A stretch of 34,451 nt of DNA from Acidobacteriota bacterium (GTDB taxonomy: Bacteria > Acidobacteriota > Terriglobia > Bryobacterales > Bryobacteraceae), in the NCBI GenBank assembly GCA_947470805.1, contig CANIVU010000095.1, positions 1-34,451 on the forward strand, in the 5' to 3' direction. The notes under the pieces were generated by a model, which saw nothing but the letters and a program-made list of their open reading frames with translations, did not search any database and was not told the origin of the DNA. The position numbers were made by a program, and so were the translations under genes. Below, one piece after another: positions 1-34,451 of this stretch; position 1 is the first letter of the stretch; each line of letters opens with the position of its first letter.

Positions 1-102
1 GAGCAGTTGAGCCGGGCGGAACGGTGGGCGCGTTTGCTGCGCGTGATTTTCCGTGAGTTCTATCCGAGTGGGCCGGTGGCGGCGTTGCCGGCACCCGTTT
101 GA
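1..102 (+). other. Open-frame fragment of unknown origin, ends at TGA
   Basis: An open frame runs in from the window edge and ends at TGA 100-102, with residues such as LSRAERWARLL and FREFYPSGPV. It shows no resemblance to the part of a tricorn peptidase that should precede the downstream sequence in the same frame. Codon use (TTG, GCG, GTG) also differs from the C-ending codons just downstream. It may be the 3' end of another gene joined to a truncated peptidase, or an assembly artefact at the edge. I do not recognise the protein. Confidence 0.25.
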
Positions 103-627
103 ACGGGTTCAACTGCCGGATTTAGGTTCAACGGCGGCGGCAGCATTGCCGATTACGTCATCGATTATCTCCGCCGCCCCGTCATGGGCCGCTTCACCAT
201 GCGCGAGGGCGAAGATATCACCGTCCCCATGGCCGGCATCTTCGGGCCGAAGGTCATGATCATCAATGAAATGGCTGGTTCCGGCGGGGACGCCATGCCC
301 TGGCTCTTCCGCAAATCAGGCCTCGGCCCCCTGGTCGGCACCCGCACCTGGGGCGGCCTGGTCGGGCATTATACGAGCCCCAACGACCTCATCGATGGCG
401 GTGGCGTCGCCACGCCCAACCTGGCCTTCTACAATCTCGATGGCGCCTGGGACGTCGAAAACCGCGGCGTCGCCCCCGATATCGAAGTGGAAATGAACCC
501 GAAACTGGTGCGCGAAAACCACGACCCGCAACTGGAAAAAGCCGTGGAGGTGGTGCTGGAGCAACTCCGCCGTTCGCCCGTCAATCTGGGCAAGCGTCCC
601 GCCCATCCCGACTACCAAAAGAAGTAA
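103..627 (+). pseudogene. Tricorn-type S41 peptidase, C-terminal fragment
   Basis: The frame encodes the C-terminal catalytic part of a tricorn-like serine protease. FNGGGSIADYVIDYLRRP is the conserved strand-loop that normally follows a 'V-D-x-R' segment. GPKVMIINEMAGSGGDAMPW carries the nucleophilic serine in the SGGD context, and TRTWGGLVG plus NRGVAPDIEVE are typical of the end of the family. Full tricorn homologues have about 1000 residues or more, with N-terminal beta-propellers and a PDZ domain; all of that is missing. The frame is open only from about 103, after a stop codon and unrelated sequence, and no start codon with a ribosome-binding site is visible at the junction (ATG 184 lies inside the domain). 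The family degrades peptides in the cytoplasm or periplasm. Whether this copy is a true pseudogene or cut by an assembly edge cannot be decided here. Confidence 0.75.
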
Positions 628-644
628 ACCGGCGCGACGCGATT

Positions 645-664
645 GGGGACAGCCGTCTGTCCCC
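645..664. repeat. Perfect GGGGACAG/CTGTCCCC palindrome
   Basis: Eight-base arms (645-652 and 657-664) are separated by CCGT, 17 bases after the peptidase stop codon. On the + strand the hairpin is followed by an A-tract rather than a T-tract, so it is not a classic terminator in that direction. The GGGGACAG palindrome resembles dispersed REP-like palindromes; a genome-wide count is needed to call it one. Confidence 0.5.
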
Positions 665-784
665 GAAAAAAACGCCAAATTCTTCCGCCTCCTGATCAAA
701 TCCACGGGTTTCCTTCGCTGAGTGGGGAGAAGACGCAGCCGCAAACGTGCCGCCGCGAAATACACCAAACAAGGAATCAGGATC

Positions 785-868
785 ATGAAACTCAAAACCA
801 GCCTCAAAGCCGGCGTGAAGGTCGGCGGCTATTCCGACGTCAACCACAACCAATCCCCCGCCCGCTAA
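785..868 (+). CDS. 27-residue basic peptide with NHNQ motif, possible RiPP-like precursor
   Basis: This short frame starts with ATG, preceded by an AAGGAA-type ribosome-binding site about 9 bases upstream, and ends at TAA, followed closely by a GC-rich hairpin. The peptide has a lysine-rich N-terminal half (MKLKTSLKAGVKVGG) and a distinct C-terminal half (YSDVNHNQSPAR). A Gly-Gly pair at residues 14-15 could be a leader boundary. No modifying enzyme, ABC transporter or dedicated peptidase is visible beside it; the only neighbour on this strand is the broken peptidase. The spacing, ribosome-binding site and hairpin argue for a real transcript. The function is unknown and the RiPP idea is inference only. 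Confidence 0.45.
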   Translation: MKLKTSLKAGVKVGGYSDVNHNQSPAR

Positions 869-877
869 CCCAAACCC

Positions 878-901
878 GGCCCGCGCCCCTCAGCGCGGGC
901 C
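878..901. terminator. GC-rich hairpin between convergent genes
   Basis: A perfect 9-bp stem (GGCCCGCGC 878-886 with GCGCGGGCC 893-901) has a 6-base loop. It sits between the small peptide gene and the 3' end of the minus-strand ankyrin gene. No clear T-tract follows on either strand, so efficiency is uncertain, but the position fits a shared terminator. Confidence 0.5.
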
Positions 902-917
902 CCCCCAAAAACCAAAA

Positions 918-2318
918 CTACTTCACCGCCGGAATCTCATAACTATCTACAATCTTCGGCCGCACCCCCTCGGTCGAAATCCCCGCCTTCCTCATCAACT
1001 GCGTAATCGCCGCAATCGTCGGCGCATCCGGCCGCGGCAACCGGCTGATATACCCCTCCGCAATAAACAACGGCGTCCCCCCAGCCTTATTCGGCCGCGA
1101 CCAAACCGCAGGATCCGCCCCCCGCTCCGCCAACAACTTCACCACCAACGGGCTGATGTTATACGCCGCCCCATGCATCGCCGTATCGCCATTCGAATCC
1201 ACCGTATTCACATCCGCACCCAAGTCCAACAGCATCCGCACCGCCTCAACCGCCTCGCTCTCCTCGCCCGCCTCCTCCTGCGGCTCGTTCGTTCCCACCC
1301 CCGCCGCGGCCAGCAACGGCGTCGTCCCCTGCGCATTGCCCACCAACGGGTCCGCCCCCAACTGCAACAACAGCCGCATCAACGCTACATCCCCCCGGTC
1401 CGCCGCCAACAGAAACGGCGTCGCCCCCTCCGTCCCAATGCTCGACGACGTCGCCGGCAACTTCGGCGACCCCTTCGGCAACCGAAAGTTCACCTGCGCC
1501 CCCAGCTTCACCAACTCCCGCACAAACGCCACACTCGACATGCGCCCCGCACCCACCGGCGGCGCCGGATCACTCCCGTCACTCGAATCAGGCTTCCGCA
1601 CCCCCGCCATCATATGCAGCGGCGTGAACCCTGTCCTTACGTCGTTCGGGTCCGCCCCCGTCTCCACCAGCGCAATCGCCAGGTCGAAATGTCCATTCTG
1701 CACCGCCAGCGCCAACGGCGTCGTCGGCGCCCGCTTAGGCGCCCCCCGCCGTACAGGACCCGACGAAGCCGGAGCCGCCAATAACCCCTTCACATCCGCC
1801 CCCGCCGCCAACAACGCCCGCACCGTTTCCAACCGCCCCTCCCGCACCGCGAAATACAACGCCGGAAACCCCGAGTCCACCGTTCCCGACAAACTCGCCC
1901 CCGCCCCCAACAACACCCGCACCACCTCCGTATGCCCCTCCGCCGCCGCCCACATCAGCGCCGTCTGCCCCGCCCGTTCCCGCGCCTCCACCTTCGCCCC
2001 CCGAGCCAATAGCGCCTTCACTGCCTCCACACTCCCAGCCCGCGACGCCAGCATCAACGGCGTCTCCCCACCCTTCCCCGGCCCATGGACCTCCGCCCCC
2101 GCCTCCAACAACAGCCGCACCATCGCCCCATTCCCGTTCCCACACGCCAACAACAGCGGCCGCTGTCCGTACCGGTTCTCAACATCCACCCGCGCCCCCG
2201 CCCGCACCAGCTTCCCCGCCGCCTCCACATCGTCCTCATACACGGCAAAATGCAGCGCCGTAGTCCCATCCCCCTGAGCCCACAACCCGACGCTCAACAA
2301 AAGCGCCAGTAACCTCAT
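918..2318 (-). CDS. Exported ankyrin-repeat protein
   Basis: A 466-residue protein with a short signal peptide (MRLLALLLSVGLWAQ), after which about ten ankyrin repeats fill nearly the whole chain. Typical repeat cores are GQTALMWAAAEGHTEVVRVL, GETPLMLASRAGSVEAVKAL and GDTAMHGAAYNISPLVVKLL. Ankyrin repeats bind proteins and have no catalytic role of their own, so this is probably a periplasmic or cell-surface scaffold. Its ATG overlaps the stop codon of the upstream DUF1552 gene by four bases (ATGA, 2315-2318), so the two are translationally coupled. It is the last gene of a three-gene minus-strand operon and probably works with the DUF1592/DUF1552 pair. The partner is unknown. Confidence 0.9.
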   Translation of the reverse strand: MRLLALLLSVGLWAQGDGTTALHFAVYEDDVEAAGKLVRAGARVDVENRYGQRPLLLACGNGNGAMVRLLLEAGAEVHGPGKGGETPLMLASRAGSVEAVKALLARGAKVEARERAGQTALMWAAAEGHTEVVRVLLGAGASLSGTVDSGFPALYFAVREGRLETVRALLAAGADVKGLLAAPASSGPVRRGAPKRAPTTPLALAVQNGHFDLAIALVETGADPNDVRTGFTPLHMMAGVRKPDSSDGSDPAPPVGAGRMSSVAFVRELVKLGAQVNFRLPKGSPKLPATSSSIGTEGATPFLLAADRGDVALMRLLLQLGADPLVGNAQGTTPLLAAAGVGTNEPQEEAGEESEAVEAVRMLLDLGADVNTVDSNGDTAMHGAAYNISPLVVKLLAERGADPAVWSRPNKAGGTPLFIAEGYISRLPRPDAPTIAAITQLMRKAGISTEGVRPKIVDSYEIPAVK

Positions 2319-3664
2319 ACCGCCACCCGCTCAAACAACCCGTCCACCTTCCCCGTGCTATCCCCAAACGAATCCATCCGCACCCCCACCCGTTCCAACA
2401 ACGTCAAATGCAAATTCGCCAAATTCGCCGGCTTCTCATACCGGATATGCCGCCCGCCCTTCAGCCCCGTCGCCGCGCCCCCGGCAACCAAAATCGGCAG
2501 ATTCTCGTGATCGTGCAAACTCGGATTCCCCATACCGCTCCCATACAAATACACCGAATGGTCCAGCAACGACCCCTCCCCGTCCTTCGTCGCCTTCATC
2601 CGCTGCAAAAACTCCGAAAACAGCGAGATGTGATAAGTGTTGATCTTCGCAATCTGGGCCACCTTAAACGGGTCATTCCCATGGTGGCTCGTCGGATGAT
2701 GCGGATCCCTGACGCCAATCTCCGGATACGTCCGGTTGCTCTGCTCCCGCGTAAACTGGAACGCAATCACCCGCGTAATATCAGCCTGAAACGCCAATAT
2801 CTGCAGGTCGAACATCAACTTCGCATGATCGGCAAACGCCGCCGGCACCCCCACCGGCCGCTCCAGATCCGGAGTCCTGTTCTCCGCCACCCCCCGCTCG
2901 GCCCGCGCAATCTCTTTCTCCACCGAATGGACGCTCTCCAGATACTGCTCCAGCCGGGCTTTATCCGCCCCTCCCACGCGCCCTTTCAACTGCGCAATCT
3001 CGGTCGTAAACGAATCCAGTAAACTCGCCCGGTTCTGCAAAGCCGCCCGCCGCGCCCCCGCATTCCCGCCCTCCCCAAACAGCCGCTCAAACACCACCCG
3101 CGGATGCGCCTCGCTCGGCAGCGGCGTCGTCGGCGACGACCACGACAAACAGTTCTGATACACGCACGAATACCCGTTGTTGCAAACCCCGGCCAGCGGA
3201 TTCAAATCCATCGCCAACTGCAACGACGCTACCTGCGTCTCCCGCCCCATCTCCGCCGCCGCCACCTGGTCCACCGTAATGCCGGAAAAGTAATCAGAGC
3301 TCTCCGTATGCTTCGCCGGCGCCGCACTCAGGAAAGCCGAATTCGACGTGTCATGCGTCCCCGGATACGCCGCCTGCAGCCGCAGGTTCGTCACCACCGT
3401 CACCTGGCTTTTCACCGGTTCCAACGGCTTCAAAATCGGCGACAACTCTCCGAGGGAACCCTCCCCCGGCGGCGTCCACCGCGCCTGGTCGCACCCCATC
3501 GGAATAAACACAAACCCCAGCCGCCGGACGGGCTTGCCCGAAGTCTGTGCCCAGGCCGTCGCCGCCGGAATCATCGCATCCAGCAATGGCAGCGCCAGCG
3601 CGCCCCGCGCGCTCCGTAGAACCGCCCGGCGCGATACCGCCTTCTTCGTCAAAAACGTGGCCAT
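2315..3664 (-). CDS. DUF1552 family protein, Tat-type signal
   Basis: A 449-residue protein of the DUF1552 family, which is common in Planctomycetes and Acidobacteria next to DUF1592 proteins. The ATG at 3664 is chosen over the upstream in-frame start (3715) because it gives a twin-arginine-like signal, with SRRAVLRSA followed by a hydrophobic stretch and AATAWA. The longer start would overlap the end of the DUF1592 gene. Recognisable family segments are FIPMGCDQARWTPPGEG near the N-terminus and LYGSGMGNPSLHDHENLPIL near the C-terminus. The latter recalls the sulfatase-like, alkaline-phosphatase-fold relatives of DUF1501. It starts 4 bases after the DUF1592 stop and overlaps the ankyrin gene by four bases. 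The biochemical function of the family is not established. Confidence 0.9.
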   Translation of the reverse strand: MATFLTKKAVSRRAVLRSARGALALPLLDAMIPAATAWAQTSGKPVRRLGFVFIPMGCDQARWTPPGEGSLGELSPILKPLEPVKSQVTVVTNLRLQAAYPGTHDTSNSAFLSAAPAKHTESSDYFSGITVDQVAAAEMGRETQVASLQLAMDLNPLAGVCNNGYSCVYQNCLSWSSPTTPLPSEAHPRVVFERLFGEGGNAGARRAALQNRASLLDSFTTEIAQLKGRVGGADKARLEQYLESVHSVEKEIARAERGVAENRTPDLERPVGVPAAFADHAKLMFDLQILAFQADITRVIAFQFTREQSNRTYPEIGVRDPHHPTSHHGNDPFKVAQIAKINTYHISLFSEFLQRMKATKDGEGSLLDHSVYLYGSGMGNPSLHDHENLPILVAGGAATGLKGGRHIRYEKPANLANLHLTLLERVGVRMDSFGDSTGKVDGLFERVAV

Positions 3665-3668
3665 GGTC

Positions 3669-5993
3669 TTATCTCGCCTCCGCCCGCCGCATCCGGAACG
3701 GCGCGCTCTCCACAATCCCCAAAATCAGCGCGGAAAACCGGTAGTCCTGTTTCCCCGCCCCATTCACAATCTTCCGCACGGCCGGGGCATCGGAATACGC
3801 GATACCCCGCCCCAGCGCAAACGTCATCAAATTCTCGGTGAGAGCCGTAGCAAACAACTCCGGCCGCCGCAGCAGCGCCTCTTCCAACCCATCCACCCCG
3901 CGGAACTCTTTATCCCCCGGCACCGCCCCGCTCGCATCCACCGGCTGGTCTTCCACTTCCAACTCCCGCCACCGGCCCACGGCGTCGTAGTTCTCCAACG
4001 CAAAACCCACCGGGTCAATCGTCCGGTGACAACTCGCACAAACCGAATTGTTCCGGTGCGCCGCCAGCCGCTCCCGCATCGGCAAATTCGCCGCCACCGT
4101 ACTCTCATCAAGCGCCGGCACCGAAGGCGGCGGAGCCGGCGGAGGCGCCCCCAGCATATTCTTCAACACCAGCACCCCGCGCAACACCGGCGATGTCCGC
4201 GTCGCATACGAGGTTACCGACAAAACACTCCCCTGTCTCAGCAGGCCCCCACGCCGGCTATCCGGCGCCAGTCGCACTCGCCGGAACCGGCTGCCATAAA
4301 CGCCAGAAATCCCATAATGCCGCGCCAGACGCTCATTCAAAAACGTGTAATCAGACTTCAAAAACGTCCGAACACTCCGGTCTTCGCGCAACACGCTATC
4401 AAAGAACAGCTCCGTCTCCTGCCTGAAACCCTGCCGCAGATTATCGTCAAAATCGCGAAACAGATTCCCACTCGGAATCACCGCATCAATGTTCCGCAGC
4501 CGCAACCACTGCCCCGCAAAATTGGTAGCCAAATTGAACGACCGCCGGTCCGCCAGCATCCGCCGCGTCTGCCGTTCCAATTCACCCGGCGCGCTCAACG
4601 CCCCGCGAGCGGCGAGGTCCAACAACGCATCATCCGGCACACTGCTCCACAGGAAGAAGGACAACCGCGAAGCCAGTTCCAAATCACTAACCTTGTAAAC
4701 ACCACCCACCGGAACCTTGGCCGGATCCGTCTCCACCCGGAACAGAAACTTCGGGTTCGTCAGCACCGCCGCAACAGCGGCCGTAACACCAGCTTCAAAA
4801 CCATCCGCCCGAGCTCTCCGGAAATACGCCATAGGCCCTTCCACCTCGCCCGCCGAAAGCGGCCGCCGGTATGCCCGGCGCATCAATCTGGAAAGGATCG
4901 TCACCGCACAGGAATCACTCTGCTCCCGGCAAACAAACAGCCGCTTCCGGCTTGGCGTATCGCCCGCGCCCTTGGGCGAAAACGGCCCCGTGATAGCAAC
5001 CTGATCCACCGCCGGCGCCGTCCGCGGATGCCGCCGGTCATTAAACCGGGACACCGTTGGCTGCCGGGCAGTATCGATCAACGACGAGCCCGTTTTCACA
5101 AACGTGACCGCCAACTCATGCGGCCCCGCCTTCACCGGGATGCGCACCTTCAATGGCTTCTCGCTCAAAACTTCAATCCCAATACTCTCCCGGGAAACCC
5201 AGAAGGTATGGACCGGCTCCCGGTCAACTAACAACAACATCTCATGCTGCCGCGCATCGCGCAGGCCGCTCACAATGCCAGCCAAATCGCGAGCCAACAG
5301 CACCTGTACCTCATACTCCCCATCCTGAGCAAACGTATAAACGGTCGCCCCACCTCCCCGCGTCCCCAATGGCATCCCCGGCAAATGCTGTTCCTGCGTC
5401 AAATCGGCCCTAAGCCCAATCGTGTCACTCTGCAACGAACTCTGCGTGCTCCCCACCGCCAACCGGCTAATCCGCTGCGCCGCCGAAATATACCGGTTCA
5501 GCAAGGCCGGCGACAGATCCCCGACGTTGACATTGTCAAACCCAAACCCACTCTCATCAGCGGGCAGCATCGCGGAAGCATCAATATCCAGTGCCAACAA
5601 ATCCCGAACGGCATTCTGATATTCGGTCCGATTCAACCGCCGAAGCGTCTCCGTCCTCCCTGGATCCACGCGCGCCGCATTCAGCGAAGCCTCAAGAGGC
5701 GCCAACAATGCCATCCGTTCGCCAGCCGAAGGCTGTGGCATCCCCGGCGGCGGCATCACGCCCGTCCGCACCTTCCGAACCACCTTCTCCCAAAATTCAG
5801 TCCCCGCCTCGACCCGCGGCAGCGCCGCTGCATCCAGCCGCAACCCGCCACTCTTCACCCGCTCGTTATGGCAGGACAAACAGTACCGATCCAAGAACTG
5901 CCGCTGCTGCGCAGCGCAATTTCCCCCGGCCGCGAGGCAAAAAGCCAACGCCGTCCCAGCCCGCAAAGCTATCCAATTCGTTAGATCCGGCAC
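3669..5993 (-). CDS. DUF1592-type protein with two CxxCH haem motifs (planctomycete cytochrome C-like)
   Basis: About 774 residues from the GTG at 5993; the frame stays open to a TTG at 6059, and neither start has a strong ribosome-binding site. A hydrophobic signal segment (ALRAGTALAFCLAAGG) precedes the first haem motif CLSCH (about residues 38-42). The usual order of this family follows: a DUF1587-like region (RRLNRTEYQNAVRDLL), a carbohydrate-binding-like middle, DUF1595 (LSRLMRRAYRRPLSAGE), DUF1592 (ASRLSFFLWSSVPDDALL), DUF1588 (TSPVLRGVLVLKNMLG) with a second haem motif CASCH (about 652-656), and DUF1585 at the C-terminus. Such proteins are exported and thought to take part in electron transfer or polymer handling, but no activity is firmly known. 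It is the first gene of the DUF1592-DUF1552-ankyrin operon. Confidence 0.9.
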   Translation of the reverse strand: MPDLTNWIALRAGTALAFCLAAGGNCAAQQRQFLDRYCLSCHNERVKSGGLRLDAAALPRVEAGTEFWEKVVRKVRTGVMPPPGMPQPSAGERMALLAPLEASLNAARVDPGRTETLRRLNRTEYQNAVRDLLALDIDASAMLPADESGFGFDNVNVGDLSPALLNRYISAAQRISRLAVGSTQSSLQSDTIGLRADLTQEQHLPGMPLGTRGGGATVYTFAQDGEYEVQVLLARDLAGIVSGLRDARQHEMLLLVDREPVHTFWVSRESIGIEVLSEKPLKVRIPVKAGPHELAVTFVKTGSSLIDTARQPTVSRFNDRRHPRTAPAVDQVAITGPFSPKGAGDTPSRKRLFVCREQSDSCAVTILSRLMRRAYRRPLSAGEVEGPMAYFRRARADGFEAGVTAAVAAVLTNPKFLFRVETDPAKVPVGGVYKVSDLELASRLSFFLWSSVPDDALLDLAARGALSAPGELERQTRRMLADRRSFNLATNFAGQWLRLRNIDAVIPSGNLFRDFDDNLRQGFRQETELFFDSVLREDRSVRTFLKSDYTFLNERLARHYGISGVYGSRFRRVRLAPDSRRGGLLRQGSVLSVTSYATRTSPVLRGVLVLKNMLGAPPPAPPPSVPALDESTVAANLPMRERLAAHRNNSVCASCHRTIDPVGFALENYDAVGRWRELEVEDQPVDASGAVPGDKEFRGVDGLEEALLRRPELFATALTENLMTFALGRGIAYSDAPAVRKIVNGAGKQDYRFSALILGIVESAPFRMRRAEAR

Positions 5994-6119
5994 GCGTTGT
6001 ATTCTACTACCAACCAGCCTGGGTAAGCGCAGGAAACCCGCCAGGTCCAGAACGAGCAAAGGGCGAAACGCGAAACAGGGGACCGGTAGGTCCCCTGTTC
6101 CCTTACGACTCGCCCAACC

Positions 6120-6686
6120 CTACCTACGGCGCTTGACGAGAAACGGTACCGCGCAGGAAGCAATCAGCAGCAACACCCCGGTCGAAGGCTCCGGCACCTG
6201 GCTGCCGTCCCCCAAGGCGCCCGTAATGGACGCTCCGGTTGCCGTCAACGTCGGTAGCGCAAGGCCGCCGGCGCCATACGCATCCGATCTTGTCCACGTT
6301 AAGTCGCTCGTACCGGCCGAAACCACATCCCAGTTAATCGTGAAAAGTACGAAACTCAGCGGCTGGCTGATCAGCGAGGAATCGGAAAGGAAACTGAACT
6401 CAGAGATATTGAGTCTGTTCCCCGCCACGCTGAAAGTCTGAATGGAATCCACCGGGGCGCCCAACTCGGACCCGAACACGACTGAGGTCGGGTTGAGAAG
6501 TCCCGGGTTGAATTGGATCTGAAGATCGTAAGCGGAAACGATCTCCGGGGGAACCGAGATGGTCACGACCGACTGGCCGCTCCCGGTGATGTTCTGGCTC
6601 AACGGCGTGATGGTAATCGTGCCGGCGTGCACTCCAGTGGCCATGGCAAGGCAGGCCACAACAGCGAGAATTGTTTTGTTTTTCAT
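6120..6686 (-). CDS. PEP-CTERM protein with cohesin-like domain
   Basis: A 188-residue secreted protein. The start at 6686 gives a signal peptide (MKNKTILAVVACLAMATGVHA); an upstream in-frame ATG at 6749 would overlap the preceding gene. The body is one beta-sandwich resembling a cohesin domain, with SAYDLQIQFNPGLLNPTSVV corresponding to the typical 'ydfqlqydp.vL' strand pair and LSFVLFTINWDV to the later core strand. The C-terminus is a PEP-CTERM sorting signal: VPEPSTG, a hydrophobic helix, then KRRR. In species with the EpsH/exosortase system this tail is cut and the protein is sent to the surface; no exosortase is in this window. It follows the dockerin-like protein by 23 bases, suggesting that the two interact. 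Confidence 0.85.
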   Translation of the reverse strand: MKNKTILAVVACLAMATGVHAGTITITPLSQNITGSGQSVVTISVPPEIVSAYDLQIQFNPGLLNPTSVVFGSELGAPVDSIQTFSVAGNRLNISEFSFLSDSSLISQPLSFVLFTINWDVVSAGTSDLTWTRSDAYGAGGLALPTLTATGASITGALGDGSQVPEPSTGVLLLIASCAVPFLVKRRR

Positions 6687-6709
6687 GGTTTTCTCGGAAT
6701 TCCCTTTGT

Positions 6710-8140
6710 CTAGATAACGCAGTTCAGCTTGGTGCATCGCGTACGGCACCCGGCCACATCAGCCGGATCGATCACCAAATTGCCGTTGTAGTCGCGGACA
6801 TCGCTCGCGCCCACACTCTGGCCCAGCGCCTGCTGGATCAGGACCAAGTCGGTCCGGTTAACCAGCCCGTCACTGTTCGCGTCGCATTTCAAGGTCCCGG
6901 CCGGAGTCACCCAGGTGGCCGAAACCGAGTTCGTAAACACCGGTTGGCCTCCGCTCTGGTAGGTAGCCCGCAGGAAGTCCGTGCCGACCGTAGAACTGGA
7001 ATAGCTGAAGGTCGCCTTTCCGTTGGCGCCAGTGGTCGACGTTCCGTTCACCCCGGCATTCGGTCCGCCGAGGATCTGGAATGTAATCGGAATGCCGGCG
7101 ATTGGGTTGCCGCCGGTATCAACCAGGGCCGCCACCACACTGTGAAATGTGCCGGTCGGGTTGCTCGCCGTAAGCGGCGTCAGATTACCGGCAATGACAC
7201 CCCGTTGGGAGAGGAATCCATCACAGATCTTCACGATGCTGTCCCCGCTCGGTGACGTCGCGGCATTGTTGTACCGCACTCCGTCCTGCGTCACATACCA
7301 GCATCCATCACTGCCCACTGCCGCTAGATCGCCCCGGAAACCACCGTTCGCAAAGGCAGTCACAACGTTCGTCAACGGGTTGATGCGGGAAATGGTGCCA
7401 TCGGTATTGCTCGTAAATACGTCACCCGTCGTGCCGTGAAAGGCAATCCCATCAGGCTCGGAGGCCAACGGAATATGCTTTTCAAACACGCCGGTAAGCG
7501 CGGTGTCACGCTTCACGACGGTGACCCGGAATACGGGAGAGCGGTTTGCAACGTAGAGCTTGGAACTGTCGCCATTAAAGAAGATGCCGTCAAGGAACGC
7601 GGCTTCCGCGGGCGCCAATTGAGCGAAGATGCGGTCATCAAGCGTCACCGGATCCACCGTGCGGATCTGCCCGCTGCCATTCGCGCCGACGTAGACCAAC
7701 CGGTTATTCGTCGGATCGACCGCGATCCCCAAAGCGTTTCCTGGGGCTCCAATTGTGCGAATCGGGGCTCCAGTGCCCGCATTTAGATTGGCGACGCCAG
7801 ATGTTGTATTCGAGTACAGCGTCCCGTCGGGGTGGTTCGACAAGCCGCATCCAGCGTTGGAACTGATCGTCCCTGCGATGTTATGGACAGTCGTTGTATT
7901 GACCACCGACGTAATTGTTGCGGAAAAGCGCCGCAAGCTACCTCCGGAATTGACGCAGGGAGTTACCCACACATCCCCGTTCGGTGCGAAGGCGATGCCG
8001 CCCATGAACCCTGGAGATACGCCATAAAGTTCTTGCGTAAAAGGCGCGGGTACGCCGGATGTATAGGATTGAGAGACTGCAGGAAGACTGACAAGACAAA
8101 GCAATGCCAGCCCAGATATTGGGTAGAGTTTAAAACGCAC
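6710..8140 (-). CDS. Secreted beta-propeller (NHL/SMP-30-like) protein with Ig-like and dockerin-like domains
   Basis: 476 residues, starting at a GTG with a strong GGAGG site. A signal peptide (residues 1 to about 24) is followed by a beta-propeller of NHL/SMP-30-type repeats, for example GIAFAPNGDVWVTPC, GIAVDPTNNRLVYVGANGSG and GIAFHGTTGDVFTSN. Next is a bacterial Ig-like (Big1-type) domain around 310-395 (DTGGNPIAGIPITFQI). The tail, about 415-476, has two EF-hand-like calcium loops of dockerin type (DANSDGLVNRTD at 420-431 and DYNGNLVIDPAD at 450-461) and several cysteines. Dockerins bind cohesins, and the next gene encodes a cohesin-like protein. This gene and its partner are less GC-rich and use more mixed codons than their neighbours, which may mean different ancestry. 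Confidence 0.85.
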   Translation of the reverse strand: MRFKLYPISGLALLCLVSLPAVSQSYTSGVPAPFTQELYGVSPGFMGGIAFAPNGDVWVTPCVNSGGSLRRFSATITSVVNTTTVHNIAGTISSNAGCGLSNHPDGTLYSNTTSGVANLNAGTGAPIRTIGAPGNALGIAVDPTNNRLVYVGANGSGQIRTVDPVTLDDRIFAQLAPAEAAFLDGIFFNGDSSKLYVANRSPVFRVTVVKRDTALTGVFEKHIPLASEPDGIAFHGTTGDVFTSNTDGTISRINPLTNVVTAFANGGFRGDLAAVGSDGCWYVTQDGVRYNNAATSPSGDSIVKICDGFLSQRGVIAGNLTPLTASNPTGTFHSVVAALVDTGGNPIAGIPITFQILGGPNAGVNGTSTTGANGKATFSYSSSTVGTDFLRATYQSGGQPVFTNSVSATWVTPAGTLKCDANSDGLVNRTDLVLIQQALGQSVGASDVRDYNGNLVIDPADVAGCRTRCTKLNCVI

Positions 8141-8442
8141 GTAATTTCCTCCAAATTGACGATTAGGTTACCCGCATTAAGAATGGCAACCCGGTATAGA
8201 AAGTACGTCATCCTTGGCTGAGACGCAGTTAACACTAACATTAATACTTAGGCAGTACAAGGCAAACAAGAGGTACATATAAGTAACGTTATGTATTCAT
8301 TTCCGAACACAAACCAACGTCAAAGCGGTAACTGTAACCGCCTCGCTGGTGATCGACTCACCGATGTGCTTTCGATGTGTACTTTCCATGGTTCGGCCCA
8401 CACCCGTCGCCCAGTGAGCCCCCTCCAAGCTAAACTCAAACA
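8141..8442. promoter_or_regulatory. AT-richer intergenic region between divergent genes, with RBS of the GTG-started gene
   Basis: On the minus strand GGAGG (8148-8152) lies seven bases before the GTG at 8140 and decides that start. The segment 8200-8310 is the most AT-rich stretch of the window (for example TTAATACTTAG and TACATATAAGTAACG) and probably holds the promoters of the two divergent transcripts, but I cannot assign -35/-10 pairs with confidence. A 63-codon frame at 8291-8482 has no gene-like features. Confidence 0.5.
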
Positions 8443-10314
8443 GTGCGCCTCCTACTCCCACTCACCCTCCTCCCCCTCCTAGCCCAAACCAACGAAACCC
8501 CACCCACCTTCACCCCAAAAACGGAATCGTTCAACTACACCCGCCGCACAGAAATGATCCCCATGCGCGACGGCGTCAAACTCTACACCGTCATCCTCAC
8601 CCCAAAAAACGCCCGCCGCGCCCCCATCCTCCTCACCCGCACCCCCTACAGCGCCAAAGACCTCACCTCCCACGCCGAAAGCTCCAACCTCGGCACCATC
8701 CTCAACGGCTACGACAACGCCGTCGAAACCATCATCGAAGGCGGCTACATCCGCGTCGTCCAGGACATCCGCGGCAAGTACGGCTCCGAAGGCGAATACG
8801 TCATGAACCGCCCCCTCGCCGGCCCCCGCAACCCCACCAAAGTCGACCACTCCACCGACACCTACGACACCATCGAGTGGCTCACCAAAAAGGTCCCCGA
8901 ATCCAATGGCAACGTCGGCATCCTCGGCATCTCCTACGACGGCTTCCTCCCCCTAATGGCCCTCGTTAACCCCCACCCCGCCCTCAAAGTCGCCGTCCCT
9001 ATGAACCCCATGGTCGACGGCTGGCGCGGCGACGACTGGTTCCACAACGGCGCCTTCCGCCAACAAGGCATGGCCTACATCCACGACCAGCAAGCCACCC
9101 GCTCGAACGACATCAAGTGGTACACCATCCACTTCGACGACTACGACATGTTTATGCAAGCCGGTTCCGCCGGCAACCTCGGCCGCCAGCGCGGCCTCGA
9201 ACAACTCGGCTTCTGGCAGAAAATCATCGAACATCCCGCCTACGACGCCTACTGGCAGGACCAGGCCATGGACCGCGTCCTCGCCGCCCAACCCCTCAAT
9301 GTCCCCGTCATGCTCGTCCACAGCCTCTGGGACCAGGAGGACATCTACGGCGCCCCCGCCGTCTACAAAGCCATCGAGCCCAAAGATTCCAATAACGACA
9401 AAGTCTTCCTCGTCATGGGCCCCTGGCATCACGGCCAGCAGATCGCCGACGGCAGCTCCCTCGGAGCCATCAAGTTCGACAGCGATACCGGCCTCTACTT
9501 CCGCCGCAAAATCCTCCGCCCCTTCCTCGATCAATACCTCCAGGACGCCGCGCCGAAACACTCGATCGCCCCCGTCACGGCATTCGAGACCGGCACCAAC
9601 GAATGGCGCCAATTCGCCAGGTGGCCAACAGCCCCATCCCGCCCGCTCTACCTGAACCCCGGCAACAAACTCAGCTTCACCGCCCCCCAGTCCGGCCCAG
9701 CCTTTGAAGAGTACATATCGGACCCTGCCAAACCCGTCCCCTTCCGCGCCCGCCCCATACAGCCCATCGGCTACACCGCCCCCCTCAGCTGGGCCCGCTG
9801 GCTCGTCGACGACCAGCGCGAAGCCTCCGGCCGCCCCGACGTCGTCTCCTTCGTCTCCGAGCCCTTAACCCAACCCCTAAAAATCAGCGGCGAACCCATC
9901 GCCAACCTGGTCGCCGCCACCACCGGCACCGATTCTGACTGGGTCGTCAAGCTCATCGACCTCTATCCCGACCAAGTCGCCGGCCAGCCCGAAATGGGCG
10001 GCTACCAGCTCATGGTCTCCGCCGACATCTTTCGCGGCCGCTACCGCGAAAGCCTCGAAACCGCCCGCCCCATCGAAGCCGGTAAACCCCTCCCCTACAA
10101 ATTCGCCTTACCGGTAGCCAACCACGTCTTCCTCCCCGGCCACCGCCTCATGGTCCAGATCCAGTCATCCTGGTTCCCCCTCTACGACCGCAACCCGCAA
10201 ACCTTCGTCGCCAATCCATTCTGGGCCAAGCCCGAGGACTACAAGAAGGCCACTCAGCGCATCTACCACGCCCCCGGCCAGTCCACCTCCATCTCATTAC
10301 CCATCGCCCCCTAA
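8443..10314 (+). CDS. CocE/NonD family serine hydrolase (X-Pro dipeptidyl-peptidase-type), exported
   Basis: 623 residues from a GTG that places a signal peptide (RLLLPLTLLPLLAQ) at the N-terminus. No clear ribosome-binding site is seen, so the signal decides the start. It is an alpha/beta hydrolase of the S15/CocE group. The nucleophile elbow GISYDG holds Ser164. The likely acid is Asp297 (or Asp300) in LWDQED, and the base is a histidine of PWHHG (329-330). The early block RDGVKLYTVILTPK and DIRGKYGSEGEY are typical of the family. The C-terminal third is the jelly-roll domain of X-Pro dipeptidyl-peptidases and CocE (LATTGTDSDW-type motif at about 488). Members cleave proline-containing peptides, esters or glutaryl-amides; the substrate here is unknown. 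Almost every codon ends in C. An intrinsic terminator follows at 10386. Confidence 0.93.
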   Translation: MRLLLPLTLLPLLAQTNETPPTFTPKTESFNYTRRTEMIPMRDGVKLYTVILTPKNARRAPILLTRTPYSAKDLTSHAESSNLGTILNGYDNAVETIIEGGYIRVVQDIRGKYGSEGEYVMNRPLAGPRNPTKVDHSTDTYDTIEWLTKKVPESNGNVGILGISYDGFLPLMALVNPHPALKVAVPMNPMVDGWRGDDWFHNGAFRQQGMAYIHDQQATRSNDIKWYTIHFDDYDMFMQAGSAGNLGRQRGLEQLGFWQKIIEHPAYDAYWQDQAMDRVLAAQPLNVPVMLVHSLWDQEDIYGAPAVYKAIEPKDSNNDKVFLVMGPWHHGQQIADGSSLGAIKFDSDTGLYFRRKILRPFLDQYLQDAAPKHSIAPVTAFETGTNEWRQFARWPTAPSRPLYLNPGNKLSFTAPQSGPAFEEYISDPAKPVPFRARPIQPIGYTAPLSWARWLVDDQREASGRPDVVSFVSEPLTQPLKISGEPIANLVAATTGTDSDWVVKLIDLYPDQVAGQPEMGGYQLMVSADIFRGRYRESLETARPIEAGKPLPYKFALPVANHVFLPGHRLMVQIQSSWFPLYDRNPQTFVANPFWAKPEDYKKATQRIYHAPGQSTSISLPIAP

Positions 10315-10385
10315 CCCAACTTTATTTTCACCCAAACTCCAAAACCGCCCCCAAATCGAATCTCAATTTGGTATCCTGAAGGAAT

Positions 10386-10421
10386 AGGGACGCGGCCACT
10401 GGCCAGCGTCCCTTTCATTTT
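10386..10421 (+). terminator. Intrinsic terminator after the CocE-type hydrolase gene
   Basis: A strong hairpin is formed by AGGGACGC/GCGTCCCT with an inner GGCC-ACT-GGCC stem and one bulged A, followed by TTTCATTTT. It lies about 70 bases downstream of the hydrolase stop codon. The segment just before it, with TATCCT, could also be a promoter for a very short terminated RNA. Confidence 0.75.
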
Positions 10422-10536
10422 GCCCTCCCCCGAAAACCCGGTCACAACGAATCGAAATTTATATCTCCCCTCTTTTCAATAGCTTTTTCCTGCAAAGCAC
10501 CAAACACCCTTGTGCGCGATGCTAGTCTAAAATTGA

Positions 10537-10590
10537 GGAACGGCATACCGTTCCGAAAAAGGCCCACTGCCCACCAGCAGCGGGCCTTTT
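10537..10590 (+). terminator. Two tandem hairpins in the leader of the gene at 10618
   Basis: The first hairpin is GGAACGG (about 10537-10543) with CCGTTCC (10548-10554) and a four-base loop. The second is AAAAGGCCC (10557-10565) with GGGCCTTTT (10582-10590), whose T-run makes it a terminator-like structure. It lies 27 bases before the next gene's ATG. A terminator placed here could attenuate the downstream gene or mark a short leader RNA. Confidence 0.55.
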
Positions 10591-10617
10591 CCATTTCTAT
10601 CCACGAACGAGGAACGT

Positions 10618-11358
10618 ATGACCAAAGAAGATCGCGCCCGCATCGCTCGCGAGAACGGAGCCAAGAGCCGAGGCCCCATCACCCCCGAAGGCAAAGCCCA
10701 GTCACGCATGAACTCCATCAAAACCGGCGAGAACGCCGAAACCCTCGCCCAATTCGTCCCGCCCAACTCCGGCGTCCTCTGCCACGAGGACCGCAAAAAG
10801 TTCTTCGCGCTGATCGCCGAACTCACCCAGATCTACCGCCCCGTCAACCAGGAAGCCGCCTTCCTCGTCCGCCAGATCGCCATCGCCCGCTGGCAGATCG
10901 AACGCACCCAAACCGACCTCAACTGCATCTGGAACGACGAACTCCTGACGGCCGCCCAGCAACCGGCCCCCGTCGCCGAGCAATACGAAGACTACTACTA
11001 CCAAGCCCAGGTCTCCCGAAAGCTCTACGGCGGCAAATCCCCGATCGAAAAGATGGAGCGGCACATCGACCGCCTCGAACGCCGTATCACCCGCCTCCGG
11101 CGCGAAATTTTGAACGTCAACAAGAACTTCCCCACCGTCGCCATCCCGATGGAAACAAAGGAAGAAGCCACGCCGGAACCCCCGAAAGCCGAAAATAGCG
11201 AACCCATCGTCTACGTCACCGAACCGACGCCGGAAGTCCTCGCCGCCTACCGCCGCGAGTTCCCCAACCACCGCATCGTCGTCCTCCCGCCCGACGACGT
11301 CGCCAACGGCATCGATTACGATGACGATCTACCCCCCGCGCCCCGCCGCGCGGCCTAA
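10618..11358 (+). CDS. Hypothetical protein of the acidobacterial 'GPxTPEGKA' family
   Basis: A 246-residue cytoplasmic protein with no signal peptide or membrane segment. The N-terminus (ARENGAKSRGPITPEGKAQS, then RMNSIKTGENAET) belongs to a family I recognise as recurrent in Acidobacteria, whose members begin 'N..kStGPkTpeGKa.s..NalkHG'. The middle is helical and charged, and RHIDRLERRITRLRREILNV is probably a coiled coil. The tail is acidic and proline-rich. A GAGGAACGT ribosome-binding region precedes the ATG and hairpins occupy the leader. The function is not known; the positively charged N-terminal block suggests nucleic-acid contact, which is inference. Confidence 0.75.
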   Translation: MTKEDRARIARENGAKSRGPITPEGKAQSRMNSIKTGENAETLAQFVPPNSGVLCHEDRKKFFALIAELTQIYRPVNQEAAFLVRQIAIARWQIERTQTDLNCIWNDELLTAAQQPAPVAEQYEDYYYQAQVSRKLYGGKSPIEKMERHIDRLERRITRLRREILNVNKNFPTVAIPMETKEEATPEPPKAENSEPIVYVTEPTPEVLAAYRREFPNHRIVVLPPDDVANGIDYDDDLPPAPRRAA

Positions 11359-11452
11359 AAACGGCATCGCCGAACCCGTCCCAAGCGTCTTGGCCTACCC
11401 ATCGCGCCCAAGGACACTCGATCTATGACAACCAAATATCTCCACTCCATTC

Positions 11453-11534
11453 GACTACCCGTAGTGTGTCCATCCTCGGGTAGTCCACGGTAGGAGCACC
11501 CTCTGCGGGACGTGGCGGGAACGCCCACCAGAGG
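11453..11534. repeat. Pair of inverted repeats in an intergenic region
   Basis: Two structures lie side by side in the 232-base gap 11359-11590. The first is a perfect 9-bp inverted repeat, GACTACCCG (11453-11461) with CGGGTAGTC (11477-11485). The second has outer arms CCTCTG (11500-11505) and CAGAGG (11529-11534) around an inner GTGGCG/CGCCCAC stem with a GGAA loop. No T-tract follows either one. They sit between a plus-strand stop and a minus-strand stop, so they may be a shared terminator region, a REP-like mobile repeat, or a structured RNA. Confidence 0.45.
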
Positions 11535-11590
11535 AACCGAAGCCCCAACGCCAAACCTAAACACTCTCGCAGCAGGACCAACAAAAGCCC

Positions 11591-13675
11591 CTACTCCGCC
11601 GCCACATCCCGCCGCGGCAATGCCGCCAGCGTCGACGCCAACTCCTCCCGGTTCACAGGCTTGGCCAAAAATCCATCCATCCCCGCCTGCATCGCCTTCA
11701 GCCGCTCCTCCCCGCTCACCCCGGCCGTCAACGCCACGATCGGCAAATGCCGCACCGCCCCATCCATCTTCCGGATCTCCATCGTCGCCGCATACCCATC
11801 CATCTCCGGCATGTGGCAATCCATCAGCACCACGTCATACTCCTTTTCCCGGCACTTCGTCACCGCCTCCACCCCGTTCGCCGCCAGCTCTACCGTCGCA
11901 CCCAACCGCTTCAGCAGCCCGGCAGCCACCTTCTGGTTGACCACGTTATCCTCCACCACCAACACCACCAACCCGGTCAACATCTGCCCCTTCACCGGCG
12001 CCACGCTCGCCTCCGCCGCCCCACTTCGCGCCACCGGCAACTGCACCTGAAACCCAAACCGGCTTCCCTGCCCCGGCTCACTCTCCAGCGTCAACTCCCC
12101 GCCCATCAGCCGCACCAGTTGCCGCGAGATCGACAGCCCCAACCCTGTCCCCCCATACTTCCGCGTCGTCGACGCATCCACCTGCCGGAACTTTTCGAAT
12201 ATGCTCCCCTGCAGTTCCCTGGGGATCCCAATACCCGTATCGATCACCGTGAACCAAAGCGTCACCAGCGCGCCGCTGCCCTCCGCCCGCAACCCGATCT
12301 CCACCGACCCCTCTTTCGTGAACTTAATGGCGTTGTTCACCAGATTCGTCAGCACCTGGCGGATGCGCAACCCGTCGCCTTGCACCAACCCGGGCACCTC
12401 GCCCGTCACCACCGCACGCAACTCCACACCCTTCCGGCGCGCCATCGGCAGAAACGTCTTCTCCACCTGCTCCACCAGCTTCCGCGGCGAAAACGGCGTC
12501 GTCTCCAACAGCAGCAGCCCTGAATCGATCTTTGATTGATCCAGGATCTGATTCAACAACTCCAACTGCCCGTAGGCCGACTCCCGGATCGTCTCCACCT
12601 GCTCCCGCATCTCAGCGTTGTCCACTGTCTCCAGCAACAGGTCCGCTGTCCCCAACACCCCGTTCATCGGCGTCCGAATCTCATGACTCACGTTGGCCAA
12701 AAACTCCGCTTGCAACTGCCGCGCCCGGTCCGCCCCCGCCCGCGCGCTCCGCAGCTTCAGGATCAGCCAAGTCATCAATCCGATCGCCACCCCCATCACC
12801 ACGCAAACCCCGGCCAGCCACCGCAACTGCCGCGTCTGCTCCTGCAGTCCCAAAACCTGCCGGACATCCGAACTGGAGAACGAAAACCACCGGTCCGCGT
12901 AACGCATCAACGTCCCATCGGCCACCATATCGTCGATCCGGTCCCGCAGCACATCGGCCAGCGGCCCCTGATCCTTCCACGCAAAAATGCTAGTCGGGTC
13001 AGTTAGCTCCGGTTGCGGCTTCACATGGAGAACCTTGTCCCGGCACTGGTCGGGACGGTCCAGTAACATCCCTTCCACTGTCCGCATGTCCATGAACGCG
13101 ACATCGGCCGCTCCCGCGCACATCGTTTGCAGTACGTCCCGCCTCGATGGAGCCGGGACGATCCGCGCCCCCGGAAACATCTGCCGCGCCAGCGCCAATG
13201 GCGCCATTCGGTTCACCACCGCAACCCCAACACCTTCCAACCGCTCTGGGACCTCAGCCCGTCGCTCCCGGTCCCAAACAAACGCGTGCTGGTCCTGACT
13301 CCACGGCCGCGTCTGGTGTAGCGCCGGATACTCCCCTGGCCGGTAAAAACCCGTCGGCCACAATTCAATTTCGTGGCTCTCCAACGCCACCCGCGAACCG
13401 CGCACACAGTACACCCACTGCAACGTCACCCCAGCCCGGCGCGCCGCTTCATTCATCACATCCACCGCAAATCCGGACGCACCCTTCTGCTCCGACCAGT
13501 CATAGTTCGGCGGATTATGGTCCACGCCAATCCGAACGCTCACCCCGCGAAACTGGTTCGCCCGACCGTATTCTCGCCAACTCCAGAATCCTCCCGCCGC
13601 GATCAACATCGCAGCAGCCAGCGGAACCGCCCAAACGGGCATCCGTCGCAGACCCCGGTTCTTTATCAATCGCAA
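11591..13675 (-). CDS. Hybrid sensor histidine kinase with periplasmic solute-binding-type sensor domain
   Basis: 694 residues from a TTG start, which supplies the basic n-region RLIKNRGLRR before the first membrane helix (about 13-30); an in-frame ATG at 13642 is the alternative. Residues of about 42-270 resemble a family 3 solute-binding domain (VRIGVDHNPPNYDW, ASGFAVDVMNEAARRAG), placed outside the membrane by a second helix at about 284-305. The kinase core follows: HisKA with phospho-acceptor His331 in NVSHEIRTPMNG, then HATPase motifs NAIKFT, DTGIGIP and GTGLGLSISRQL. The C-terminal receiver domain has Asp619 in LMDCHMPEMDG. It is an EvgS/BvgS-like arrangement that probably senses a small ligand and relays phosphate internally. 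No separate response regulator or Hpt protein is adjacent, so the output partner is elsewhere. Confidence 0.93.
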   Translation of the reverse strand: MRLIKNRGLRRMPVWAVPLAAAMLIAAGGFWSWREYGRANQFRGVSVRIGVDHNPPNYDWSEQKGASGFAVDVMNEAARRAGVTLQWVYCVRGSRVALESHEIELWPTGFYRPGEYPALHQTRPWSQDQHAFVWDRERRAEVPERLEGVGVAVVNRMAPLALARQMFPGARIVPAPSRRDVLQTMCAGAADVAFMDMRTVEGMLLDRPDQCRDKVLHVKPQPELTDPTSIFAWKDQGPLADVLRDRIDDMVADGTLMRYADRWFSFSSSDVRQVLGLQEQTRQLRWLAGVCVVMGVAIGLMTWLILKLRSARAGADRARQLQAEFLANVSHEIRTPMNGVLGTADLLLETVDNAEMREQVETIRESAYGQLELLNQILDQSKIDSGLLLLETTPFSPRKLVEQVEKTFLPMARRKGVELRAVVTGEVPGLVQGDGLRIRQVLTNLVNNAIKFTKEGSVEIGLRAEGSGALVTLWFTVIDTGIGIPRELQGSIFEKFRQVDASTTRKYGGTGLGLSISRQLVRLMGGELTLESEPGQGSRFGFQVQLPVARSGAAEASVAPVKGQMLTGLVVLVVEDNVVNQKVAAGLLKRLGATVELAANGVEAVTKCREKEYDVVLMDCHMPEMDGYAATMEIRKMDGAVRHLPIVALTAGVSGEERLKAMQAGMDGFLAKPVNREELASTLAALPRRDVAAE

Positions 13676-13788
13676 AGCTCGCGCGCAGCCCCTCCTGTCT
13701 CATCGGCGACATCGGCGGAAACCTACTGCTTATCTGTTGGATCTACCCTCAGGATACATGGATTGCGCGACAATAGTTACCACTGGAA

Positions 13789-14739
<951 letters not shown>

Positions 14740-14741
14740 CC

Positions 14742-15332
14742 ATGCACTGCCTCTTCGCCAGCGGCCCCGAGCTGATTACGATTCCCGCGCCCACCGGCGC
14801 CATTCGCAACCGCTACCGGGTCAACGCCGTCGAGGTCATCAAGGGCCCCACGCCCCCGCTCCCCCAGCCCGGCTGGGAACTCCACCGCATCGAGGCCGCC
14901 ACCCCAACGGCGGCCTCGTCGCCCGTTCAATTCCAGGGCGAAACCGGCGCCGCCCAGTACACCGATCCCAACGCCCCCTACGCCGCCGCCAACGGCCTCG
15001 CCGCGCTCCCCGCCGATGCCAATCCGGTCCTCGCCGTCATCATCCCGCTCCGCAAAACCGCCGCTTGGTACGCCCTAAACCAGGACCAGCGCAAAGCCCT
15101 CATCCCCGCCCACGTCGACGTCGGCGTGCCCTTCATCAAGACCATCCACCGCCGCCTTTTCCACTCCCGCGCGTTCAGCAAGGACTACGACTTCATCACC
15201 TACTTCGAGTTCCGCGCCTCGGACGAAACCCGGTTCCGCCAACTCTGCCAAGCCCTCCGCGACCCAAAGCGCAACCCCGAATGGACCTACATCGACCGCG
15301 ATTTCGAAGTCTGGCTCACCAAACTCGCCTAA
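14742..15332 (+). CDS. Chlorite dismutase-family haem protein
   Basis: A 196-residue protein whose C-terminal half matches the chlorite dismutase/HemQ/DyP superfamily. VIIPLRKTAAWYALNQDQR is the 'W..l...eR' region, followed by HVDVGVPFIKTI, and RLFHSRAFSKDYDFITYFEF is the haem-pocket segment. By comparison with chlorite dismutases the histidine at 141 (LFHS) would be the proximal haem ligand. The N-terminal half is shorter and less conserved. Such proteins convert chlorite to chloride and oxygen, act as coproheme decarboxylases, or have unknown haem roles; the operon with an aldo/keto reductase does not settle which. It is coupled to the reductase by a two-base gap. No signal peptide is seen, so it is cytoplasmic. 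Confidence 0.75.
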   Translation: MHCLFASGPELITIPAPTGAIRNRYRVNAVEVIKGPTPPLPQPGWELHRIEAATPTAASSPVQFQGETGAAQYTDPNAPYAAANGLAALPADANPVLAVIIPLRKTAAWYALNQDQRKALIPAHVDVGVPFIKTIHRRLFHSRAFSKDYDFITYFEFRASDETRFRQLCQALRDPKRNPEWTYIDRDFEVWLTKLA

Positions 15333-15339
15333 ACCCGCC

Positions 15340-15933
15340 CTAAGGCAGCTTCTTCTTACTCAACATCTCCCAGTGAATCCGGGCCACATCCCCCATATAA
15401 TCCTGGGGCGCCAACTCCGCCGCCCGCCGCGCATACACCTTCGAAGCCTCCCGCTTCCCCCGCGTCTCCTCATACAGCGCCAGATACAGATTCCCGTAAA
15501 AATTCCCGCCCCGCGAGTTCCCCGCCGCCGCGATCACCCGCTCCACGCTCCCCTCGCCCTTCCACAACGCGTGTAACTCCCGCATCGGAACCCGTGTATC
15601 TTCCTTGATCGGAATCAGCTTCTTCTGCGCGTCTTTGAAGCCGTCGATCCGCGCCGCGCACAACATATGCCACGCCGCGTTCTCAAAGTCCTCCGGATTC
15701 ACCGTCCGGTGCAGCTCAAACTGTGCCTTACAATCGGCGAACCGCCCGGCGTAATACAGCGAAATCCCCCGCTGCCAATGCTGCGGAGCCTGGTCCGGCA
15801 ACACCGCGATCACCTTATCAAACGCCGCTACCGACGCCGCGAAGCCGCCCTTCCGGAAAGCCTCTTCCCCTTGCCGCTGGAAGTCCACCGGCGCCTGCGC
15901 AAACAGCAAACCAACTAAGATAGCCTGTATCAT
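15340..15933 (-). CDS. Small exported TPR-like protein
   Basis: 197 residues. The N-terminus ([15 protein letters not shown]) is a short signal peptide. TPR-like helical pairs follow: [20 protein letters not shown] with [20 protein letters not shown], and a C-terminal one in [17 protein letters not shown]. These probably form a protein-binding solenoid in the periplasm. Its ATG overlaps the stop of the sigma-54 activator gene by four bases (15930-15933), so the activator and this protein are made together. The role is unknown. Confidence 0.75.
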
Positions 15934-17732
15934 CGTAACTCCAAGTTACTCATCAATCGATGTAAGTAGTTCGGGTGCAGATCCAACCGCTCGGCCGCTC
16001 CCGTCACGCTGCCACCGCTCGCCGCCAGCGCTTCCAGAATCAACTGTTTCTTCCGCTCGTTCAGCGCCGCGTGATAGCCCGTCGCCTCCCCGGCCGCCGG
16101 CGGCGCGGCCCGTTCCAATAACGCCTCCGGCAAGTCCTCCGGCAGCACCTGCTCGCTCACGCCCATCACCACCGCCCGCTCCAGCGCGTTCTGCAACTCC
16201 CGCACATTGCCCGGCCAGTCGTAGCGCAGCAGACACGCCCGCGCCTCCGGCGAAACCCCGTCCATCCGCCGCCCCATCTGCTGGGCGAACCGCGCCACGA
16301 AATAAGACGCCAGCAACGGCACATCCGCCAGCCGCTTCCGCAGCGGTGGCATCTCCACGCTCACCACGTTCAACCGGTAGTACAGGTCCTCCCGGAACCG
16401 CCGCTCCTTCACCGCCGCCGGCATGTCCACGTTGGTCGCCGCGATCACCCGGATGTCCAGCGGAATCACCCGCGTCCCGCCCAGCCGCTCCATCTCCCGC
16501 TGCTGCAGCACCCGCAGTAGCTTCGCCTGCGTCGTGATCGGCATCTCGCCCAACTCATCCAGGAACACCGTCCCGCCGTTGGCCACTTCCAGCTTCCCGC
16601 GCTTCTGCGCCACCGCCCCGGTGAAGGCGCCCTTCTCGTGCCCGAACAGCTCGCTCTCCAACAGGTTGTCCGATAGCGAAGCGCAGTTGATCGCCACAAA
16701 CGGCTGATTCGCCCGCGGGCTGTTCCGGTGGATCGCCTGCGCCACCAGCTCCTTGCCCGTCCCGCTCTCACCCAGTATCAACACCGTGGTCGGCAACGGC
16801 GCCACCCGCGCCACGAACCGGTAGACGGCCTGCATCGGCGCACTGTCCCCCACCATGTCGTGCCGCGCCACCAGTTGCTGTCGCAGCCGCGCCGTCTCTG
16901 CCTCGGCCTCTTCCCAACTCCGCGCCGCCTGCAAAGCCAACCCCGCCATCACCCCGGCCGCGCCAGCCAGCCGCAAATGGGCGTCGTCGTAGGCCGCCCC
17001 CTCCGCCCACAAGATCCCGAACGCCTTACCCGCCACTACCGGCGACGCCAGCACGGCGTCCCATGCCGCGGTCTGCTCCCCGCCGATTACCTTCTCCAGC
17101 AGCGCCCCATCAAACTCCGGCGCCTCCCCCTCCAACGCCATCGACCACGGCGCCTCCCCTAGTCCGTCAAAGTAGAGCGCGATCGCAAACGCCCGTCCCG
17201 GCAGCGCGCCCTGCAATGCCTCCAACAGCCGCCGCGCCACCGGAGCCACCCCGCGCTCCCCCTGCAGCGCCGTGCTGATGGCCAACAACGCCTCCAACTC
17301 CCGCGCCGTTCGCCCCTGCTGCTCGGCCTTCTCCCTCTGCGCCCGGCTCAGCCAACGGGTGACGCCGGACTGCACTATCGTCCGCCCGGCCGCCGTCCCC
17401 GCCCCCATCGCCAGGTCCCCAAACAGGAATACCGACCCGCCCAGCCGAACCTCATCGCCCTCCGCCAGCACCGCTTCTCGCACCGGCAACCCGTTGACAA
17501 AGGAGCCATTCCGCGATTCCAGATCCCGTAGCTTCACCCGGCCAAGCTCATCCCGCCACACCGCCGCGTGCTGTCGCGAAACACCCGAATCGAGCAGCGC
17601 CACCGTGCAAGCCCGGTCCCGCCCCAACAACATTTCCCCCGCCCCAACGGCGAATGTCTCCCCCAACCGGGGGCCCGCAATACAGATTAACTGGACCGGT
17701 TTCTCTCCCACGCCAAGCCGAGAATAGCACAC
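15930..17732 (-). CDS. FHA-domain sigma-54-dependent transcriptional activator (Fis family)
   Basis: 600 residues from a GTG with an AAGGGA ribosome-binding site. Residues of about 20-108 are an FHA domain, with GR at 37-38, SRQH at 52-55 and RNGSFVNG at 74-81; it binds phosphothreonine peptides. A GAF-like region follows (about 140-270). The central AAA+ domain is complete: Walker A GESGTGKE at 321-328, GAFTGA at 368-373 (the loop that contacts sigma-54), the Walker B region FLDELGEMP, and an arginine-finger region [11 protein letters not shown]. The last 45 residues form a Fis-type helix-turn-helix ([20 protein letters not shown]). There is no receiver domain, so control is probably by Ser/Thr phosphorylation signals rather than a two-component system. 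A sigma-54 promoter facing this gene lies at 17845-17863, suggesting self-regulation. Confidence 0.95.
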
Positions 17733-17748
17733 CTATCCCTTCGGATAG
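17733..17748 (-). promoter_or_regulatory. Hairpin overlapping the activator's ribosome-binding site
   Basis: A 6-bp perfect stem CTATCC/GGATAG with a GAAG loop on the minus strand. The loop and right arm contain the AAGGGA sequence that serves as Shine-Dalgarno for the GTG at 17732. Folding would hide part of the site, so translation of the activator could be kept low or regulated. The stem is short, so this may be chance. Confidence 0.35.
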
Positions 17749-17750
17749 TC

Positions 17751-17792
17751 CACCCGGCGCGCACCCTCACCAAACGGTGAGCACCGCCACCC
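17751..17792. promoter_or_regulatory. Candidate activator-binding cluster (CACC/GGTG half-sites)
   Basis: CACCC occurs at 17751-17755, 17762-17766 and 17788-17792, with a perfect palindrome CTCACC-AAAC-GGTGAG at 17766-17781 between them. It lies 54 bp before the -24 GG of the rightward sigma-54 site, a normal position for an enhancer of a sigma-54 activator. The + strand here is C-rich, so part of this could be compositional. Confidence 0.4.
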
Positions 17793-17844
17793 GCCGCACG
17801 CAGAAGATCTCCGTTTTTTCAACAACATACGCGCCGACCGCCGG

Positions 17845-17863
17845 TTGGCAACCCCCGTGCCAA
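17845..17863. promoter_or_regulatory. Near-palindromic sigma-54 (-24/-12) promoter between activator and exported-protein array
   Basis: On the minus strand the sequence TTGGCACGGGGGTTGCCAA matches the sigma-54 consensus TGGCACR-N4-TTGCW in nearly every position, with the invariant GG and GC separated by 10 bases. It would start transcription near 17836, about 100 bases before the activator gene. The arms are inverted repeats, so the + strand also has GG-N10-GC (TTGGCAACCCCCGTGCC). That weaker match would start near 17872, about 15 bases before the ATG at 17887. Confidence 0.7.
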
Positions 17864-17886
17864 TACAAAGGGCAAGGAGCAACACC

Positions 17887-18240
17887 ATGAAAACCACCTT
17901 TCTCATCCTCGCCGCCGCCACCCTTTCCGGGCTGGCCGCCGAATCGGTCAACTTCCCCTTCGAAGTCAGCGGGAAACAGATGCCCGCCGGGAAGTATGTG
18001 GTCCGCGATGCCGGGCCGAGTCACGCCCTTCGCATCTCGGAGGAAAAGACTGGCCACGGCTTCTTCGTGGTCGGCCCCACGGCCAAAGGCACTGCAAAAA
18101 TAATGCTCAACTTCAACCGCTACGGCGACGCATTCGTCCTGACCTCGGTCACCAACAACGGCGCCGTACTCAATCTGCCCAACTCCCGCCGGACCACAGA
18201 ATCGGCCACCGAGACCATCGCCGTCGCCGTTACCGACTAA
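17887..18240 (+). CDS. Small exported protein, array copy 1
   Basis: A 117-residue protein with a signal peptide (MKTTFLILAAATLSGLAAES) and a predicted small beta-sandwich. It carries the family signature VNFPFEVSGKQMPAGKYVVRD, which I know from many acidobacterial hypothetical proteins ('PF.F.v..k.mPAG.Y.v'). AAGGAGC provides a good ribosome-binding site; upstream in-frame starts lie inside the promoter and are rejected. It is the first of four related genes in tandem, about 80 % identical to copy 2. Its function is unknown; secretion and a putative sigma-54 promoter suggest an envelope or stress role, which is inference. Confidence 0.8.
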   Translation: MKTTFLILAAATLSGLAAESVNFPFEVSGKQMPAGKYVVRDAGPSHALRISEEKTGHGFFVVGPTAKGTAKIMLNFNRYGDAFVLTSVTNNGAVLNLPNSRRTTESATETIAVAVTD

Positions 18241-18256
18241 TTAAAGGAGCATCACC

Positions 18257-18610
18257 ATGAAAACCACCTTTCTCATCCTCGCCGCCGCCACCCTCTTCGG
18301 GCTGGCCGCCGAATCGGTCAACTTCCCCTTCGAAGTCAACGGGAAACAGATGCCCGCCGGGAAGTATTTGGTCCACGATGCAGGGACTCGTCACGCCCTC
18401 CGCATCTCGGAAGCAAAGACGGGCCACAGCTTCTTTGTGGTCGGCACCACGGCCAACAGCGCCGCCAAAACGATACTCAACTTCAACCGCTACGGCGACG
18501 CCTACGTCCTGACCTCGGTCACCAACAACGGCGCCGTGCTCACCGTGCCGAACTCTCGCCGGACCATTGAAACGGCCACCGAAACCGTCACCGTCGCCGT
18601 TACCGAATAA
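18257..18610 (+). CDS. Small exported protein, array copy 2
   Basis: A 117-residue paralogue of the preceding gene with the same signal peptide (MKTTFLILAAATLFGLAAES) and the signature VNFPFEVNGKQMPAGKYLVHD. By eye about 22 positions differ from copy 1. The differences cluster in the middle (residues 38-72) and at the C-terminus, while the signal peptide and the segment LTSVTNNGAVL are unchanged. It begins 16 bases after copy 1 behind AAAGGAGCATCACC. The function is unknown. Confidence 0.8.
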   Translation: MKTTFLILAAATLFGLAAESVNFPFEVNGKQMPAGKYLVHDAGTRHALRISEAKTGHSFFVVGTTANSAAKTILNFNRYGDAYVLTSVTNNGAVLTVPNSRRTIETATETVTVAVTE

Positions 18611-18622
18611 AGGAGCCACCCC

Positions 18623-19015
18623 ATGAACGCCAAAACCGCCATTCTCACCTTCGCCGCCGCCTGCGCCCTCTCGGCCGCCCCCGGCGACATCACCGCCAAC
18701 GTCCCCTTCCCGTTCGAATTCAACGGCAAGGCGATGCCGGCCGGCAACTACCAGATCCGTCCCTCCACGGACCGCCACTTTCTCGTAGCGATCCACGCCA
18801 AAGGGTCGATGTTCCTCTTCGCCGCCGAGCCCACCTCCGGCGTCACCATCGCCCAGAGCATCCTGCAATTCCAACCGGCGGCGGGCCGCTACGTCCTCTC
18901 CGCCATCGTCGACAAATCCACCGGCGCCTTCATGAAGCTCCCCGTGAGCCGCGCCGCCAAAGAAATGACCGCCCAGGCCACGCCCGTAACCGTACCCATC
19001 ACCGCCGCTGAATAA
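18623..19015 (+). CDS. Small exported protein, array copy 3 (divergent)
   Basis: 130 residues with a signal peptide (MNAKTAILTFAAACALSAAPG) and the shared signature NVPFPFEFNGKAMPAGNYQI. It is much more divergent than copies 1 and 2 but has the same strand order and a similar length. The RESF-like end is missing; it closes with SRAAKEMTAQATPVTVPITAAE. An AAAGGAGCCACCCC ribosome-binding site precedes the ATG, and it starts 12 bases after copy 2. The function is unknown. Confidence 0.78.
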   Translation: MNAKTAILTFAAACALSAAPGDITANVPFPFEFNGKAMPAGNYQIRPSTDRHFLVAIHAKGSMFLFAAEPTSGVTIAQSILQFQPAAGRYVLSAIVDKSTGAFMKLPVSRAAKEMTAQATPVTVPITAAE

Positions 19016-19026
19016 GGACAATCACC

Positions 19027-19344
19027 ATGAACCGCAGAATGCTCTTCCTCGCCATCGCCGCGGTCTCCGGACTGGCCGCGCAGACAGTCACCAGCCGCGT
19101 CACCGCGACGGTGCCCTTCCCCTTCGATTTCCAGGGAACCACCATGGCCGCCGGCCAGTACGAGGTTGTCCAGACCGCCAGCGCCTCCAACGGCCTGGTG
19201 TTTGAGAAGGCCGGTAACGGTTACTACTTCCGCGCCATGCAGGATGCGGGTACCGCGCTCGCCTACATCGTCAGCCGCACCCGCAAGCAGGTGGAACAGG
19301 CCCGGAACATGGCCCCGGAACGGGTCTACATCGCCGCCCGGTAG
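19027..19344 (+). CDS. Small exported protein, array copy 4 (divergent)
   Basis: 105 residues with a signal peptide (MNRRMLFLAIAAVSGLAAQ) and the signature ATVPFPFDFQGTTMAAGQYE, in which the usual Pro of 'MPAG' is Ala. It is the shortest copy and ends RNMAPERVYIAAR. TAAGGACAATCACC precedes the ATG, 11 bases after copy 3. The ybaK gene follows by 12 bases, so the array and ybaK are probably one transcript. The function is unknown. Confidence 0.75.
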   Translation: MNRRMLFLAIAAVSGLAAQTVTSRVTATVPFPFDFQGTTMAAGQYEVVQTASASNGLVFEKAGNGYYFRAMQDAGTALAYIVSRTRKQVEQARNMAPERVYIAAR

Positions 19345-19356
19345 TAAAATGGGGGC

Positions 19357-19836
19357 TTGGCCCTCACAAAGACCAATGCGATGCGAATTCTGGAGGGGAT
19401 GCAAATCCCCTTCCAGGTGCGTGAATACGAAGTGGACGAAGAGCACCTGGACGCGGTCACCGTGGCCGGCAAAGTCGGCCTCCCGCCCGAACAGGTCTTT
19501 AAAACCCTGCTGGTACGCGGCGACCGGAACGGCTGCTGCTTCGTGGTCATCCCCGGCAACATGGAACTGGACTTCAAGGCCCTCGCCAAGGCGAGCGGGG
19601 ACCGGAAGGTGGAGATGGTTCCGCTGAAAGAGGTAACGCCGCTCACGGGCTACAGCCGGGGCGGCGTTACCGTTTTGGGCGCCAAAAAAGAGTACCCGGT
19701 CTACGTCGACTTCACCGTAGAACTCTGGGACGTGATCTCCGTATCGGCCGGCCAGCGAGGAATCCAGCTGTTTATTGCACCGGCCGATTACCTGCGGGCG
19801 GTCCAGGGGACAACTGGAGAAATCGCCCGCTTTTGA
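19357..19836 (+). CDS. ybaK: YbaK/EbsC-type aminoacyl-tRNA deacylase
   Basis: 159 residues of the YbaK/ProX family, which hydrolyses mischarged Cys-tRNA(Pro) (trans-editing). The N-terminal KTNAMRILE matches the family start. The conserved catalytic lysine is in VFKTLLVRG (Lys49), with FVVIPGNMELDFKALAKA and LTGYSRGGVTVLG as further conserved blocks. The start is a TTG behind GGGGG; the in-frame ATG at 19381 would cut off part of the conserved N-terminus. Housekeeping function; its location after a secreted-protein array is probably incidental read-through. Confidence 0.92.
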   Translation: MALTKTNAMRILEGMQIPFQVREYEVDEEHLDAVTVAGKVGLPPEQVFKTLLVRGDRNGCCFVVIPGNMELDFKALAKASGDRKVEMVPLKEVTPLTGYSRGGVTVLGAKKEYPVYVDFTVELWDVISVSAGQRGIQLFIAPADYLRAVQGTTGEIARF

Positions 19837-19946
19837 GCGGAGACGGGCCCGGTCGCCAAGAGAGACATCGTTGGAACGACGCCCCAGATCGGGCCCTTAC
19901 CTGTATTAGCGTGAACGCCGGAAATTTGGTGACAAATAATTCAGAT

Positions 19947-22900
19947 TTACCGAATTCCCATCGTCACCGCCACGCTGGCCTGCCCGGCGACGGTCAGCAC
20001 CACCGGCACCGCACCGCCCGGCGTGATGCCGGCCGGAACCTGCGCGTTGATCTGGTAAAGCCCGGTGAATCCCGGCGCCAGACCCGCGAACAGGATCGCC
20101 GCCTCCCGGCCGCCGATGTTTACGGAGACGGGATTTGCCGTCACGGCAAGCGGCGAGAATGGCGCCGCGGCGCCCGCGGTCACCGCCGGATTGGTTCGCC
20201 CTAATCCATTGCAATAGATGACCAGAACATCTCCGGCGCCGGCCGCCCCGGCGGCGTCGGCCAGCCGCTGGCTACCATCGGAAAGCGCCCGGTAGATATG
20301 GCCCTGGCCCTGGCCGGATTGGTCCACCGTAAACACCCCGGGCCGGGCCTGGGCGATCACCAGCGGTTGGGGGGTCGTCAACGAGGTCCCTCGGCGCACC
20401 TCCAGTTGATACTCACCATCGCCCAACAATGTATAAGGAATCTGGGCATTTACCTGTCCAGGTCCTGCGAACAGGAGCGGAATGGGCTGATCGTTCAACC
20501 GGACTTCGACGTCGCCGAGAGTCGCCGGCAGCGGAAGGGCACTGGGCAGCGCATTGGCCGCACTCAGGTTCTGGCCGAACAAGGACACCAGTGTCCCTGG
20601 CGCCACCGGGACGCCGAACTGGAAGCTGGCGGCGTCCGTCAGACTGTCGGCAAAGACGAACGGGCGCTGCGCGGTGACCACGGCTCCGTTCACCTTATCG
20701 GCGCCTGCCTGCAGGAAAGTCCCGCGGCTGAAAAGGCCCAGGAAGGTCAAAGTCGCCGTGGCCTGCAGGCTGTTCGGCGTCACCGTGCCCTCCCAAACGC
20801 CGCCGCCGATATGGGTCAGGTTCACCACCTGCGAACCAAAGCCGGTGACGGCCACCGCAGCAGTACCGCCGCCTTCCGGCTGGTGGAGATTCCCGCAGCC
20901 ATCCACAACGCGGGTCGCCAAACGGACGGGCTCGCCAACTGTCACCCGAAAGTTGGCCGCCGGCGCCAGCACCTGGGGAAATAGCCCGGTGTTCGAACAG
21001 CTGGACGCAGCGCGATCCCCATCTTTACTGGTGGCCGAGGCGCTGGAGCCGACGACGGCCAGAATCGAAACGGTCCGGGCCTGCCCATCGTCCAACGTCA
21101 ACGTCACGCTGCCCCGGTAGACACCCGCCGCCAGGCCGGTCAAATCCGGCTGCACGGTCACGTGAGCCGGCGCGCCGCCGGTTACGCTGCCGCCGGCCGG
21201 GGCAAACTGTAGCCACGGCTGGCCCTCAAAGGTCGACCCGGTGGTGGAAAAGGTTCCACGGCGGTTCGTGGGCAATACCAACTCCACCTCCTGCCCGGCC
21301 ACCTCGCCCCCCACCGTGGCCGTGTAGAGAAGAGCGCTTGGGCTCACCACGGGCCCCGGGTCGCTACCCGGCGGCAGCACTTGGAGCAGCACCGTCGCCG
21401 CCTGGCTCACCGGCCCCGGCAGTCCACCGAACACCTCCAGGCGCCCGTAATGGTCGCCAACGGGGAGCGACTGCGGATCGACCCGAACCGTCACCCGATT
21501 GCCCTCGACCGTTGCCGCCAGCCACGGCGTACCGCTCACAGTGCGCGTCACCACGCTCAATCGGTCCGCACCCGCGACATAGACGAACTGCCCGCCGGGC
21601 GCCGCGCCACCCGCTACAGCGGTGAAGGAAAGTCCTGTCTGAGAGAGGGTGAGCTTGCGTGCGTTCTCATTTACGTTGAAGGCCACGTTCACACCAGCCG
21701 TAACCGTTCCGGCCGTAAAAGCAACCGCGCCGGAGTAGGTACCGGCCGCCAGGATGCCGGCCGAGGCGGTAACCGTAAAGCTGCCCGTCTGGCCTGGGGC
21801 GATCGTCAACTCGGCCGGCGAAACGGCGAGGAAAGCGCCGCGCGTCACCGCGCCACGGATCACCAGCGGCCGGCCGCCGGGGTTCGACACGGGCACAGCC
21901 TGCTGGGCGGTTTGATTGCGAAGAGCCGACATCGTCAGCCGGGCGTTGCCTGATACCAGGAACGGTTGCGTGGGCGGCGCGGGCACGCGAAGGGTGATGG
22001 GAATCACCGTCTCCCGCGGCGTGGCCGAGGCCACCGTGATCACGATCTGGGCAGCGTAGTCGCCCGCGGCGAGGCCAGCCATGTTCGTTTCATAGGACAA
22101 CACGGCCGGCAGCGTGCCACGCACCGGCACCAAAGTCAGCCACCCGGTGGCGGCACTGGTGTAGCGGACGCTAGCGTCAAACGCCAACCCGGGAATCGGC
22201 GAGGACAGCGAAATGGTCCCGCGCTGGGTGAAGTTGCCGGAGGCCGGCGTGACGGAGATCGGAGTGGTGGGAATCCGCACCGTAGGAGCGCCATTGAGAA
22301 CGAGTCGCAGACGCCCGTTGTCACGATCGGCGATCACCAGCTCTCCGGCGGAGTTGATCAGCAGCCCGCTGGGAGAGGCCACTTGGGCCGACACAGCAAA
22401 TCCGCCGTCGCCCCGGTAGGCGGCGATTCCGGTTCCGGCGTAGGTCGTGATCACACCCGACGTGCTGACCCGCCGTACACGATGGCCGTTCAGTTCCGCG
22501 ATATACAGATTCCCCGCCCCGTCGAGCGCCAACCCCGACGGCTGATTGACGGCGGCGGCCGCCGCCGGGCCGTTATCACCGGTCGAAGCCCGCTGGCCGA
22601 CGCCAGCGAAGTTCGTAGAACGCCCATCAGCTCCAATCTTTAAGACTCGGTTATTCAAGTAATCGCTGATGTAGACCGACCCATCCGCGGCTGGCGCCAC
22701 GGCGAGCGGCGTGTTCAACGGCGTCTGCACGGCGGTGAGTGAGGTGGTGGAAGTACCGGCCGTTCCCGTACCAGCGAATGTACGGACAACTCCATCGGCG
22801 CCCAGACGCCACACCTTGTGGTTCATCACATCGGCCGCATAGAGGTTCCCGGCGCTATCGAACGTCAGCCCGCGCAACCGGCCGAATCGGGCGGCGGCGA

Positions 22901-24335
22901 GAGCCGTGCCATCCCGGGTGCTGCCGCTGCAGAGGCCGGGCAAACCGGCGTGGAGGCGCACGACGCCATCGGCGCCAATGCGGCGGATGGCGCAATCGTC
23001 ATCGGCCACGTAGACAACGCCCGCCGCATCGACGGCAATGCCGTAGGGGATGCCGAAGTTAGCTTCCAGCGCCGGCTTGCCATCGGTGAATCCTCCGTTG
23101 AGCAGACCGCTCCCGGCGAAGCGCCGCAGCGTGCCCTTTGTGTCGATGCTGAAGACCACGCGAGCCGTGGAATCGGAGAAGTAGTAGGTTCCGGCGCGGC
23201 TCTGGGCCACGTAGACCGGCGTCTGGAAGTTAGCCGCTGTGGCCGGGCCGGCTTCGCCGGTGTAGAGGAGATCTGTCCCGGCGAGCGATTCGACAATGCT
23301 CGACACGCGCCGGAGGCGCCCGTTGGTGCGGTCCCCAACCAGAAGGCGGCCTTGGGAATCGATACCGAGGCGCAGTTCTGAGCTAAATAACGCCCGGTCG
23401 CGCGCGGTGCCGGTGGGCGAGTAGCCAGGGATTTCGATGTTCCCGGCGTAGGCGTCCACTGTGTTGTTGGGGCCTTGGAGGCGCCAGATGACCGGCGTGC
23501 CGAGCTGGGTGAAGTACACAACGCCGGCGGCGTCGGCAACGACGTCGACCAGGACGCCGAAGGTAGCCGATCGGGTGGAAAGCACTTCAAACCGGCCGCT
23601 GGGGGTGATGCGGAGGACAGCAACGGCCAGCGCATCGGACAAGTAGAGATTGCCGCCCTTGTCGGCCGACAGCGAGGCGACGAGGCGGAAGCGGGCAGCC
23701 GAAAGCGGACCGGTCTGCGGCGCTCCGGCCACGCCCGGGACCCCGGCGAAGAGGCGCGCTTGCGTGGAGCCGTAGTCGACACGGGCGACCGACACTTCGT
23801 CAATCGAGAAATAGACATTGTCGGTGGCATCGACGGTGATGGCGCGCGGCGCCGACAACGCGGCATCGGCCAGCGCCACGCCGTTGGCCGTCGGAATCAC
23901 CCTCCCGCCGCCTGCGAAGGTCTCGATCACGCCCGTTGGGGACACGCGGCGAATCCGCTTGTTGCCGGCGTCGACGATGTACACCGAGCCGCGGCTATCG
24001 ACGGCCACGTCGCCGGGGCTGTTCAAGCCGGCCTGCGTGGCCAGCCCGCCATCGCCGCTGTAACGGCTGAATCCGGTCCCGGCGAATCGCTCCAGCCGGC
24101 CGGCGGGCGTCAGGCGAACCACGATGTTCTGGTTGGCCAGCGAGAAGTAGATATTGCCCGCCGCGTCGGCCACCGGGCGGCCCCAGGGTCCCGGGGCGAT
24201 GGGCGTCGATGACGCGTTGACACCGCCGGCAAGCGATCCATCCGTACCCGCGAGCGTCGTGATCAGGTTGGTATTCGTCGTCTGGGCCACCAGTCCGGTG
24301 GCGAACAGCAGGGCAATCCAATGGCGAAAAGGCAT
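19947..24335 (-). CDS. Giant exported NHL beta-propeller protein with Ig-like domains and Solibacter-type C-terminal domain
   Basis: About 1462 residues from the ATG at 24335, which gives the signal peptide MPFRHWIALLFATGLVAQ; a GTG at 24356 is an alternative. The first roughly 680 residues hold many NHL-type repeats arranged as beta-propellers, for example GDVAVDSRGSVYIVDAGNKR, GLTFDSAGNLYAADVMNHK and GLALDGAGNLYIAELNGHR, each with 'VVTTFAGTG'-like blades. Several BACON/Ig-like beta-sandwiches follow (about 690-1120). The last 230 or so residues match the domain named TIGR03437 (Solibacter uncharacterized C-terminal domain): PVAPGTLVSLFGQNLS, VRLNDQPIPLLFAGPGQVNA and GDVLVIYCNGLGRTNPAV. The domain is a strong taxonomic marker. 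The protein is secreted; the ligand is unknown. It is the last gene of the minus-strand operon starting at 27576. Confidence 0.92.
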   Translation of the reverse strand: MPFRHWIALLFATGLVAQTTNTNLITTLAGTDGSLAGGVNASSTPIAPGPWGRPVADAAGNIYFSLANQNIVVRLTPAGRLERFAGTGFSRYSGDGGLATQAGLNSPGDVAVDSRGSVYIVDAGNKRIRRVSPTGVIETFAGGGRVIPTANGVALADAALSAPRAITVDATDNVYFSIDEVSVARVDYGSTQARLFAGVPGVAGAPQTGPLSAARFRLVASLSADKGGNLYLSDALAVAVLRITPSGRFEVLSTRSATFGVLVDVVADAAGVVYFTQLGTPVIWRLQGPNNTVDAYAGNIEIPGYSPTGTARDRALFSSELRLGIDSQGRLLVGDRTNGRLRRVSSIVESLAGTDLLYTGEAGPATAANFQTPVYVAQSRAGTYYFSDSTARVVFSIDTKGTLRRFAGSGLLNGGFTDGKPALEANFGIPYGIAVDAAGVVYVADDDCAIRRIGADGVVRLHAGLPGLCSGSTRDGTALAAARFGRLRGLTFDSAGNLYAADVMNHKVWRLGADGVVRTFAGTGTAGTSTTSLTAVQTPLNTPLAVAPAADGSVYISDYLNNRVLKIGADGRSTNFAGVGQRASTGDNGPAAAAAVNQPSGLALDGAGNLYIAELNGHRVRRVSTSGVITTYAGTGIAAYRGDGGFAVSAQVASPSGLLINSAGELVIADRDNGRLRLVLNGAPTVRIPTTPISVTPASGNFTQRGTISLSSPIPGLAFDASVRYTSAATGWLTLVPVRGTLPAVLSYETNMAGLAAGDYAAQIVITVASATPRETVIPITLRVPAPPTQPFLVSGNARLTMSALRNQTAQQAVPVSNPGGRPLVIRGAVTRGAFLAVSPAELTIAPGQTGSFTVTASAGILAAGTYSGAVAFTAGTVTAGVNVAFNVNENARKLTLSQTGLSFTAVAGGAAPGGQFVYVAGADRLSVVTRTVSGTPWLAATVEGNRVTVRVDPQSLPVGDHYGRLEVFGGLPGPVSQAATVLLQVLPPGSDPGPVVSPSALLYTATVGGEVAGQEVELVLPTNRRGTFSTTGSTFEGQPWLQFAPAGGSVTGGAPAHVTVQPDLTGLAAGVYRGSVTLTLDDGQARTVSILAVVGSSASATSKDGDRAASSCSNTGLFPQVLAPAANFRVTVGEPVRLATRVVDGCGNLHQPEGGGTAAVAVTGFGSQVVNLTHIGGGVWEGTVTPNSLQATATLTFLGLFSRGTFLQAGADKVNGAVVTAQRPFVFADSLTDAASFQFGVPVAPGTLVSLFGQNLSAANALPSALPLPATLGDVEVRLNDQPIPLLFAGPGQVNAQIPYTLLGDGEYQLEVRRGTSLTTPQPLVIAQARPGVFTVDQSGQGQGHIYRALSDGSQRLADAAGAAGAGDVLVIYCNGLGRTNPAVTAGAAAPFSPLAVTANPVSVNIGGREAAILFAGLAPGFTGLYQINAQVPAGITPGGAVPVVLTVAGQASVAVTMGIR

Positions 24336-24357
24336 CGTTCGACCGTAGTATGACACG

Positions 24358-25470
24358 CTATTTAGCGCGTAAATGGGCGTCCAAAGATGTCATAATCCGT
24401 TCCAGTTGGTCCGGATTACGCAGCAGATTCCGGATGCCGTACTCGCTGTGGTGTTGGTAGAACAGCTCGACGGCGTAGAGCGAAACCGAATACGCCATGG
24501 CCGCGTGGCCCGCACTCATCCGGCTCCAACTTTGCGACAGATCCGCCAGCTTCGGGAACGACTCGTCCTGGGCGGCCTTCCGAATCGCAGCCCGTTTCGG
24601 CTCGGAAAGCGTCTCCCCGCTCAACCGCTGCGCCAGTCCTTCGTGCAACCATGCCGGCCAGGTACCCAACGCCGCCACGCAGGCGTGCACCGTTTCGTGC
24701 GCCAGAGTTTTGCGCGTGGAGGCGCCGCCCGGGTCGGAGTCCATCATCGCCACTCGGATGCGCCCGTCAAACTGTCCGCCGCTCCATTCCGCCGCCCCGG
24801 TCGCGCGCAGGTAGTCCTCGCGCGTTTGCGCGATGACGGCGATCTTGTCGTCGGTCCGGCAGCCAAGTTCAAACGAAATTCGCGAGTACTCCTGCTCCAG
24901 CACGCCCAGCAGCGCCCGCGCCGTCTCGCGCGGCATCACCGCCGGGTCATACCGAAACACGAAACGCGGACTGTGCAGCGGCTCGCCCGTCTTGTCGGCG
25001 CTCAGCTCCTGCTGGATTTTGTCCAGAAACCGCTGCACCGCCGGATCCGGCTGAATGGCCAGCGCATCCTTTAACAACCCGGCCGCCTCGGCAATCCGAT
25101 CCTTCTTGTACGCCTCAACACCCGCCGCCACCAACCGCCCCATCTCCCCAGATTTTTCCTGGGTGACTGTCACCGAGGATTTGTCTGGTAGGGAGGTAGG
25201 GGTGTCGACTGAGGGGGCGTTGCGACGCGCCAGCTCCCAGGCGTCGATCCCGGCCAGTTCCGCGCCGGGCAGGAATCCGCGAACCACTTTGCCATCCTGC
25301 ACCACATCCACCGCGTAGCAGCCGTTCATGCCGAAGCGCACCGTTGCCGCCACGCCCGCCGTTAACTTTGCCACCACCGGTTCGCCGGGCTCGCACGATT
25401 CCCGCAGTTCCGCCCCGTCCTGCTTTACCGTCAAAGCAGCCACCGCGAACAGGAGTGCAATTCCGGTCAT
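24358..25470 (-). CDS. Exported gluzincin-type metallopeptidase (peptidase MA-like) with TPR-like segment
   Basis: 370 residues with a signal peptide (MTGIALLFAVAAL). An N-terminal region of about 20-90 is of unknown fold. A TPR-like helical pair covers about 103-145 (AYKKDRIAEAAGLLKDALAI). The C-terminal half is a zinc peptidase of the MA-like group. The metal site HETVH has His258, Glu259 and His262, and the third ligand Glu277 is in WLHEGLAQ, the usual arrangement of such family members. It may cleave envelope proteins; the substrate is unknown. The gene starts 31 bases after the FHA-SpoIIE gene and ends 22 bases before the NHL gene. Confidence 0.85.
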   Translation of the reverse strand: MTGIALLFAVAALTVKQDGAELRESCEPGEPVVAKLTAGVAATVRFGMNGCYAVDVVQDGKVVRGFLPGAELAGIDAWELARRNAPSVDTPTSLPDKSSVTVTQEKSGEMGRLVAAGVEAYKKDRIAEAAGLLKDALAIQPDPAVQRFLDKIQQELSADKTGEPLHSPRFVFRYDPAVMPRETARALLGVLEQEYSRISFELGCRTDDKIAVIAQTREDYLRATGAAEWSGGQFDGRIRVAMMDSDPGGASTRKTLAHETVHACVAALGTWPAWLHEGLAQRLSGETLSEPKRAAIRKAAQDESFPKLADLSQSWSRMSAGHAAMAYSVSLYAVELFYQHHSEYGIRNLLRNPDQLERIMTSLDAHLRAK

Positions 25471-25501
25471 ACCAGAATGCTACGGGCATTCCGCCACAAA
25501 G

Positions 25502-27115
25502 TCAGTCCGGCATATACCTTAGGATCAGCAGCGTCAGGTCGTCCCGCTGCGGCTCCCCGCCGGTAAACGCCGCAATGTCGGCCTTGACGGCCTCGGTCAA
25601 CGGCCCCATGTCCAACCAGAAGTTTCGCTGCAACACGGCCACCAATCGCTCCGGCCCGTACATCTCCCGCGCCGCGTTCATCGCCTCCGACACGCCGTCG
25701 GTATAGAGCGCCAACAGGTCCCCGCGGCCCATCTGCAGCGCCGCGTCCTTCCAGTTCCCCTCTTCCAACATCCCCACCGGCATCCCCGTCGGCGCCAGTT
25801 CGTAAACTTCGCCCGTCGGCTTCACCAGCAACGGGGAACAGTGCCCGGCGTTGGCCCACTGCATTGGCGCGTCCCGATAGATGGACGCCAGGAAAATGGT
25901 GGCATATTTTGCCCCGTTCGTTCGTCCCAGCAGGAAGCGGTTCAGGCGGTCCAGAATCACGGCCGGCGGAATCTGCTCGGCCGTCGACATAACGAAGGCT
26001 CCTTGCAGCAGACTGGCCAATAGCGCGGAGCTGACGCCTTTGCCGGACACGTCGGCCATGACGATGTCGTAACGGCCATCGCCGGAGGGCAGAATGTCAA
26101 AGTAATCCCCGCCCACCAGCTTGCTGGGGATCGACAGCCCGGCGGCGCGCAGCCAGCCGGTTTGCGGATACTCGGACGCCTCCGGCAGCAGGTCCTGCTG
26201 GATCGTCTGGGCGATCCGCAGTTCCTGCTCCATCTTCTGTTTCTTTCGCTCCTGGTCAAGCAGACGGGCGTTTTCCAGAACGAACGACGCTTCAATCGCC
26301 AGCGATTGCACCAGGTCGCGGCTGGTTGAGGTCAGCTCGGCATGGTGCTGCGTCGAGTCCAAATAGAGCAGCCCGATCGAATCGGCGATGGTGCCGACGA
26401 GCGCCGTCTCCGATAGATCTCCGGCGCGCACCTTGATCAACGGCACGCACAGCACGCTGCGCAGCGAGAGGTTCAGGATCGAAGAATCCAACCCGCTGAT
26501 CCCGGAATCAAAGCGCATGCTCAACAGCTCACTGCGGCTCCGTAACGCCTCGTGCAGCACCTTCGATGGGATCTCCAGCCCTTCGGAAAGCGCCTTACCG
26601 CCGGCGCCGCGCGCGATTCTCGTCTCCAGCCCATCGTCGGTGGTCAGCAGCAGAAAGCCACGATCGCAACTGGTGATATCGAGCGCCGCGTCCACCACCG
26701 AGGCCAGAACCTGATCGATCGACAGCGCCCCCTGCAGCGACCGCGCTACCTCCAACATCGACCGCAACTTCCGCAGCCCGCCGTGGTGCGCCTGCGTCGG
26801 CATCGCCGCCGGAGACTCCAGCACAAACGTCAGTTCGTAGGAGTCGTCGACTCCGAAGCGGATCACGTCGCCGGAGCGCAGCATGTGCGACTGTTCCTTG
26901 ACGCCGTTGACGTCGATCCCGTTGCGAGACCCGGCGTCTTCTACGACGAACTCGGCGCCCTCGCGGCGAATGACGGCGTGGTTGCGGGAGGCACGGTTGT
27001 CCCGCAGCACCAGATGGTTTTCCGGACTGCGGCCGATGCGAAAGGGCATCGGATCGAGCGGCACGCGAAACGCCGCCGTCCCCGGTGGCTTCACCTGCAG
27101 CGCCGCCGTCGTCAT
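25502..27115 (-). CDS. FHA-GAF-SpoIIE-type serine phosphatase
   Basis: 537 residues without a membrane segment. An N-terminal FHA domain covers about 22-98 (FRIGRSPENHLVLRDN, ASRNHAVI, DAGSRNGIDVNG). A GAF domain covers about 125-285, and a short coiled coil (LLDQERKKQKMEQELRIAQT) about 290-312. The PP2C/SpoIIE catalytic domain occupies the rest, with the metal-binding GGDYFD, MADVSGKGVSSAL, WANAGHCSPLLV and LLALYTDGVSEAMN. Phosphatases of this design commonly act on anti-anti-sigma factors in partner-switching pathways. Its start overlaps the Fur-family gene's stop by four bases. It is the second FHA protein in the window, and no Ser/Thr kinase is visible nearby. Confidence 0.95.
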   Translation of the reverse strand: MTTAALQVKPPGTAAFRVPLDPMPFRIGRSPENHLVLRDNRASRNHAVIRREGAEFVVEDAGSRNGIDVNGVKEQSHMLRSGDVIRFGVDDSYELTFVLESPAAMPTQAHHGGLRKLRSMLEVARSLQGALSIDQVLASVVDAALDITSCDRGFLLLTTDDGLETRIARGAGGKALSEGLEIPSKVLHEALRSRSELLSMRFDSGISGLDSSILNLSLRSVLCVPLIKVRAGDLSETALVGTIADSIGLLYLDSTQHHAELTSTSRDLVQSLAIEASFVLENARLLDQERKKQKMEQELRIAQTIQQDLLPEASEYPQTGWLRAAGLSIPSKLVGGDYFDILPSGDGRYDIVMADVSGKGVSSALLASLLQGAFVMSTAEQIPPAVILDRLNRFLLGRTNGAKYATIFLASIYRDAPMQWANAGHCSPLLVKPTGEVYELAPTGMPVGMLEEGNWKDAALQMGRGDLLALYTDGVSEAMNAAREMYGPERLVAVLQRNFWLDMGPLTEAVKADIAAFTGGEPQRDDLTLLILRYMPD

Positions 27116-27576
27116 TGTCCAGCCGCTTCGCGCAGCTCCTGATCCCGCAACATCTGGCAGTTCGGGCAGTACCCGCCGATCTCGGTACGCACCAACAAGA
27201 TCTCAAACCCGAAGGTTTCCTTCACCTGTTTGCGAATGATCGCCAGCGGCTCGCCGAAATACTCTTCAATTTTGCCGCACTGCAGGCAGACGACGTGCGC
27301 ATGCTCGCGCTTCATCCTGGTCTCGTAGTAGTGCTGGTCGCCGCCGTGATGCAGCAGGTCCAACTCGTCGACGAGCCCTTCCATCTTCAGCATCTTCAGC
27401 GTGCGGTAGACCGTCACGCGATTCAGTTTCGGATCCTTCTCCCGCGCCAGATGAAACAGGCTTTCGGCGTCCAGATGTTTGCCCGATTTATCAATCAAAT
27501 CCAGCAGAATCTGGCGCTGGCGGGTCATGCGGACGCCCCGTTGCTTCAATGATCCTGTCGTAGTCTGTCCCGGCAT
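27112..27576 (-). CDS. Fur-family metal- or peroxide-responsive repressor
   Basis: 154 residues from an ATG with a strong GAGGGGAG ribosome-binding site; the longer frame to 27729 overlaps the divergent gene and is rejected. The N-terminal winged helix includes RMTRQRQILLDLI and LNRVTVYRTLKMLKMEGLV. The metal-binding half has REHAHVVCLQCGKIEEY, with a His-x-His and the first CxxC, and GGYCPNCQ gives the second CxxC of the structural zinc site. It could be Fur, PerR or Zur; the sequence alone does not decide. It is divergent from the biotin carboxylase gene with only 49 bases between starts, and heads the operon with the SpoIIE phosphatase, the zinc peptidase and the NHL protein. Confidence 0.93.
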   Translation of the reverse strand: MPGQTTTGSLKQRGVRMTRQRQILLDLIDKSGKHLDAESLFHLAREKDPKLNRVTVYRTLKMLKMEGLVDELDLLHHGGDQHYYETRMKREHAHVVCLQCGKIEEYFGEPLAIIRKQVKETFGFEILLVRTEIGGYCPNCQMLRDQELREAAGQ

Positions 27577-27625
27577 CGCTCCCCTCAATGTAGCAAAACG
27601 GGGGCCTGCTAAAATCGAAGGGCCC

Positions 27626-29074
27626 ATGGTGCAAAAAATCCTGGTCGCCAATCGCGGCGAAATTGCCGTTCGCGTTCTCCGCGGGATCCGGGAAGCCGGG
27701 TTCACCGCGGTCGCCATATTCACGCCCATCGATCGCGGGGCCCTTCACTTGTCCCATGCCGATGAGGCCTACCCCGTCGACTCCTACCTGAACCCGGACG
27801 CCATCCTCGCCGCCGCCCGCCGCGCCGGCGCCACCGCGCTGCACCCCGGCTACGGATTCCTCAGCGAAAACGCGGATTTCGCGCAGTTCTGCGCCGATGC
27901 GGGTGTTCTGTTCATCGGGCCAACGGCTCACGCCATCCGCTCCCTGGGTTCGAAGACCGCCGCGCGCGACGTGGCCATTGCGGCCGGAGCGCCTGTCGTA
28001 CCGGGCACCGATGGCCCAGTGACCGACATCGCCGAAGCCCGCCGCGTGGCGTCCCAGATCGGCTATCCCGTTTTAATCAAGGCCGCCGCCGGAGGTGGTG
28101 GCAAGGGAATGCGCCTGGTGGAGAAGGAGAGCGAATTGGAGAGCGCTCTTCGCGATGCCTCAAGCGAGGCCGAACGCAGCTTCCGCTCTGGTGAGGTCTA
28201 CATTGAAAAAGCGCTGATCCATCCGCGCCACATCGAAATCCAGATCTTTGGCGACAACCACGGGCACCTCATTCACTTGGGCGAACGGGAATGTTCCATC
28301 CAGCGCCGGCACCAGAAGGTGATTGAGGAGTGCCCGTCGCCGCTGGTGGCGCGCAACCTGCCCATGCGGCACGCCATGGGCGAGGCCGCGCTCAAGGTGG
28401 CCCGCGCCGCCGGCTACACCAACGCCGGCACGGCGGAGTTTCTGGTGGACGCCGACAGTAACTTCTACTTCCTGGAAATGAACACCCGCCTGCAGGTTGA
28501 GCATCCGGTGACAGAGTTAGTAACATCGGTTGATCTGGTGCAGATGCAGATTGAAGTGGCCTTCGGCGCCGAGTTACAAAGGAAGCAGGAAGATATCACC
28601 TGGCGCGGCGCGGCCATTCAGTGCCGGTTGTATGCCGAGGATCCGGCCAATCAGTTCTTCCCATCGCCGGGGCGGATCGATCGACTACGCATGCCCTCCG
28701 GGCCGGGAATCCGGCTCGACTCGGGCGTTTACGAAGGGTGGACCGTGCCGATGGATTACGACCCGTTGCTGGCCAAGCTCTGTGTGTGGGCCGAGGACCG
28801 GCCACGCGCAATTGCCCGCATGGCGCGCGCTCTGGGCGAGACAGAGATCCTGGGCATCGCCAACAACGTCGCCTTCTTCCGCCAGCTACTGCAAGACCCG
28901 GACTTCCAATCCGGCCAGATCCACACCGGGTTCCTGAAGTCCTTCGAGTACGCGCCGGATACGACATTGACCGAATCAGAACTCGAAGCCGCCATCGCCA
29001 TCCTCGCCTCGGCGGAAGCCCCGGCGGCCGCTGCGGCGCCTACCGCCCTCCGCTCCAACTGGGGCCGCCGATGA
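27626..29074 (+). CDS. accC: Biotin carboxylase (acyl-CoA carboxylase subunit)
   Basis: 482 residues. It uses ATP and bicarbonate to carboxylate biotin on the carrier protein. The start KILVANRGEIAVRVLRG is the classic biotin carboxylase N-domain. LHPGYGFLSEN, the glycine-rich ATP-grasp loop LIKAAAGGGGKGMRLV (150-165) and EMNTRLQVEHPVTE (284-297, with the catalytic loop) are all intact. It is slightly longer than E. coli AccC (about 450), with an extra C-terminal tail. The ATG at 27626 is preceded by GAAGGG and an A-tract; the longer upstream frame runs into the Fur gene. It overlaps the biotin carrier gene by four bases (29071-29074). No carboxyltransferase gene is in the window. Confidence 0.95.
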   Translation: MVQKILVANRGEIAVRVLRGIREAGFTAVAIFTPIDRGALHLSHADEAYPVDSYLNPDAILAAARRAGATALHPGYGFLSENADFAQFCADAGVLFIGPTAHAIRSLGSKTAARDVAIAAGAPVVPGTDGPVTDIAEARRVASQIGYPVLIKAAAGGGGKGMRLVEKESELESALRDASSEAERSFRSGEVYIEKALIHPRHIEIQIFGDNHGHLIHLGERECSIQRRHQKVIEECPSPLVARNLPMRHAMGEAALKVARAAGYTNAGTAEFLVDADSNFYFLEMNTRLQVEHPVTELVTSVDLVQMQIEVAFGAELQRKQEDITWRGAAIQCRLYAEDPANQFFPSPGRIDRLRMPSGPGIRLDSGVYEGWTVPMDYDPLLAKLCVWAEDRPRAIARMARALGETEILGIANNVAFFRQLLQDPDFQSGQIHTGFLKSFEYAPDTTLTESELEAAIAILASAEAPAAAAAPTALRSNWGRR

Positions 29075-29517
29075 AACGCATCCTCCTTACTCCCGATACC
29101 GAAAAAGAGATCGACGTCGATCCATCCTCCGCCGAGCGGCACGACCTGGAAACCGGCACCACGCTGGTGCTCGACAAGGTGGGGAAAGTGCACAAGATCA
29201 CACATGGCGGCGGGCGACTGCTGGTGAACGGAAAGGAAGTGCGACTCTCCCTGGCCGATCCCCGCAACCGCCGCCGCAGTGCCAATGCCGGGAACGACTC
29301 AGGCCGCCGCGACGTGAAAGCCGCCATGCCCGGGAAGGTCATTAAGGTCCTGGTGGAGCCCGGCCAAACGGTGGAAGCCGCGGCCGGACTGTTGATCCTG
29401 GAAGCCATGAAAATGCAGAACGAAGTCCGCTCGCCCGGGCCGGGCACCGTGGCCGCCGTGCGCGTCGCCGTTGGCGATACCGTTGCGTCCGGGCAAGTGC
29501 TGGTTACACTGGAGTAA
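29071..29517 (+). CDS. Biotin carboxyl carrier protein
   Basis: 148 residues. The C-terminal biotinyl/lipoyl domain (about 80-148) contains the biotinylation site EAMKM with Lys114, in LLILEAMKMQNEVRSPGPGT. The N-terminal part (MKRILLTPDTEKEIDVDP and following) differs from the Ala/Pro-rich linker of E. coli AccB. It resembles carriers of propionyl-/acyl-CoA carboxylases or decarboxylases. It is co-translated with the biotin carboxylase by an ATGA overlap. Since the carboxyltransferase is not here, the enzyme's acyl-CoA substrate cannot be inferred. Confidence 0.9.
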   Translation: MKRILLTPDTEKEIDVDPSSAERHDLETGTTLVLDKVGKVHKITHGGGRLLVNGKEVRLSLADPRNRRRSANAGNDSGRRDVKAAMPGKVIKVLVEPGQTVEAAAGLLILEAMKMQNEVRSPGPGTVAAVRVAVGDTVASGQVLVTLE

Positions 29518-29518
29518 T

Positions 29519-30271
29519 ATGCCTGATCCCGCCTGCCCGATCTGCCGTGGAAGCGGCTGGAGAGTTGAAGAGCGAAACGGCATCTCCGGCGCCACCCGGT
29601 GCGAATGCACCGTCGGCGACATCCAGCGCCAAACGCTGCAATACTCCGGTCTCCCGGCACTGTACCAGAACGCCTCGCTCGATAACTTTGACGCCCAGGC
29701 CAACCCGGCCCTGCAGACCGTCATGCTCATCGTGCGCGGCTACGCCCGCGAGTTCCCCAACGTAGAAAAGCCCGGCCTGCTGCTCATCGGCGAACCTGGC
29801 ACGGGAAAGACCCACTTAGCCGTCGCCGCCCTGCGTATGTTAATCAGCCGCGGTTACAACGGACTCTTTTTCGACTACCAGAACTTACTCCAGAAGATAC
29901 GGTCCAGTTACGACCCCGCCTCCGGCTCCGGAGACCGCGAGGCGTACGGCACCGCGCTCGACGCCGAAGTGCTGTTGCTGGACGACCTGGGCGCCCACCG
30001 CATTACCGACTGGGTGGAAGACACCGTCACCAGCCTCATTACCCATCGCTGCAACCACAAAAAGCCGATCATCGCCACCACCAACCTGCCGGACCACGAC
30101 ATCCAAAGCGCCGGCCCGCGGGACCGCTCCGCCGGAGGCACCGACTACAAGCGCTCGCTGATCGATCAAATCGGTATGCGCGCCCGCTCCCGCCTGTTTG
30201 AAATGTGCAGAGTCGTCCGCATGCCCGCGCAGGTGGAGGACTACCGCCTCCGCAAGGCCCGCATCAATTGA
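29519..30271 (+). CDS. DnaC/IstB-like AAA+ ATPase with N-terminal zinc-binding motif
   Basis: 250 residues. The start one base after the biotin carrier stop is preferred over an in-frame upstream ATG inside that gene. The N-terminal CPIC (6-9) and CEC (28-30) pairs could bind zinc. The ATPase core has Walker A GEPGTGKT (91-98) and Walker B VLLLDDLGA (151-159), with the sensor-1 strand KPIIATTNLPD. This is the DnaC/DnaI helicase-loader group, whose other members include transposon IstB proteins. No transposase is adjacent, so a role in loading a replicative helicase is more likely. Co-transcription with the carboxylase genes seems incidental. A terminator follows directly. Confidence 0.88.
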   Translation: MPDPACPICRGSGWRVEERNGISGATRCECTVGDIQRQTLQYSGLPALYQNASLDNFDAQANPALQTVMLIVRGYAREFPNVEKPGLLLIGEPGTGKTHLAVAALRMLISRGYNGLFFDYQNLLQKIRSSYDPASGSGDREAYGTALDAEVLLLDDLGAHRITDWVEDTVTSLITHRCNHKKPIIATTNLPDHDIQSAGPRDRSAGGTDYKRSLIDQIGMRARSRLFEMCRVVRMPAQVEDYRLRKARIN

Positions 30272-30273
30272 AA

Positions 30274-30310
30274 AAGCCGGCCGTCAATCGACGGCCGGCT
30301 TCTCCTTCCG
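30274..30310. terminator. Bidirectional terminator between convergent genes
   Basis: A perfect 12-bp stem (AAGCCGGCCGTC 30274-30285 with GACGGCCGGCTT 30290-30301) has an AATC loop. On the + strand CTCCTTCC follows; on the minus strand a T-run follows, giving a classic intrinsic terminator for the DinB-family gene. It lies 3 bases after the stop of the DnaC-like gene. Confidence 0.85.
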
Positions 30311-30326
30311 CAAGTGGAATGCGGGA

Positions 30327-30824
30327 CTACATGTTCAACGGTTCGTCCGCCGAGCCGCCGTAGATCGACGGCACCTTACCGCCCATCGGCCGCAGGTAGG
30401 CCGACAACTGGCCGCGGTGGTGAATGCAGTGCACGTTGGCGAAGTTCAAATACGCGGCAGCCGGCAACTGGAACATGCCGTAGAAATCGACAATCTTGGC
30501 CAGATCGTCGCCGGTCATGGCCGACACTTTCGCATGCGCCGCGGCGCGCGCGGTTTCCCACGATTCCACAATGGCCGCCGCGGTCGCCGGCGTATCCCCA
30601 CTGGGAAACGGACCGAAGGCACCCGCCGCCACCGACTCCAGAAACCACACTTCGCTTCCCACAATGTGGAACGCCAGTTTCCCGGCCGGCATGGACTTGG
30701 CGTCCGGGGAATAATCCAGCTTGCCATCCGGCATCGCCAGAATCACTTTCTTCGTCGCCGCAACCTCACTATCCAACGCGCCCAACAAAAAGTCGCGCAG
30801 TCCAGCAGCAAATTCAGGGGTCAT
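30327..30824 (-). CDS. DinB-family (YfiT-type) four-helix protein
   Basis: 165 residues of the DinB/YfiT metal-binding fold. Probable metal ligands are His53 (KLAFHIVGSE), His132 and His136 (NVHCIHHRGQLSAYLRP). The C-terminal GGKVPSIYGGS is also typical. Members include thiol-S-transferases that use bacillithiol or mycothiol and DNA-damage-induced proteins; the substrate here is unknown. TAAGGAGACCC is a strong ribosome-binding site. It stands alone on the minus strand. Confidence 0.88.
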   Translation of the reverse strand: MTPEFAAGLRDFLLGALDSEVAATKKVILAMPDGKLDYSPDAKSMPAGKLAFHIVGSEVWFLESVAAGAFGPFPSGDTPATAAAIVESWETARAAAHAKVSAMTGDDLAKIVDFYGMFQLPAAAYLNFANVHCIHHRGQLSAYLRPMGGKVPSIYGGSADEPLNM

Positions 30825-30915
30825 CTTCAGGGTCTCCTTAAAAAACGACGGTGTATCGAATCCACCCTAGCGCAAACCGATGCCGGAATTCGACCCTCAG
30901 GTGCGAGAATTCACA

Positions 30916-30969
30916 CACCCCTGGGCACCCATTTCCGGGTGTTCTCACCCACATCGGGTCAATTCACCC
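30916..30969 (+). promoter_or_regulatory. Helically phased CACCC/GGGTG cluster, candidate activator-binding site
   Basis: CACCC begins at 30916, 30926, 30946 and 30965, with GGGTG at 30937 and GGGT at 30956, so half-sites fall about every 10 bases on one face of the helix. The cluster ends 55 bp before the GG of the sigma-54-like site at 31024. It resembles the CACC/GGTG cluster before the promoter at 17845 in motif and spacing. The C-rich strand makes some of these matches expected. Confidence 0.45.
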
Positions 30970-31023
30970 GCCTTCCCCCGCTTGCCCCACCGCTGGATGA
31001 CCCATTTCACACCGTTTTTCACA

Positions 31024-31038
31024 TGGCTAGCCGATTGC
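31024..31038 (+). promoter_or_regulatory. Sigma-54-like promoter of the exported-protein operon
   Basis: TGGCTAGCCGATTGC fits the sigma-54 pattern with GG-N10-GC and a good TTGC -12 element, though the A of TGGCA is T. Transcription would start near 31050, about 75 bases before the ATG at 31126. A CCGTTTTTC tract lies just upstream. Confidence 0.45.
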
Positions 31039-31125
31039 GGCGTAATCCGTGTAACCCAATCAACGGAACGGGATCCCCGAGGCGGCTTTCCCCCAGGCGG
31101 CTCCCCGCTCCACAAGGAGGTCTCT

Positions 31126-31542
31126 ATGAAAGGGTTCATGCAAGCACTCGCGACGGCGGCAACACTGCTGATGATTACGGCCGCCGCCGACGCACAGCCC
31201 CGCCCCCGCTATCAGGAGCGTGGCGACGACAGATATCACCGGTTCGGAAGAGGCACCCTGGACCGGGTACGCGCAGATCTTACCCATGCCCAGCGAAGCC
31301 TGCACTATATCGCCCCGCCCGACATGCGCCGGTTCATGGAGGCCCGCGAAGGGCTGGCCAACTTCCAGCGCTCCTGGGAACGCGGCCGCTACAACAGGCC
31401 CGAGCTCGATCAGGCCATCGCCAATTTGCATGCCCTGGTTGAACGCGGACACCTGCGTCCTGGAGACAGGAACATGCTGGCCAACGACCTGATGCTGCTG
31501 CGGGAAATGCACAGAAACATTGAGCGTCCAAACCGGCGTTAG
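31126..31542 (+). CDS. Small exported helical protein
   Basis: 138 residues from the ATG at 31126, chosen for its perfect AAGGAGGT ribosome-binding site and signal peptide (MKGFMQALATAATLLMITAAADAQ); the frame upstream is non-coding. The mature protein is basic and helical, with repeated 'L...L' spacing (ADLTHAQRSLHYIAPPDMRR, AIANLHALVERGHLRPGDRN). It could be a periplasmic coiled-coil or chaperone-like protein, but I do not recognise it. It is the first gene of a three-gene operon of exported proteins. Confidence 0.75.
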   Translation: MKGFMQALATAATLLMITAAADAQPRPRYQERGDDRYHRFGRGTLDRVRADLTHAQRSLHYIAPPDMRRFMEAREGLANFQRSWERGRYNRPELDQAIANLHALVERGHLRPGDRNMLANDLMLLREMHRNIERPNRR

Positions 31543-31575
31543 CTTACTCGCCAGACTCAGGCTCACGGAGGATCT

Positions 31576-32271
31576 ATGAAGCGATCCATCGCAATACTCT
31601 TCTGCTTAATTGCCGCGGCGACCACCGCGGAGGCCAAAGACCCGGCCGATAACACGGCACTGCAGGCCAGTCTCCGCTCCGCCTATCTATGGACGAACGC
31701 CGACGGCCGCACCGGTGAGATCATCGCCCCGGGCATCATCCTTGTCGTGCGGAAAGAGGGTATCACCACCAATCCGGCCGATGCCCCCTTTCATGCCCAG
31801 AACAACTACAAGTACGGCATGGTGAAAAAGTCCGCGCTCAACCTGTTCGCCCAGGATCAGAACACCGCTGGCCGCCTCGTCGCCGGGGACCGCGTCTTTG
31901 TGACGAAGACAGAGGTGAAGGAGACCAGCGTTGTCCTGAACCTACTCTCTGTAGAGACAATCCACGGCATTCGCGTGAAGGCATCGGTCGCGTTTCAGTT
32001 TCCAAAGGGAGTGCTGGCCAATGCCTCCTTTGACCAGATTGCCCCGCTTATCGACGAACTCCTCGTCGACGACAGTCCACCGACACCGCCACCCGCTCAG
32101 CAACAGCAACGGCAGCAATCGGCGGCCGTTGAGCTCGGGGCGGCCATCGATCAAGTCATCGCGGCGATGGGCGACCCGCCAGTCGTCGCCGACGTCAACC
32201 GAAAGCTCATTTTCTTCTATCCGGATTTCAAGGTGATCTTCCTTGATGGAAAAGTCATCGACGTGAGATAG
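31576..32271 (+). CDS. Exported protein of unknown function with C-terminal OmlA/SmpA-like module
   Basis: 231 residues. The signal peptide (MKRSIAILFCLIAAATTAEA) is followed by a compact domain of about 25-165 (SAYLWTNADGRTGEIIAPGI, YGMVKKSALNLFAQ) and a Pro/Gln-rich linker (about 172-188). The C-terminal 45 residues (GAAIDQVIAAMGDPPVVADV, then KVIFLDGKVIDVR) resemble the OmlA/SmpA-type module in which a glycine-containing helix pairs with short strands. The next gene's protein carries a related but shorter version. GGAGGATCT provides the ribosome-binding site. No function known. Confidence 0.7.
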   Translation: MKRSIAILFCLIAAATTAEAKDPADNTALQASLRSAYLWTNADGRTGEIIAPGIILVVRKEGITTNPADAPFHAQNNYKYGMVKKSALNLFAQDQNTAGRLVAGDRVFVTKTEVKETSVVLNLLSVETIHGIRVKASVAFQFPKGVLANASFDQIAPLIDELLVDDSPPTPPPAQQQQRQQSAAVELGAAIDQVIAAMGDPPVVADVNRKLIFFYPDFKVIFLDGKVIDVR

Positions 32272-32281
32272 GGAGTTTCAT

Positions 32282-34348
32282 ATGTTACCGAGCAATTCGC
32301 ACAATTGCGTCAGTATCGGCCTGCGACTGTTAGTTGTCATTACACTCTCAGGACCCATCGTCCACGGCCAGCGCCAGCGGGAGCGGGAGGGCGAGAAACA
32401 AACCGAAGGTCAACGTCAGGCCGGCCCGCGCGAGACCCGGCGCACCGGCGCTGAAAACACAGGCCAGGAGGCACGCCCGCAACGCAACGCGGCACCGGCG
32501 GCAGCAGCCCCCGCGGCAGAGCCCAGACAACCCGGCGGCAGGAATGTCGGCGGAACCTACAGCGGCCCGGGTGGCAATCCGGGGTCTCCGGAGCGCCAGC
32601 GTCCCACCGCTGCGGCGACCCCGGACACATCGAGGATTCCGCAAAAGCCCACGGGTGCGGATCGGAACGCGAATGCCAATCCGCAGCAACCCCGGAACCC
32701 CGGCGGCTTTGATCGCAATGCGAATGCCAATCCGCAGCAACCCCGGAACCCCGGTGGCTCTGATCGCAATGCGAATGCCAATCCGCAGCAACCGCGGAAC
32801 CCCGGCGGCTTTGATCGCAATGCGAATGCTAACCCGCAGCAACCCCGGAACCCCGCCGGCTTTGATCGCAATGCGAATGCTAACCCGCAGCAACCCCGGA
32901 ACCCCGCCGGCTTTGATCGCAATGCGAATGCTAACCCGCAGCAACCCCGGAACCCGGGTGGCTTCGATCGCAATGCCAACGCCAACCCGCAACAACCCCG
33001 AAACCCCGGTGGCTTTGATAGAAACGCGAACCAACCACCGCGGAACGCCGGTAGCTTCGACCGCAATGCCAACACCAACCGCGATACCCGCGCCCCGCGC
33101 GGCGAGTTCACACGCAACCCGCAGGGCCGTGTCGAAAGCTTCCGCAGCCGTACCGGCTCCGAGGTCCGATACCGGCCTGACGGCCGCGTCGGTTCGGTCA
33201 CTCGCGGCAACATGACTATTCAGCACGGCACCGGCAACTCCCGCCGCATCATCGTTAATCGCAGCGACCGCAGCATGATCGTCACCAACCGCAACGGCCA
33301 CGGCTTCGTCCAACGGCCCTTCGCCTACCGCGGCAGCGAGTTCGTCAACCGCAGTTACTACCTCCGCGGCCAAACCTATTCGCGTTACTACCGCCCTTAC
33401 GCCTATCGCGGCATCACGCTCCACAGCTACGTCCCCACTCGCTACTACAACTCCGGCTTCTACAGCTGGTTCAACCGGCCATGGGGTGGATCCGTGGGCT
33501 TTGCCTGGGGATGGATGGGCGCCTCCTGGTATAGCTACTATCGCGGCTATTTCACACCGTATTCCTATTACCCAGCGCCGTCTTACTGGCTGACCGATTA
33601 CGTCCTCTCCGCCCGGCTCTCCGATGCCTACGCCGAGAACAACGGCGGCCCACCGCTCTACGGTGCCGTCCCCCTCTCGCCCACCGTCAAGCAGGCGATC
33701 TCGATCGAAATCGAGCGTCAGTTGACGGTCGAGCGTGCCGATGCCGACATGCTGGCCCGCAATGAGACGCCCGACCCGCAGTCCGGCTTCCCGCGTCTGC
33801 TCTCCGACAACAGCCCCCACGTCTTCCTCGTTTCCTACAATCTGGACGTAGCCGATACCGCCGGCGGCGGCTGCAACGTCTCACGCGGCGACGTCCTGCG
33901 GCTTGCTACGCCGCCCCCACCGCAGGCCACCTCGGCCCTGCTGGAAGTGGTCGCCTCGAAACCCGGCAGCTGCCGGCTCGGCACATTCGTCAATGTGGGC
34001 CTGGAAGATCTGCAGGATTTCTACAACCAGATGCGCGAATCCCTCGCCCAAGGTGTCGATGAACTGCGCTCCAAGGCAGGAATGAATGGCATGCCGCCGA
34101 TCCCAGCCAACGTCAACATCAACGCCCGCCAGTCGGCATTCGTTGCATCGGCTCCGCCACCCGACACGCAGGTTGCCAGTGAACTCAATCAGGAAGTCCA
34201 GGCCGCCACCGCGCTCGAAACCGAAGCCACACAGGACGCCACCCAAGGCGCACCTCAAATCACTATCTCGCTCGGCCAAACCACCGCTGACGTCGTAGCC
34301 ATGCTCGGCAATCCGAAACAGGTCATCCTAAATCCGGCAGTCGGCTGA
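32282..34348 (+). CDS. Large exported repeat protein (Asn/Gln/Pro-rich repeats, Tyr/Trp-rich middle), truncated C-terminal module
   Basis: 688 residues with a signal peptide (IGLRLLVVITLSGPIVHG). The N-terminal third is disordered and contains seven 17-residue repeats (FDRNANANPQQPRNPGG) plus two degenerate ones. A charged segment follows (VRYRPDGRVGSVTRGNMTIQ). Next is a strikingly Tyr/Trp/Arg-rich block with WFNRPWGGSVGFAWGWMGAS and YYRGYFTPYSYYPAPSYW, a style I know from acidobacterial surface proteins (YXWGXW-like). The C-terminal half is a globular region with one conserved-looking cysteine pair. It ends in ITISLGQTTADVVAMLGNPK, the first part of the module seen in the preceding gene, and stops about 20 residues early. 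The gene sits 10 bases after its neighbour behind GGGAG. Its role is unknown; a surface or extracellular-matrix role is inference. Confidence 0.85.
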   Translation: MLPSNSHNCVSIGLRLLVVITLSGPIVHGQRQREREGEKQTEGQRQAGPRETRRTGAENTGQEARPQRNAAPAAAAPAAEPRQPGGRNVGGTYSGPGGNPGSPERQRPTAAATPDTSRIPQKPTGADRNANANPQQPRNPGGFDRNANANPQQPRNPGGSDRNANANPQQPRNPGGFDRNANANPQQPRNPAGFDRNANANPQQPRNPAGFDRNANANPQQPRNPGGFDRNANANPQQPRNPGGFDRNANQPPRNAGSFDRNANTNRDTRAPRGEFTRNPQGRVESFRSRTGSEVRYRPDGRVGSVTRGNMTIQHGTGNSRRIIVNRSDRSMIVTNRNGHGFVQRPFAYRGSEFVNRSYYLRGQTYSRYYRPYAYRGITLHSYVPTRYYNSGFYSWFNRPWGGSVGFAWGWMGASWYSYYRGYFTPYSYYPAPSYWLTDYVLSARLSDAYAENNGGPPLYGAVPLSPTVKQAISIEIERQLTVERADADMLARNETPDPQSGFPRLLSDNSPHVFLVSYNLDVADTAGGGCNVSRGDVLRLATPPPPQATSALLEVVASKPGSCRLGTFVNVGLEDLQDFYNQMRESLAQGVDELRSKAGMNGMPPIPANVNINARQSAFVASAPPPDTQVASELNQEVQAATALETEATQDATQGAPQITISLGQTTADVVAMLGNPKQVILNPAVG
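32657..33055 (+). repeat. Seven in-frame 51-base tandem repeats plus a degenerate copy
   Basis: Seven units of exactly 51 bases (17 residues) run from 32657 to 33013, followed by a 42-base degenerate copy to 33055. Unit differences are mostly silent (GGC/GGT, CCC/CCG), with F/S/A and G/A substitutions at two positions. The period is a multiple of three, so gain or loss of units keeps the frame. Confidence 0.9.
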
Positions 34349-34451
34349 GCCCTCCGAGTTGCATTTTGGCGGAAGATGTTGAAACTGGGAGGGATGTGGG
34401 AAGACAATCCAGGGATGGAGATTCACCCTGCGGGTGAATGGGAAGAAGCAC
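34349..34451. other. Window end, non-coding with a small palindrome
   Basis: No gene is seen after the stop at 34348. A perfect 8-bp inverted repeat ATTCACCC-TGC-GGGTGAAT lies at 34421-34439. The codon style and composition differ from the upstream gene (more G-rich), so foreign sequence or an assembly edge is possible. Confidence 0.4.

Follow-up and report, generated by a model that had tools for sequence, protein, structure and literature searches.

The window, that is, the whole 34,451-nucleotide stretch of acidobacterial DNA analysed here, contains a gene for an FHA-AAA+-Fis regulator that is divergent from an array of four tandem genes for presumably exported proteins. It is likely, on sequence comparison, that these genes form a module of the pspF/psp type, with an enhancer-binding protein encoded divergently from its target, in which the activator would act on the array promoter. 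Distantly related Acidobacteria have similar control regions, and there the predicted promoter mostly faces the array and rarely the regulator. Comparison shows the order of the genes, an array-facing element in most relatives, and the predicted dyads with their spacing and conservation.

The activator and the array

The activator gene (15930..17711, minus strand) is assigned by Pfam domains and orthologues to the FHA-AAA+-Fis sigma-54 activators and has a GAF-like middle, for which the Pfam match is under the cut-off. The listed ORF extends to 17732 (600 aa). This start is probably too early and the GTG at 17711-17709 (593 aa) likelier, because it is a better fit to the orthologue starts and to the predicted -10, although it would leave the activator mRNA nearly leaderless, which counts against this reading. 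The FHA domain (17439..17630, minus strand; PF00498, 60 bits) covers residues 35-98 of the 600-aa ORF. It is followed by a sigma-54 interaction AAA+ domain with GAFTGA (16356..16856, minus strand; Sigma54_activat PF00158, 239 bits) and a Fis-type HTH (HTH_8) at residues 562-592 (15957..16049, minus strand; 23.5 bits against a cut-off of 22). GAFTGA and the Walker A motif GE[S/T]GTGKE are intact in the window activator and six aligned relatives. The genome has one Sigma54_CBD (rpoN) match (183 bits). A TPR-like protein gene (15340..15933, minus strand; all TPR matches under cut-off) overlaps the activator stop and is perhaps cotranscribed with the activator.

The window FHA domain contains R38, S52, H55, N75 and N80, which we take to be the phosphothreonine-binding residues. 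Across 27 FHA sequences (the 26 paired loci with FHA, described below, plus L170), R38 is kept in 26, S52 in 20, H55 in 27, N75 in 15 and N80 in 27. Since the SxxH serine is replaced in 7/27 and an internal stretch is missing from one FHA, Ser/Thr-kinase control via FHA is possible but not general.

The four array genes are on the plus strand and encode protein 1 (P0005, 117 aa; 17887..18240), protein 2 (P0002, 117 aa, 81% identical to protein 1; 18257..18610), protein 3 (P0003, 130 aa; 18623..19015) and protein 4 (P0004, 105 aa; 19027..19344), the last with a shorter middle than its 132-aa relatives. Judged by eye from their N termini, the proteins are presumably exported. The domains and genes are as first described. 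None of the four proteins matches Pfam at cut-off, and 15 family members compared with Pfam/NCBIfam share no model; one of the 15 matched PMI_typeI_C (E 0.0002) and the others nothing below 0.06. A profile of the four proteins finds matches in 125/200 genomes of the taxonomic family (E 0.001), and a wider array-family profile in 61/297 genomes of a phylum sample (E 1e-8). The next gene after the array (19357..19836, plus strand) encodes a tRNA-editing-domain protein by Pfam, which corrects an earlier reading. In L110, L111 and L072, too, the array is followed by a similar ORF.

Orientation and symmetry of the predicted sigma-54 promoter

An FHA-type regulator is divergent from the array family in 27 loci from 14 genera, made up of eight genomes of the window's genus and 19 loci of other genera. 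These exclude L170, whose activator lies downstream on the strand of the family gene, and L204, where AAA+ is missing beside the FHA. They retain L166, where no FHA was found and the activator start is guessed, and L159, where the end of the contig leaves FHA as the sole visible domain. At L182, about 1.4 kb separate the genes, and scoring there covered the 400 nt before the family gene.

An array-facing -24/-12 element scores at least 10 in 20/27 paired loci. Activator-facing scores of at least 10 are present in 4/27, and three of these four belong to the window and its close relatives L110 and L111; outside the genus the count is 1/19. Among ten paired loci of other taxonomic families, which were retrieved once the array-facing hypothesis was on record and scored with an unchanged matrix, nine are array-facing and one is activator-facing. 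L126, L155, L158, L159 and L186 have no convincing array-facing element (2.9 to 8.9). Upstream of 112 unpaired family genes (98 loci), there are forward sites of at least 10 at only 11, and sigma-54 control of the whole array family was rejected on this count; the opposite strand has two such sites and the reversed-string controls two and six. By Fisher's test, the array-facing count differs from the activator-facing count (p = 2e-5) and from that of the unpaired genes (p = 5e-11), with loci that are not phylogenetically independent. Sigma-54 sites go with the activator-array pairing. The claim of the preliminary description that a sigma-54 circuit joins the FHA activator to the array is strengthened by this recurrence, with the promoter predicted mainly on the array side.

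That the activator does not control the array, and that the pairing is conserved gene order alone, is hardly credible. Most array-family members examined have no activator neighbour and no sigma-54 site, which speaks for it. Against it, divergent FHA-type activators adjoin the array family in 8/60 and 10/60 loci, with one further AAA+ activator without detected FHA, compared with a total of 26 Sigma54_activat matches (weak ones included) across the 8.7 Mb of the window's genome; this sampling favours paired loci because the 120 loci are the best matches to profiles containing paired members. The sigma-54 sites also track the pairing.

In the window, the predicted promoter is TTGGCAACCCCCGTGCCAA at 17845-17863, a perfect 6-N7-6 inverted repeat with GG-N10-GC on each strand. 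Scored with a -24/-12 matrix that was hand-written and not trained, its minus-strand reading reaches 16.2 of a maximum 20.2 and is the top site on both window strands. The plus-strand reading scores 8.4 and is exceeded by five other plus-strand window sites. In dinucleotide shuffles of the 187-nt intergenic stretch, 16.2 is attained in 0/100 and 8.4 in 2/100. The array-facing element TGGCAACCCCCGTGCC (17846..17861, plus strand) has GG at 17847-17848, GC at 17859-17860 and a predicted +1 near 17872. The activator-facing element TGGCACGGGGGTTGCC (17847..17862, minus strand) has a predicted +1 near 17836. The preliminary description had named a strong minus-strand element here and a GG-N10-GC kept on the plus strand through the inverted-repeat arms; both are found, and matrix scoring of the two strands bears out a strong site only for the minus strand.

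The window, L110 and L111 form a small clade in which GG-N10-GC is present on both strands in 3/3 genomes. Their activator-facing scores are 16.2, 13.8 and 13.2, and the opposite, array-facing orientation is weaker (8.4, 6.7 and 10.2). Within the eight genus loci, only these three have an activator-facing element, and the site is absent from the other five (score below 3). In L072, the next relative after L110 and L111, there is no activator-facing site, and an asymmetric -24/-12 element occupies the same place as the window palindrome (distances of 26 and 27 nt between the -12 C and the ATG). By this comparison, the bidirectional symmetry is derived and confined to one small clade, in which the -24/-12 element would have turned into a palindrome and so gained a strong reading toward the activator. 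The earlier proposal that the activator amplifies itself from a promoter facing its own gene is not upheld as a general rule.

It is fairly likely that the activator-facing site is a silent chance by-product of overlapping consensus halves and that the array side alone is used, which is compatible with the pspF-like module. The activator-facing reading is nearly free, because TGGCAA reversed is TTGCCA, and a -12 box NTGCCA opposite a -24 TGGCA suffices. L149, from another genus, has the same symmetry with the stronger side toward the array (14.9 vs 9.2). The better activator-facing match in all three clade genomes is not required of a silent site and counts against this explanation.

A palindromic promoter that serves both sides, with a self-amplifying activator and two directions competing for one polymerase site, is improbable. 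The high activator-facing scores throughout the clade and the two-stranded GG-N10-GC speak for it, and E. coli is documented to have sigma-70 promoters that work in both directions, with polymerases in competition (PMC12825309). The low activator-facing scores in the rest of the genus and outside it speak against it, as do a sigma-70-like -10 adjoining the activator start and the frequency of such palindromes, which are no commoner in the genome than the reversed pattern. TGGCACRNNNNTTGC has 12 exact matches in the genome, counting this site; with one mismatch there is no enrichment (134 + 114 genome matches vs 166 + 179 for the reversed pattern). TGGCA-N7-TGCCA occurs at 7 places vs 16 for the reversed pattern, and a genome-wide class of palindromic sigma-54 promoters is unsupported. 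A related reading, confined to the window clade, is that an ancestral array-facing promoter is now truly bidirectional, one site taking sigma-54 polymerase either way under the same remote activator. We regard this as unlikely; if true, control of the activator would shift from autorepression to competition-limited positive feedback.

The perfect inverted repeat could also serve mainly to bind a protein, either a repressor or the activator, rather than as a promoter in the window clade. This is very improbable, as the palindrome sits where L072 has its asymmetric -24/-12 element.

Upstream dyads, the predicted activator promoter and probable unlinked targets

Two perfect 6-N4-6 dyads in the window are predicted activator sites. 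UAS1 (CTATCC-CTTC-GGATAG, 17733..17748) and UAS2 (CTCACC-AAAC-GGTGAG, 17766..17781) are spaced 33 bp apart, as in L111. The CC-N4-GG dyads are likely activator sites across the paired loci. Their consensus is matched at 9/11 or more positions in 23/27 loci (8/8, 5/9 and 10/10 by locus set), often in tandem, and the later locus set is no blind test of the dyads or of the -10 class below, because both were defined after reading all loci. Matches fall below 9/11 in four paired loci (L138, L155, L158 and L159). In shuffles of single loci within the 23, up to 9% attain the observed dyad score. In 15/27 loci, two dyad-like matches are spaced 19-23 or 32 bp apart. In L074, the best dyad match is downstream of the promoter and the upstream dyads reach 8.

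An IHF-like element, TTTCAACAACATA (17817..17829, plus strand), matches the IHF consensus at 7/9 positions. In L074 and L076, AATCAACAACTTA, a 9/9 match, lies between the dyads and the promoter. Matches of 9/9 are present only in three g1 loci; five others have 8 and the remainder 7 or 6. In the window and its two relatives, identical positions number 14/16 in UAS1, 10/16 in UAS2, 15/18 in the IHF-like stretch, 16/20 in the -24/-12 element and 23/23 in the leader. The stretches between these elements are less conserved (6/17, 8/30 and 6/14).

The predicted promoter of the activator has a sigma-70-like -10 hexamer, TATTCT (17721..17726, minus strand). This hexamer class, to which TATTCT was assigned because of the window clade, faces the activator in 16/26 paired loci (L182 omitted), against 0.36 expected and 0/26 on the opposite strand; it is present in 4/9 later loci, all from one genus. 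UAS1 and the hexamer are separated by 6 bases in the window, an arrangement suggestive of autorepression, and autorepression of the activator appears more likely than self-amplification.

In the proposed mechanism, the activator would be expressed, probably, from this weak sigma-70 promoter and would bind two NNNNCC-N4-GGNNNN dyads beside its own start. The bound activator would loop to the -24/-12 element before the array and open sigma-54 polymerase there, perhaps assisted by an IHF-like bend. Because UAS1 covers the upstream part of the sigma-70 promoter, the activator would also repress itself. The FHA domain may sense phosphorylation.

The pattern CTATCC-N4-GGATAG occurs exactly at three places in the window's genome and, with one mismatch, at 7 places vs 4 for the reversed pattern. 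One exact place, C2 (L243/L306), is followed by a -24/-12 element (12.0) facing a gene for a 188-aa HExxH protein, at a dyad-to-promoter distance of 106 bp, as in the window. G203 has a like arrangement before a similar HExxH-type protein, at 104 bp. The activator thus probably has one or more targets outside the locus, among them the gene of a presumably exported HExxH protein.

A dyad-gap-promoter pattern (gap 75-105) is present at 33 places in 25/237 genomes and at none in the reversed control. With a one-base-longer spacer (gap 70-100) there are 14 places in 13/237 genomes, the window absent; this run is only a rough control, since the gap ranges differ, and about 14 chance places are expected among the 33. 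Thirteen regions, at 13 of the 33 places, were selected on inspection because they had CTATCC-like dyads or lay in genomes with several matches, and the best element score is at least 11 in eight of these and lower in five. This array-independent search also finds another FHA activator, in this case opposite a divergent P-type ATPase gene and with an element score of 18.8.

Comparison with known systems

Acidobacteriota are abundant soil bacteria, and their regulation is little mapped among the literature matches listed. These matches include no description of the module, and the available text of PMC12316311 contains no mention of Acidobacteri, FHA, forkhead, bidirectional, divergent or exported. 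The comparison yields a testable motif (TATCC-N4-GGATA), a predicted promoter architecture and first candidate targets for FHA-type sigma-54 activators. Through it, a family whose small, presumably exported members have no Pfam/NCBIfam model in common is linked to a regulator, and it provides a natural series of relatives for studying how a sigma-54 promoter turns symmetric.

An informal positive control comes from the same genome, where TGGCACAGCGCTTGC has an AAA+ activator on one side and a divergent gene block on the other. We take this activator to be RtcR-like, as in the rtcR/rtcBA RNA-repair module. RtcR has a CARF-type sensor, whereas the window activator has FHA. FHA-domain enhancer-binding proteins of Myxococcus xanthus were reportedly described by Jelsbak et al. 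in 2005, in a phylum different from that of the window. Desulfovibrio vulgaris has one-component enhancer-binding-protein genes divergent from sigma-54 promoters, and its regulons were rebuilt by comparison from shared binding motifs (PMC4641369). These proteins have other targets and belong to another phylum, and FHA is not mentioned in the available text of that paper.

The window shares with pspF/pspABCDE of E. coli an activator divergent from a predicted sigma-54 operon and predicted upstream activator sites, and it may also share an IHF element and a sigma-70 activator promoter under autorepression. The sigma-70 promoter of pspF is overlapped by activator sites, which results in autorepression. 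An IHF-dependent loop forms at PpspA (PMC6710252), and PspF is held by PspA (PMC4641369). PspF lacks an FHA domain, unlike the window activator, and the window targets are small, presumably exported proteins. The pspF-type features of the window are sequence predictions, with an array-facing element of 8.4 and an IHF-like match of 7/9.

In bidirectional promoters of E. coli, as might hold in the window, sequence symmetry permits polymerase to bind in two orientations (PMC12825309). There the symmetry is in the -10 element, and the available text makes no mention of sigma54. If the bidirectional reading of the window clade were true, its promoter would be a sigma-54 counterpart of these symmetric sigma-70 promoters, and living relatives would still show the ancestral state.

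Orientation of the predicted sigma-54 promoter

Contig C95, which is the window, belongs to a genome of 8.7 Mb in 220 contigs, where Sigma54_activat matches 26 times, in some cases weakly, and rpoN once. The window sequence, its ORFs and their Pfam domains place the activator, the sigma-54 site and all four tandem genes where the preliminary description had them. Both strands of the symmetric -24/-12 element (17845-17863) were scored with a hand-written matrix (maximum score 20.2). The minus strand, facing the gene of the FHA-AAA+-Fis activator P0001, scores 16.2. The plus strand, facing the array of four presumably exported proteins (17887-19344), scores 8.4.

In related loci, the conserved predicted promoter faces the array. 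Among 27 paired loci, where an array-family gene is divergent from the activator, eight belong to the genus, nine to other genera of the taxonomic family and ten to other taxonomic families. An array-facing score of at least 10 is found in 6/8, 5/9 and 9/10 of these sets, respectively, and an activator-facing score of at least 10 in 3/8, 0/9 and 1/10. All eight genus loci have an array-facing GG-N10-GC element, which scores 6.7 in L110, 10.2 in L111 and 11.3 to 16.5 in the five loci other than these and the window. Only the window, L110 and L111 have an activator-facing element above 10 among the eight. Of the unpaired family genes, 11/112 have an array-facing element scoring at least 10. The site had been described as a bidirectional promoter; its symmetry is confirmed but the emphasis is reversed, the array-facing element being commoner across relatives. 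A sigma-54 circuit joining the FHA activator to the array, as originally proposed, is likely in view of the array-facing elements in the paired loci. The suggested self-amplification of the activator is unsupported outside the clade of the window, L110 and L111.

TGGCAA read in reverse is TTGCCA, so a -12 box ending in NTGCCA makes the element legible on both strands. Such palindromes are not enriched genome-wide in the window genome. The same symmetry is present in L149, from another genus, where the reading towards the array is the stronger (14.9 versus 9.2 facing the activator). The activator-facing reading is stronger in all three genomes of the window clade, and it may or may not be in use there.

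Conservation of the pair and its predicted activator sites

Within the taxonomic family, 125 of 200 genomes contain a match to a profile built from the four array proteins. Half of the 12 genus genomes in this draw have a match (6/12) and half do not (6/12); G203 and G205 lie outside the 12, yet carry the array. Relatives of P0001 in the genus have 97%, 93% (truncated at a contig end) and 72% identity; more distant ones, 40-56% identical over aligned parts, occur in four further genus genomes. Every genus relative found is divergent from array-family genes. For the N-terminal half of the activator, the closest named relatives come from MAG records of an Acidobacteria bacterium and of Candidatus Sulfopaludibacter sp. 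SbA3, a genus placed in Acidobacteriota, Bryobacterales. The sample was widened by 60 family-member loci from other genera of the taxonomic family, then by 60 from other taxonomic families. A divergent FHA-type activator adjoins the family gene in 8/60 and 10/60, respectively, both sets being best profile matches, and the paired-locus counts are not independent samples. The 27 paired loci represent 14 genera, and a single genus supplies five of the last ten. A further locus of the first 60, L166, has a divergent AAA+ activator with no FHA detected.

Window array genes 1 and 2 are a tandem pair, 81% identical. Array protein 4 (19027-19344, 105 aa) lacks about 27 middle residues relative to the 132-aa proteins of L110 and L111. 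The first array gene of G205 (L110 4141-4304) has lost most of its length, possibly through recombination between array gene copies. The third array gene of G149 (L072 6647-7066) has its own upstream sigma-54-like site (11.8).

Dyads with a CC-N4-GG core occupy the stretch between the activator and array genes. In the window, these are the predicted sites UAS1 (CTATCC-CTTC-GGATAG, 17733-17748) and UAS2 (CTCACC-AAAC-GGTGAG, 17766-17781). Loci L074 to L077 contain TTAACC-N4-GGTTAA, and L075 has a second dyad with 5 matching arm positions. In these four loci, the predicted leader holds an extra dyad, GATCC-N4-GGATC, downstream of the array-facing promoter and ahead of the first array gene; a third activator site and an RNA hairpin are candidate readings. 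The consensus TATCCNNNCGGATA, set down after all loci were read and thus descriptive rather than a blind test, is matched at 9 or more of 11 positions in 8/8, 5/9 and 10/10 paired loci. The L074 match at this level is the leader dyad, and its upstream dyads reach 8. In 15/27 loci, a second match (at least 8) accompanies another at a spacing of 19-23 or 32 bp, or roughly two or three helical turns. The three closest genomes align ungapped over 187 nt. Conservation there is clearly above gaps for UAS1, an IHF-like stretch, the -24/-12 element and the leader, and moderately above gaps for UAS2.

Activator transcription and the FHA domain

In 16/26 loci (0.36 expected; 7/8, 5/9 and 4/9 by set), the activator strand carries the hexamer TA[CT]A[CA]T or TATTCT no more than 75 nt from the FHA match; this class was defined after the loci were read, with TATTCT added for the window clade, and in the last set it holds for one genus only. 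On the opposite strand, the same class occurs in 0/26 loci. The window's predicted -10, TATTCT (17726-17721, activator strand), lies 6 bases from UAS1, which favours autorepression of the activator as the predicted control. If this -10 is right, translation would start at the GTG at 17711-17709, since 17732 is upstream of the transcript start. The nearly leaderless transcript is a weakness of this choice.

Among the 27 FHA sequences compared, 26 from paired loci and one from L170, H55 and N80 are kept in 27/27, R38 (of GRD) in 26/27, S52 in 20/27 and N75 in 15/27. Loss of S52 and N75 in part of the set indicates that phosphopeptide sensing is not common to the class; for the window activator, its residues make such sensing plausible. 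A further FHA match is present at L072 3275-3472. An FHA-GAF-SpoIIE phosphatase-type protein (window 25502-27115, minus strand) adjoins a FUR-family gene (27112-27729) and is a possible partner of the activator.

Other sites and the standing of the system

The window genome contains three perfect copies of CTATCC-N4-GGATAG. On contig C2, the dyad centre is separated by 106 bp, as it is in the window, from a -24/-12 element (12.0) directed at the gene of a 188-aa protein, a probable second target of the activator; the protein begins with a hydrophobic stretch and contains HELCH. The sole Pfam match of this protein is sub-cut-off (YgjP-like, E 0.21). By eye, CTATCTGATTCGTGAG, 33 bp from this dyad, is an imperfect dyad (3 of 6 arm positions) that shares 13 of 16 positions with the second box of L072, while the TTTAACAACAACTTAG that follows it resembles the IHF-like element. 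The gene of a similar protein in G203 is preceded by a dyad and element arranged likewise, at a distance of 104 bp and with an element score of 9.2. At the third place, on C16, the element scores 12.7 but is 278 bases off and within an ORF.

The dyad followed by 75-105 bases and a promoter core occurs at 33 places in 25/237 genomes. The reversed pattern occurs at 0 places in the 237 genomes; a spacer one base too long gives 14, which means that chance accounts for a fair share of the 33. The element scores at least 11 at 8/13 fetched places. In L295, an element scoring 18.8 separates a YHS/heavy-metal P-type ATPase gene from the gene for an FHA-GAF-Sigma54_activat protein, whose HTH_8 match falls just under cut-off. 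This placement suggests that FHA activators with the CC-N4-GG dyad are not limited to the array family and probably serve more than it. In G035 (L296, near 2579), the pattern precedes a short reading frame in which, by eye, SGG comes some 26 residues in, resembling a double-glycine leader peptide.

Exact sigma-54 consensus sites occur elsewhere in the window genome. One (L079 6582-6596; G000:C106:22581-22595) lies between the gene of an AAA+ activator, which we take to be RtcR-like, and a divergent gene block. Another (L078 5822-5836; G000:C133:13821-13835) faces the gene of a 148-aa protein whose N terminus is signal-like. The architecture of the system is already known in kind; its activator class, dyad and array family form a new member of that kind as far as the literature searched shows.
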